A DNA stretch of 52,067 bases, from IMG/VR virus record IMGVR_UViG_3300037808_002201, positions 1 through 52,067 of that record, one strand, 5' to 3'. Positions 1 through 52,067 of the stretch are shown here, one piece after another (the first letter of the stretch is position 1; each line of letters begins with the position of its first letter). The stretch comes from a virus. The translations under genes were made by a program, and so were the position numbers. The notes beneath the pieces are model-generated. The model was not told where the DNA came from. It saw only the letters and a program-made list of their open reading frames with translations, and did no database searches.

Positions 1-233
1 TTAATTTTTGTTTCAAAAATACCAAGTATATTATTTGATAATATTTTTTTTTGAGGATTAATTCTATCAACTATAGCAGCATCGTATTTTTTGCTATAAT
101 CATTAATATAATATTCAAAATCAAATAATTTGTTTAACTCGTCGATTATTTTCATAATTTTACACGGAGATCCATGGTAATAGTTAAATCTATCTGCACT
201 TTCTTTATATTTAGAAAATATTCCAATATTCAT
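1..233 (-). CDS. Unknown protein, N-terminal 77 residues only, cut by window edge
   Basis: An open frame starts with ATG at 233 and runs off the left edge without a stop. Its start overlaps the TGA of the upstream gene (ATGA, bases 230-233), the same coupling used between other genes of this cassette, which supports it as a real gene. The N-terminus begins MNIGIFSKYKESADRF and contains a DAAIVDR stretch, an alternating hydrophobic pattern that would fit an N-terminal Rossmann-type strand/helix unit. Because all complete genes just upstream are glycosyltransferases it may be another, but no diagnostic motif lies in the visible part. That functional guess rests on context only. Confidence 0.6.
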   Translation of the reverse strand, partial: MNIGIFSKYKESADRFNYYHGSPCKIMKIIDELNKLFDFEYYINDYSKKYDAAIVDRINPQKKILSNNILGIFETKI

Positions 234-1222
234 ATTAAAATCTCCAATTTTTTAATAAAATTTCTACCTCTAATATAATTAGTGTGATTATTAATTATAT
301 AATTATGTAAAATATCTATTTTATTAAAAGTTATTTTTTTATTTTTAATATGATACCTTATATCATCTATTAGTTTTTCTAAATTATCTATATTATATTT
401 TATATATGTATTTTCCGGAAAGTCTTCTAGTCCAGGTGCATCAGTGCATACGAGCATTGAGTACGCTGCCGGTATTTGAAAATGCTTGGCCGTAAAGTAT
501 TCGCAAGTACCTGCACAAGTTAGGTTGAATAAATTTCCAGTTAAAAATCTCACATAATGGTCACCAAACATCATCTGGGTTCTCCCGACTGTTTCCAAAT
601 ATTTTGTTTCAACCAACAAGCTCCTCTCTCTTAAAGCTTTCATCGCCATAATTCTACTTACGTAGATATCTGGAAACTTACTAGATGTACCAATAAAGCC
701 TACTTTATTTTCTTTTTTATATTTATTTATGTTTTTAAGATAAAGATTTTTATCTATAGAAAATGGCAAAACTATTTTATTAATTTTTAATGGATAACGA
801 ACGGAATCCTTGTGTCTAAATATTGCAGTATTATATCCGACATACTCAAACCAATCTGCTTGCTCCTGCCTAAAGCCGCACCTCAAATAGTCTGTTGTTA
901 TATGAAGTTTAGGAATATCTAATTTAGATAACTTATCTGATATCCAGCTATATAGCGAAATATTATCTCCACCAGATCCATAATTTGAACCTCCAGAATT
1001 ATAAGTTAATATTGCGTCTATATTATATATTTTTAATATTTTATCTATTTGATTATTAATATTTTTAAAATCTGGAATAATAGATGTTTTTAATTTTTTG
1101 TTTAAAAAATTACCATATCCAATTATTTTACAAAAATTATTTCTCTCAATAGATGCTATAAAATCTATATGTAAATCTGCATTATGTATATATTTCTTAT
1201 TATCTATATATAATATTTTCAT
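230..1222 (-). CDS. CgeB-like GT-B glycosyltransferase
   Basis: This 330-residue protein resembles the CgeB / glycosyl-transferase-family-1 type of GT-B enzyme, which moves a sugar from a nucleotide-sugar donor. The N-terminal half has the Rossmann-like start MKILYIDN and the acceptor-side segment KLHITTDYLR. The C-terminal half has VGFIGTSSKFPD, followed by the donor-site region AAYSMLVCTDAPGLEDFPE, which matches the family pattern of a small-residue turn, a hydrophobic strand and G-x-E-x-F. A helix-rich tail after YIKYNIDNLEKLIDDIRYHI is also typical. It lies 4 bases after the preceding glycosyltransferase stop and overlaps the next gene by ATGA. The A+T content is even higher than in the tail genes. 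The fold assignment is good; donor and acceptor are unknown. Confidence 0.72.
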   Translation of the reverse strand: MKILYIDNKKYIHNADLHIDFIASIERNNFCKIIGYGNFLNKKLKTSIIPDFKNINNQIDKILKIYNIDAILTYNSGGSNYGSGGDNISLYSWISDKLSKLDIPKLHITTDYLRCGFRQEQADWFEYVGYNTAIFRHKDSVRYPLKINKIVLPFSIDKNLYLKNINKYKKENKVGFIGTSSKFPDIYVSRIMAMKALRERSLLVETKYLETVGRTQMMFGDHYVRFLTGNLFNLTCAGTCEYFTAKHFQIPAAYSMLVCTDAPGLEDFPENTYIKYNIDNLEKLIDDIRYHIKNKKITFNKIDILHNYIINNHTNYIRGRNFIKKLEILI

Positions 1223-1226
1223 TAAC

Positions 1227-2180
1227 TTACGATAAAGCTTTGGCGAAAACTTCTTCCCATCTTGATATATATGTATTTATATTGAAATATTTTTTTGCGG
1301 AATTTCTTGCATTATTTCCAATCTCTAAGGATAAGCTCTTATTGTCTAATAGCAAATTTACTTTTTTAATCATATCCTCTTTATTATCTGCAAACAAACA
1401 ATCATGGCCATCCTTCAAATATTGATTGATTCCATAATTATTTGTGGTAACAACTGCCATCCCGCACATCAATGCCTCGCCTCGACTTCTGGGCATTGCA
1501 CTCCTCGTAGTAGTATTTAAAAATACACTATATCTATTGTATATATTGCATAATTTCGGCATTGGGAATGTGCCTATAGACTCGCTTAAGTCCTCATCAC
1601 CATGCCCGGCCAAATCACAATTTCTTAAAGTATTCGAAACGTGCTTCCAATCAGCAAAGCCTAACTTACTTCCTCTCTTTCGGAACACGCTTGCAACGGT
1701 TAGTACTCTTCCGTTTTTTTTCAAATCTTTCTTTTTAAACTCTACTGGATCAAATCCGTGCGGAATATAAAAATGATGTCTTCCCGGCAAGTTTTTGTAA
1801 TTATTATCCATGCATATTTTTGAATTCCATACGACGCACTTGGCCCACTTAGGCAGCCGAAAGTTAGAATCTGGATGCCTACCCACTGTTTGAATTGTCG
1901 CGATCCCCGGGGCATTACTTCTCTTTCTAAATTTATTATATCTCCCCGGGCTTACGCCCGCACGAATCATTATTAGATCGTATATTCCTCTAGATAATTC
2001 AACCTCTCTATCTAAAGAAACTCTGGCACTCAGACTTGAAAAAATCGGCCTGCCGAAGTCCCCCTCTGCAGGCGGGTCTCCATCCAGCTTTGAGCAATAA
2101 AACTGTGGACCTGTCTTGAAAAACTCATATTGATGCCCACCATGTACCAACCAATCCATTATTTTTAACTCGTCAATCAT
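1227..2180 (-). CDS. GT4-like glycosyltransferase
   Basis: A 317-residue GT-B type glycosyltransferase. Visible features are an N-terminal domain ending in a VWNSKICMDNNY segment, the linker strand FYIPHGFDPVEF (the usual IPxGxD/F motif between the two domains), the C-terminal Rossmann start RVLTVASVFRKRG, and the donor-binding E-x7-E-like region around SRGEALMCGMAVVTTNNYG (roughly residues 230-250), then GHDCLFADN. These match GT4 retaining enzymes. The ATG overlaps the TGA of the upstream gene (ATGA at 2177-2180), so the two are translationally coupled. No signal peptide or membrane segment is visible, so it probably acts in the cytoplasm. Sugar donor and acceptor cannot be inferred. Confidence 0.8.
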   Translation of the reverse strand: MIDELKIMDWLVHGGHQYEFFKTGPQFYCSKLDGDPPAEGDFGRPIFSSLSARVSLDREVELSRGIYDLIMIRAGVSPGRYNKFRKRSNAPGIATIQTVGRHPDSNFRLPKWAKCVVWNSKICMDNNYKNLPGRHHFYIPHGFDPVEFKKKDLKKNGRVLTVASVFRKRGSKLGFADWKHVSNTLRNCDLAGHGDEDLSESIGTFPMPKLCNIYNRYSVFLNTTTRSAMPRSRGEALMCGMAVVTTNNYGINQYLKDGHDCLFADNKEDMIKKVNLLLDNKSLSLEIGNNARNSAKKYFNINTYISRWEEVFAKALS

Positions 2181-3259
2181 AAATGCTTAAACCTGTCTTT
2201 TTTTAAAATACTTTTAACTACCTTGCTAACCCCCTCTATATCAAAAGAATTGACTATATTATGGGCGTTATTTATTTTGAATTCATCTCTATCTGATAAA
2301 TATACTTTCCTCATTAACTTCATTAGAGCTTTTTTGCTTGGATTCGCCCAACTTTGATAGCTACCATAAAATGAGCACCATTTCATATTTTTTACAGGCC
2401 CCATAGTATGTTTGATTATATTTGCAGAATTTTCATCTAAAAATTCAGTTATTCCACCAAATTTTGTTATTATTAATTCATTTTTAAAATTTATTGCATC
2501 ATGAATCGGCATCCCCCAACCCTCCCCATGATGCGGCGAGACGTAGCAATCAGCATATTGGTGAATCCCATTTATCTCACCTTCTGTTATATCGCTCGTT
2601 ATAAGATATAGCATAGGAAAGTCTTTCTTATTAAGCCTTCTTTTCAATGTTAATATATCATCTTTTATCTGTTCGACATTGCCCTCCAGAGCTCTTGTCT
2701 TTATTATTAAAACAACATTATCTTTTGATGAAAATTCATCAAGATATGCGCCCAGGAGCTCTCTCCAACCCTTTCTCTCATTCCATTGAAATATAGAATA
2801 AAACTTAAATATATTTTTTGATAAGAATACATTGCTATTGTTAATACTTATATTAAAATTGATTATTTCTCCGCAAGTCTTCGCAGAGGTTGGTACGATC
2901 TCTATCGGCCCTGAAAACCCCTCTTTTATCAAGCAGTCCTTAACTAGCTGGCACGGAGCCCATACTTCGTTTAGCGAAGCTATGCTCCTTTTCCACTGCC
3001 TTGGAAGCCTATCTGCTTCCCAGTAAAAATATCCAATTTTATACTTGGAATTCATATGATCTGAGCAAACCCTCTTTAGAGGGGGGCATTGCATATGTAT
3101 TTGAATATACGGATCTAGCCAGCGCTTTTCGCGCAACGCTCCATCTACAGATAACTTCATATTAACATCAAGCATCCTCAATGATTCAATCATATTTCTC
3201 GTAGCAATGCCGTAGCCAGTATTCTCTGCAATCTTCCCAAAAAATTCTAAATCTATCAC
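2177..3259 (-). CDS. GT4-like glycosyltransferase
   Basis: A 360-residue GT-B glycosyltransferase. Early motifs are ENTGYGIATRNMIESL (a Gly-rich acceptor-domain loop), IGYFYWEADRLPRQW, and EVWAPCQLVKDCLIKEG leading to IEIVPTS. The C-terminal domain has KNIFKFYSIFQWNERKG and the donor motif SPHHGEGWGMPIHDAINF followed by TKFGGITEFLDE, the GT4 E-x7-E type site with Asp in place of the second Glu. The overall pattern (YxWEADRLP, then a NVVLIIKT strand, then GEGWGMP) parallels the protein encoded at 4731-5828, so the two look like paralogues. The start is GTG at 3259, with GGAG about 10 bases upstream inside the preceding gene, whose TAG overlaps the start. Substrate is unknown. Confidence 0.8.
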   Translation of the reverse strand: MIDLEFFGKIAENTGYGIATRNMIESLRMLDVNMKLSVDGALREKRWLDPYIQIHMQCPPLKRVCSDHMNSKYKIGYFYWEADRLPRQWKRSIASLNEVWAPCQLVKDCLIKEGFSGPIEIVPTSAKTCGEIINFNISINNSNVFLSKNIFKFYSIFQWNERKGWRELLGAYLDEFSSKDNVVLIIKTRALEGNVEQIKDDILTLKRRLNKKDFPMLYLITSDITEGEINGIHQYADCYVSPHHGEGWGMPIHDAINFKNELIITKFGGITEFLDENSANIIKHTMGPVKNMKWCSFYGSYQSWANPSKKALMKLMRKVYLSDRDEFKINNAHNIVNSFDIEGVSKVVKSILKKDRFKHL

Positions 3260-4734
3260 TATATGAATTCTCCAATATTTTTAGGAATTTCATTTGGAAT
3301 AAATTCATATCTATCGAACAACACATTAATAAACGCTTTTGCAGTTAGCTCTATATTATTTTTCGAGACTGACTTTCTTGCGTTCTTCCCAACGAGCCTA
3401 TTATTAAAATTATCCCTAATAAGAGATGCGTCATCCTCTGCTGACCCGGTTATAAAAAACCCATTTTCACCATTAGAGATTATATCAGGAATCATCCCTA
3501 CTCTTGTCGAGAAAACAACTCTTTCGGATGCCATAGCTTCTATAATCGATATCGGAGTTCCCTCAATATTTGACGTCAAAAGAAGGGCGTCAAATATAGA
3601 ATGATAATCTTCTATATTATCCTTATGCCCCATAAATACAACATTATTAAGCTTATTTTTTGAACTGTAATCAGATAGCATCGGGCCAGTACCGAGAAAC
3701 AAGAAAAGAAAATCACTCATTTTGGACGCAATCGATAGTGCATAATCTATATTTTTTTCTGGAGACATTCTTGCTACGATACCAATTATCGGCTTATCAT
3801 TGCTTATATTATATTTTGCCCTCAAAGTTTTCCTATGGCTGTTTTTAAACCTGCCCAGGTCTATGCCTACAGGTATGGTCTCCACCTTCCTTAGCCCGGC
3901 AACATCATTCAATAGACCATCAGATACTCTTATTGAGATATCTACGTTTTCCCTACTCTTTAATTTAGATACTGAGTCACTCCATGTAAAGTCACTATGA
4001 TATATTTCGATTATCTTTGAAGATATTAGCCCGTCCCCCTTTAATGTGCTTAAAAGATTATATATTGAAAGACTATTGTAAAATATAACATGACTATATT
4101 TATTTAATATGACTTGACTTTTTAGTCTATTTATTGATCCGGCGAAAATTTCACTATATCCACTAGATAGAGATTTACTGTTTTTTGATAAATAAAGTAT
4201 ATGAAAATTTATATTACTTGAAGATAATTCGGTTAATATATTTTTTAAATATATTTCCGCGCCACCATGCATAGAGTAGGGCACTATTATGCCAATTTTT
4301 GTACTCAATTTATTTAAATATTCATAATCATGATTTTTTAGTGTATAGTTTTTATTATTAGCTTTAGAATTTATCTTTTTGGAATCATTTATTAGAACCC
4401 TTGAGACTAAGCATCTCCCCGCATTCTTATCTACAACCTCGACCAATACTTTGAATACACCCGATTTTTTAGGCTCTATATTGAAGGAAAATTCTCTATT
4501 CTGCCTTCCTAATTCTATCGTTTCGAAGAAAACAACCTCATCTGCTCCCAATATAATCGTGATAGAAATCGATCCATTACCAACAGGGGCGCTTGCAACA
4601 AGATGCAATGAGAACGGTCCCAAACCCCTAAAGCCTGCTCGATATTCATCTCCGTATCTTAACTGTATCTTCTTATCTATAATCGAATATTTCCCAGAAT
4701 GATTTTTTGATATATTTGAATCGAATAATCTCAT
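3259..4734 (-). CDS. Two-domain protein: beta-sandwich N-terminus plus GT4-like glycosyltransferase
   Basis: A 491-residue protein with two parts. Residues 1 to about 125 are strand-rich (YRAGFRGLGPFSLHLVAS, SISITIILGADEV, GVFKVLVEVVD) and look like an Ig-like or wzt-type beta sandwich. From about residue 145 it is a GT4 glycosyltransferase: IGIIVPYSMHGGAEIYLKN is the N-terminal G-G-A-E loop, then ETIPVGIDLGRFKN, IIGIVARMSPEKNIDYAL, a FLFLGTGP strand, and the donor site EGTPISIIEAMASERVVF followed by STRVGMIPDII and GENGFF. All canonical GT4 elements are present, so it is probably active. It overlaps its neighbours by ATGA at 4731-4734 and TAG/GTG at 3259. The extra sandwich domain may bind the glycan acceptor; that role is inferred. 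Confidence 0.85.
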   Translation of the reverse strand: MRLFDSNISKNHSGKYSIIDKKIQLRYGDEYRAGFRGLGPFSLHLVASAPVGNGSISITIILGADEVVFFETIELGRQNREFSFNIEPKKSGVFKVLVEVVDKNAGRCLVSRVLINDSKKINSKANNKNYTLKNHDYEYLNKLSTKIGIIVPYSMHGGAEIYLKNILTELSSSNINFHILYLSKNSKSLSSGYSEIFAGSINRLKSQVILNKYSHVIFYNSLSIYNLLSTLKGDGLISSKIIEIYHSDFTWSDSVSKLKSRENVDISIRVSDGLLNDVAGLRKVETIPVGIDLGRFKNSHRKTLRAKYNISNDKPIIGIVARMSPEKNIDYALSIASKMSDFLFLFLGTGPMLSDYSSKNKLNNVVFMGHKDNIEDYHSIFDALLLTSNIEGTPISIIEAMASERVVFSTRVGMIPDIISNGENGFFITGSAEDDASLIRDNFNNRLVGKNARKSVSKNNIELTAKAFINVLFDRYEFIPNEIPKNIGEFI

Positions 4735-5828
4735 GGTATTTCCAGAATCATTCTAGCGGCAGCATTCCAGGTTAATCTGCTGGTCGTACTTGCCATTTCC
4801 TTGGAGAAATTATCCAAAAGACTGTCTTTTGAGTTAAATGCCAATCTCATCTTATCCGATAAATCTTCTACGATAGGCAGAAATGTTTTTGCCCCTCTAG
4901 TTGGCTTCCAATATTGGTACTCAGGGGTAGCCTCTACCTCTATGGCGCTGACAAGAAGACTATTGCTGTCATTCAAAAAATCTAATTGACCCGTACATCT
5001 TGGTGCCACAACCACCATGTTCGCCGCCAAGCCCTCAAGCAGTGGAAGTCCAAATCCTTCCGAAGATGAAGCGCTAACCAGGCAGTCGCAAGCGTTATAA
5101 AGAGGGACCATACTATCGTACCTGTGCTGAATAATCTCAACCTGAGGAAGTTTCTTGCCTCTATGCTTATTCATATTCTGAACGCTAACTATCTCCTTCA
5201 TTATATCACATTCAAATTTATATTTCGGCTTTCTTAGCGAAGTCTTGATTATTAGAACTACGTCTTCATGAAAAGAGAATTCAGAATAGTAAGCATCTAC
5301 TAAGGTTGCTATATTCTTTCTATAATGTGGAATGGAAACATTTAAAAATCTAAATTTTTTAGCACTACTTATGTTTGTAGCAGTAGACTTATTTTCAAAC
5401 TCAGCAAGATCTATCCCATGTGGGATGACAATACATTTTTTCTCTGGCCATCCAGCGTTTACAAATACTTCCTTAGAAAAATTACTTGACGGTAATATAT
5501 AGTCCAAATGAGTATGCATGGAGGCCCATGCTGGAGGCAGATGAGAAGTCTCGTAGTTGTATATCGCCATCCTAGCTGAAGAAGTAGCTAAGAATCGCTG
5601 ATTGAAGTTTCTTGGAAGAGTATAAGTTAGGTCTATATCGTGTGAAGAATAACTATTCTCAACAAAGGGTTCTAGCTCTTCCGGAAATAGCTTATAACCG
5701 TTGATGCTCTGCAGATCAAGCCTGTGGTTCATTCTAGCCATCTCTAATAGCAGGCTCCTCACCGTTACCGCCCAGCTATGCGCTGTGCCTAGCATGGCTT
5801 GGCTCCTTATGGTCATTGCATTGTTCAT
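4731..5828 (-). CDS. GT4-like glycosyltransferase
   Basis: A 365-residue GT-B glycosyltransferase with an acceptor domain (GTAHSWAVTVRSLLLEM, YNYETSHLPPAWASM, YILPSSNFSKEVFVNAGWP), the interdomain strand CIVIPHGIDLAEFEN, RFLNVSIPHYRKNI, and a strong donor site SSSEGFGLPLLEGLAANMVV followed by APRCTGQLDFL, the GT4 E-x7-E signature. It is the first glycosyltransferase of the cassette in transcription order. Its ATG at 5828 overlaps a TGA (5825-5827) that ends an alternative-frame extension of the small gene upstream, which argues that the small gene originally read through to here. An AGGT about 12 bases upstream is a weak ribosome site. Similar in design to the protein at 2177-3259. Confidence 0.85.
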   Translation of the reverse strand: MNNAMTIRSQAMLGTAHSWAVTVRSLLLEMARMNHRLDLQSINGYKLFPEELEPFVENSYSSHDIDLTYTLPRNFNQRFLATSSARMAIYNYETSHLPPAWASMHTHLDYILPSSNFSKEVFVNAGWPEKKCIVIPHGIDLAEFENKSTATNISSAKKFRFLNVSIPHYRKNIATLVDAYYSEFSFHEDVVLIIKTSLRKPKYKFECDIMKEIVSVQNMNKHRGKKLPQVEIIQHRYDSMVPLYNACDCLVSASSSEGFGLPLLEGLAANMVVVAPRCTGQLDFLNDSNSLLVSAIEVEATPEYQYWKPTRGAKTFLPIVEDLSDKMRLAFNSKDSLLDNFSKEMASTTSRLTWNAAARMILEIP

Positions 5829-5908
5829 AATAAAGATCGTACCTGATAAGGATATTTTTTTCTAGCTTCTTGTCTTTTCGCGCCGGTCTCTACCCTATGA
5901 TTCCTTAA
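5825..5908 (-). other. Alternative-frame C-terminal extension of the small gene
   Basis: Twenty-seven codons without a start codon of their own read LRNHRVETGAKRQEARKK and end in YPYQVRSLL and TGA. The TGA overlaps the ATG of the downstream glycosyltransferase (ATGA at 5825-5828), as at other junctions in this operon. The stretch sits one frame off the 55-residue frame, and the shift point is the A8 run at 5909-5916. This is consistent with a one-base indel, transcriptional slippage, or +1 recoding. The sequence alone cannot separate these. Confidence 0.45.
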
Positions 5909-6062
5909 TTTTTTTTAACTTTTCCACTATGAGTTTTCTCTTGCACTTCTCGCCCATACCGTCCCTAAATGCCTTGTTTGCCCACTCAAGGATTCTGATT
6001 ATACAGTTTATATCTCCGTCATTTAGAGAGCTATTTTCTTCTTCCACTCTATACAACTTCAC
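5895..6062 (-). CDS. Small unknown helical protein, probably frameshifted near its 3' end
   Basis: A 55-codon frame starts with GTG at 6062 and ends with TAG at 5895-5897. The GTG lies within the last codons of the 84-residue gene upstream, with GGAG about 12 bases before it. The product is charged and probably helical (INCIIRILEWANKAFRDGM, then a Lys-rich end). A run of eight A (5909-5916) lies near its end. Removing one A joins it to 27 coding-like codons ending in a TGA that overlaps the next gene's ATG, giving a 78-residue protein. So the 55-residue form may be a truncated reading. No family recognised. Confidence 0.55.
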   Translation of the reverse strand: MKLYRVEEENSSLNDGDINCIIRILEWANKAFRDGMGEKCKRKLIVEKLKKIKES

Positions 6063-6303
6063 AGCTCAGTCCCACTCCATCAAGACTATGGTCTTCAACT
6101 AGCCTCTGCGTTGCCTTTCGGATTATATTTAGCGCTAAATTTTTAAAATCTTTATCAATTTTTGCAATAATTTTTATATCTATAAATTGAAGCTTGTGGC
6201 CAACGCTTATACTTAGAGCCTCCTTGGTGATAGGGCATAGGCTATCAATTGAATACTTAATTATATTTTCATATAGTTCATCAATTATTTTATAGCTACT
6301 CAT
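6049..6303 (-). CDS. Unknown small protein (84 residues)
   Basis: An 84-residue protein starting MSSYKIIDELYENIIKYS, with a predicted helix-strand-helix pattern: SISVGHKLQFIDIKIIAKI looks like two beta strands, and DFKNLALNIIRKATQRLVED a helix. It has two cysteines (SLCPIT near residue 23 and LSCEVV at the end). No family is recognised. Its ATG overlaps the TGA of the IscA-family gene (ATGA at 6300-6303), so it is translationally coupled to it, and its 3' end overlaps the GTG start of the next small gene. Coupling to an iron-sulfur carrier could mean a shared role, but this is inference from position only. Confidence 0.65.
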   Translation of the reverse strand: MSSYKIIDELYENIIKYSIDSLCPITKEALSISVGHKLQFIDIKIIAKIDKDFKNLALNIIRKATQRLVEDHSLDGVGLSCEVV

Positions 6304-6614
6304 ACGCTAAAACTTTCGCCACATCCGCAAGTTCTTTTTGCATTTGGATTTACAAACTTAAATCCCTTGCCCGAGAGTCCATCTAAATAGTCTATCTCTG
6401 TGCCCATTAAATATAGATAGCTTTTAGAGTCAATGATTAGAGTTATATCATCAATATTAATTTTTTTATCTAATGAATCCAAGCTATTCTCAAATTTTAA
6501 AAAATAGGAGAAACCAGAGCAGCCACCACCCTTAACTCCTGCTCTAAGAAACTTATTTTCATCACTTAACATGGTCTTGATCTTTATTTTTGCACTATCA
6601 CTAAGAGTTATCAT
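6300..6614 (-). CDS. A-type iron-sulfur cluster carrier (IscA/HesB/ErpA family)
   Basis: A 104-residue A-type carrier, which accepts an Fe-S cluster or iron and passes it to apo-proteins. It begins MITLSDSAKIKIKTML and carries all three ligand cysteines of the family: C32 in GGGCSGFSYFL and C96 and C98 in TCGCGESFSV at the C-terminus. The strand DITLIIDSKSYLYLMGTEIDYLD and the G-KGFKFVNPNA segment are also family hallmarks. The ATG at 6614 is chosen because it fits the family N-terminus, has AGGAT just upstream and leaves a 13-base gap after the baseplate gene. An open frame up to 6734 would overlap that gene and add a non-homologous tail. IscA-type genes are known in several marine phages. 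Its place after virion genes suggests late expression; the client protein is unknown. Confidence 0.93.
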   Translation of the reverse strand: MITLSDSAKIKIKTMLSDENKFLRAGVKGGGCSGFSYFLKFENSLDSLDKKINIDDITLIIDSKSYLYLMGTEIDYLDGLSGKGFKFVNPNAKRTCGCGESFSV

Positions 6615-6627
6615 CACTATCCTAAAT

Positions 6628-9600
6628 TCAGCCCAAGTGAAAATTACAAGGAAATGGGCCATCAACATAAGTTCCAGTAGAAGTTGAGCCTGCAATAAAG
6701 AAGCAAAGCTCATCTTCCTCAAAAAGAGTTTCATCAGAACAAGTTCCTATTCCAATCTTTTTTAGGTCTAATATTCCAACTGATAAATCTGAGTTCCTAA
6801 AGCCAGATTTCTTGAGGTGAACACCAAAGTTTAATACAGTTCTGTTTGCCTCGTTTAGCGCATCGTATAAAACATTTTTAGTATTAAGAATTGCTATTCC
6901 AGTTTTACTATCAAGATCCACCCCTACCTTAAAAATAACTCCAGATGTTATATCTTCGTAATTAACCTCGAATTCTATAATGTCCTCTATCTCTAGTAGC
7001 CCCTCTGTATTTAGGCCTGGCTCTATCATTAAAGCCTTCTGATATCCGGGCAAATGTCCGGACTGTATCGCCCACTTCATTACAGCGGATGTAATGGGAA
7101 TCTTTATTTCATCGCCAGATAGATACTCTCCTAGGGGAATGTGATTTATGAAAGAATCATTCTCATGAACAACTAGCTCAAAAAACCTCCCTAGGTTGTC
7201 AGCATTCATATTCTTATAAGAAAAAACATTAAAATCTTTAGTTATAGACGCCGGCTCCTTAAGCTTTATTGTCATATATGAGTCTATAATTTTTGTTCTA
7301 GAGGTAATATTAAGAGGGAAAGTTACCGTGAGCCTATCAACACTATTATTCTCGTCCCTTCCTATTCGCAAGTTATTCGATAAAACGTTTGAAGCCTCCA
7401 GATCTGTCTGAAAGACAACTTCATGTAATTTTGTAGCGAAATTAACGCCTTGAGTTGGGCTATTCTCCTGGTGCACACCAAAGTCAAAGGAGACAATGCC
7501 AGTGCCAGGATGCACAGCTGGATTTTCACCAATCTTTATCATTTCTTCGTCAGGATTGCTTAATAAATCGCTAGAATTTGGATCAAAATAAAGACCTGTT
7601 ACAACTTCATTAATTCTTCTAAATCTAAAAAATACAAAATTATCATGACCACTTTGTTCTATAAGTTTTGTTCCAAAATTAAAGTCTGATATTAAATCAT
7701 TATCATCGTTATAGATTTCTCCACTAAAAAATATTTCCGGCTTATTTGAGGAACTCTGCCTCCAGCCGAGCCTTAGCTTCGCATAGGTATCATCTTCGTT
7801 GGTAATAGTGATACTTCCACAAGAAATTATGGTCCCCGCCAGTAACTTGCTATTCTCCCAAATCACTCTAGATGCCCTAAAGTCAATTATAAAATCTCCG
7901 CTAAAACTATTTTCCAGTGGAGATATAACTCCATATCTTTTTTCTGCGTTTATTGTAGTATAGTCGAATATTGCGGGGTTATTATCACCAGCATCAGATG
8001 TAATTATTAAGTTTTGACCAGCAGTCGCATCAGTACTCCATTCATCAAACCTTTTGTAAGACATATCAGAAAAAGATTCAGATATAACTTCTGTTGCTGA
8101 AGCCTTTAGTGCTTCATCAGCGTAACCATCAACATATCCATCTATAAAAGCATCAACATGCAAACTTGCTATTGCCTTACTTATCTTCACTCTATCTTTC
8201 GAAATATCATTATTTGACCCAGAGTCTTCACATCCAACATATGTGCCGTCAGAGTATTTCATTGCTGGATATCCAGACTTAGTATAACAAGTTCCGTTAT
8301 AGCCCTTTATAAAATTTTCGTAAAGATCTATTGCGCAATCTTGTATTGAGCCAGGCGGAAGAGGCATAGATATATTTGAATATTCGTAATCTCCATGATA
8401 TGGAACTCCTGGGCTAGAATAGATCTCTCCATCCGGTATAAATAAATCATTTGCTAAAACTTTTTGATTTCTATATTTTGGAGAACAATTTTTTTCACCA
8501 TCGCATGTTTCATCTCCGCATATGCAGATAGTTTGACTTTTTTCAACGAAATTAGTCTCAACGTATCTTCTTAAATCGCATACCTCCAAGAATCTTGACT
8601 CAAACTGCGAGCCAATATGGCTTATGGAGTATCTGTTGGATTTAAATGGAACATTTGATAAATTACTATTATCTGCAAGCATATTAGTCGTAGTTCCACT
8701 TGCAACTTCTAAGTTAAAATTATTCGATCCTAAAAATTTTACCTCAGATCCGCCCTCATCTGTAACCCCCAAGCTCACTGCCGTTCCGCTGCTATCTACT
8801 GATTTTGACTTAACAATATACAGGCCACCGTCTGCTGTATCATCCGGAATAAAGACAGCATCACCAACTCTTATTGACAAAGCTTTATTTGGGTCATCAA
8901 CTGTAAACTCTACAATGTTTGTCTCTGCAGTTACTGAGCCACTATTATTCGTATCAATAAAAATCGACGGAAAATCATTTTTTTGATGTATATTTTCTAA
9001 TTTTAACCTTAAAATTTTAAACGATTTTTCTACCGAAAAGTTGACAAATCCCTCAACAGCGTCTTCGAGTAGCTCTATATCTTTCCCGTCAATCGTTCCA
9101 TCGCCATTGAGATCTGCCTTTAGCATATCCAATATGCTTAAATCTCCAGATAATATTGAGCGCTCTGTAGTTTTTGCATTTGTTGTATTTCCAACAATTT
9201 TTAATAAACTTAGTATATCACTACTTTCATACTTTCCACTATTATTAAAATCGCCAACATTTAATATCTCACATTTTTTAGATATTATCCTATACTTAGA
9301 GTTACACTCACAGTCTAGATCAGGAATAAAGATCCTATTTATTAAATTTGAATCAAGCATTTCTTTGCTTGGATTCAATATAATCACTTCATCTCTCTGA
9401 ACAAACCCCGGCAGATTTATTTCGCCAGTTATTTTCTGTGCTTCTCTAACATTTTTGTCCTCTACGTTCGCAAGAACAATCGGAGCATGATCATAACCAT
9501 CTATACTTGATACCGCCTTTATTTCAGCAGCATCTCCAATCCTTGAGAATATAAAATTTCCAGTCCTAGGGTGCGTGCTAGGCTCAGAAAACTGGTCCAC

Positions 9601-11145
9601 TCTATCGATAATGATTAAATTCTCTGCATTTGGAGTAATATCTTTTAGCGATATAAATCTTTCAAAACTTGGTATTCTCGTGCCTCCAACAAATTCTTCG
9701 GTCTTTGAAAGAGACATTTCAAATCCATCAACAGAATAGGCAGATCCATCCGTAACTTCAATTATATCAGCCAAAACCCTATACCATAATGAGGAGTATC
9801 TATCGTCAACATATCTCTTATTGGCAGAGTCATATTCTACAAATCTTGACTCTTGTTTTGAGTATTTCTCAACAATATTAAGCTCTTGTCCGTTATCAAT
9901 CTTTCTAAGAGTCTTGTCGTATCCTTTTTCAAGGATGACCGTACCTATTGAGCTATCCCCTCGCCTAGATATCATTATTGAGTAATATTTATCCGGCTTT
10001 ATTAATCCTCCTATATTTTTGTCAGCAACCAAAGTGTTTGAAAAGTTAAAATTTACAATTTGAGGTCGGTCGCTCAATATATGTCCAAGATTATCAAGAT
10101 CCAACATGTCGTAAGATACTTCGACAAGCGGGTCGCCATCGGGGTCAAAATCAATTAAATTCTCTGGAATGATATCAGTTATACATTGAACTTCTGTTGA
10201 TAATTCATGAATCGCCACTACAATCTCGCCTGAGAATCTAAATTCATCTCCAGCAGGTGCGCTCAAGTCTTTTTTAACTGATAATAATAAGTCCAAGCCC
10301 TGTATGTTATCTGACTTAGATAAAAACTTTTGACCATAAGCAGTTGAGGGCTTTCCATTCGGCAGTAATTTTAATTGTTCTTTTGCGCTAAGCTCAATAT
10401 ATACTGATGAAGAATCATTATTCATTCCTATTAACGAATCTATCTCATCCAGTATCAAATTAGCAGGATCAGAGCTAATAAAATTAGAAAGTTCAAAATT
10501 TGGAGACTGAACTTGACTCGATAGAGTCTTCTGAGGGAAAACTGATAATGGGCTAGACTCTTTTATCTCTAAGTAGCCGTTATCTCCAATTAGATTTGAG
10601 CTTTCAATATACGAATCGTTTTCTGTACGACCAGTACCGCCCGAGAAGTTGTTTAAAATAATTCCAAATATTTCAGTATAATAAAAATCTGTTATTTGAG
10701 ATCCGTTTTCTTTGAAGTTAATTATTTCAAATACTATCTCTCCGCTCTTGCTGACTCCATTTGGGGTCCTTCCTGCTATCAGAACTGTTGGGAAGATTCT
10801 GCCTTGGACATCTACGTCTCTTATCTCTAGCTCGATTCTATTCCCATCTATAGCGTCACTTGGCTGAAGGTCTAGGCGTACTGGTGCGCCATCATATCTT
10901 CCATTCCTAACTAAGTCTTCGGACGAATTACCTTTATCAGAATACTTTCCTGGAGACGATGTATTTAGCAGCACCCTGCTGCTAAACAACCTGTCTCTTA
11001 TAATTCCATTCCCATGAAAATCTTTTACAATACTGGACGTAGCAGCGCGATTATAGATCTGCTCTTCATCTAAATCTTTTTCAACGATTCTTTGTCCATC
11101 AAAAAAATTAACTCTTGGGGTAATTGTCTTCTTTGACTTTCCCAT
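6628..11145 (-). CDS. Giant baseplate/tail-tip protein with dockerin-like loops
   Basis: A 1505-residue structural protein. Near the N-terminus, VNFFDGQRIVEKDLDEEQIY followed by DFHGNGII resembles the GQ/GK-x(2-3)-x-x-DL-x-x-EQ-x-Y...HGxG segment I recall from contractile-tail and injection-system operon proteins. Residues 632-643 and 678-689 each fit a DxNxSG/DGxxxxxD calcium loop, as in dockerin repeats. Cys clusters lie near residues 609-622 (DCECNSKYR) and 868-885 (ICICGDETCDGEKNC). A DGYVDGY segment lies near residue 1000, a LamG-like sandwich near 1080-1180, and a DNRLRE-like strand-rich domain near 1255-1415. The chosen ATG has AGGAG seven bases upstream; a TTG two codons earlier is less likely. 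It is the last of the tail genes, before IscA. A peripheral baseplate or fibre-attachment role is inferred. Confidence 0.75.
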   Translation of the reverse strand: MGKSKKTITPRVNFFDGQRIVEKDLDEEQIYNRAATSSIVKDFHGNGIIRDRLFSSRVLLNTSSPGKYSDKGNSSEDLVRNGRYDGAPVRLDLQPSDAIDGNRIELEIRDVDVQGRIFPTVLIAGRTPNGVSKSGEIVFEIINFKENGSQITDFYYTEIFGIILNNFSGGTGRTENDSYIESSNLIGDNGYLEIKESSPLSVFPQKTLSSQVQSPNFELSNFISSDPANLILDEIDSLIGMNNDSSSVYIELSAKEQLKLLPNGKPSTAYGQKFLSKSDNIQGLDLLLSVKKDLSAPAGDEFRFSGEIVVAIHELSTEVQCITDIIPENLIDFDPDGDPLVEVSYDMLDLDNLGHILSDRPQIVNFNFSNTLVADKNIGGLIKPDKYYSIMISRRGDSSIGTVILEKGYDKTLRKIDNGQELNIVEKYSKQESRFVEYDSANKRYVDDRYSSLWYRVLADIIEVTDGSAYSVDGFEMSLSKTEEFVGGTRIPSFERFISLKDITPNAENLIIIDRVDQFSEPSTHPRTGNFIFSRIGDAAEIKAVSSIDGYDHAPIVLANVEDKNVREAQKITGEINLPGFVQRDEVIILNPSKEMLDSNLINRIFIPDLDCECNSKYRIISKKCEILNVGDFNNSGKYESSDILSLLKIVGNTTNAKTTERSILSGDLSILDMLKADLNGDGTIDGKDIELLEDAVEGFVNFSVEKSFKILRLKLENIHQKNDFPSIFIDTNNSGSVTAETNIVEFTVDDPNKALSIRVGDAVFIPDDTADGGLYIVKSKSVDSSGTAVSLGVTDEGGSEVKFLGSNNFNLEVASGTTTNMLADNSNLSNVPFKSNRYSISHIGSQFESRFLEVCDLRRYVETNFVEKSQTICICGDETCDGEKNCSPKYRNQKVLANDLFIPDGEIYSSPGVPYHGDYEYSNISMPLPPGSIQDCAIDLYENFIKGYNGTCYTKSGYPAMKYSDGTYVGCEDSGSNNDISKDRVKISKAIASLHVDAFIDGYVDGYADEALKASATEVISESFSDMSYKRFDEWSTDATAGQNLIITSDAGDNNPAIFDYTTINAEKRYGVISPLENSFSGDFIIDFRASRVIWENSKLLAGTIISCGSITITNEDDTYAKLRLGWRQSSSNKPEIFFSGEIYNDDNDLISDFNFGTKLIEQSGHDNFVFFRFRRINEVVTGLYFDPNSSDLLSNPDEEMIKIGENPAVHPGTGIVSFDFGVHQENSPTQGVNFATKLHEVVFQTDLEASNVLSNNLRIGRDENNSVDRLTVTFPLNITSRTKIIDSYMTIKLKEPASITKDFNVFSYKNMNADNLGRFFELVVHENDSFINHIPLGEYLSGDEIKIPITSAVMKWAIQSGHLPGYQKALMIEPGLNTEGLLEIEDIIEFEVNYEDITSGVIFKVGVDLDSKTGIAILNTKNVLYDALNEANRTVLNFGVHLKKSGFRNSDLSVGILDLKKIGIGTCSDETLFEEDELCFFIAGSTSTGTYVDGPFPCNFHLG

Positions 11146-11201
11146 TAACAATCTCCTGAATAAATATACTCATCGATAATATCTTGAATATTAATAGGGT
11201 A

Positions 11202-14200
11202 CTAGCACTTACCATCTGGAAAAATTACCAAGCAGTTTGAGTGCGCGGGCTTTAGCCTTTCGGCTAGCTCAACAATTAAATCCTCTACCTCTTCACTTTG
11301 TATTTTACCAAAACTATCTATAATATTTAGATCAAATTCAAATATACCATTTTTTGCATCAGTTATTGATGCAAGATTAATATCTTTTTTAATTTCTTTA
11401 TTAAAATCAATCAAAGTTGTCGTTAAGTCATCGCTAATAACTGGTAGAGCAGAGTTAAGATTGCTAGAGTAATTATTGTCAAAAAATAAACCAAATGCAT
11501 CAGACTTAAATCTTCTAGCTTCCCTACTGAATCGAATATTATCAATTCTTGCCATTGCAGTCTGCATCCCGATATTATCGGACCCAATCGATATAGCTCT
11601 GAAATCATCAGATAAGTTTATTTTGTAAGAAATATTATTTGCAGCATGTTTATCGCCTCTTCTTTGCCCAAACACAGTCCCGTCACCAAATGAAATATCT
11701 TGCTCACCATAAGTTACCGCCCCACTTTCTTCACCGTCGACGAAAAGTCTCATCATATCTTGGTTTGAGTTGGTCTTATAAGTGCAGCATATTCTATGCC
11801 ACGTATTCTTTTCCCATGCAATCTTGGATTTTATTGAATAAGTTTTTTTATCTGATTTTATTGAGAATACTAAATTATTTTTACTATCCTTATATATAGA
11901 AACTCTATTTCCATTTGATTCCACTGGGATATAAGATACGATAACATCGATATTACTTCCAGGTAGGGCATCTTTTGTGCTTATAGTTCTTCCGTCTGGC
12001 GAAAGAGTATATCCGGTAGAAAAATCTTTACTAACACCAGAGCCGCCCTCAAGCTTACCTGTTATCTTGCTTCGACTTATTTCGTCGAAAAATATACTAT
12101 CTATTTCCTCTTTTTTGTAAAAATCATCCATTTCAGACTTTCTGCTTATAAGATGAATCCCTATAATTTCTTTTGCGGTCGTAGGCAAAATAATTTTTGT
12201 TGGAGAAGTAGATTTAATTCTAGTTTTTGATACGGAAAATATATCAACATAATATCTATCTTCATAATCTCTGCCTGATCCGAGCAGAGGGCTTATCCAA
12301 AATTCAATCGTCCCTTCATCTTTTCGAAATATTGATTTTGAATTATCAATTATATATGGTGATCCACCAAAAAATCTTGCTGAAGAGCCAAAGTTATTAT
12401 TAACACTATTTCTGCTGTAATTAACCTTGCTGTCATGATAGTTGTGAATCGCCCTATTTCTTATAGGGCCACTGGATGTTCGATGAGACTCCACAAAGAC
12501 TTTCCTCGCTAAGTCTCTTCCAATCCCCATATTGCTCATTGCATATACAAATTCTTCTTCATTATTTATTTTTTCAAGCAATATTTCACGCTGACTAGCA
12601 GTAAGCTTGAATTTATTATTTGTCTTAGAGTTTAAGAATACTTTAGACCGAAGCCTTCTTGACTGCTCTCTTATTGGATTATGAAAATCTATCAATGTAA
12701 GAGTTTGCTCATCTGGGCAGCTCGGATGTGTCTTGTTAAAATCAGAAGTAATACTTAAGTGATTTCCAGAAGAACTATCAGTTGGGCGAGCATCACTTAG
12801 CATTTCGGATAAAATTTTAAACTCATCTATTATTCCTCCCCAAGAATTCCCTTTGTTTGAGTCGGTCCCTATATGAATCCTTTTTCCGATAGCCTTTAGC
12901 TCAACACTTAAGTAAGCCGGATAGTCAACGGTATACCTTCCAGGGGTTAGCTCAAACGGTATAGACCCAGATGAGCCATGTGTTCCGAATATAAAAGCCC
13001 CACTTTCATAAGATAATATTTCTGCAGATTCACCATTATTATCTGAAGTAGTTATTGAATTTGTCTCTATGATTTTAATTGTGCAAATTTCATAATTTTC
13101 ATCAGCTATATACAAGGATCCAGTTATTCTATCAACTTTTTTAAATAATTTTGTTGATTTTATTACTCCATTTCCCCGTAGTGAAAAGCTTTCATAATTT
13201 GTTCCATCGATAGTTTCTCCATAGATTACTATCTTATTACTTTGATTGAACATTATATTATCTGAATCTATTTCTATATCTATAAATCTTCCAAGATTTT
13301 TCTTATAAATCTGAACGCTATCAGAAGACATGATTCCAAAATTTTCTTCTTCACTAACTATCTCGTCAAATTCTACTTTAACTCTGGACCCAACGACTTC
13401 TATTTCGCTATATAAAGGTATGAATCTATCTTTAATAATTTTTTTAATCTTTACATCCAATAGCTCTGTTGGCTCAGACCCATTTATAAATAAAACACTA
13501 TTCCCACTAAATATATTTTCAGAACCAACCATCAGATCTCCAGCCCGCCCTATCTTCGGCGCTCTATATGATGATCCGCCCAGATTGACTTGGTTTTTTA
13601 TTCTGGAGTAAATTAAGCCAAATGTTTCTATATAGATATTTGAATCAGAATAATCTATCGAACTTATATACTTACATGTATCTAAATCTTTTTTAATAAA
13701 TTCAATAACTCTCGTATCAAGATTAACTCTATACGACGGGTTTTTACCAGTCCTCTTTTCAACAATTTTTACCTTGCCATCAACCACCGAATACAGTACG
13801 CCACCTAGCTCTTCCGTTTCGCCGCCGTCTCTCTCTCTGTATATTGCAAATTTACCACTCCTGAGGTCCGTTAGAATCGAGCTGCTTATTCCTGAAACCG
13901 GCGGGAAAGAAAATATAATATCTGATGCTGAAGTATTAAATATAAATGGAGTCATTTTATCCCCGGAAGCAAGAAGCGCAGACCCTCCAGAAACTCCCGA
14001 TACTATTAGCTCCTCACCAATCAGCGTTGGAGCTATAATTGAGCTGGAAATAATTACAGACCTACCTATAAAGCTATCGTCAAATGAATGGTCCTCACTC
14101 ATAAATAGTGACTGACCAGCAACAACTGTTCCCTTGCCTATTTCTTCCGAAAAGTCTATTCTGCCAACAGAAAAGTTGTGCAGAACCTCCCTACTAATAT

Positions 14201-17200
14201 CCGAAAACTTATTATTTACAGAAACTGGTATTGCTCCGCCAAATTTAAACAAGTTAGGAGACTCAAGTCCATCAATAAATAAATGCATTTCATCCATCTC
14301 ATACGGAGTATTTAACTTCCAACTTGCTGAAATATGATGAAGCTCTCCAGGCTGAAAATGCTTTATGCTAGTGGCAATATTGAACATTTGAGGAGCATTA
14401 TTTTTCGGATAGCTATATATTCTAAAGTTCAAGAATCCCTTGCCATCCTTGAATACAGATAATCTTCCAGCCTTATCCTCTTCTCCAGTATCCATTAGAA
14501 ATCTTAATCTATCTGAACTAAAGCGAATCTCTGCTATTCCATTTTTAGAAATTATTTCTTCAAAATAGCCATCTGAGTATCCATCTGAGTATCCATCTAA
14601 ATAACCATCTGAGTATCCATCTAAATAACCATCTGAATATCCATCTACAAAAATAGGTGATGGCATTTTTAGTAAAAATTCAATCTTCTTATCAGTATCA
14701 ATTACGGCTCCAATATTTGAATTATCAGAAATATTTGAATTTTCTAAACCAATATACCTTATAAAATCTATATCTAAAGACGTATTATCATTTTTCTTAT
14801 GAAAATTACTTGAATCTATATATTCTGCGTCCAATACATGCACCTTTACAGCGCTCGTTATATTCGGCTCGGATGTAGATAACTCATTCATATCCAATCT
14901 GCTTATAATCTCGCTATCAACACCGAACTTTATTACATCTGAATACTCACTCTTTGAAATGAAATATTCATGAAACTCTCCATCTCTCCATTCATTTTTA
15001 ATTATATCCAATATTTCACCCGAATTAACATCAGTAATAATTAACAAATCTGAATTATTAGAGCTAATTCCAAGAGTTATTTTTATATTTATATTTTTAT
15101 TTTTAAAATGAATCGGAGTTATTCCAGAAAATCTACCAGAAACCATTCCGTCAAAGGTTGTGACACTATCAAGATCTGGCGAATAATCAATGTCAGACAC
15201 TCTCGCTGATACAGTATAATTAAAATCACTTTCTGAGCATGATATTGGAGATGTAATTAAATTCCCCAAGTTATTTGGCGACCTATAGGACTCCATCCTA
15301 TATACGCCTCCGGATTCTGAGGTTTTGAAGTCACCAATTTTATTCCATTTTAATGATTCATTTTCTGATCCACCAGATATTACATTTGCAGCTTCTATTT
15401 CAGACTTAACCATGTTTCTCCAACCATGATCTTCAAGCAATCCTCTTCCGCAATATCTATATTCTGAATTGCAGCTGGAGTTATCTTCGCAATTTTCATT
15501 GTCAATTATTAACATTTTTTCTACTGATGAAAATTCACCATCAGTGATTATTCTTCCAGAGAAAGAATATATAGACTCAACACTTGAATAGATATTTTCA
15601 TAAGAATTATTTGATGGGATCGGACGATAGACTCCATTTGGCATAATGCTTGGAATATAATCTTCAGTAAGAATTTCCAGTAATTTTGGATCTATATTTT
15701 TTAAATCTTGATAATTATCAATATTCCATTCTTCAGAATAATCCTCAAGATTCATATTAAGCTTTGACAGCATCCCTAGGAGAAAATATTTTTTTATTTG
15801 ACACCCATAAGAGCAGGCCTTATTATTATTGTAATACCATGCGTTTTCAGAGTAATTATCTGGAGAGATAACAAAATATCCATCACGCGCATGATTCATG
15901 CTTGAGGCTATATCGCTGCCAACTTCTAGTCCAAACTTTTCCGGATAAGAGTAAGAAAGCCCTACCTCAATTATAAATTGGAATAATTGTTCAAAAGTAT
16001 TTTTGCCTAAATTATTAGAAAAAATATTCCTTCCATATGCATATCCTTTGTCCTCCCATATGAATGAGTTATAAGAACTCAAATCACCAGAGTCTTTAGA
16101 TAGAATTATGTGCCCGCCTCTTCCAACTATATTATCCAGAACAAGCTGATCGCCTGGAGTTCCGCTGGAGTTATTATCAATAATTTGAGCCAATACGCTT
16201 GCTACATAATAATGGTCTTCTTCAGAAATAGCGCTTGTTGCAAAGACGGGTATCCCGAAAACATCTATATATTTTTCAAAACCTGCAGTTTTAAAGGGCA
16301 ATAAATATTCTGGAATTTCATTTGCCCTCAAGACCTTTTCTTCTATAACTGCAGATACTCCAATTGGCATCTCTTTCGTGTTATTCGCCCTAGCCTTCAA
16401 TACCCATTGGCCAGAATCCTCACTAACAGGAGATTTGCATAGCTCATCAAAGCCTATAAAAACTCCCTCTGTATCACTATGGTTGTGAGGAATCCCAGAT
16501 GACACATTCGGCATATCATCTTTATGAATCTTAAATGTTGACTTCTTAGGATTTCTCCCAGATCTTCCTATGTAAATATCACTTATAGAGAATCTGCTAT
16601 GAATATTAGATTTTATATTTTTTACTTGAATTAAAGACTTACACTCCCTATCAAGAGTGCCTACGAACAGCCCTTCGTTTATCTCTCCTATCGAATCTAC
16701 CTGCTCAGTATTGGAAAGAATGCGATCTACATTATCCATATTCATAGATTCGTAAAGATCATTAAATTTGCCTGCGTCTAATAGGCTTGAGTAAAAAAGT
16801 TTTATTTCTTTTTTCTTTCCATTGATAGAGCTCTTCATAAATATACTTGCTATATTTTCATTGGGATCTCGCGTGATTTTTAGCTGCAAAAAATCTGAAG
16901 AAAAGTCGACTATATATGGCCTCTTGTCATGCCCTAAGATCGATGAGCTATTATCTCCATTGTCAATTATTGAAATATTCTGAGTCAAGATCGAAATAAA
17001 ACCAGTTGGAAGATAATTATCGAGCTTTGACGAATCAGATGAGGTAATATAACTCTTATTTTCTGGAAATCTATCTACAATAAATCCATACGGATCTTGT
17101 ATTATCCTATTATATATCTGCCTTCCCGCCGCATCTACGAGGCCAACAACTCTATATATTGATCCTGAAGAATCCAGAACCCTAAATACTGATGGGCTAT

Positions 17201-20200
17201 TATCAAATAATGATGCTGATTCAATTACTGCAGATAAATCAATTGAAGAATTAAATCCAATTATCATTCTTTGATTATTAAAAGTAGATAGGCTATCAAT
17301 CGTATCAGCAAGAGAGCAATAACAGTTTTTGCTTGGATTATGCCTGTCGAAGTCGGGGATTGCTAGCCTTTTAATATCATCTTCTACTACTGGAATTTGA
17401 ATTATATTTCCCAATGAATCTTTCGCTGGGTCTAGTGAAAATAATAATGCCAAAATCTTATTTTTATCACCAATCGATATTAGACCTGGACTGCAAAATT
17501 TATCTTCAATATTATCACCTGGGGCGCTAAAGCTACTAACCTTAAAGTCAATAGAGAAGTCAGATTTGTTAAACCTATTTAATTGACCATATTCTTTGGT
17601 CAACCCAAAAGCTCCAACCGCCTCCTCCTTGCCAAGGGCTCTGTGGTTAAATATCGATATTGAGTCACCAGAATCATCAGTGCCTCCGATCGCATCATTT
17701 GAGCTGAATATTTTATATCCGTTTTCAGAGTCAAAGACTGATATTTTTTTATTATAAAAATGTTTTTCATTATCTAGATTATCTATAGTTATGGATAAAG
17801 ATGCGTCATTGCATAGGCCTCCCCAAAATGGCCGAACCCAAGCCGATGCAGTACCCTCCTCTATTGAGAGGTTCGAGCTGGATGGAATATCTAGAGTCGT
17901 ATTATCATCAAAATTCAATCCAGAATCAAACCTTCCTCTTAAAAAATTTAAGTTCCCACTATAATTGTAGCTCTTATGATCAAGAGCATCCCTTCCAAGA
18001 ATCCAGCTGCCGAAGAATGATTCATTTATTTCAGGATCGATTCCCGTAAAAGCCTCCCCAAGCCCTTTGAACGCAGGGATTGTTGGGCCAGAAGTAAACG
18101 CAGATATAGTACCCTTTAATGCTGACCTATAAACTTCTCGATCAACATTAAGGGACAGATTCTTAAAAAATGATATATCAGTTAACCTGCCGAAATTATC
18201 TCTAAGAGCCTCTCTGGATGCTCCATATTTATAAGATACATAATAATCTTGACCCTCAGCTAGTGCGCTAGACCTTGACCAGTCCAATTGATTATCACCA
18301 TACTCATAGCTAATATATAGATCATCTTGAACATATGTATATGTTGTAAATATTTTTCCATATCTATAGTTTGATGCAATCTTGCTGCCGAAGTCGGGGA
18401 TCAGCTTGCTTACAAGCGACAAACTAATGGCATCCCCCTCATTAATCTCTGAATTGCTAGGAATGAGTATTCTAACTTTATCTGCACTAATTTTAACATC
18501 TGCAATTACCGAAACCGCGCAATTCCCTATTGAGAATTGATATCCCTCTGCTTTTACCAAGATTGTTGAAAGCAACTGGTTTGATGCGATAATATTAAAT
18601 ACATTCTCATCACTATCTACTACAACGTCACTATCTGGGTCTATCGAGCCAATATCTGTTCCCGAGCTAACCCCGAGCAAAACTCCTTCATTTGTAAGAG
18701 TTTTCGATACTACGTTTATCTCTATTTTTTTAACCGTATTATTATTGTCGAGCAAAGGTTGATTGTTTTTTTGCCTAATTGCGGAATAAATTAACTTTAT
18801 ATCTTTTTCAAGTATTAATATTTCTAAATTATCATCTTTATTTTTAGAAAATCTTCTTGTTATATTCTTCTTCAGGTCAAGAATATTATCTTCCGACCTC
18901 ATATAGGAAGAATCATAAAGGTTGCCACCGCCCTTTGCCGCACTTACAGCCAGCTCTTCGGGCCCAAGCTCTACATGTCTATTTGATCTTTTTTTATCAT
19001 TTAGATTTTCGCCAAGTATATCAGATAATTTATAAACTCCTTCAATAGCAAATATTTTATTTGGCATTGCAACAGTATAATCTTCTAAGATACGAAGCGT
19101 ATCAACTTCTAAGTTATTATTATTAAAAGTTTTTTCACTCAAAGTGCAGAGCGAACTCTCTAAGTCAAGCAGCTGAATAAAGTCTTTGTCAAACTTTATA
19201 TCTCTATATACCGTGCCCATATCGCTGGCGCTATCTGATGGACGACCTTTTTTTGAAACTTCTTTTATGTCCAATATATTCTTGTATTTAGAATCTATTT
19301 TTCCACAAGAATAACTTGCGGAGCCAATATCATCAATGGTTTTTTTAGAGCCAACTGCTACATAAATTATTCCCAAACCATAATTTACAGAATAATCTCC
19401 AACTCTTCTTAATTTCGAAATATTTTGATCCAAACTAAATTCTTCGGAAAAGAACCTTTCTCTTATAAAGGTTTTTGTATCAGGAAGAACAAGAGAGGAG
19501 TTTATATAGGAGCCGGTGGAATCCGATGATCTACTTAAAATATTTGAGTTATTTAGCTTAATTGAAAAGCCTTTTGTTCCAATAATTATATCTGCGCCCC
19601 TTATTGGTAAAATTGCACTAGAGCTAATTCCAATCGAATTAACTAGGCCCTCGCCATCCGGTTCTCCAAAAAATTTTATTTGAGTATCCTGAGCTAATGT
19701 TTCACTTTGAATAAAATAATCTAATGAATTTAAGTCAATTAACTCAGAAGGAATGCCGGGAGAGAAGTATATGGCGTTATTTGATAATCTAGATGTAATT
19801 TTGGCAGAAAAAACTGGACATATAAAACTGGAATATGCAGAAAGTAATTCGGGACCAGCCCTTAAAAAGTTTGCCGCTTCCGAGTTTGATTCCAATACTT
19901 TTGGAGCAGATACTCCAGAGAAATAAATTTCTGAATCAGAAAAATATGTTGCAGGATATATTTCTCCCGTTGTCTGATTATATATTCTATATACCTTAGT
20001 AATCGGTGTATTTTTTACCTTTATTGAAAATGAAGATGTATAATTGTTCTCAACGTGCTCATTGGTCGACTCTATGTGTAGTAAGCTTTCAAAATCAGAG
20101 CCTTCTACAAATACTTTCTCGTACTTGAAATTAATCTTTATCTTTCTATCGCTGAACTCTCTTGTTCTGCCTGGGTATATATCATTATTATCGACATAAT

Positions 20201-21563
20201 AATCAATATTATTTTCAAAAATATTCTTATAACTATACTTTGCCTTTATATTTTTTCTTCCAGTTCCAAGTTTATTATTATCTACGCCATAAACATGGAC
20301 CTCACCAGTACTATAGTTTATTGAATACTCTCCTGGGTTCGATGGTAATCGCGAGCTATTAAATCTCAGCTCCTTACTAAGTTCATTCAGGTTATCTTCG
20401 TTGCTAAAAAATGAAACTCCAGATATTTCAGGTACTAATCCAGATGCATTAATTATTGGGGCATGGTCTAGAAAAAATCTTGTTGAGTTTGGAGGTAATG
20501 ATTCTCCGCTGATGTATTCTTCAGAAAATGCCTCAATAGAATCTCTTGATATTAATTCACCAAGATCTTTACATATATATGAGGCTATGATTGTATCATC
20601 TTTTTTCGGCCTAGATAAATTTCCAAACTCAGACAATAATATTTGATTTGGCTCCAAGAAGTAAGCATCTAAAGAGTTATCTGGATCATACTTGCTATTA
20701 AGAATTGAGTATTTATGCTTTTTTATGTCATAAGTACTTCCAATATTGCCATCGCAATCCTCTACTTCCCCATTTCTTATGACTCTCAAGCTAATAAGCT
20801 GAATAATATTGCTTTTGGAGAATGAAATTAAAAAATCGTCTACACCATTTTCCTCTGAGTTTAAGGATATTTCCTCATCAATTACAATGCGCTGGTTTAA
20901 AGCTACGGGGTGATTTGGCATTTTATTTTGAGCGCTAATAATGCTATTATCATTTAAATCAATAGTTTTATATAAAAGAAGATCTCCTGGAGGATTTGAG
21001 GCTACCCGGCTAAGCTCAAACGCTCCTTCGTTCGCAAGCCTATCATAAGCTCCAGACCCCCTGGTTCTTAACTCGCCTTCTGTATCTAAAGATATATAGT
21101 TATCACTAAGAACTTCTCCAATATGCTTTTGCGCTCGAAATAATTCTTCAGATTGAACATCGATTGTCTTTTTAATCAATGTATTATCAAGGTCATATAC
21201 ATTTGGAATATTTCTATATATATTATCCCTAATTGGATTCGCTTCTTCTGACCCTACAAAGAATATCTCTCTTGAGTCTTCATCATTAACAAGTGTCTCA
21301 CCAATCTCGCTTATAAATGGTCTCTCGCTTGAGGACAGCATTTTTAGCAAATAAAAGCTATTTGCGACCTGAGGCCTTGTTCTTAGCGTTACAACCTCTT
21401 CGGAAATACTAGCGCCTAATATTTCTAAATTATTTATGTTTCCACTCAGTGACTCTATCTCAAAGTTTTCTTTTGAAATATTTTCAATTAATTTAGAGGA
21501 AAATACAATGCTTAACTCCGTACTAGAGGGAACAAAGAAGCTGACTGGTCTTAATAATGCCAT
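11202..21563 (-). CDS. 3453-residue baseplate/fibre protein: tail-protein-I-like N-terminus plus LamG-like domains
   Basis: The largest gene here. Residues about 110-190 (NIYRNIPNVYDLDNTLIKK, then helices, then GAYDRLANEGAFEL) resemble P2 gpI-type wedge proteins, which normally follow baseplate J as this gene does. Beta-rich modules follow, with recurring DYSVNYGLGIIYV / EYSINYSTGEVHV units and a TTGEIY module near residue 525 that is also in the J-like protein. LamG/concanavalin-like sandwiches are suggested near 1185-1400, 2335-2445 and 3050-3330 (WHRICCTYKTN, MMRLFVDGEESG). A tetrapeptide DGY repeat lies at 2305-2332. Cys-rich spots include NCYCS and NCEDNSSCNSEYRYC. The start ATG has AGGAT upstream and lies 3 bases after the J gene. 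Probably a wedge-anchored fibre that binds host glycan; the receptor role is inferred. Confidence 0.8.
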   Translation of the reverse strand: MALLRPVSFFVPSSTELSIVFSSKLIENISKENFEIESLSGNINNLEILGASISEEVVTLRTRPQVANSFYLLKMLSSSERPFISEIGETLVNDEDSREIFFVGSEEANPIRDNIYRNIPNVYDLDNTLIKKTIDVQSEELFRAQKHIGEVLSDNYISLDTEGELRTRGSGAYDRLANEGAFELSRVASNPPGDLLLYKTIDLNDNSIISAQNKMPNHPVALNQRIVIDEEISLNSEENGVDDFLISFSKSNIIQLISLRVIRNGEVEDCDGNIGSTYDIKKHKYSILNSKYDPDNSLDAYFLEPNQILLSEFGNLSRPKKDDTIIASYICKDLGELISRDSIEAFSEEYISGESLPPNSTRFFLDHAPIINASGLVPEISGVSFFSNEDNLNELSKELRFNSSRLPSNPGEYSINYSTGEVHVYGVDNNKLGTGRKNIKAKYSYKNIFENNIDYYVDNNDIYPGRTREFSDRKIKINFKYEKVFVEGSDFESLLHIESTNEHVENNYTSSFSIKVKNTPITKVYRIYNQTTGEIYPATYFSDSEIYFSGVSAPKVLESNSEAANFLRAGPELLSAYSSFICPVFSAKITSRLSNNAIYFSPGIPSELIDLNSLDYFIQSETLAQDTQIKFFGEPDGEGLVNSIGISSSAILPIRGADIIIGTKGFSIKLNNSNILSRSSDSTGSYINSSLVLPDTKTFIRERFFSEEFSLDQNISKLRRVGDYSVNYGLGIIYVAVGSKKTIDDIGSASYSCGKIDSKYKNILDIKEVSKKGRPSDSASDMGTVYRDIKFDKDFIQLLDLESSLCTLSEKTFNNNNLEVDTLRILEDYTVAMPNKIFAIEGVYKLSDILGENLNDKKRSNRHVELGPEELAVSAAKGGGNLYDSSYMRSEDNILDLKKNITRRFSKNKDDNLEILILEKDIKLIYSAIRQKNNQPLLDNNNTVKKIEINVVSKTLTNEGVLLGVSSGTDIGSIDPDSDVVVDSDENVFNIIASNQLLSTILVKAEGYQFSIGNCAVSVIADVKISADKVRILIPSNSEINEGDAISLSLVSKLIPDFGSKIASNYRYGKIFTTYTYVQDDLYISYEYGDNQLDWSRSSALAEGQDYYVSYKYGASREALRDNFGRLTDISFFKNLSLNVDREVYRSALKGTISAFTSGPTIPAFKGLGEAFTGIDPEINESFFGSWILGRDALDHKSYNYSGNLNFLRGRFDSGLNFDDNTTLDIPSSSNLSIEEGTASAWVRPFWGGLCNDASLSITIDNLDNEKHFYNKKISVFDSENGYKIFSSNDAIGGTDDSGDSISIFNHRALGKEEAVGAFGLTKEYGQLNRFNKSDFSIDFKVSSFSAPGDNIEDKFCSPGLISIGDKNKILALLFSLDPAKDSLGNIIQIPVVEDDIKRLAIPDFDRHNPSKNCYCSLADTIDSLSTFNNQRMIIGFNSSIDLSAVIESASLFDNSPSVFRVLDSSGSIYRVVGLVDAAGRQIYNRIIQDPYGFIVDRFPENKSYITSSDSSKLDNYLPTGFISILTQNISIIDNGDNSSSILGHDKRPYIVDFSSDFLQLKITRDPNENIASIFMKSSINGKKKEIKLFYSSLLDAGKFNDLYESMNMDNVDRILSNTEQVDSIGEINEGLFVGTLDRECKSLIQVKNIKSNIHSRFSISDIYIGRSGRNPKKSTFKIHKDDMPNVSSGIPHNHSDTEGVFIGFDELCKSPVSEDSGQWVLKARANNTKEMPIGVSAVIEEKVLRANEIPEYLLPFKTAGFEKYIDVFGIPVFATSAISEEDHYYVASVLAQIIDNNSSGTPGDQLVLDNIVGRGGHIILSKDSGDLSSYNSFIWEDKGYAYGRNIFSNNLGKNTFEQLFQFIIEVGLSYSYPEKFGLEVGSDIASSMNHARDGYFVISPDNYSENAWYYNNNKACSYGCQIKKYFLLGMLSKLNMNLEDYSEEWNIDNYQDLKNIDPKLLEILTEDYIPSIMPNGVYRPIPSNNSYENIYSSVESIYSFSGRIITDGEFSSVEKMLIIDNENCEDNSSCNSEYRYCGRGLLEDHGWRNMVKSEIEAANVISGGSENESLKWNKIGDFKTSESGGVYRMESYRSPNNLGNLITSPISCSESDFNYTVSARVSDIDYSPDLDSVTTFDGMVSGRFSGITPIHFKNKNINIKITLGISSNNSDLLIITDVNSGEILDIIKNEWRDGEFHEYFISKSEYSDVIKFGVDSEIISRLDMNELSTSEPNITSAVKVHVLDAEYIDSSNFHKKNDNTSLDIDFIRYIGLENSNISDNSNIGAVIDTDKKIEFLLKMPSPIFVDGYSDGYLDGYSDGYLDGYSDGYSDGYFEEIISKNGIAEIRFSSDRLRFLMDTGEEDKAGRLSVFKDGKGFLNFRIYSYPKNNAPQMFNIATSIKHFQPGELHHISASWKLNTPYEMDEMHLFIDGLESPNLFKFGGAIPVSVNNKFSDISREVLHNFSVGRIDFSEEIGKGTVVAGQSLFMSEDHSFDDSFIGRSVIISSSIIAPTLIGEELIVSGVSGGSALLASGDKMTPFIFNTSASDIIFSFPPVSGISSSILTDLRSGKFAIYRERDGGETEELGGVLYSVVDGKVKIVEKRTGKNPSYRVNLDTRVIEFIKKDLDTCKYISSIDYSDSNIYIETFGLIYSRIKNQVNLGGSSYRAPKIGRAGDLMVGSENIFSGNSVLFINGSEPTELLDVKIKKIIKDRFIPLYSEIEVVGSRVKVEFDEIVSEEENFGIMSSDSVQIYKKNLGRFIDIEIDSDNIMFNQSNKIVIYGETIDGTNYESFSLRGNGVIKSTKLFKKVDRITGSLYIADENYEICTIKIIETNSITTSDNNGESAEILSYESGAFIFGTHGSSGSIPFELTPGRYTVDYPAYLSVELKAIGKRIHIGTDSNKGNSWGGIIDEFKILSEMLSDARPTDSSSGNHLSITSDFNKTHPSCPDEQTLTLIDFHNPIREQSRRLRSKVFLNSKTNNKFKLTASQREILLEKINNEEEFVYAMSNMGIGRDLARKVFVESHRTSSGPIRNRAIHNYHDSKVNYSRNSVNNNFGSSARFFGGSPYIIDNSKSIFRKDEGTIEFWISPLLGSGRDYEDRYYVDIFSVSKTRIKSTSPTKIILPTTAKEIIGIHLISRKSEMDDFYKKEEIDSIFFDEISRSKITGKLEGGSGVSKDFSTGYTLSPDGRTISTKDALPGSNIDVIVSYIPVESNGNRVSIYKDSKNNLVFSIKSDKKTYSIKSKIAWEKNTWHRICCTYKTNSNQDMMRLFVDGEESGAVTYGEQDISFGDGTVFGQRRGDKHAANNISYKINLSDDFRAISIGSDNIGMQTAMARIDNIRFSREARRFKSDAFGLFFDNNYSSNLNSALPVISDDLTTTLIDFNKEIKKDINLASITDAKNGIFEFDLNIIDSFGKIQSEEVEDLIVELAERLKPAHSNCLVIFPDGKC
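14569..14648 (-). repeat. 12-bp tandem repeat encoding (S/L)DGY tetrapeptides
   Basis: About 6.7 in-frame copies of a 12-base unit (plus-strand form ccatctgagtat, alternating with ccatctaaataa and one ccatctgaatat) encode seven successive DGY-containing tetrapeptides at residues about 2305-2332 of the 3453-residue protein. The alternation of two unit types (SDGY and LDGY) suggests duplication of a 24-base pair of units. The repeat sits immediately before a LamG-like domain and probably acts as a spacer or ligand-binding linker. Such a repeat can change copy number by slippage. Confidence 0.9.
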
Positions 21564-21566
21564 TTT

Positions 21567-24500
21567 TTAATTTATCCTAAAATCTTCTCTTGAAACTCTA
21601 TCAAGCTGAACAATCCCTGGGGATATATACTGATTATCTAGAGCCTTAATAAATGCGCGGCGACCAGTTTCTCCAGACAGACTAAACCTTGATATATTAA
21701 GAGAGTCAACACCTTCGATCGAAGTTGCGACACTAATTATATCTGAATAATCCACCATCGTTCCTAGTTTCTCTGAACTCAATATATTTACTATAGCAGA
21801 TGTTGCATCCTCTATTATCCTTGTTGATTCGGAGGCAAAATCTTCACCTATTATAATCTGACCCTCAACCTCTATTTCTAATTTAAATGCTTCTTTTATC
21901 AAAACATCTGCAGTTATTGGTCTAACAAGCTCTATTGCTCTAGTCGCCTCCAAGATAGAGCTATTTACATTGTACTCAACAGTTATTCTCTCTCCTTCTT
22001 TTGGGGCTACAAAAGAATAGTCTGCCAAATATATATCTCCAGAGCTTGGCTCTGATAATGTTTTTATTGAAATCGTCCCAACTAAGCCGCCCCCTGATGA
22101 CCTAAACCCTGACGGAATAGATATAGACTCAATCCTTGAAAATAAATCTTTTGTGTATATAACATCTGAAGATGGAAAGTAGATATCGTTAAAGCCCTCT
22201 CTATTCGTCATAAATTTAATCATGATATTATCTCCGGGCATTATACTTAGTGACGAATTATTTGGAGTGGAAGGAAGTAAAAATTCAGTATTACTAAGAA
22301 TATCTGAGGAAGAAAAAATTCCTTTACTATATAAATTGTTTTTCAATGATCCCCCAAGAATGTCGAAATCACCCTTCTTACTTCCATTTGAATCGAATAA
22401 TTTTGCACTGTATATTTTTGAAACAAATAAGTCATCAGGAAGCTGGGACATTTCAAGATTATTTGATATCAAGCTGGATAAGAGTATTTTCAAACCAGAA
22501 ATCCCCTCGCTTGCGCCAACCTCCCCTTTGATTACTGTTGATATTTCTCCAAGTACTTTGATCTTTCCTGGGCGCGTAATCCCGTCGACCTCTACTGCTA
22601 ACTGAGCAGGTGAGCCGCCAGCAATCCCTGTTGGCTCTCCCGAGTCATTCGTCAGGAACAATATAGGTTGATAGCCATCTATGTTGGATAAGTTTGATGA
22701 AAAAAGCTGATTAGAACTTTCAGACCCAGACACAGTGAGTTGAGATAGTGAAGTTGAAGATATAACGTTTCTTTCAGAAAACACATAACTAGCATATACA
22801 TTTGAATTAAAAAAGAATAGGTCCTCAACCTTATCGAGAATATCTGCCGATTGTAATATGTCTGGTGATGGAAGAGTTATAGAATTTCCAGAATTTGATC
22901 CATCACCATTTGGAATGTCAAATAACTCTATTCTATTAAAATAAACCTCCACTGTATCTCCAATTATCCCAACGGAATCAGATGGCAGATAAATAACCCT
23001 TGAGCTAAAATGCTCATCACTAGAGTTGGTATTATATACCTCTACTCCATTTGAGTTTTTAATTGAAAATATATTGCTTATTATATCACTATTCTTTGAA
23101 AGCTCAATTCCAATTACGCTTGTAGAGTGACTTACATTGACCATTGATATTTCTGCGCTCTCAATAGTTATTGCGAATACAGAATTTACCCTATCTATAT
23201 CATGAGTCACGCTAATCTTCGTCTCGGTATTATTATCATTTCGAGTAATTTTTGCAGGCTCCCCTACTATCTTTGAGTTCTTGGACCAATCAACTGCATC
23301 CGAACCCCTCAGACCTTTATCATAATCCAAATCTTCATCGAAAATTTTTCTCCAAGTATAATCTGCACTCAAGATATCCGTAGATACAGGCATTCTTTTG
23401 CCTGATATGCTAATCTTGCCTTCAAGATTTAAATCTCCAATATTAGACGAATCATTAGGATTAACTATATAAACTTCACCAGTTGTAGTATTAATTATCT
23501 TTGAAACCCTAACAACGGGATAGTGAGACAAATGAATGATATTGTTATTAAAATTATTAACAATTGCTCTTTCATTGTTAATTATAATATCTTGATAAAT
23601 ACTTGATATATCTTCTATATCAGAATATCTGAGTAGTTCGACGCCATTTGAGCTAGCTTTCGATATAACTTCTCCACTTACAATTTTTTTATTTGAAATA
23701 AAGCTTAGTTGATCAAACCCAAAAGGACTTCCTCCGGTTTCTGGATTTAAATCTTTTTCAAGCTTATAATTTCCTCCAATATTGCCGAACTCATCTGTCG
23801 ATTCCGCATATAGCAGGCCAGATTTGCTACCAGTAACGCTTACCATTGAAAATACTGGCTGCATCGGAAGTATTCCGCTCTTAAATGCTATGAGCCTCCT
23901 TTCTTCGGAGGTTCTCTCTATGTCCTGATTCTCTTGGCCCAGTATATGATTATTTCTATCATCAGCCGCGTTACCCGTCCCGGAGAGATCAGCATATATG
24001 AATGACTCAGAGTTGCTTATTATATTTCTTCCAAGCAAATAGGCATCAACCTTTCCGCCAGTGCCAGAATCTATAATTCTATGTGACCCATTATTTGTCT
24101 CTATTGTCTCAGTTCCATCCCTGAGCATTAGCGAATCCCCAGGCTCTATTATTATAGAGTCAGAAATACCCTCTGCCGTTAATATTGCGTTCTTATAGCC
24201 TGCTGATGTTCCGATGTTAGAGCCACTAAATATAGATAATATTCTTGCCCTAAATGATGAATCAACCTCTCTATTGCCGCCCCCAAATGTTGCGACAATA
24301 TTTACAACAGATAAGGCCTCTCCAAGATTCGACGTGTTGATCTGGAACGGAGCAACATTACCAAAGGTTCCGGGCCTAAGGGCTTGTATCGGAATTTCCA
24401 TTGCATAGGCGCTATTTAATCCAGCTAAGTTTAATGACTTTCTAATTCTGTTTGCGGTAGAAGCCAGCTGGCCCTTATCAGATGAGCTTATCGTGAAGTT

Positions 24501-24863
24501 GCCTACCGTCTCAAAGGTTGCACCACTTTTCGAGTTCAATATAGTTCCAGCAGGAATTTGTATATCAGATATAATACTGCTCGTTCCAAAAACTACAATT
24601 CCATTCGCTGAAGTTCCAGTATTTCTAGACAGACCAAAATTTGCCGCAAGTCTATCCAGGTCAGCTCCAGTTGTGGTTGCCAAGGCCTGCCTTTCTGATA
24701 CCTCCATAAGAACATTATAAAGCTGCGATAACTGATCGGCCTGAACATCAACGAATAAATCCCGAGACACCGTCCCTGGTTTGGTATCTAGGTCTGGCTG
24801 AGTGAGCCTTAATCTGTCTATCATTGAAGATACAATCTCACTAAAAGATCTAAAAGATGCCAT
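21567..24863 (-). CDS. Baseplate wedge protein, baseplate J family (T4 gp6/P2 gpJ-like)
   Basis: A 1098-residue baseplate J-type protein, which joins wedges around the hub. The N-terminus is characteristic: FSEIVSSMIDRLRLTQPDLD, TKPGTVSRDLFVDVQADQLS, ATTTGADLDRLAANFGLSR, then VVFGTSSIISDIQIPAGTIL and NVAPFQIN. Residues about 195-235 have the REVDSSFRARI and GTSAGYKNAILTAEGI segments. The conserved C-terminus starts near residue 985 (VLIKEAFKLEIEVEGQIII, SEKLGTMVDYSDII). Typical members are about 300-660 residues; this one has roughly 600 extra residues between the two conserved parts, strand-rich, including a TTGEVY module shared with the next gene. It follows the gp25-like gene with a 9-base gap, the usual W-J order. 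Ribosome site AGGAAAA upstream. Confidence 0.9.
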   Translation of the reverse strand: MASFRSFSEIVSSMIDRLRLTQPDLDTKPGTVSRDLFVDVQADQLSQLYNVLMEVSERQALATTTGADLDRLAANFGLSRNTGTSANGIVVFGTSSIISDIQIPAGTILNSKSGATFETVGNFTISSSDKGQLASTANRIRKSLNLAGLNSAYAMEIPIQALRPGTFGNVAPFQINTSNLGEALSVVNIVATFGGGNREVDSSFRARILSIFSGSNIGTSAGYKNAILTAEGISDSIIIEPGDSLMLRDGTETIETNNGSHRIIDSGTGGKVDAYLLGRNIISNSESFIYADLSGTGNAADDRNNHILGQENQDIERTSEERRLIAFKSGILPMQPVFSMVSVTGSKSGLLYAESTDEFGNIGGNYKLEKDLNPETGGSPFGFDQLSFISNKKIVSGEVISKASSNGVELLRYSDIEDISSIYQDIIINNERAIVNNFNNNIIHLSHYPVVRVSKIINTTTGEVYIVNPNDSSNIGDLNLEGKISISGKRMPVSTDILSADYTWRKIFDEDLDYDKGLRGSDAVDWSKNSKIVGEPAKITRNDNNTETKISVTHDIDRVNSVFAITIESAEISMVNVSHSTSVIGIELSKNSDIISNIFSIKNSNGVEVYNTNSSDEHFSSRVIYLPSDSVGIIGDTVEVYFNRIELFDIPNGDGSNSGNSITLPSPDILQSADILDKVEDLFFFNSNVYASYVFSERNVISSTSLSQLTVSGSESSNQLFSSNLSNIDGYQPILFLTNDSGEPTGIAGGSPAQLAVEVDGITRPGKIKVLGEISTVIKGEVGASEGISGLKILLSSLISNNLEMSQLPDDLFVSKIYSAKLFDSNGSKKGDFDILGGSLKNNLYSKGIFSSSDILSNTEFLLPSTPNNSSLSIMPGDNIMIKFMTNREGFNDIYFPSSDVIYTKDLFSRIESISIPSGFRSSGGGLVGTISIKTLSEPSSGDIYLADYSFVAPKEGERITVEYNVNSSILEATRAIELVRPITADVLIKEAFKLEIEVEGQIIIGEDFASESTRIIEDATSAIVNILSSEKLGTMVDYSDIISVATSIEGVDSLNISRFSLSGETGRRAFIKALDNQYISPGIVQLDRVSREDFRIN

Positions 24864-24872
24864 AATATTTTC

Positions 24873-25304
24873 CTAAATTAACCTTACCGTTATTGATTCA
24901 GATATCTCCGAAAGTTGTTGGGTTATTACTGATATAAAAACATTATATAATCTTGGGTCACTAACATCTCGTTCCACCCTAACCCCCTTTATGCTTAATA
25001 TCATTTCGGATGGTGATAGTATTTGCTTCTGAATTTGAATCTTTTGTAGACCAATAAGCTTTGATATTCCTTCATATACTGTTTGCTCAATTTTAGATTC
25101 CATTAAATCATTATTTATATGATTATCAGAACTTATTATACCAAGCTCACTTCCATATTCCTTATGATACTTAATACTACCTTTTTTAGTTAAAAGCATT
25201 TTTACAATATCCTGCCTTAACTTTGAATTCTTCGTAACCGTCTCCAAAGTACCTTCTTTGGTAAGTTTCAGGTCGCCATTTTTTAGCTTTAAACCAAAAG
25301 ACAT
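24873..25304 (-). CDS. gp25/GPW-like baseplate wedge protein
   Basis: A 143-residue member of the gp25 (P2 gpW) group, the small wedge subunit that starts sheath assembly. It has the short N-terminal strands LKLKNGDLKLTKEGTLETV, then the helix NSKLRQDIVKMLLTKKGSIK, leading to YHKEYGSELG, which corresponds to the family's R-x-P-x-x-x-x-G region. A C-terminal strand-rich half (EMILSIKGVRVERDV) and an ITVRLI end follow. ATG at 25304 with AGGAT 8-10 bases upstream is preferred over the in-frame TTG at 25310. It lies next to the J gene as in P2- and PBSX-type modules. A TATAAATA box lies just upstream. The sequence is divergent, so part of the assignment rests on gene order. Confidence 0.78.
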   Translation of the reverse strand: MSFGLKLKNGDLKLTKEGTLETVTKNSKLRQDIVKMLLTKKGSIKYHKEYGSELGIISSDNHINNDLMESKIEQTVYEGISKLIGLQKIQIQKQILSPSEMILSIKGVRVERDVSDPRLYNVFISVITQQLSEISESITVRLI

Positions 25305-25325
25305 TAACAAAATCCTATTAGCTTT

Positions 25326-25333
25326 TATTTATA
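25326..25333 (-). promoter_or_regulatory. Possible late promoter box TATAAATA
   Basis: On the minus strand TATAAATA lies 22 bases upstream of the gp25-like ATG, in a 66-base gap that otherwise holds no gene. The octamer equals the T4 late promoter core. In such AT-rich DNA an octamer of this kind can occur by chance, and whether this phage uses T4-type late transcription is unknown. Confidence 0.35.
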
Positions 25334-25370
25334 TATTTGGTTAAAAAATAATAGAAAAAACAATAGGAAA

Positions 25371-27290
25371 TTAACCAGCCGGACCTTTAGCGTTACTTAC
25401 TCCAAATGCCTTATCTTGAGCATCCACAGATAAGTTCGATCTAAAAATATCATAAACTGAGTTTATAACTAGCGTTATTATGTTCACTGAGTCAATCATG
25501 CTCATCTTACTTTTTTCAATAATACTAAAGTGTCCGGAGGGAAACTCAGAGAGCATATTATTATACTGCTCATCATTAAGAAGCCCAAGGAGCGCCCCCT
25601 CTGGTACGGAAAATAGTGCCAAAGAAAAAGCTACTGCGTCGATGATGCCCACGCCCTTGTGTGCCCCAAGGATTGAAGAAACCTCAGTCATCGCCTTGTC
25701 AGCGCCTGATTCAGCAACTCTTTTCGTTTCTTCATCATTTTTGTTCATTTTCGAATCAAGCGCGACTCCAACTGCTCCAATTATAGATGTTATCGGCCCC
25801 ATTAAATGCGCGTTGCTAATGCTTGACTTCCTAAACGTATTTTCTTGTAAATTTATTAACTCTGAATCAGTTCCTCTGCCTAAAAATAACATCATTGAAT
25901 CTTCAACCATTTTCGCTGATCGATAATACTTCTCGGATGTACTATCGCTATTAACTTTTATCTGCTTTGTCTTAGCTCCCTCAGCAGTAGGCTTCGCACT
26001 TTCATCTGGCTTGATCCCTGTTCTTTTCTGGCTCCTCCTTATCTCTTCTCTCTTTCTGTCAACATGCTTTGCTAACGCAGGAATTGCGTCATATAGCCTG
26101 CTCATTATCATCGCCTCAAGCGGCCCAAGCGACTCACTTAGCCTAGATGGCTCAACAGAGTTCTCCGCCCCTGGCAATGGGGGGCTAGGAAAGGTCCCAG
26201 AGGCATTATCAAGCCTTATTCTTATAACCGCCTCTAATAATGTTGGTCTAATCCTCTTCTTATTTACAATTCTTTGTGAATCCGGCAAGAATGGCTCTGC
26301 AACTATTTTCTCAGGCTCATTTATACATCTCGCAATCTCCCCATCATGTATTGGTGGGAATAAAAGATGGCAATACTTATAAAATCCTTCTTTATTTTCC
26401 AAGTTTAACACATTGGCAGGATCTTTTGATGGCGCACCATAAAGCTCCCTAAACAACTTCTCAGCTCTTCCTTTGTCATCTTTTAATGAATTTATTATTA
26501 AAAGGTATTCGCTAGTCCCTTTTTCTTGAGAGTTTAGAAATCCTTTAAATGCTATAAAAGCCTGGGTAATATCCGCTCCAATTGGGAGGTTCGTATTATA
26601 ACTTTTTAAAACAATTTCCGCAGAATTACCAACACCTCGTGCTGCTTTTTTAATATGATCAACAGCAGTGCTAATTGGCTTCATTGACTCATCATCTATC
26701 GTTGGATTTGCGTCTTTTGCGCTACCAGAATTTATAAAATCAAACATTTTTGACTCATGAACTCTTTTTTCTTCTGCATTTTGTCTTTCGTTTAAGACTC
26801 CCGCTAGACCGCCTCCAACCGCAGCTCTTGGAATTCCTTCATCTAAATTTGTAGACGCTAAATTAAGCCCTCCATCTGAATCTAAATTATATAAACAAGT
26901 TCTGCATGATGGAATATCAGCAGAAGATGGCATCCCTATCATCCTTAAAAATGTATTCTCATAAGATTCTAGAGCACCCTGCCTATCTGATATCAACTTT
27001 ATAGAGCCAAACGCACTGTTTCCGTCGTCATCAATCGGCATCCAAGATGACCTCATCGAAGAGAGGAGACTAAAGAAGCTTGAAAAGCTTTCAAATGCAG
27101 CAAATAATGCTTTTGTATATTCGTTTACAGATTTATCACCTTTTGCTGAGCTTTTCAAGAGATCCTCAGATATGCTCTCTCCTCCTAGCGTTAGTCTAAT
27201 AACATCTTTTGCAATAGCTATTTTCGAGGATAGTGCTGTCTTGCCCATCTTTTCAGCTGCTTTTATTCTATCTTGTAAATTTTCAGTCAT
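25371..27290 (-). CDS. Unknown baseplate-operon protein (639 residues)
   Basis: A 639-residue, mainly helical protein with no family I recognise. The N-terminal ~100 residues look helical (LQDRIKAAEKMGKTALSSKI, NEYTKALFAAFESFSSFFSL). Two cysteines occur in a CRTCLYNLDSDGG motif near residue 129. A Lys/Arg-rich helix KHVDRKREEIRRSQKRTG lies near residue 410. Near residue 545 a Gly/Ala/Leu segment (VAFSLALFSVPEGALLGLL) is the most hydrophobic part. ATG directly abuts the TAA of the 2484-residue gene. Its position between the spike-distal giant gene and gp25 corresponds to no P2 gene, so it may be a lineage-specific baseplate component or assembly factor. Confidence 0.65.
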   Translation of the reverse strand: MTENLQDRIKAAEKMGKTALSSKIAIAKDVIRLTLGGESISEDLLKSSAKGDKSVNEYTKALFAAFESFSSFFSLLSSMRSSWMPIDDDGNSAFGSIKLISDRQGALESYENTFLRMIGMPSSADIPSCRTCLYNLDSDGGLNLASTNLDEGIPRAAVGGGLAGVLNERQNAEEKRVHESKMFDFINSGSAKDANPTIDDESMKPISTAVDHIKKAARGVGNSAEIVLKSYNTNLPIGADITQAFIAFKGFLNSQEKGTSEYLLIINSLKDDKGRAEKLFRELYGAPSKDPANVLNLENKEGFYKYCHLLFPPIHDGEIARCINEPEKIVAEPFLPDSQRIVNKKRIRPTLLEAVIRIRLDNASGTFPSPPLPGAENSVEPSRLSESLGPLEAMIMSRLYDAIPALAKHVDRKREEIRRSQKRTGIKPDESAKPTAEGAKTKQIKVNSDSTSEKYYRSAKMVEDSMMLFLGRGTDSELINLQENTFRKSSISNAHLMGPITSIIGAVGVALDSKMNKNDEETKRVAESGADKAMTEVSSILGAHKGVGIIDAVAFSLALFSVPEGALLGLLNDEQYNNMLSEFPSGHFSIIEKSKMSMIDSVNIITLVINSVYDIFRSNLSVDAQDKAFGVSNAKGPAG

Positions 27291-30200
27291 TTAGTTTTCC
27301 AATTTTGTGCCAAAGGCTTGTGGCCTTGACTTTGCGAGACCTGCATTATCGTCTGGGTCTATGGCCAATTCCTCTGTTACTCTATAAGCAATCGTTAAGA
27401 CTCTATCTATTTTCATTATTGATCCAGGGCCAAAGTCTTCTTCCTCAAGCAAAATTTGCGCTTGATCCGGAATACAATCAACTTCATTTTCAGCATCATT
27501 ATTATTGCTTAATATTATGCCTCTTTCCGCCCAAGCCTTAACCATTATCCCACATATGTAAGCTCTAATAAGCACCTGTCCTGGGCCATCGGCTTGAATT
27601 GCGGCAATATACTTCTCACCTTCCTTAACAATCAGTCTGCTGCTATCTTCATTTGGAGCAACCAGCTTCGCCGTTCCTCCCGTTGTATCTTTCAGTATCT
27701 CAACTCTAACCTTATCTGACCAATCTCCAGCTTCAGATAAGGGGTCATCATACGAGTCTCTTGGCAATATCTCTATAAATGCTTTTTCACCTACAGTCGC
27801 AAGAAGATAGTCGCCTATTCCTGATGCATATTCGGCAGCGCCAGTAACTTTTGGCATCTCCGTAACTCCATCAGATATGTCATCGTTAAAATCTGTAGCT
27901 GGATCAACAAAGGGAGTGTCTGTCTCTTCTGTATCATCAACTAGTTTGAAGCCTGTATTCAGCGGATTCACAACCCAGGAGCAGGTGTCATCTATCGAAT
28001 TACCAACACATGCGCGCATCGTATCATAAAGCGCAGAAACATTTTCCATATTCCACTGCGCTCCATTTAGCCTAGCTAGTAATTCTTCAACAGATTGTGA
28101 TGAAGATAGAGCATCTAAAATTGCTTCTGATCCATTATCAACAAAATCTTTTAATGACTGAATACATGATTGAGTATCCGTAACTATAGGTCTAAAATCA
28201 TCTGGCCAAACTCTATCTGGGTCTATCTCTGGAGTATCTATATCAAAAAGGGCTCCATTTAAATCTGCAGTTTGACATGCTTGAGCAATTTCATCTGCAA
28301 CATCTCTCATGTCAAAGAAATAAAGTCTTGGAAAGTCAAATATATTTAGCGTTTGAACCGCATCCTGCAATTGCTCTAGGCCCTCTGAGGTTGCCATAAA
28401 GTTATGGATTGGATACTCTGGGTGTGGAAGTCCATCCTCCCATCCTCCTGCTGGCCTGTCCATCTCTTGATTTCCAAGCGAATCCATTGAAAAGCCAAGC
28501 CCCGAAAGAAGGGGTTTATCAAATATTGCATTTATTGGATCTACTATAATAGTATCAATAAAATTCATAAGAAATCCAATTAATCCAGTTGCATTTGCCT
28601 TGAGCTTATTTGCATTAAAGTCTTCTGCTGCAATATTTCCTGTGGAAAAATCATGAGAATTTAAATCAATTTGATCATTATTTGAGGCAAGTGCTGTAGC
28701 GTTTGCCTGCATTCCAACTATCTGCTCTCCAGGAACGTCATTCCCGAAATATGAAACTGGCCTAAATACATCCTTCTTTTCTCTTGATGTATTCATTTTT
28801 GAAGCAGAAAGTTTATTTATTAACTTAGCCTTTATTGAAACTATTCTATTCCCACTAAATTGAATTCCATTTTCTTTAATAAAGTAAACATTTGCATCAT
28901 CGTCAATCATCGCAACCTTGGGAACTCCTGGAAAAACTTTTTGGCTAACCGTTTCAACTAAGGGCTCGATAGGCTCTCCCCTCTCATCAAACTCTCTTCT
29001 AAAGCTCGATACAGGCATTGTTAGTGGAGCGATATTGTTTGTTCCTGCGGAAAAATAATCAGTATGCCCATCTACAGGGCTAATAAACCCTGTCCTTCCA
29101 GTTTGATCATCCTTGGGGGAGGTATTAGATATCACAAGATCTTCACCGGCAAGGCTCAATAAAGCGGGCGCAGAGTCTAGCGTCTGCATATCACTTATTA
29201 GTTTTGGATCATAAAACATTGAGAAAAACCAATCAAATGCTAAATTATCTGTCTTTCCGCCATTGTTAAACTCAAACTTTACATCTAGAGAATTAGAGTT
29301 ATATTTTACTGACTTTGAAAATGATGCTCCAAAAGTTCCGTCGAACTCATTGGAGTTAAACCTCATAGTATCTTTGTTAACATTTTCAAAGCCATCCTCA
29401 GTTTCTTCGCCTAGAAAAATATTTTCGTGCTCTCTATCTAAGGAGATAATAAAATCTCCATTTACCGGCTCAACCAGTACGTCTGGGGGCAGGCCGCCTT
29501 CGCAGCCAGGAGCTGTAGTATCAACATTTGGCCTACCATTAAATGCATTCGACGGAGTATTGCCGTTACTAGTAACACACTCAGGCGGAAGCTGCGTATA
29601 AGCCTGGGCCATTGGAAGTACCTTGCTTGGATCAATATCTCCTCCTGGCATCGCCTTCCCAACCACCATTCCCGCTATCATTGTTGGGTCCAGACATGTA
29701 TCGGACCCATCCATATCCATATCTCCGCTTCCAGTTGCGCAGCTAAAATTAAATATTAGCTCCATCATCTCAAGGAACATCATTAATATTCCAAGTATTG
29801 GCTCAAGAACTTCAATATCAGCATTAAGGCTAAAGATATGTTCACTTAAAGTTTTTTCAAGCGCTTTTATTGATGCGTAATTTTTGTTCTTAATTGCACT
29901 ATCCAGTGCAACAATAATTTCATTTATTGCGATCATCCATCCGATAATTTTAACAAAAACGCATTGCAACAACTCTAAGAGGTGAAGCAATAAGTTTAAC
30001 AACATTACTGGGATTGAAATCTGCGGAAGCAAAAGAAGCAAATCATAAAGGCAGGCAAACAATCTAACAACTGCTCTTGCAGTTTTCCATGGATTCATTA
30101 ATGCGCATAGTACATCAATTATACACATGATTATTTTTATAGGAATATACAATAACTGAAGGTTTCTTAAGTTAAACTTCAGCTCTGCAGTTAGATGAAA

Positions 30201-33200
30201 AGATAGGTCACAAAAACTATTTATAAATTCTTTTGAAGTAGATGAAACATCCATTGTAAATTTTGTAAATTTTAATAAATACTTTTTAATTAATTTCTTT
30301 AGTTCCTTTATCTTGCCCTTTGCATAGTCTGATGCGCCGCCGACCATGTCTCCGACAAGCTCGTCTACCATTAGCCCTAGGTCGCCCAAGTCAAGACTAA
30401 GTCTCTTGCCCTCTTTATTCGCATTGGAGATTCGAATTGTTTTACATGGGTCAAATTTATCGAGCTCACCCTTTTCGAATGGCGGCACAACTATTGACGC
30501 CGTAACTTTAATTCCGTCGAATACAAGCGATCCAGTTATATCAACTCTTCTGTCAGCAATAAAATAAAGCGTATTTTTATCAGTGCCTATCGTCGTTACT
30601 CTTAAAGTTTTGCTAGTTATGATCGCCAAATCCCTAAGTGACTTGCCGCCCGAAGGCTCGGCAGGTATTTTCCCTGGATAATATCTGTTACCAGTATGGT
30701 CCGTTACATACAGTAGTTCTGGAATATTAAATCGAATTCCTGCAGAATTTTCTACAATAGACTTAACTGTAAGTTTATATTTGGACCCGTCATCATTTGC
30801 TAGTAATAAATTTGGCGGAATTAGTGTGCCACTTTTTATAAATATTGACTTTAGATCAACTTTATCTATCAGGCCATTGCCGCTCCTACTCTCTGCGGTT
30901 GGACCCTTTATGGCAAGAGGATCTCCGCCCCCTAGCAATGATCCAAGATCTATGTCTATGTCTCCAAGAGAATCGGCATCAATTGGCGGAGGAGAAAAGG
31001 AGCCAGAAGCACTAATTAAATCAATCTCTTCTTTTTTCTCTCCTGTTTTTGGGTCTGGTTTGCTTTCAGACTTTACCAGGCCGACAGTTACTCCGGCAAG
31101 TTTCTCGCCAACAGTTACATTTAGGCTCGGTTTTATTTTTAATGGATTAATGCCGCTAATGCTAACTTCTGTTCCAGTTTTACGAAACTTGTAACTATTC
31201 ATACCCTGCAATATTGCATCGCTATTTAAAAATATAGTTCTTGGGTCAATTGGTTTGGCTTTTTTAACCCCTATGGCACCTATATCATGATGATTTAATG
31301 ATTTCCTCTTGCTCAAAGGCTTTTCCAGCTCAGCCTTAGTGCTGGCTATCCTTATGTCTTCGCCGGTATATGTAACTCCTCTTTCGGAGAAATTTAGATC
31401 TTCAGAGCTTTTAATTTCAATAGTGCATCCGCCATATATTGATGAATCATATTCAATTCCATATAAAGAATCCCTAATATGCACCTTGACATCTGCCCAC
31501 CCCCGATACGCCGTTAGTATATCGTCACATACAACAACTGCTCTATCACTCTTGGATAGAGGAAGTATGTCCGATGGAGATGGAAGTCTAGTTCCATTAA
31601 TAGATAGCTCATATCTAAAGTCTGGATTGTAATTATTAAAAACAACACCAAGCCTTGATATTTTACTCTTAACTATAATTTGATTTCCACTAACCTGCTT
31701 TATGGCATCCCATACATCTGCGTCAGCTAGTATTTTTTTATCTTTATTGTTTAAAATTGTAGTAACATCACAATTATTTACAAACCCACCTAGTTTGCTA
31801 ATCTTCGCAAAAGAGCCAATTACCGGAGGGTTAGATATAAATGCGGCGTCTTTACCGTCCACTCCCCCTATTCTAACTAGGGCAAATTTTGATTTAAGCT
31901 GAGTGGAGGTAACCTTATTTGTGCTTGTTATTTTATCTATTCTTTGGCTGCATATTATAAAATATGCAAATTTTACATTCTTGAGTCTAGAAAAATTTAA
32001 ATAAGAAAAGCTGCCAGGAAATGATAGAGTTGCTTCATCATCTGCCGTTGAAACAAAGTCTCCAGATTCTCCCAACTTAAACTCTATATTTTTAGCAATT
32101 TGAGCCCTAGTAATCCCAGTCTTGAGAGAGTCCATAAACAGACCATCTGCAGGCTTAACAACATCTATTATTTGAGAATCCATTGAAAAATCATAAATTG
32201 GATTTTCACTTTCATCGTCACCTTTAGCATTGCAAATCATCAAGTATGCATAAAGATTATTTGATGGCTTTAATATTCCAGATTTAGAAGCTAATTTTAT
32301 CTTTGGACTAGTACCGTCCGATAGAACTGGGACATTATAGGCATAATGTGTCTCAAAAGCAGATGTTTCTGACTGATGCTTTTTATAGCCATCTGGATAT
32401 ATTTCACTAAGAGGTGCTTTTATTTTCAAAGCAGCTGTTTCTCTATCCTTCGTCTCTCCCCTCAGCCTATCTTCAGGAACAACTCTTAGCAAACCTAGCC
32501 CTACTGGATAAGCTTGGCCATTCCCACCTATAAGCTCCATATTAAGATCTGCAACATTTGAAAAGAGACCTGTAAACTCGCCCATATTAGCATCAAAATC
32601 TTGTCCGCTAAACTCTAAATGTTTTGGCGTAGATTTTACTAAGTCAACCTCTGCATCGGAGAAGTATCTGATTCTTGATTGAGTTTCATCTGCATCGTTT
32701 GTAAACTTTATTCCTGCTATTCCGTCTAAATGATCACCCTTAAGTACAAACCATGGATAAGTAGAACCTTTTGTTATTCGATCTCCATCAAACTTAAATT
32801 CAAGACCAAGCTTTACGCCATTTGGAGGACGTCTCCTTAGCTCCATCTGCCTTTCGGCAACCTTAAATATTTGACCAGTATTATCTATAATATATGGAAC
32901 TAACCTTATCTTTTCAGAATCTGTAAACATATAAAGATCATTTGTCAAAAATGGAACGGCGAGATGCTCTAGCCCAGTCTTCTCATCTTTGACTAGCACT
33001 GGAGAGCTACTATTTTTTATCCAAATCGCAGGAATTGACGCCGGCCAGTTGAAGGCTTCGCTGCCATTTTTAGTAATATTTTTTGAGTCACTTAAGTCGA
33101 CAAAATTTGGCCGATTCGAAGACATGAGCCCACTTACCGAACAAAGCTTATTTCTAAAATATTGCTCGTCATTCTCTCTTATTTTCCGCTCAGCCTCTTG

Positions 33201-34745
33201 ATCAGACTTATTCGAAAGAAAAACATCAGCCCTATTCATTTCGCCTGCAAGCATCCCCACGTCTGGGATTCCAGCAGGTGATAAGTCAACAGTATTTGGA
33301 TAGCCAAGATCTTTTATTGAAAAAGAATTATTTCCAATTTTTATATTTTCTGGATCTTTATCTTTATCAAACTTAAAGATCTCCCCATCTTCCCCCGGAG
33401 AGAATGCGCCAGACTGCGCTATCTGCTGCCCAAGACTTTCAAATATCTTATGATGATCAGAGGCAACATATCCTTCACCAGACTCATAGCTCAAAGTTGA
33501 CTCTCTGCCCTTAAAAGATGAATTCATCATATTTGGCGCTGAAAAAAGCTCTATAAATTGATTAGTTAGATTTAGAGTTGAGCTTCCAACCGGATTTTGA
33601 ACGCTAATTGCTGGAGATAAAAAGAATTGACATCTATCAACTTCGCTTACCTCTAGGCCTCCAAGGTCGAATCTTAAAAATGATTCCGCTGCGCTGCCAT
33701 ATTGAATATAGGAGGACATTGGGAATGGAGCAAGCCCGCTGCTAAAATATATAGGGTCTATACTATATTTTTCCTCTTGCTCTGTTTCTAGTGCATAAAA
33801 TGCTTTAACGTTTCTTTTTAGTCCCAGCTCATAATAATTAGTTGCCCTTGCATCACTTCCTCGTGTTGATATATTTGGTGTCTTTATAAATAAAGAATTA
33901 TTGTATGCAGTATAGTATCCTATTTTAGGCGGGTTATTCATCCGGCCTCTGAGCTGACTAGAAGGGATATTGAAAATTGGAAAAATCTCATTTATAAGAT
34001 TTCCAATATCATCATCAGATAATGTACCCGGCTTCTCTTTTTCGGCTCTAGCTTTTTCGGCAAGATCTTGGAAACTAACCCCAGAACACCCAACTATAGA
34101 TACGCCCTTGAGGCCTGCAATAGTCTCTATCATATCAAAAACTATTTCTATGGGAACAAACTTAAATCCACCGACAAAATCTATTGCCCTACTGGACGGA
34201 GCTTTTTTTATATCATCTAATACTTTTTTAAACGCAATAACATCATTGGAATAATCAACCCTCATTGATAGGATTGGCACACCAGACTTATTCCATGGTA
34301 TATCAGGAAAATTTTCCAAAGCCCTATTCGATGCAACTCTTATTTCGTTTAGCTGAGGAATAGCTTCATTAAAAATATCCTCAAGGGAGTCTCCAATTTT
34401 ATCAGAAAGCTGCTGAGAAAACTTTGATAAAGTTTTCGTATAGCCATCTTGCTTTAATTTGGTAAAGTTTTCTAATATTCGACCCTTATTATTTTCCCCA
34501 TCCCCTGAGACTATTTCGCCCCTCGTTATAATATTTGGATATCCGCCAAGCTTCAATATTGCTCCGCCGCCGATGGGAATTGTATTCCCCACACCCTTTG
34601 GGTAAACCAATTCCGTAGATACAACAGGCTTATCTTCACTATTCTTGGGAGTAAGGCATCCTACGTCATATTCTAGATCATTCTTTGATTCCTCGTCAAG
34701 TGGTCCTCGAACTAGTGGTAGGATTGAGATTTTATCTTTGGCCAT
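27291..34745 (-). CDS. 2484-residue baseplate protein with a Leu-rich hydrophobic domain
   Basis: No family recognised over the whole length. The first ~1450 residues are mixed alpha/beta with strand-rich repeats (for example YPWFVLKGDHLDGIAGIKF, TIG/Ig-like in rhythm). Residues about 1470-1520 are Lys-rich and helical (GKIKELKKLIKKYLLKF). Residues about 1523-1672 are strikingly hydrophobic, with segments such as IPIKIIMCIIDVLCALM, ACLYDLLLLLP, VMLLNLLLHLLELLQCVFV and GILMMFLEMMELIF, which would score as membrane helices. A GDMDMDGSDTC acidic loop follows. The last ~150 residues resemble a filamin-like Ig fold (ending ADGPGQVLIRAYICG). It lies right after the spike gene, across a 122-base spacer. 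The hydrophobic part may be buried in the baseplate or act on the host membrane; both are inference. Confidence 0.7.
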   Translation of the reverse strand: MAKDKISILPLVRGPLDEESKNDLEYDVGCLTPKNSEDKPVVSTELVYPKGVGNTIPIGGGAILKLGGYPNIITRGEIVSGDGENNKGRILENFTKLKQDGYTKTLSKFSQQLSDKIGDSLEDIFNEAIPQLNEIRVASNRALENFPDIPWNKSGVPILSMRVDYSNDVIAFKKVLDDIKKAPSSRAIDFVGGFKFVPIEIVFDMIETIAGLKGVSIVGCSGVSFQDLAEKARAEKEKPGTLSDDDIGNLINEIFPIFNIPSSQLRGRMNNPPKIGYYTAYNNSLFIKTPNISTRGSDARATNYYELGLKRNVKAFYALETEQEEKYSIDPIYFSSGLAPFPMSSYIQYGSAAESFLRFDLGGLEVSEVDRCQFFLSPAISVQNPVGSSTLNLTNQFIELFSAPNMMNSSFKGRESTLSYESGEGYVASDHHKIFESLGQQIAQSGAFSPGEDGEIFKFDKDKDPENIKIGNNSFSIKDLGYPNTVDLSPAGIPDVGMLAGEMNRADVFLSNKSDQEAERKIRENDEQYFRNKLCSVSGLMSSNRPNFVDLSDSKNITKNGSEAFNWPASIPAIWIKNSSSPVLVKDEKTGLEHLAVPFLTNDLYMFTDSEKIRLVPYIIDNTGQIFKVAERQMELRRRPPNGVKLGLEFKFDGDRITKGSTYPWFVLKGDHLDGIAGIKFTNDADETQSRIRYFSDAEVDLVKSTPKHLEFSGQDFDANMGEFTGLFSNVADLNMELIGGNGQAYPVGLGLLRVVPEDRLRGETKDRETAALKIKAPLSEIYPDGYKKHQSETSAFETHYAYNVPVLSDGTSPKIKLASKSGILKPSNNLYAYLMICNAKGDDESENPIYDFSMDSQIIDVVKPADGLFMDSLKTGITRAQIAKNIEFKLGESGDFVSTADDEATLSFPGSFSYLNFSRLKNVKFAYFIICSQRIDKITSTNKVTSTQLKSKFALVRIGGVDGKDAAFISNPPVIGSFAKISKLGGFVNNCDVTTILNNKDKKILADADVWDAIKQVSGNQIIVKSKISRLGVVFNNYNPDFRYELSINGTRLPSPSDILPLSKSDRAVVVCDDILTAYRGWADVKVHIRDSLYGIEYDSSIYGGCTIEIKSSEDLNFSERGVTYTGEDIRIASTKAELEKPLSKRKSLNHHDIGAIGVKKAKPIDPRTIFLNSDAILQGMNSYKFRKTGTEVSISGINPLKIKPSLNVTVGEKLAGVTVGLVKSESKPDPKTGEKKEEIDLISASGSFSPPPIDADSLGDIDIDLGSLLGGGDPLAIKGPTAESRSGNGLIDKVDLKSIFIKSGTLIPPNLLLANDDGSKYKLTVKSIVENSAGIRFNIPELLYVTDHTGNRYYPGKIPAEPSGGKSLRDLAIITSKTLRVTTIGTDKNTLYFIADRRVDITGSLVFDGIKVTASIVVPPFEKGELDKFDPCKTIRISNANKEGKRLSLDLGDLGLMVDELVGDMVGGASDYAKGKIKELKKLIKKYLLKFTKFTMDVSSTSKEFINSFCDLSFHLTAELKFNLRNLQLLYIPIKIIMCIIDVLCALMNPWKTARAVVRLFACLYDLLLLLPQISIPVMLLNLLLHLLELLQCVFVKIIGWMIAINEIIVALDSAIKNKNYASIKALEKTLSEHIFSLNADIEVLEPILGILMMFLEMMELIFNFSCATGSGDMDMDGSDTCLDPTMIAGMVVGKAMPGGDIDPSKVLPMAQAYTQLPPECVTSNGNTPSNAFNGRPNVDTTAPGCEGGLPPDVLVEPVNGDFIISLDREHENIFLGEETEDGFENVNKDTMRFNSNEFDGTFGASFSKSVKYNSNSLDVKFEFNNGGKTDNLAFDWFFSMFYDPKLISDMQTLDSAPALLSLAGEDLVISNTSPKDDQTGRTGFISPVDGHTDYFSAGTNNIAPLTMPVSSFRREFDERGEPIEPLVETVSQKVFPGVPKVAMIDDDANVYFIKENGIQFSGNRIVSIKAKLINKLSASKMNTSREKKDVFRPVSYFGNDVPGEQIVGMQANATALASNNDQIDLNSHDFSTGNIAAEDFNANKLKANATGLIGFLMNFIDTIIVDPINAIFDKPLLSGLGFSMDSLGNQEMDRPAGGWEDGLPHPEYPIHNFMATSEGLEQLQDAVQTLNIFDFPRLYFFDMRDVADEIAQACQTADLNGALFDIDTPEIDPDRVWPDDFRPIVTDTQSCIQSLKDFVDNGSEAILDALSSSQSVEELLARLNGAQWNMENVSALYDTMRACVGNSIDDTCSWVVNPLNTGFKLVDDTEETDTPFVDPATDFNDDISDGVTEMPKVTGAAEYASGIGDYLLATVGEKAFIEILPRDSYDDPLSEAGDWSDKVRVEILKDTTGGTAKLVAPNEDSSRLIVKEGEKYIAAIQADGPGQVLIRAYICGIMVKAWAERGIILSNNNDAENEVDCIPDQAQILLEEEDFGPGSIMKIDRVLTIAYRVTEELAIDPDDNAGLAKSRPQAFGTKLEN

Positions 34746-34793
34746 TTAATTTAAATCCGCTAACTAAATATAAATAATTTTACTTAAACTATA

Positions 34794-34811
34794 TTACTGA
34801 TTATTCAGTAA
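34794..34811. repeat. Inverted repeat (7-bp stem, TTAT loop)
   Basis: TTACTGA and TCAGTAA flank TTAT in the 122-base spacer between the spike and 2484-residue genes. There is no strong T-run after it on the minus strand, so it is not a convincing terminator. It could be an operator or an mRNA processing hairpin. Confidence 0.5.
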
Positions 34812-34827
34812 AAATTAATAGAGGATG

Positions 34828-34849
34828 TATATATGATAATTCATATATA
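34828..34849. promoter_or_regulatory. Perfect 9-bp inverted repeat containing a shared TATATATGAATT motif
   Basis: TATATATGA and TCATATATA flank TAAT, a perfect 9-bp palindrome. The minus strand contains TATATATGAATT (34838-34849), the same 12-mer found upstream of the sheath gene (49885-49896). The palindrome lies about 80-100 bases upstream of the 2484-residue gene. A late promoter or regulator site is plausible. The alternative is a weak AU hairpin. Confidence 0.4.
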
Positions 34850-34867
34850 ATTATCTTTTTACCTACA

Positions 34868-37228
34868 TTAATCAATATTCTTTGCTGCATCATTCATCTC
34901 CCCAACTCCTTCAACACTTGCCTTTGGAGTGTTCTTTGAAACTGGGTCCTTTCCAGCTCCACGGTCTGCTAGCCCACCCTCTCTCGTAACAACCTTCGTT
35001 CCTGATAAGATTAAAGTATCTGTAGCCTCAAGAAGTAAGTCGCCCTTATTTCTTATAACCATTTTCCCACCTGATGTGCCGGCAATGACCAACCCCTCTG
35101 AAGATATAGATATTATATAATCAGAATCTGGGCCGACGATTTCCTCCTCAAAGAAGGACGTTAATGGGTCCGCAGTAGACATAACACCCTTGTCTGTTAC
35201 GTTAACTCTCAAGTCGAACCTACCTGGGTACCAATTATCTCCACTAATACCGCCAACATTAACTGCAATTGCACCATCAGTTTGAACAACGGCACTTCTT
35301 CCATTCTCGTCTCTACCTAGCCATGCAATTAGGCTGCCAGCAGTATCAAGTACAATACTTTTTTTATCAGCACTATCCCCCCCAACTGACATTTCAAGTG
35401 ATCCCTCAAGATTTACATGAGCGCTCTTACCTCCAGATGAAACAACTGGCCTTGCAGAGTCTTCTACCTTGACAGATACTTCGTCTGATTCTTTTACAGA
35501 AAAATTATTCCCAAGTGAATTATTTATAATTCCATCTGCCATACTTTCGTCTAGCTCATAACTTTTGCCGCAAACTACAGTTGCTCCACCTGGATTAATT
35601 GCAGGAGGGCCCTGGTGCACAATAATAGTTGCGCAAGAGTCATGAGTTGGAAATGACTCTGATCTTCCAGTCTCAGGATCAATTGGCTTTCTAGGCTGCT
35701 CAAAGCTCTTAGCCTTACTTTGTGCTCCAGAGGTTATCCCCAGCTTTGGAGAGGTGCTGCTTGGCGGTATAAATATTTTATCGATAGTATTAGCTATAAG
35801 CATTTCTGCCGTAGAATACATATTATGATACTTAGTTGCACTAATCCTTACATAGTCAGACTCTCCGGGGAAATACCCCCACTGGTTAGAGTATCTAACA
35901 CCTGTACTTCTCGTATCTTTTGTAGTACGCTGTTTAACTGGATATAAAACTTTGCCCTGATCATCTCGTAGGGTTACTGGAATTTCCTCCTCGCTTGACT
36001 CTATGTCTATTTTAGTTCTACCTCTACCAATGCCATCTGCAGAAGTAGATGCAGAAAACGGAACGTTCCCAGTATCAGAACTTTTTGGAATATTTAGCTT
36101 TAACAGCCCCTCTTTATCCAATGCGTAAGTAAAATTGCCCGAATTAGGGCTGTCATTATCATTCTCCGTATTTGTTGATAACTGAAAATGATATCCCAAC
36201 CCCCTTCTTGTAATTCTCTTGGCCTCCTCAAACTTCTTAATCTCATCACTATTTGGAACAGAGCCAAGTGGACCTCCATATGTTAGTTGCATATAGTTTA
36301 TATCTAACGAATCACCATATCTATCAACAACATTGCCTCCAATTATTTCAATTAATTGATTTTTTCCAAGAGCCAAAACTCCTTTATTATCATTCTCTCT
36401 TCTAATTTTATTATACTTTTGATCCAACACATCAAGAGCTTCATCTGAAAATATATTATTAGGCTCAGCATCAAAGCCATCAAATCCAGCATAGATGGGG
36501 AACTCATTTATTACCTGCCTATACTCTGTAAGGGCAATATTTCTAGGTCTTGATCCAATGCTTAAGTCTAATCCAAGATTCCCATAAAATAACCCCCTAA
36601 GATTTCCCTCGACAAGCTTGGTTCCTCCGAGGTCATTCATTGGAGCGTCATCTATCGTCAGAGAGGACGACCCATCAAGGAAGCGATATACCTCGCCATG
36701 CCTAATTAATGACGCTGCGGTTGTATTTTCATAAAAATGAGAGTAAGACTTAATAGAGGACTTCGTAAAATCATTATCATTTATATTGTTTAAGATAATT
36801 CCAGAATCATCTGGCTTTACGAGAGCAAAGCCGCCATGCTTTAGCTTTAAGTCAGCATCTAGCCCGGCTATAACTACCTCTCCCCCGCTAACAGATGGAA
36901 GTTTTGACGTACCAGCCAAGATGCCGCCCTCCGCATCAACCTCCTGAATCTCTTGATACCTAGCCCTTTTAAATCCGATAATTAAAAATTCATCTGTATT
37001 TGTAACCCTACATCCAAATGCCTTCAGCCCAACATACTCTGATAAGTCGGTGCAAAATCCCCTATCATTACCAAATATTACTGGCGACAGAATAGCTCGG
37101 AGCGGAGCGGTCGAGTGGACAGCCTCGCTGTCAAATTTAACCATTAGAGCTAGGCCGTCATCAGATACCTTGATCACGCTGACCTGTCTAACTCCAAACT
37201 CCTTAAATATGTTTCCATCTATACTCAT
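34868..37228 (-). CDS. Baseplate central spike protein (gp5/gpV/VgrG-like)
   Basis: A 786-residue puncturing-spike candidate. The N-terminal ~100 residues (VRQVSVIKVSDDGLALMVKF, VGLKAFGCRVTNTDEFLIIG) look like the OB-fold that sits on the hub. From about residue 600 to 760 the sequence turns into short strands with regular G/S/N turns (HVNLEGSLEMSVGG, KSIVLDTAGSLIAWLG, SDYIISISSEGLVIAG, GKMVIRNKGDLLLEATDTLI), the pattern of the triple-stranded beta-helix of gp5 and VgrG. The middle ~450 residues are an insertion of unknown fold. No lysozyme catalytic motif is evident. It follows the hub gene, as V follows D in P2. It probably forms the trimeric needle. ATG at 37228 has a GGATA element upstream. 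Confidence 0.82.
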   Translation of the reverse strand: MSIDGNIFKEFGVRQVSVIKVSDDGLALMVKFDSEAVHSTAPLRAILSPVIFGNDRGFCTDLSEYVGLKAFGCRVTNTDEFLIIGFKRARYQEIQEVDAEGGILAGTSKLPSVSGGEVVIAGLDADLKLKHGGFALVKPDDSGIILNNINDNDFTKSSIKSYSHFYENTTAASLIRHGEVYRFLDGSSSLTIDDAPMNDLGGTKLVEGNLRGLFYGNLGLDLSIGSRPRNIALTEYRQVINEFPIYAGFDGFDAEPNNIFSDEALDVLDQKYNKIRRENDNKGVLALGKNQLIEIIGGNVVDRYGDSLDINYMQLTYGGPLGSVPNSDEIKKFEEAKRITRRGLGYHFQLSTNTENDNDSPNSGNFTYALDKEGLLKLNIPKSSDTGNVPFSASTSADGIGRGRTKIDIESSEEEIPVTLRDDQGKVLYPVKQRTTKDTRSTGVRYSNQWGYFPGESDYVRISATKYHNMYSTAEMLIANTIDKIFIPPSSTSPKLGITSGAQSKAKSFEQPRKPIDPETGRSESFPTHDSCATIIVHQGPPAINPGGATVVCGKSYELDESMADGIINNSLGNNFSVKESDEVSVKVEDSARPVVSSGGKSAHVNLEGSLEMSVGGDSADKKSIVLDTAGSLIAWLGRDENGRSAVVQTDGAIAVNVGGISGDNWYPGRFDLRVNVTDKGVMSTADPLTSFFEEEIVGPDSDYIISISSEGLVIAGTSGGKMVIRNKGDLLLEATDTLILSGTKVVTREGGLADRGAGKDPVSKNTPKASVEGVGEMNDAAKNID

Positions 37229-37264
37229 AACGTATCCAACTTTGCTAAAATATTATTTAGATTA

Positions 37265-40200
37265 TTATCTAAAATTCTTTTTAATATTTAATAGACCAAC
37301 TTCAATAATTTCTCGATCATTTCCAAACACAACCTGAAGATCCAGCCACCCCTTTTGGCTTGGCCCTCCAATTGGCAATATTCCTGCAGCGTCTTTTTTT
37401 GTAATCGTAGAAGAACCATCTTTAAATATTCCTGTCTGACGCCTATCAAAGCATCTTAGCGTTCCTATCGCTCCAGCTTCTTGCTTTCGATCAAGATAGA
37501 CTACTTGCTCCATTATTTTATTCCCGCTAACAGGAGTTACGGGAATATTATTTGGAAGTCTTATACTTCCAGGGTTTTGGAAAAGACCTCTAACACTTTC
37601 TATATTCTTTTTTGCAGCGTCTATTGCCATTGAATCTTTTGAGTCTTTGACAAAAGCCCTTATTAGGAGATAATTATTTGACATCATTCTTCCCATAATA
37701 TCTATCATCATATTTGTAAATCTTACTTCATTATCTGAATTAGACAATATGTCCCCAGATGATGATCCTGGGCTTGGCATTATAAGGGTGCAATCTGGAG
37801 ATAAAGGCCTATATGCATCATCTCCAGTACTGCTTCTATATGTCATAATGCTTTGTTCCATTATATTCTTAGAAACCTGCTGACCAATAACGTCTAATGG
37901 GCTGGGCAAATACGACCCTGGGGGGTGCCCATAAGTTAGGCTTAGCGAGGTAGTAAAGCTACTTCCCTGAGAGAAATTATGGCCAACAGATTGAACATAA
38001 TATAAAAGTCCTTTCGAAGGGATATAAACTGTATCCCCTGGCTGATAATACTCATTTCCCACAACTGTTACGTTACCCTGATTTATATTTGCCCTCTCTA
38101 ATTGTAGCTTTAAAATTGCGTAAGGCCTTGCCTGAGATTCAGAGTCACTGATAAAGGGAACATTTTCTACTCCAGCCTTATATCCATACTGCCTCCATAG
38201 GTCAAAATCTGCAGCACCAGCCCAAAAGTACAAACTATCAGTTGCACTATTTAACTTTTGAGCCAATCCCAATGGCGCATTACCTGTAACGTCAATTCTC
38301 GTATATTTCGGAGGATTTTCAGTAAAAGACATTTGAGTAATATTATAATCTTCAATTATAAACCTGGATCCAGATCCTGGTCCCAAAAGATTTCTTCTGT
38401 CGTCATCTATTAAGTGATCATATATTGACCCACTAAAGCTATCCCCTTTTATTGCGTCTATTGCATTTCCAAGGCCTTCGGCAACCTTTTCCAGTGCTCC
38501 AATCGCCCCCGAAAGTGGGCCTGTTCGCTCAATATCAGTATCTTTTGTAAACAACTCTTCAATTTTGCTTAACTCTTCTTTTTTATTTAAATTACTCTGC
38601 AATACTCTTACGGCCTTATCTCTTTCAGAAATTGCTCGTTTAAGTTTTTTTAGGAGTCCATTATTATCTATCGATATACCCTCGCGATTAGCCGCCGTAA
38701 AGGAAAAATCTTTAGACTTAAATCCATCAGACTTATCTATCCCAAGTCCAGCCGCAGGATCTCTACCAAATTGAGCCATAAATGAATTCCTAATATTATT
38801 AAGATTTTGAACAGTTGAGTGCCCCCCTTTTCGCGCAGGACGCGTGCCAAAAGCAGCCTTTCCATCATCAAAGTTTATCATGACCCCATTAGCCTCTTGA
38901 AATATAAAGTCTAAATCTCCAAGTATAATATTTGTATTTCCAAATAACACATCTCCATCATTATCTCTTGACGTTGCCTTTAAGCTTAGGCCATTTCCAG
39001 TCAGGTTACCGTTACTATCAGTAGACCCAAACGGTGTAAATGTTGCAGATGTATTTTCCAAAGAAAGTACTTTTTTATCTACATCTATCCCAAAGAAGTC
39101 TAAAGAATCTGACCCCGAATTAAAAGAAGGCATGTTTGGGATTAGCGCTCTATCTGGGTATCTTCCCATTAAAAGTGCTGTTAGAGCGATTTTAATATTT
39201 AAGGTATGCACCTCCGTATATAAATCATCTATCCTGCTCTGGAACATTGAGGTTATAAACCCTGGAACAACAGGCGTACCCTTTTGCTTTCCACTTGCGA
39301 TTGCATCTCGAAGCACTGTATACGGAACCTTATTCCACTGCGGAGGCCTGAACTCTAAGTGTCCGTTTGTATTGCAAAAAAACTCCATATTTAAGTTTTG
39401 AACAGCAGCATTCATTTGCTCCATAGCACTAGTATACCCTGCGTCAAATAATTTCCAACCACTTTTATTTAAATTCAAAAGAAAAGGCTTCAGCTCGGTC
39501 GTATCGTACTGGTCAGAAACAATAAATAAATTTCTATCACGATTAAGTTTTACGTCCTCGATTCTTCTTTGGGCACCGACAAGCATTACCGCCCTGTTAA
39601 AAGCTTGGTCACTAGACATGCCTCCGCCGCTAATTCCTATATCTCCGAATAGATTTAAGGATAAACTTATCTTTGAACCCTCATCAGTTACTATGGCGTC
39701 CATTCCTATTCCAACTTGTTTTTTTATTGCGGCCTCAATTGATTTAGCCTCCGTCTCTAGTGATCTTATTAAAATTGAACTTTCAGTTTGCTTGCTTTTC
39801 TTAAGATCATTAATTCTTTTATTTATAGTTTTTCTTTTATTTTGAAGTTTTTCTATAATAGAATTTGTTTCCGCCCTAACCTGCTGACTTTGCAGGCTTT
39901 TTTGAACAGATTCCTGATTCATAGTGATCATTCTATATGGACGAAAATTGCCATAAAAATTATTTTGATTCCGGATTGAATCTAAAACGCCAGATATTGG
40001 GTCTTGAGCGTTAAGCCCAGTAACAGACTTTTTTGTTATAGTGTGTGCCTGAAGAGCATTTTCAACAAATGTTTGCACATTATAAGGCTCCCCAACAACC
40101 AGAATGCTTAAAATATTTGCAATATCTAAATTTGTAAATATCTGCTCAGCAATAGTTAGCCCGTAGTGCTCTTGATTTGTCTTTTCTTGACGCACGCCTT

Positions 40201-41899
40201 CGCCAGTAGGATCTGTAGCTTGAAAGCCTGCTGTTGCTGTTAATATTCCTGTCTTCCATCTGTAAACAAATCCGTTTGGATGCTGTATAACTTTTGTTCC
40301 AAATAATGATCCATCACCATTAAATTGGCCTTGCATAAGATTTTCTTCGCTGGCATTTTGGCCAGACAAGATACCATTATCATAAGACAAAAGACCCGAC
40401 GCTAATAATTTTTTATTTTCACTCAGCAAAGTCTGGCCTTCGCTGTAATTTATACTTCCATCTTCATTCCGCTTGTATTCAAACGGAGTTAGAGGATCTT
40501 CTAAAATGCCCTTTTTATTAGCAAGAGCAGGCTGCTTACAGAATCTAGACCATTCCAGCCACTTCATATTATCAGCACATGATATTTTAAGCCCCCATGC
40601 ACCTCCGCTAAAATCTTCAGAGGTTGAGACTACCATTCCTCCGAAAACGTGAACCTTTCCAAATGAAGCATCTGACTCTACTCTTATCTTTTTATATGCG
40701 TCGAAGCTCAATCCACCCTTTGTGTATAGCTCCTTTTCAGCTTTTAAAATATTTTCATCTACCATCAATGAGCTTGCGTCAACAGAGCTAACAGGAATTG
40801 TCTTATTATCTATTTTGCTATAGTCCTCTACGGTCCTATTTCCTCTTATGTAAAAGTTAACACTATCTGCCGGGTTTATAATTGGCTTTCCAAGATAGAA
40901 TGTTCTCATTCTTTCTCTTATATGGCCGACGCTTATATTCGCCCTCCCAAGCCCCTCAACAACACCTCTGAGTGCTCCAGTGTATTTATTTTTATTTGGC
41001 TCATATGTTGAATACATGCCATCTGATAATCTTGAGAAGATTCCTGAAGATCCATTCATAGCCTCTTCTATTGCCATTTCTATATCTTCGTCCGAAATAA
41101 CCATTATTCTATGTGGATCTTCTATTGAAATTGAAGCAGAGCTTGGAGAGCTATTTAGGTCACATGCTGTACTAAATTGCGAAAACATATTTAATTCAAT
41201 CGTACCTGTGCCTGGGCCTGTGCCATAGTTTTCGGTCTCGGTAGGGTCTACTATCCACGATGTAAGAAGATTGTCTTGCGCAAAGGCGTTTCTTCTTATT
41301 AGGTCTAATAACTCACTGTGTGTTTGCTGATATCTTGCGGCAGCAGGAGTTGTTAAGGCGGCAGCAAATAGATCTTCGAAAAAATTTCCGGAACTATTCG
41401 CCTCAGCCTCCTCTTCCTTTTGCCTTATAATTGCTTCCAAATCAGAGATAACTTTTGACATTAAATTTAGACTATACTCTTGGTATTCTGAAAAAAAGTT
41501 TTGAAACTTTGTCAAAGATTCGTAAAGCCTTATTTGCTCAACTTTCCCTGCAAATAGAGCCTTTGTTGCTCTCAAAAGCATCTTTTCAGTGGCGTCCATC
41601 CACTGAACTTCATTAGACTCTTTTAGAGATGAGAATTCTCTTTTTCTAATTAGTATTGTGCCCTCTGGAGCCATGCTTACGATGCTTCTAACTTCTGGTT
41701 CAAATAATTTATTATTACTTCCACCAATAGTAAGCTTATATCCGCCTGAATTTAGAGATTGCTTTTGTCCTTGAGAACTGCTGCTTAATGAGGGTGACCC
41801 ATCAGTATGAATGAACGCTGGATTATCCCCAGATATAACCCCTCGCATTGCCTCGTTTATAACAGATAATGCAAAATCTTTTAACTTACCACTACTCAT
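37265..41899 (-). CDS. Baseplate hub protein (gp27/gpD-like), enlarged
   Basis: A 1544-residue hub. Several recognisable blocks are spread through it: TIELNMFSQFSTACDLNSSP near residue 230 (start of the first hub barrel), VNFYIRGNRTVEDY and VHVFGGMVVSTSEDF, then GLKISCADNMKWLEWSRF near 435-450 (as in gpD/XkdQ), MEFFCNTNGHLEFRPPQW near 850, YYQPGDTVYIPSKGLLYYVQ then SVGHNFSQGSSFTTSLSLTY near 1285-1330. A charged coiled coil lies at about 680-733. Typical hubs are about 350-450 residues, so this one carries large insertions, and the C-terminal ~200 residues are extra. It lies between the adaptor candidate and the spike gene. AGGTT precedes the ATG. It probably forms the trimeric base of the tail tube. 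Confidence 0.85.
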   Translation of the reverse strand: MSSGKLKDFALSVINEAMRGVISGDNPAFIHTDGSPSLSSSSQGQKQSLNSGGYKLTIGGSNNKLFEPEVRSIVSMAPEGTILIRKREFSSLKESNEVQWMDATEKMLLRATKALFAGKVEQIRLYESLTKFQNFFSEYQEYSLNLMSKVISDLEAIIRQKEEEAEANSSGNFFEDLFAAALTTPAAARYQQTHSELLDLIRRNAFAQDNLLTSWIVDPTETENYGTGPGTGTIELNMFSQFSTACDLNSSPSSASISIEDPHRIMVISDEDIEMAIEEAMNGSSGIFSRLSDGMYSTYEPNKNKYTGALRGVVEGLGRANISVGHIRERMRTFYLGKPIINPADSVNFYIRGNRTVEDYSKIDNKTIPVSSVDASSLMVDENILKAEKELYTKGGLSFDAYKKIRVESDASFGKVHVFGGMVVSTSEDFSGGAWGLKISCADNMKWLEWSRFCKQPALANKKGILEDPLTPFEYKRNEDGSINYSEGQTLLSENKKLLASGLLSYDNGILSGQNASEENLMQGQFNGDGSLFGTKVIQHPNGFVYRWKTGILTATAGFQATDPTGEGVRQEKTNQEHYGLTIAEQIFTNLDIANILSILVVGEPYNVQTFVENALQAHTITKKSVTGLNAQDPISGVLDSIRNQNNFYGNFRPYRMITMNQESVQKSLQSQQVRAETNSIIEKLQNKRKTINKRINDLKKSKQTESSILIRSLETEAKSIEAAIKKQVGIGMDAIVTDEGSKISLSLNLFGDIGISGGGMSSDQAFNRAVMLVGAQRRIEDVKLNRDRNLFIVSDQYDTTELKPFLLNLNKSGWKLFDAGYTSAMEQMNAAVQNLNMEFFCNTNGHLEFRPPQWNKVPYTVLRDAIASGKQKGTPVVPGFITSMFQSRIDDLYTEVHTLNIKIALTALLMGRYPDRALIPNMPSFNSGSDSLDFFGIDVDKKVLSLENTSATFTPFGSTDSNGNLTGNGLSLKATSRDNDGDVLFGNTNIILGDLDFIFQEANGVMINFDDGKAAFGTRPARKGGHSTVQNLNNIRNSFMAQFGRDPAAGLGIDKSDGFKSKDFSFTAANREGISIDNNGLLKKLKRAISERDKAVRVLQSNLNKKEELSKIEELFTKDTDIERTGPLSGAIGALEKVAEGLGNAIDAIKGDSFSGSIYDHLIDDDRRNLLGPGSGSRFIIEDYNITQMSFTENPPKYTRIDVTGNAPLGLAQKLNSATDSLYFWAGAADFDLWRQYGYKAGVENVPFISDSESQARPYAILKLQLERANINQGNVTVVGNEYYQPGDTVYIPSKGLLYYVQSVGHNFSQGSSFTTSLSLTYGHPPGSYLPSPLDVIGQQVSKNIMEQSIMTYRSSTGDDAYRPLSPDCTLIMPSPGSSSGDILSNSDNEVRFTNMMIDIMGRMMSNNYLLIRAFVKDSKDSMAIDAAKKNIESVRGLFQNPGSIRLPNNIPVTPVSGNKIMEQVVYLDRKQEAGAIGTLRCFDRRQTGIFKDGSSTITKKDAAGILPIGGPSQKGWLDLQVVFGNDREIIEVGLLNIKKNFR

Positions 41900-41921
41900 T
41901 TTTGAACCTAACTTAAAATAT

Positions 41922-42887
41922 TTATCTTCTCTTTAATGGCTGCTGACCTGCCTTGGAATCTCTTTCCGACTTTCCATTCACCGCAACTCCCTTCGCAGAA
42001 GAATCCTCTGCGGTTGAGAGGTTTTGAACGCCCATGCCCTTAAAGCTTAACTCTGTTCTTTCTAAGCTCGAACTATTAATAAGCCCATCAACAAGCCCAT
42101 CTTGTCCGGAGAATCCTGTATTTGGCTCGCTAGCCTTTCTTGTTGTTCCATCTGCGTTCAAAGGGTTTTTGTGCCATGGCATAAAGTTCAATCTCTCTCC
42201 AGATCTTCTTGTTACTGTAAAGGCAAATTGATATGTAAAATGCCCTGGTTCAGATGCAGTTTCATTATAAGAAAAAGTTGTAAAGAAACCTCTAAATATT
42301 TCGCCCTGATAATACATATCTATAGATGTTGCGAATGTAGCGAGCGATGGAGGCAGTGAGAAAGTATCAAAGCTCTCCTCTTCGTAAGGCTCTCGAAATG
42401 AGTCCATAATACTCGACGCGCCACTAACAACTCTCCCTCCAAGGCCTCCAAGGGCGGCATCTATTATTCCAAGCCCGGTAACAGAGTCGCTAAGATTTCC
42501 GCCTCCAGCTACCTTGACTTTATTTCTAAGCTCTTCATCTGCACGTCGCTTATCCAACATATCTCGAAATCTTATTTGCTCATGTCTATAAATATCTCTT
42601 AATACGTTTATCCCCTCTATACCTGCAGATCCTGTAGTTCCATTTGCAGTAATCTTAGTAAGCTCTTCGCCCCAATATTGAACAGTGTATCCGCCTTTTG
42701 TCATGGTTGGTTTTATAAGTTTTTGCTCATTTATTGCAAAACTTTGAGGATTCAAGTACATAACTTTTACCTCTTTTTTAAAAACTTCTCCATTTTCAAG
42801 ATGATCTTCCTTTGAATAAACTGGAAGAAAAAACATAATTGTATTACGCTGTTGATGGAAGCTCGAATTTATCTGCCTTGTAGCCAT
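41922..42887 (-). CDS. Putative tail tube-to-hub adaptor / baseplate protein
   Basis: A 321-residue protein. The N-terminal half has beta strands and the segment GGYTVQYWGEELTKITANGT followed by TGSAGIEGINVLRDIYR, a W-G-x-x-L-x-x-I-x-x-x-G-x-T-G pattern that recurs in phage tail proteins encoded just after the tape measure. A second strand-rich part (DMYYQGEIFRGFFTTFSYNE, then HFTYQFAFTVTRRSGERL) resembles a tube-like beta sandwich. No LysM motif is evident. Its position between tape measure and hub equals that of P2 gpU or PBSX XkdP. The start overlaps the tape-measure stop (TAATG). A baseplate adaptor role is inferred from gene order and the motif. Confidence 0.7.
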   Translation of the reverse strand: MATRQINSSFHQQRNTIMFFLPVYSKEDHLENGEVFKKEVKVMYLNPQSFAINEQKLIKPTMTKGGYTVQYWGEELTKITANGTTGSAGIEGINVLRDIYRHEQIRFRDMLDKRRADEELRNKVKVAGGGNLSDSVTGLGIIDAALGGLGGRVVSGASSIMDSFREPYEEESFDTFSLPPSLATFATSIDMYYQGEIFRGFFTTFSYNETASEPGHFTYQFAFTVTRRSGERLNFMPWHKNPLNADGTTRKASEPNTGFSGQDGLVDGLINSSSLERTELSFKGMGVQNLSTAEDSSAKGVAVNGKSERDSKAGQQPLKRR

Positions 42888-44932
42888 TACTTACTACTCC
42901 CCTTTGCTGCTCTTGCGTCTTTTGCGATCTGCAATATATCTTTTGCATTATCAGAAAATGATACAGTTAGTCTTTGTGGCTTCTCCAAATAAGCAACCAG
43001 TTTGTCGAGTGCGGTTTTTAAGTCTCCACCTTTTTCAACCTTGCCCTTTCCGCCGGCGTCCAGCTTCTTATTTAGAGCGGCTTGGGCGTCAGCCATGTTT
43101 TTCTCATTAGCCCTTTTCTTCGCACTTGCAGCAGCATCTTTTATCGCGCCATTCTCCTTGTTCGCATATGATGACCACAAGTCGCCCATCTTTTCTCTAG
43201 AATTCTTTAGTATTTTCTCTTTATCTTCTGAGCCAAGAGCTCTTTCTGCGGCTTCCCCACCGGCTTCAATTGCCTTTATTAACTTCTGAGCAGCCATCTC
43301 GTCATAGTTCTTTCTAATGCTCATCTTCATCATAATGCTCTGCTCTTCTAGAGAAGCAGCAGAGGCAGCTATTCCAATGCCCATCTTTTCTTGTATGCTC
43401 AAAGTCTTGTCATCAGCCTCTTTTTGATTATTAATTTGCTCAGTTAGCTTTTTCGCAGTATCAATGTCTCCCTTTGCGTTTGCTTCGTCTAATTTTGAGA
43501 ACATTTCCAGCGTTCTTGTGGCATCTGCTCCAGAAATCCCATATTGACTTGATAGCATTTGCTGCTGCATGTAAAAGGCGTTTTGCAAAGAGCTATCTTC
43601 TGCAGCATCTTTTACCGTAACAATATCTCCGCCAGTAAAGGAGGCAATAGTATCTCGCATTCCCTTTACCATTTGAGATGATATCTTTGATTGATCTCCT
43701 GTTTTTTCTGCCTCCAGCATTTCTGCCTGAAGCTGTATGGATGTATTCAGCATGCCTCCGCCGCCAGTTGCGCCACCAATCTCTAACCCTCCTCGTTGAA
43801 AGGTTAGATACGCAAGACCATAATCTTCAGTCAATTTTCCAAGAGCATTTGAAAGTGACGAAGTTAGGCTTAATGCATTTTCCACTCCAAGACCCATATC
43901 TCCCAAAGAATCTGTAAATCCCTCCAGAAGTGGTCGCCCGAAGTCTGCAGACATGCCAAGCTTGGCGAAGTTATTTGCAGTATTCATAAGAGTGTTTGCA
44001 ACCTGATCAATATCTATCCCCGATTTTTTAGATATATCGCCAAATGCAGCAAAAGTTTCCATAGACTCCTGCATCGTCATGCCCTGCTTTTTTACAGCTG
44101 CGCCTAAACGATGATAGTACGACCCCATCCCAAGTGCCTTCTGTTGAGCCGCAACGGCGTTAAAGGCCTTCATGCTATCAGACCCGATATTTACAGACTC
44201 AGACATATCATCTAATGTTAGGCTGGTACCTCTTATTCCCTGCATAACCTGTTGAAAATCTTGCACCCCCAAATACATACTCTTTGAAAAATTTGTACTA
44301 GCAGCCTTCCTCATTGAGCTTGTAAATTCTTCTGCGTCCTTAACTGAGCTGCCATACTGCTTGCCCACATCAAAGATTGACCTAACCTGCTTTCTGTGTC
44401 CCGCAGTTGTTTTGTCCACAGCCTTTGTAATAGAGTCCGCCAACTTTATAACGTCCTGGCCTATATCGATAGCTGCCGTACCGACTCCCCCAACTATGCC
44501 CAAAGTTTCATTAAATGCTTCACCTAATAGTGGCACTTTTTCAATATAGTCTGTTGGAATAAACTCATTCAGCAGACCGCCGCCCTCCTTGAGCGACTCC
44601 AATCCGGAAGTAATGCTGTCCTTAAGCTTCCCATAGCCCCGGGCCCCAGCATACGCAGCATCAGCCACACCGCCAATGGCATTCCCTGCATGGGTTGCCA
44701 CATTTGACATTTTGCCAAGAATTGTAGTTGCCTTTTTTACGGTATCATTAGATTTTCTTTGAGCGCGCTCATTTTTATCAAGCTGAAGTGTGTTTGCGCC
44801 AAGCTGATCTGCAAGCTTATCATACTCATTCCTAAGGCTAATATATGATGACTCTGCCTGTTTGCCCTGATCTCGCGCAAGTCTAAGCTGCTTATTCATA
44901 TCTTTCAGTCTATTAAGTTGTGCGTCATTCAT
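42887..44932 (-). CDS. Tape measure protein
   Basis: A 681-residue tape measure, which sets tail length and is ejected with the DNA. Residues 1 to about 70 form a charged coiled coil (LNRLKDMNKQLRLARDQGK onward). A Gly/Ala-rich zone follows (ATHAGNAIGGVADAAYAGAR and VPLLGEAFNETLGIVGGVG), then long helical repeats (FAAFGDISKKSGIDIDQVAN, LLEGFTDSLGDMGLGVENAL) as in TP901-type tape measures, and a C-terminal helix with Lys-rich stretches. At about 1.5 angstrom per residue it predicts a tail of roughly 100 nm. No peptidase or lysozyme domain is visible. It follows the frameshifting chaperone genes by 4 bases, as expected. Confidence 0.9.
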   Translation of the reverse strand: MNDAQLNRLKDMNKQLRLARDQGKQAESSYISLRNEYDKLADQLGANTLQLDKNERAQRKSNDTVKKATTILGKMSNVATHAGNAIGGVADAAYAGARGYGKLKDSITSGLESLKEGGGLLNEFIPTDYIEKVPLLGEAFNETLGIVGGVGTAAIDIGQDVIKLADSITKAVDKTTAGHRKQVRSIFDVGKQYGSSVKDAEEFTSSMRKAASTNFSKSMYLGVQDFQQVMQGIRGTSLTLDDMSESVNIGSDSMKAFNAVAAQQKALGMGSYYHRLGAAVKKQGMTMQESMETFAAFGDISKKSGIDIDQVANTLMNTANNFAKLGMSADFGRPLLEGFTDSLGDMGLGVENALSLTSSLSNALGKLTEDYGLAYLTFQRGGLEIGGATGGGGMLNTSIQLQAEMLEAEKTGDQSKISSQMVKGMRDTIASFTGGDIVTVKDAAEDSSLQNAFYMQQQMLSSQYGISGADATRTLEMFSKLDEANAKGDIDTAKKLTEQINNQKEADDKTLSIQEKMGIGIAASAASLEEQSIMMKMSIRKNYDEMAAQKLIKAIEAGGEAAERALGSEDKEKILKNSREKMGDLWSSYANKENGAIKDAAASAKKRANEKNMADAQAALNKKLDAGGKGKVEKGGDLKTALDKLVAYLEKPQRLTVSFSDNAKDILQIAKDARAAKGSSK

Positions 44933-44936
44933 GATA

Positions 44937-45811
44937 CTACTTCTTTATTATATCCTTTAATCCTCCAAAATCTTTCGGAAGCCTCATTCTATCTCCAGAA
45001 TCTTTGGAACCATTACTTGTATTATAATTAGTATTTTCATACTTCTTCTGAATCTGCTCTAAAATTTCGCTGGATATAATTTCACCATCCTCAATCCTCT
45101 TGTCAAACTCGTCTTTGGATATAAACCTATCTTCACCTGCAGCATCCCTTGCAAGCTTAATTTTCTCAACCGCCTCCGCGTTCCAAAATGAAGCAAGATA
45201 TTCAACCATATTTATTCTTTGATCATGCTCTTTGCTTAAATCACTTTGAATCATGCCGGCATACCAGTACCATTGAGCATCATTTATATTAGAAAATCGC
45301 TCATCATTTACTGCGCATCCCCATATCTTGCACAATTCCCAGCGGAGCCAGCTTTCTGGCTCCTCACTTATTTTTTTACAGTTTCTACTCCGACCTCATT
45401 ATTGGAGGTCTCAACCATACTTTCGTACTCCGAGTATAGCCTATCAATAAGTGAGAATTGCCATGACCCAATTATATCTATAGTATCCATACCTTCGCCC
45501 TTAGATAAATCACGAAGACTTGTTCCATTGATAGATATAATTGATCTTGATAAAACTATGGGCTTTATCTCAGTTAGCCTGGGATCTTCGCCTAGCATTA
45601 ATTCTGCATAAATATCTTTTTGCTGCTTTGTATTTAGCGTTTGAAGCTCAAAAGTATGACCTTGTATATCTACAGTGCTAGTAACTCTACCGAGAAAAAT
45701 TAGATCTCTTAAAGATCCAGAAAATTGCTCTTCTTGTGGCTCAATCTTTTCAATCTCCTGTGAGTCATTATTCTGGGATGCATGACTTACTGATGCTGTT
45801 CTTTTTGGCAT
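44937..45811 (-). CDS. Tail assembly chaperone long form made by -1 frameshift (gpGT-like)
   Basis: The frame between the chaperone gene and the tape measure has no good start codon; only a TTG at 45335 with poor spacing is available. It is instead entered by a -1 shift at the A_AAA_AAA heptamer (45371-45377). The fused product would have 147 upstream residues plus 144 from the second frame, 291 in all. The second part begins ISEEPESWLRWELCKIWGCA and includes NINDAQWYWYAGMIQS, WNAEAVEKIKLARDA and a polar C-terminus. This is the arrangement of lambda G/GT and P2 E/E', where the long form binds the tape measure. The feature spans both frames joined at 45371. Confidence 0.85.
45344..45377 (-). 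promoter_or_regulatory. Programmed -1 frameshift signal (slippery site plus stem-loop)
   Basis: In mRNA sense the elements are the heptamer A_AAA_AAA (45377-45371), the zero-frame UAA directly after it (45370-45368), a 7-base spacer (45370-45364), and a perfect 8-bp hairpin GGAGCCAG/CUGGCUCC with an AAAG loop (45363-45344). The heptamer phase is correct for the upstream frame (GTA AAA AAA), and a -1 slip enters exactly the open frame that leads to the tape measure gene. All parts of a canonical -1 signal are present. Confidence 0.9.
45368..45811 (-). CDS. Tail assembly chaperone short form (gpG-like)
   Basis: A 147-residue chaperone that keeps the tape measure soluble during tail assembly. 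The N-terminal ~30 residues are polar and probably disordered. The core has DLIFLGRVTSTVDIQGHTFE, LQTLNTKQQKDIYAELM and PIVLSRSIISINGTSLRDL, the beta-then-helix pattern common in tail chaperones. It ends GVETVKK and TAA, with the stop directly after the slippery A7 run. ATG at 45811 has a strong AGGAG nine bases upstream. It lies between the tail tube and tape measure genes, downstream of the terminator at 45879-45908, and so may have its own promoter. Most ribosomes should make this form. Confidence 0.85.
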   Translation of the reverse strand: MPKRTASVSHASQNNDSQEIEKIEPQEEQFSGSLRDLIFLGRVTSTVDIQGHTFELQTLNTKQQKDIYAELMLGEDPRLTEIKPIVLSRSIISINGTSLRDLSKGEGMDTIDIIGSWQFSLIDRLYSEYESMVETSNNEVGVETVKK

Positions 45812-45843
45812 TTACAAACTCCTAAAATTTAAACCAATATTAA

Positions 45844-45856
45844 CTTTTATATTCTA
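45844..45856 (-). promoter_or_regulatory. Possible promoter upstream of chaperone gene
   Basis: The minus strand reads TAGAATATAAAAG in the gap after the terminator, about 35-45 bases before the chaperone ATG. TAGAATATA recurs upstream of the sheath gene (49893-49901). A promoter here would restart transcription after the terminator. In AT-rich DNA this is weak evidence. Confidence 0.3.
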
Positions 45857-45878
45857 CTTTTTTCATGACTATAAAACA

Positions 45879-45908
45879 AATGCCGCTAAAACTTAATTAA
45901 GCGGCATT
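45879..45908 (-). terminator. Intrinsic terminator after the tail tube gene
   Basis: AATGCCGCT and AGCGGCATT form a perfect 9-bp GC-cored stem with a 12-base loop. On the minus strand it is followed by TGTTTTATAG. It lies 25 bases after the tube stop codon. It probably ends or attenuates transcripts of the highly expressed sheath and tube genes, giving more sheath/tube mRNA than chaperone and tape-measure mRNA. Confidence 0.85.
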
Positions 45909-45933
45909 GTTATAGTTTTAGTAGGTAATTCGA

Positions 45934-46557
45934 TTATTCATCAAACGCTGCTGAGAAAATTCCCTGATAATCCATTGCACCACGTCTGCCATTAATTCCG
46001 GCGTCAGCCTGACCCTCAATTGGATCAACATCAATTCCGTTTCCAAGATCCCTCTTTCCATCATATCCCTGGCCGGCAACCGGCTCAGTATTCTGGGAGG
46101 TAGACATGAATTCGGCAGTAACATTAGCTTGCTCTTGAATAACATAATCACCAGCACTGTATGTCTTTGATATGCTCTTAAACCAACAGTTATGATACGT
46201 AGTGGTTATCCAAGTTGTTGCATCTCCTCCGCCAGACTTATCGAACACAACGATATCAAAAGGGATTCTTTGTGCCGCAACATTTCTGAATCCCCGAGAA
46301 AAAGCCTCAGTTACCGAAAGTCCATCAAATACGATTCTAGTTACGGAAAGCTCTATCGTCGTGGATGCTGATGGTACGATTTCAATCTGACCATCGGTAC
46401 CAACCTCACTAATAGCCTTTACGCCTCTAGATTGGTTTTCACCGAAACTTTGTATGGCACCAACTGGATTTCCATTTACCATAATAACGATTTGTGTAGA
46501 AAGACCAGTTCTTGTTCTTGAATCGAGAACGCTTCCTGTTTGTGGATATTCTGCCAT
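45934..46557 (-). CDS. Tail tube protein
   Basis: A 207-residue tail tube protein, directly after the sheath gene and before the chaperones, the standard order. It starts MAEYPQTGSVLDSRTRTGLS, and QIVIMVNGNPVGAIQSFGEN is the typical first hairpin of gp19/FII-type tubes. Strands TTIELSVTRIVFDGLS, PFDIVVFDKSGGG and TTYHNCWFKSISKTY followed by DYVIQEQANVTAEF complete the expected beta-barrel pattern. It is slightly longer than P2 gpFII, with a polar C-terminal tail after residue 165. AAGGAAAT precedes the ATG. Hexameric rings of this protein would form the DNA channel inside the sheath. Confidence 0.9.
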   Translation of the reverse strand: MAEYPQTGSVLDSRTRTGLSTQIVIMVNGNPVGAIQSFGENQSRGVKAISEVGTDGQIEIVPSASTTIELSVTRIVFDGLSVTEAFSRGFRNVAAQRIPFDIVVFDKSGGGDATTWITTTYHNCWFKSISKTYSAGDYVIQEQANVTAEFMSTSQNTEPVAGQGYDGKRDLGNGIDVDPIEGQADAGINGRRGAMDYQGIFSAAFDE

Positions 46558-46576
46558 TTTTTATTTCCTTAAAAGT

Positions 46577-49500
46577 TTATTGTATCCCTACTTCGATATC
46601 AATATAAACATAGTTTATTGGATATGCCGGCACGAATCGCAGAAAAACGTTCATCTGACGAGGATCAACCTTATCCCTCTCTACCGTTATATCCTTATAA
46701 GAAGAAACCAAACCTTGACTAATCATTCCAGACATTACGCTTTGTGCCCTTAAGCCCATTAGCGGAACTGTATTCTCATCCTGAACTCTGCCAATAAAAC
46801 TTCTCATTGCGTCTCTTAGATTCTGCTTAACTCTATCTCTAATAAACATTACAGATATTTCTTCATCCTCTACGAAACCTGACGTTGAAGTCGTTCTCCC
46901 CGCTAATACCTTGCCTCCACCAGTCACTGGAACAAGCATTGTTGCTCCGACTGATCCTAGCGAATTTTTAGTAACATCTCTAAGCATCTTATCTCTTAAG
47001 ATTGAAAATCCAGATAAAGTCTTATGCGTTAAAGGTATGGCTATATTCTGCGTTGCAGAGAGCCAGCCCGCAGCAGCTGCCGCAGTATAAAATCCATGAA
47101 TCTTTGTATTTGTTCCATTAATGCTTCTTACAATTTCATCTGGCCAGAAAAATACCGCCCTATTGCTTGTATAATTATCATTAAGTTTGAAATTAACTAG
47201 ATCTTCGATGTTTCCGCTAAGAACCTCTTCAGGATCATCACCCTGGATGCCCTCTATGATTCCAATATCCTCAACTGCAATCTCCTCCTGCCCGATCAAA
47301 GCGGCCGTAGTAACTCCTCTTTGAGCACCAATAAGAGCCATTCGCTCCTTTTGGTTTGCTATCGTACTCATATTTTCGCAGTGACTTACAGCCGCTCTAA
47401 AAATAGAAGATATAGATTGATTTGGAAGCGGAACTAACATTTGAGCGTTATGAGCCTCAAGAACCTCTAGTGCAGAAAACCAATTAGTATCAAAAAAGTC
47501 TGCGTCATTCTCATCGATATATGATATTCTAATACCATCACCCTGTGCGATAACTCCGCTTCCTACAAGATCTCTATGAAGAAGTAATGCTGCATCAACA
47601 TTTGTAGTGTCTGCTGGATTTCTTACAAAAAATTGAACATCCTCGAACCCCGCAAGAGCAATAGTGTCGAGGACTGAAACTTCTGCGTCACTTACGATTC
47701 CACCTATAATTAGTACAGGATCTTTTTCCTCGTCAAATAATGCGGTTGAAATCTCTAAGGCAGAACTAAGAACATCACCACCTGCATTCTCCATGCTTGT
47801 TATGACTATCTCGTAGCCAATATGCTCTGCATCAAAATCCAACTCAAGAGTTGAGAATGTTGTTGTTCCTGATTCTGTTGCCAATGATCCATTTAAGCCA
47901 GATCCAATAACGTCAAATCCAGTGTTTATAACAGTGTAGCCAAACGAAAAGTCAGAGCTTGATACAAAGTCAAGCTGTGTAACCTCCGACTCTAATTGAG
48001 TATTGTAAAATCCAGTCTTATTTGGAAAAATTTGATTCTCTACACCGTTCCTAACTGAGAATATATTAACACTTGTCCCGCCTGATGGCCGTCCAGATCT
48101 TAGCCCCGTAATTGGCCTTGGAATGATAAGTTTTAAATCATCAACCTCACAATTAGCGGCACCACCAGTGCAGCCTGCAAAGCCACCATCCCCATTTGAA
48201 TCAATTTCTTCAATTAGAGTTACTGAAGTTCTTCTTGGAACCGGAGGCTTACATTGCATTGCTAGCACGCCTGGAGCTCCATTCTCGAAAGCCATTTGAG
48301 CGCCTAGAGAAAGAGTGTTCCCAGTAGAGGGGCCACCATGCTTTGCCTGTAGCTGAATTGCGCTATCAAAAAATTCTGGATCATTCATATCTAATTCAGA
48401 TATATACTTGGCGCTCAATTCGTCACCAGCTTTTAATATTCTTGAGTTTATATCAATAAAGAATTTATCTCCCACTTCAAACGGGGTAATTACTTCTTCA
48501 CCAGCTGCAGCAATTTCTTTTATTCCGAAAAGTAGAACGCCATTTGTTTCAAGCATATGAAACTCTAGTCCGTTCTGGCCGATGCCCTCGTTAAGGCTAT
48601 CTTCCATCTCAGAGAACCCTGCGGTCTTATCCCCAAGCTTGTGAACTCTCAACCTTCTAGATGAGGTAACTGCGGAAACTTTAAACAGCCCAGAATCAAC
48701 ATTGCCTGCGCCACATAACGCAACAATCTTGCCGACAGAGGCACTAGAAAAGGAGCCCTCTGTATCTGGCGTCCCAGTAAGCGCGTCATGAGGAACTGCC
48801 TCATCGTCAATCAAAACATTTGACGCTCGGATATCCCAACCCGCCGTTGTCCAGCTACCGCCCTCATCAGCTTCAAGGCTTAGCTCCAAGCTATCAGACG
48901 TTAAAGTTATGGTTGTCGCACTTCCATCAAAGGCTAATGAATCGATCTCATGACCTACATAGCCATCCACACAAAGCTCATCGCCTGGTAAAACTTGCCC
49001 TTGCGCTATTAAATTGCCGTTTATAACAAAAGTATCGGTGGTACCAACCGTCTGATCTCCAGCGCGAAGAGTCGCAACACCCTCGCCCCAATCAGCTCCA
49101 GCTGCAACAACCAGCCCGTGGTCAGAAGTAACTTTATTTCCTGAAACAGCACCGGCAGAACTTGTATAATATGAGCTTGAGAAAGTTACGGGCCTACCCG
49201 AATCGTCATTTATCTGCCCAGATACTGACCCAACAGCCGTAAATGTTGACCTGCCAGGAATCGGATCCCCATTATCATCCCTTATTACGCTTACGCACTT
49301 TATGGTCCATCTTTCTGCCGGGGCATTCTCGTCGACTATGCTAATTATATCTCCGAGAGTTCCGCATATGCCAGATGGCAGAAATCCGGTACCAACATTA
49401 AGGGCAGAGGCCGAATACCGCCTACCATCTTGGTCTCCTATGCTTGCACCCTGAAGCTCAATAACCCCTGTTTCTATATTTATCCGATAGTCAAACCCCT

Positions 49501-49825
49501 GATCGAATCCAGCCGTATCAATTACGGTCTCCTGAATCCCGAACAAAAGTGAGTTATTCAAATAAAGTTCAGTTCGTCCGCTTATTACTGGCGCGCTAGA
49601 AAGCTTGAAAAATCTCCCATCACCGAATCCAGTAGGAGAAACGGAAGCCAAACCATCTCGACCTCCACCTACGGCGGGAGAGACAATAATCTCTTCTCGC
49701 AAACCCTCTCCCATAATGCAGGCTAGCCGCAAGCCGCCCGACAATGATACGCCCCTTGATGATACTCTGTCCCTGGCAAATACGCCAGGCTGAACATATC
49801 CTGATATTCCGGGTATATTAGCCAT
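46577..49825 (-). CDS. Tail sheath protein, enlarged
   Basis: A 1082-residue contractile sheath protein. The C-terminal ~350 residues carry the conserved sheath core: NAQMLVPLPNQSISSIFRAA, ENMSTIANQKERMALIGA, FFWPDEIVRSINGTN, AAAAAGWLSATQNIAIPLTH, SVMFIRDRVKQNLRDAM and the terminal strand PAYPINYVYIDIEVGI that joins the inter-subunit sheet. The N-terminus (ISGYVQPGVFARDR) has the usual sheath start. Sheaths are mostly about 400-700 residues, so about 400 extra residues lie in between, strand-rich and probably surface domains. GGAG lies about 9 bases before the ATG. It is preceded by an 82-base gap with a promoter-like motif. Confidence 0.92.
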   Translation of the reverse strand: MANIPGISGYVQPGVFARDRVSSRGVSLSGGLRLACIMGEGLREEIIVSPAVGGGRDGLASVSPTGFGDGRFFKLSSAPVISGRTELYLNNSLLFGIQETVIDTAGFDQGFDYRINIETGVIELQGASIGDQDGRRYSASALNVGTGFLPSGICGTLGDIISIVDENAPAERWTIKCVSVIRDDNGDPIPGRSTFTAVGSVSGQINDDSGRPVTFSSSYYTSSAGAVSGNKVTSDHGLVVAAGADWGEGVATLRAGDQTVGTTDTFVINGNLIAQGQVLPGDELCVDGYVGHEIDSLAFDGSATTITLTSDSLELSLEADEGGSWTTAGWDIRASNVLIDDEAVPHDALTGTPDTEGSFSSASVGKIVALCGAGNVDSGLFKVSAVTSSRRLRVHKLGDKTAGFSEMEDSLNEGIGQNGLEFHMLETNGVLLFGIKEIAAAGEEVITPFEVGDKFFIDINSRILKAGDELSAKYISELDMNDPEFFDSAIQLQAKHGGPSTGNTLSLGAQMAFENGAPGVLAMQCKPPVPRRTSVTLIEEIDSNGDGGFAGCTGGAANCEVDDLKLIIPRPITGLRSGRPSGGTSVNIFSVRNGVENQIFPNKTGFYNTQLESEVTQLDFVSSSDFSFGYTVINTGFDVIGSGLNGSLATESGTTTFSTLELDFDAEHIGYEIVITSMENAGGDVLSSALEISTALFDEEKDPVLIIGGIVSDAEVSVLDTIALAGFEDVQFFVRNPADTTNVDAALLLHRDLVGSGVIAQGDGIRISYIDENDADFFDTNWFSALEVLEAHNAQMLVPLPNQSISSIFRAAVSHCENMSTIANQKERMALIGAQRGVTTAALIGQEEIAVEDIGIIEGIQGDDPEEVLSGNIEDLVNFKLNDNYTSNRAVFFWPDEIVRSINGTNTKIHGFYTAAAAAGWLSATQNIAIPLTHKTLSGFSILRDKMLRDVTKNSLGSVGATMLVPVTGGGKVLAGRTTSTSGFVEDEEISVMFIRDRVKQNLRDAMRSFIGRVQDENTVPLMGLRAQSVMSGMISQGLVSSYKDITVERDKVDPRQMNVFLRFVPAYPINYVYIDIEVGIQ

Positions 49826-49884
49826 TTAAAATCTCCATACCTTATTGGTCAATTCTAGTAAATCATTCATTATTAGTAGTTTAA

Positions 49885-49901
49885 AATTCATATATATTCT
49901 A
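49885..49901 (-). promoter_or_regulatory. Possible promoter upstream of sheath gene
   Basis: The minus strand holds TAGAATATATATGAATT about 60-75 bases before the sheath ATG. TATATATGAATT is identical to a 12-mer upstream of the 2484-residue gene (34838-34849), and TAGAATATA also occurs before the chaperone gene. These shared AT-rich motifs sit in three of the few real intergenic gaps, which suggests a late promoter family, but AT bias could explain part of it. Confidence 0.35.
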
Positions 49902-49907
49902 TTTTTA

Positions 49908-50714
49908 TTATTCTATTTCTGCCATTTCAATTACATCATTATATTTCATTGATACAACATCTGACTTTGAGCTAATACCCGGGATATGATGCCAAGCAGG
50001 CTCAAACCTAAAGACTATTTTTTCAACCAAATTATCTATCGGTATTTCCACTCTCCATTCGGACAGTGTTGAAATTGTAATCGTTTGACCATATATAAAA
50101 TCATTAGCATATGGTTCAGCAGATTCTCCTCCAATATTCAAACTTTTAACAAATAGTCCATTCTCTCTTAATTCATTCCATAAGGTATATTGAACTGTCA
50201 TTGACGCTATATCAACTAGCTCTTCAAGCTCGCTATGACTCTCCGAGTATATTTGTATATCAAAATTCATCTCCCATCTTCCGTTATAAACTCTATGGGT
50301 TGGAGTAGATATTGCCTGTCGGCCGCCGAACTCATCCTCTACCATATCTATTCTATATTTATAAGTTGCATCCTGATTAAACGAAAGAGGCTTATAGCTT
50401 CCTCCGCCGCTTTTTATTATAATTGAAGGGAAAAATTTTACTTCATACCGATATAGATCACTTATCAATATTTTCGTGGTGCTTTCAGAGTCTATATCTC
50501 CACCTGTTAGGTCTGGAGTTAATGGAAAGCCATATTCGTCGTCTCTATACGTAAATATAGAGTCTGTTCTAAAGACTTTTCTTATCGAGTCTATTAGAAG
50601 ATTTTTTGGCTGAACAAGCGCAACTTGCTGTATAATATTATTATCTGAAAAATAACTGGAGTAGACACGATGATCTGCATTTGTACCCCCTGGTAATTGC
50701 TGATCATGCATCAT
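49908..50714 (-). CDS. Putative neck/tail-completion protein
   Basis: A 268-residue protein encoded just before the sheath, a place commonly held by tail terminator or sheath-stabiliser genes (as T4 gp3/gp15). It is strand-rich: ILISDLYRYEVKFFPSIIIK, TYKYRIDMVEDEFGGRQAI, GRWEMNFDIQIYSESHSELE, then a helix (IASMTVQYTLWNELRENGL) and TITISTLSEWRVEIPIDNLV. I do not recognise a defined family, so the role rests on position and on the mixed sheet/helix pattern typical of tail terminators. It starts with two consecutive ATG codons; AGGAAA lies 10-12 bases upstream. Two small genes upstream are probably in the same transcript. Confidence 0.6.
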   Translation of the reverse strand: MMHDQQLPGGTNADHRVYSSYFSDNNIIQQVALVQPKNLLIDSIRKVFRTDSIFTYRDDEYGFPLTPDLTGGDIDSESTTKILISDLYRYEVKFFPSIIIKSGGGSYKPLSFNQDATYKYRIDMVEDEFGGRQAISTPTHRVYNGRWEMNFDIQIYSESHSELEELVDIASMTVQYTLWNELRENGLFVKSLNIGGESAEPYANDFIYGQTITISTLSEWRVEIPIDNLVEKIVFRFEPAWHHIPGISSKSDVVSMKYNDVIEMAEIE

Positions 50715-50719
50715 AATTA

Positions 50720-51076
50720 TTATTTCCTCTTTCTAAATTCAATCGGAACATATTTGGTATCCTCAATTTTTGAGGCTTGTTCGCAAAAGTATTTTATCTC
50801 TGACAAAAATTTGTCTAACTTTTCTCTATCTTCTAAATCTGAATTATTAATAATAATTGTTTTTTTTATTAAAAGCTCTGCAACAAGCTGGCCTTCAGAT
50901 TCCTCTTGGCGCGCTGCTGAGGCCGAAATCATCTCTATAGATGAGTTATCTGATATTATGCTTGTATTTTTATTTAATTTAATTTTTAAAAAATTTGAAA
51001 TTGTCTTAGCAGTTCTGCTTAGAATGCTATTCTTGTCGCCACCTTTTAATTTTACCGTAAACATATCGACCATCAC
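50720..51076 (-). CDS. Unknown small virion-operon protein
   Basis: An open frame of 118 codons from GTG at 51076. ATG at 51073 or at 51064 is also possible; 51064 has GAGG about 10 bases upstream and would give 114 residues starting MFTVKLKGGDKNS. The product has an N-terminal strand, a basic helix (ILSRTAKTISNFLKIKLN), a polar middle and a C-terminal helix (REKLDKFLSEIKYFCEQA) ending FRKRK. No family recognised. It overlaps the TGA of the upstream gene at 51073-51075 and lies 5 bases before the next gene. It might be a head-tail joining or assembly protein, judged only from its place between a fibre-like gene and the sheath region. Confidence 0.6.
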   Translation of the reverse strand: MMVDMFTVKLKGGDKNSILSRTAKTISNFLKIKLNKNTSIISDNSSIEMISASAARQEESEGQLVAELLIKKTIIINNSDLEDREKLDKFLSEIKYFCEQASKIEDTKYVPIEFRKRK

Positions 51077-51552
51077 CTCACTTCAAATTCGGTTACATTC
51101 TCCGGGATAAGTATTGTACGATTTATTGGCTTAAATTTCTTATGTATATACTCGACTCCAAATTTACCAGAAGGCAGCCTTGCCGACCAGTGTCCATCAT
51201 CATTGGTGGCTATTTTCTTTATTATATCATTATCGCTATCATAAATATTTACCTCAACACCTTTTATGGGTTCTTTATTTTTATTTACAATATACCCGAA
51301 GGTTTTTGTGCTACCAAGCACAAGCTTTTCAACCTTTTTATTATGCCTTGCGCTTGCAACTGGGGGCTTTGCTGACGGCATTCCTCCGAGGCTTGCATTT
51401 GACTCTACATCCTTTGCCTTTAAAGCTTTTTCTAATTTTGAATTTAATATTTTTAATTGAGACTCAATCGATGAAAATCTTTTATCAAAGTCTTCTAGTC
51501 TACTTTCAATATTATATATTGAGTCTATTGCTGATTTTGTTTTATTTTCCAT
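51073..51552 (-). CDS. Coiled-coil protein with carboxypeptidase-regulatory-like Ig domain
   Basis: A 159-residue protein in two parts. Residues 1 to about 45 form a heptad-like coiled coil (YNIESRLEDFDKRFSSIESQ, then LKILNSKLEKALKAK), suggesting a trimer or dimer. A Ser/Ala/Pro linker follows. Residues about 82-159 match the carboxypeptidase-regulatory/CarbopepD-like beta sandwich: FGYIVNKNKEPIKGVEVNIY, a D-N-D-G-H-W turn (NDDGHWSARLPSGKFGVEYI) and PINRTILIPENVTEFEV. Such domains are structural adaptors on surface proteins. On a phage it could be a small fibre or decoration at the neck or head. The ATG has only a weak ribosome site. Confidence 0.7.
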   Translation of the reverse strand: MENKTKSAIDSIYNIESRLEDFDKRFSSIESQLKILNSKLEKALKAKDVESNASLGGMPSAKPPVASARHNKKVEKLVLGSTKTFGYIVNKNKEPIKGVEVNIYDSDNDIIKKIATNDDGHWSARLPSGKFGVEYIHKKFKPINRTILIPENVTEFEVR

Positions 51553-51575
51553 ATTACTAAACTTATTTTTAAAAT

Positions 51576-52067
51576 TTAATCTGTTGCAACATTATTACCT
51601 GAGTTTGCAATAATATTAATCATACTAAAAAGGTGATTACCCCAAGGCTGCCAGATGCCGAGAGCATGGTCAGAATCTGCTGGTTGTACTCCAAAATAAT
51701 TATACTGCCCTCGGGATGCCTTTGTTTGGAATGGTGATGCTCCAGTAAATATATTTAAGCTAACAATTACATTTTTTATCAAATTGGTTGCGTGGTCATC
51801 CGTAACGACTCCCATTGCCCCAAATTCACTGCCAATCTTATTAAAGAAACAATTTGTAACAAATATATTCCCAAAAGTCAAATTCTTTCTTCCATCTGGA
51901 TGATCGTGGCCTCTCGTCGCCACAATTGCAAATTCATGAATTTGTTCAAAGCTGATATTTTCTGGTCCATAAAAGTTTAAATTTAAAAATCTAAAACAAG
52001 CATTCTCCGATATGGACCCGCTATTTATTGTCTGTGTAATAAAAATAAAGGAATTAGTTATATACAC
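51576..52067 (-). CDS. C-terminal part of a beta-helix-like fibre or spike protein, cut by window edge
   Basis: The last 163 or so residues of a protein whose 5' end lies beyond the right edge; the GTG at the very edge is probably an internal Val codon. The sequence shows short strands with Asn/Gly turns, such as FRFLNLNFYGPENISFEQIH, NIFVTNCFFNKIGSEFGAMG and NLIKNVIVSLNIFTGA, a rhythm typical of right-handed beta-helix (pectate-lyase-like) tailspikes and fibres. HDHPDGRKN and TDDHATN are polar loops. It ends NVATD and TAA, 23 bases before the next gene. No catalytic residues can be judged from a fragment. Confidence 0.6.
   Translation of the reverse strand: MYITNSFIFITQTINSGSISENACFRFLNLNFYGPENISFEQIHEFAIVATRGHDHPDGRKNLTFGNIFVTNCFFNKIGSEFGAMGVVTDDHATNLIKNVIVSLNIFTGASPFQTKASRGQYNYFGVQPADSDHALGIWQPWGNHLFSMINIIANSGNNVATD

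Follow-up and report, generated by a model that had tools for sequence, protein, structure and literature searches.

How does the second half of an overlapping gene pair in the tail region of a large uncultured virus come to be translated? The DNA analysed here, hereafter the window, is a single viral contig, 52,067 bases long, with its tail genes on the minus strand, and it carries an open reading frame of 144 codons (ORF B) that overlaps the end of a predicted tail assembly chaperone gene (ORF A) in the -1 frame and lacks a usable start. A -1 frameshift in the tail chaperone gene is a well-known device of tailed phages. We propose, with a probability of roughly 0.94, that this cassette, from an uncultured virus related to Bacillus phage G and other large phages with contractile tails, is a -1 programmed ribosomal frameshift of the tail assembly chaperone gene, with an A-B fusion as its predicted product. 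The features on which this reading is built are the following.

49825-46577, minus strand: tail sheath, 1082 residues (PHROG tail sheath families, E 3e-13)
46557-45934, minus strand: tail tube candidate, 207 residues, called by position (PHROG 985, virion structural protein, E 2e-13)
45811-45368, minus strand: ORF A, 0-frame tail assembly chaperone, 147 residues, ending in VETVKK and the stop
45377-45371, minus strand: slippery heptamer A_AAA_AAA, in X_XXY_YYZ phase, read directly
45370-45368, minus strand: 0-frame stop codon TAA, directly behind the heptamer
45370-45364, minus strand: spacer of 7 nt from heptamer to hairpin
45363-45344, minus strand: predicted stimulatory hairpin GGAGCCAG-AAAG-CTGGCTCC, 8 bp with a 4-nt loop
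45371-44937, minus strand: ORF B, -1 frame extension, 144 codons and a stop
44932-42887, minus strand: next gene, tape-measure candidate by position only, 681 residues

Re-reading of the letters found the heptamer, its phase, the adjacent TAA, the 7-nt spacer and the 8-bp hairpin with its 4-nt loop to be correct to the base as described in the first-pass annotation, and direct reading likewise bore out its open -1 frame of 144 codons without a usable start and its fusion of 291 residues. Indeed, the frame of ORF B is open from 45395, its codons being counted from ATA at 45371 to the TAG at 44939-44937, just past which lies the ATG of the next gene (44932), and reading through a -1 shift gives 147 + 144 = 291 residues. 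The first ATG, GTG or TTG of this frame is a TTG at 45335. The majority of ribosomes would read ORF A and terminate at the TAA, which in the simplest reading offers non-shifting ribosomes a defined end, while a minority, slowed by the hairpin, would re-pair one base back on A_AAA_AAA and go on for 144 codons to yield the A-B fusion. If lambda gpG/gpGT is a guide, abundant A and scarcer A-B may then cover the tape measure and bring in tube subunits.

The identity of the two proteins as a tail assembly chaperone pair is supported by their homology to gp181 and gp182 of Bacillus phage G, whose name is itself an annotation, and the tail-chaperone identity advanced by the first-pass annotation is thereby upheld. 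ORF A matches gp181 by profile comparison (hhalign 98.2%, E 3e-14; tblastn E 2e-6), and ORF B matches the frameshifted part of gp182 (hhalign 97.9%, E 6e-13), in agreement with direct tblastn. The predicted structure of ORF A also finds gp182 (E 9e-8) and gp181 (E 1e-7) as best matches, followed lower in the match list by other named tail assembly chaperones; against the PDB its top match is the HK97 chaperone 2OB9, below significance (E 0.27, probability 0.90, TM 0.58 by target). The model of ORF B is of low confidence (pTM 0.46) and matched no solved structure, and plain Pfam and PHROGs family searches gave no matches for ORF A, ORF B or the 681-residue tape-measure candidate. At the place equivalent to the latter, the phage G record annotates a tape measure. 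The cassette lies between the tube and tape-measure candidates, both called by position and from the phage G map, as in lambda and P2.

Several other genes of the window deserve mention for themselves. The tail sheath is very large and mainly its C-terminal third or less matches known sheaths. At 6620-6303 (minus strand) is encoded an A-type iron-sulphur carrier protein (Fe-S_biosyn PF01521, E 2e-17), which is unusual beside tail and fibre genes, and at 5828-230 (minus strand), beside tail-fibre genes, a run of five genes reads like putative glycosyltransferases or sugar-modifying enzymes. A protein of 3453 residues (21563-11202, minus strand) carries DGY-rich repeats (DGYSDGYLDGYSDGY), and its neighbour of 1507 residues has a similar short DGY-rich stretch.

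In-phase strong -1 heptamers are common in this AT-rich window, with 38 in 16,905 codons, but the one at 45377-45371 has the strongest 40-nt downstream fold of them all (-16.3 kcal/mol, the next best being -10.2) and alone among the 38 has a stop immediately after it. Over 68 nt the signal folds with z = -3.8 against dinucleotide shuffles, and none of 200 synonymous recodings of the -1 frame folds as well as the window hairpin (z = -4.6). No Rfam family match was found for the signal. Regarding upstream elements, the window shows a GGAG at 10 nt upstream, but such a Shine-Dalgarno stimulator is not enriched across 42 lineages. This stimulator is optional for -1 signals, as in dnaX, and is not a defining element.

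Comparison with relatives strongly favours the frameshift reading. A sheath-based search of viral contigs gave 49 loci, several of them on contigs of 211-335 kb; each locus with complete enough downstream DNA encodes A and then B in the -1 frame, and L035, whose DNA breaks off within B, has this signal as well. A profile search with ORF B, for which the heptamer was not a requirement, found 112 relatives, of which 80 were kept. The pooled sample comprises 117 loci encoding the downstream protein, which reduce to 62 distinct signal regions and to 20 clusters at 50% protein identity. Scanning viral contigs with ORF A alone gave no matches, and scanning them with the tape-measure candidate returned only the contig of a near relative (L002). 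Each of the 62 distinct relatives shows a heptamer in phase where one is expected, and B follows in the -1 frame; relatives without the heptamer, for which the first-pass annotation had proposed to look, were not found among them. The heptamer is A7 in 36, TTTAAAA in 14, AAAAAAC in 11 and AAAAAAG in 1. Synonymous identity at its two codons and at the next one is 1.00, 1.00 and 0.88, against expected values of 0.52, 0.52 and 0.40, and the lysine codons of the heptamer are thus fixed as AAA AAA. In the aligned relatives, ORF B has 30-79% identity to that of the window, with invariant residues, and to judge by this alignment it is a real protein.

For 47 of the 62 hairpins, no more than 2 of 200 synonymous recodings reach the same folding strength (mean z -4.0), and about five distinct relatives (L092, L132, L066, L080 and L085) have a weak hairpin or none in this test. 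Three geometries occur among relatives. That of the window pairs positions 14-21 with 26-33, counted from the heptamer, and its covariation exceeds that of shuffles and slid controls, although the signal is modest (0 of 500 shuffles on score, 3 of 500 on pairs changed on both sides). The second, of 10 bp with an 11-nt loop, keeps 98% of its pairs; its subgroup has six sequences, too few for a signal, and covariation there was not beyond chance. In the third, a common 3' arm (GGGAGCTT) pairs with 5' arms shifted by two to three bases between sublineages. These comparisons indicate that the downstream hairpin is under selection.

Could the two frames be joined by the polymerase rather than by the ribosome? 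Transcriptional slippage, in which an A added within the A7 run would join A and B in frame in some messages, draws on the presence of this run in the window and in 36 of the 62 distinct relatives and on the fact that A7 runs may cause transcript indels (PMC4066793). In the other 26, however, AAAAAAC, AAAAAAG or TTTAAAA stands at the same place in the phase of a ribosomal heptamer with an A run of at most six, and a selected hairpin also speaks for the ribosome. The heptamer types interchange as expected for tandem tRNA slippage, which therefore disfavours transcript slippage as the general mechanism; we regard it as very improbable in this role, with a part contribution of polymerase stuttering in A7 members still conceivable. 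Concerning the strength of the site itself, E. coli ribosomes shift less readily on A_AAA_AAA than on A_AAA_AAG (PMC5009743), and the host of this phage may differ from E. coli; no relative was found in GTDB genome contigs, which hence give no host clue.

The idea that ORF B is made alone, by re-initiation or termination-coupled initiation and not as a fusion, appears to us even less credible. It could appeal to the TTG at 45335 and to two lineages (L005/L112 and L026/L119) in which the sequence TAATG places a -1-frame ATG across the stop, but these lineages retain the heptamer too, and in 47 of the 62 the -1 frame reaches codon 20 without an ATG, GTG or TTG. Moreover, the alignment column that holds the TTG of the window is a leucine written by various codons, TTG in only 6 of the 62, and residues upstream of it (RLRW) are conserved, with upstream conservation also in phage G. 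Since a start at 45335 would cut off these conserved residues, the first-pass annotation was right to call a TTG-started gene there spurious, and the real start for the second frame that it had suggested seeking in relatives is absent as a conserved feature from the 62. The TAATG motifs are found at about 12670-12685 in L005 and about 12532-12547 in L026. As the -1-frame ATG overlaps the stop there with the heptamer kept, coupled initiation may coexist with frameshifting and could add to ORF B output in these two lineages.

The predicted ribosomal shift having been set against these alternatives, the placement of the stop raises a question of its own. The 0-frame stop follows the heptamer at 0 nt in 45 of the 62 distinct relatives and at 3 nt in 17, also standing at 0 nt in phage G (TAG) and in Eggerthella phage LE2-3 (TAA); its identity among the 62 is TAA in 41, TAG in 21 and TGA in none. 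By comparison, the authors of PRFect report a mean of 26 nt from heptamer to stop in their phage training set (PMC10885494). The stop position is clearly selected, because the B-frame codon that takes in the stop's first two bases ends in TA in every case, though synonyms are free. By codon usage, this invariant ending has P of about 1e-9 over the 20 clusters at 50% identity, treated as independent, and the same test on the third-base A gives about 2e-17 over 42 lineages at 70% identity, likewise treated as independent.

It may be argued that the adjacent stop reflects only common descent or what B must encode, and leaves the shift unaffected. All relatives indeed share ancestry, and the codon must give a hydrophobic residue (I, L or V) in the B frame; neither accounts readily for a third base that is always A despite free synonyms, at the P values above, nor for a stop that stays within 3 nt when the heptamer is moved by one codon. 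We hold this explanation to be unlikely, though it keeps appreciable weight. A stop codon in the A site would set termination in competition with any slip after translocation. Stops directly behind slippery sequences are known in Rous sarcoma virus and barley yellow dwarf virus (PMC4373837). As the same source relates of earlier work, a stop at this position lowered the shift at an HIV-1-derived site in a bacterial system, and raising the matching release factor abolished it. Release-factor competition at the adjacent stop, which the first-pass annotation had raised, is a reasonable reading by analogy because the HIV-1-derived site, in that account, lost its shift in bacteria when the release factor was raised.

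A further step, that the ratio of chaperone to fusion would be set by such competition at a stop within or beside the A site, with a preference for stops readable by RF1 (TAA and TAG, never TGA), and that in some members an RF1-like factor of their own could shift this ratio during infection, seems doubtful to us. Avoidance of TGA (0 of 42 lineages against a 9% background, P = 0.017) could point to dependence on RF1, but it was set aside and is not relied on: the value is uncorrected for relatedness, and a TGA there would also put an ATG in place whenever an A precedes it. Separately, a class-I release factor that is truncated and resembles RF1 most closely occurs in two of 14 related contigs:

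L140, 1438-2121, minus strand: RF1-like factor, in the record of L026
L139, 1450-2064, minus strand: RF1-like factor, in the record of L013

Both have GGQ and miss the N-terminal domain, the codon-recognition region reading RVPPTE in one and RVSPLD in the other. They are not linked to the frameshift signal, and as regulators they are suggestive at most.

Among known systems, the closest is Bacillus phage G (JN638751), homologous in both halves and with the same gene order. In its record the two are already labelled a tail assembly chaperone, with the reading frame given as joined and the tape measure next in line. Its signal is A_AAA_AAC with TAG directly behind, the heptamer ending in C unlike that of the window, the B extension counts 254 codons against about 146 here, and the downstream fold is weak (-6.2 kcal/mol). 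In Eggerthella phage LE2-3 (LE23_86/LE23_87), of high G+C, A is distantly homologous (95.9%, E 6e-9) and the signal, A_AAA_AAA TAA without intervening bases, is like that of the window; L054 7138-7874 is this LE2-3 locus with its stop-adjacent heptamer. As B is annotated there as a separate hypothetical protein, not joined to A, the fusion has probably been missed in the public record. Phage lambda G/GT has the same -1 shift near the end of the chaperone gene, just before the tape measure, on G_GGA_AAG with the stop 15 nt further on; no detectable sequence relation was found between its G/GT and the window proteins. In the contractile-tail phage P2, a -1 shift is annotated at the same place in E/E', and the stop follows that site after about 17 nt. 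The first-pass claim that lambda and P2 use the same design therefore holds for the shift and its location, but not for the stop, which in both lies about 15-17 nt behind the slip site. Rous sarcoma virus and barley yellow dwarf virus have alike stop-adjacent -1 sites, but they are eukaryotic RNA viruses with unrelated genes.

While the mechanism is already known from lambda G/GT and P2 E/E', the group is new and well populated, and its less ordinary feature is the strict placement of the stop together with natural variation around it. The annotation of a core tail gene is corrected for a large group of uncultured phages, in which gene callers would yield a truncated chaperone and a spurious TTG-started gene. 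The bacterial evidence on stop-tuned shifting considered here comes from an artificial construct (PMC4373837). With about 60 distinct natural signals, combining interchangeable heptamers, sliding hairpins and a fixed stop, this set could serve to ask whether bacterial frameshifting is tuned by a stop that follows the slip site.
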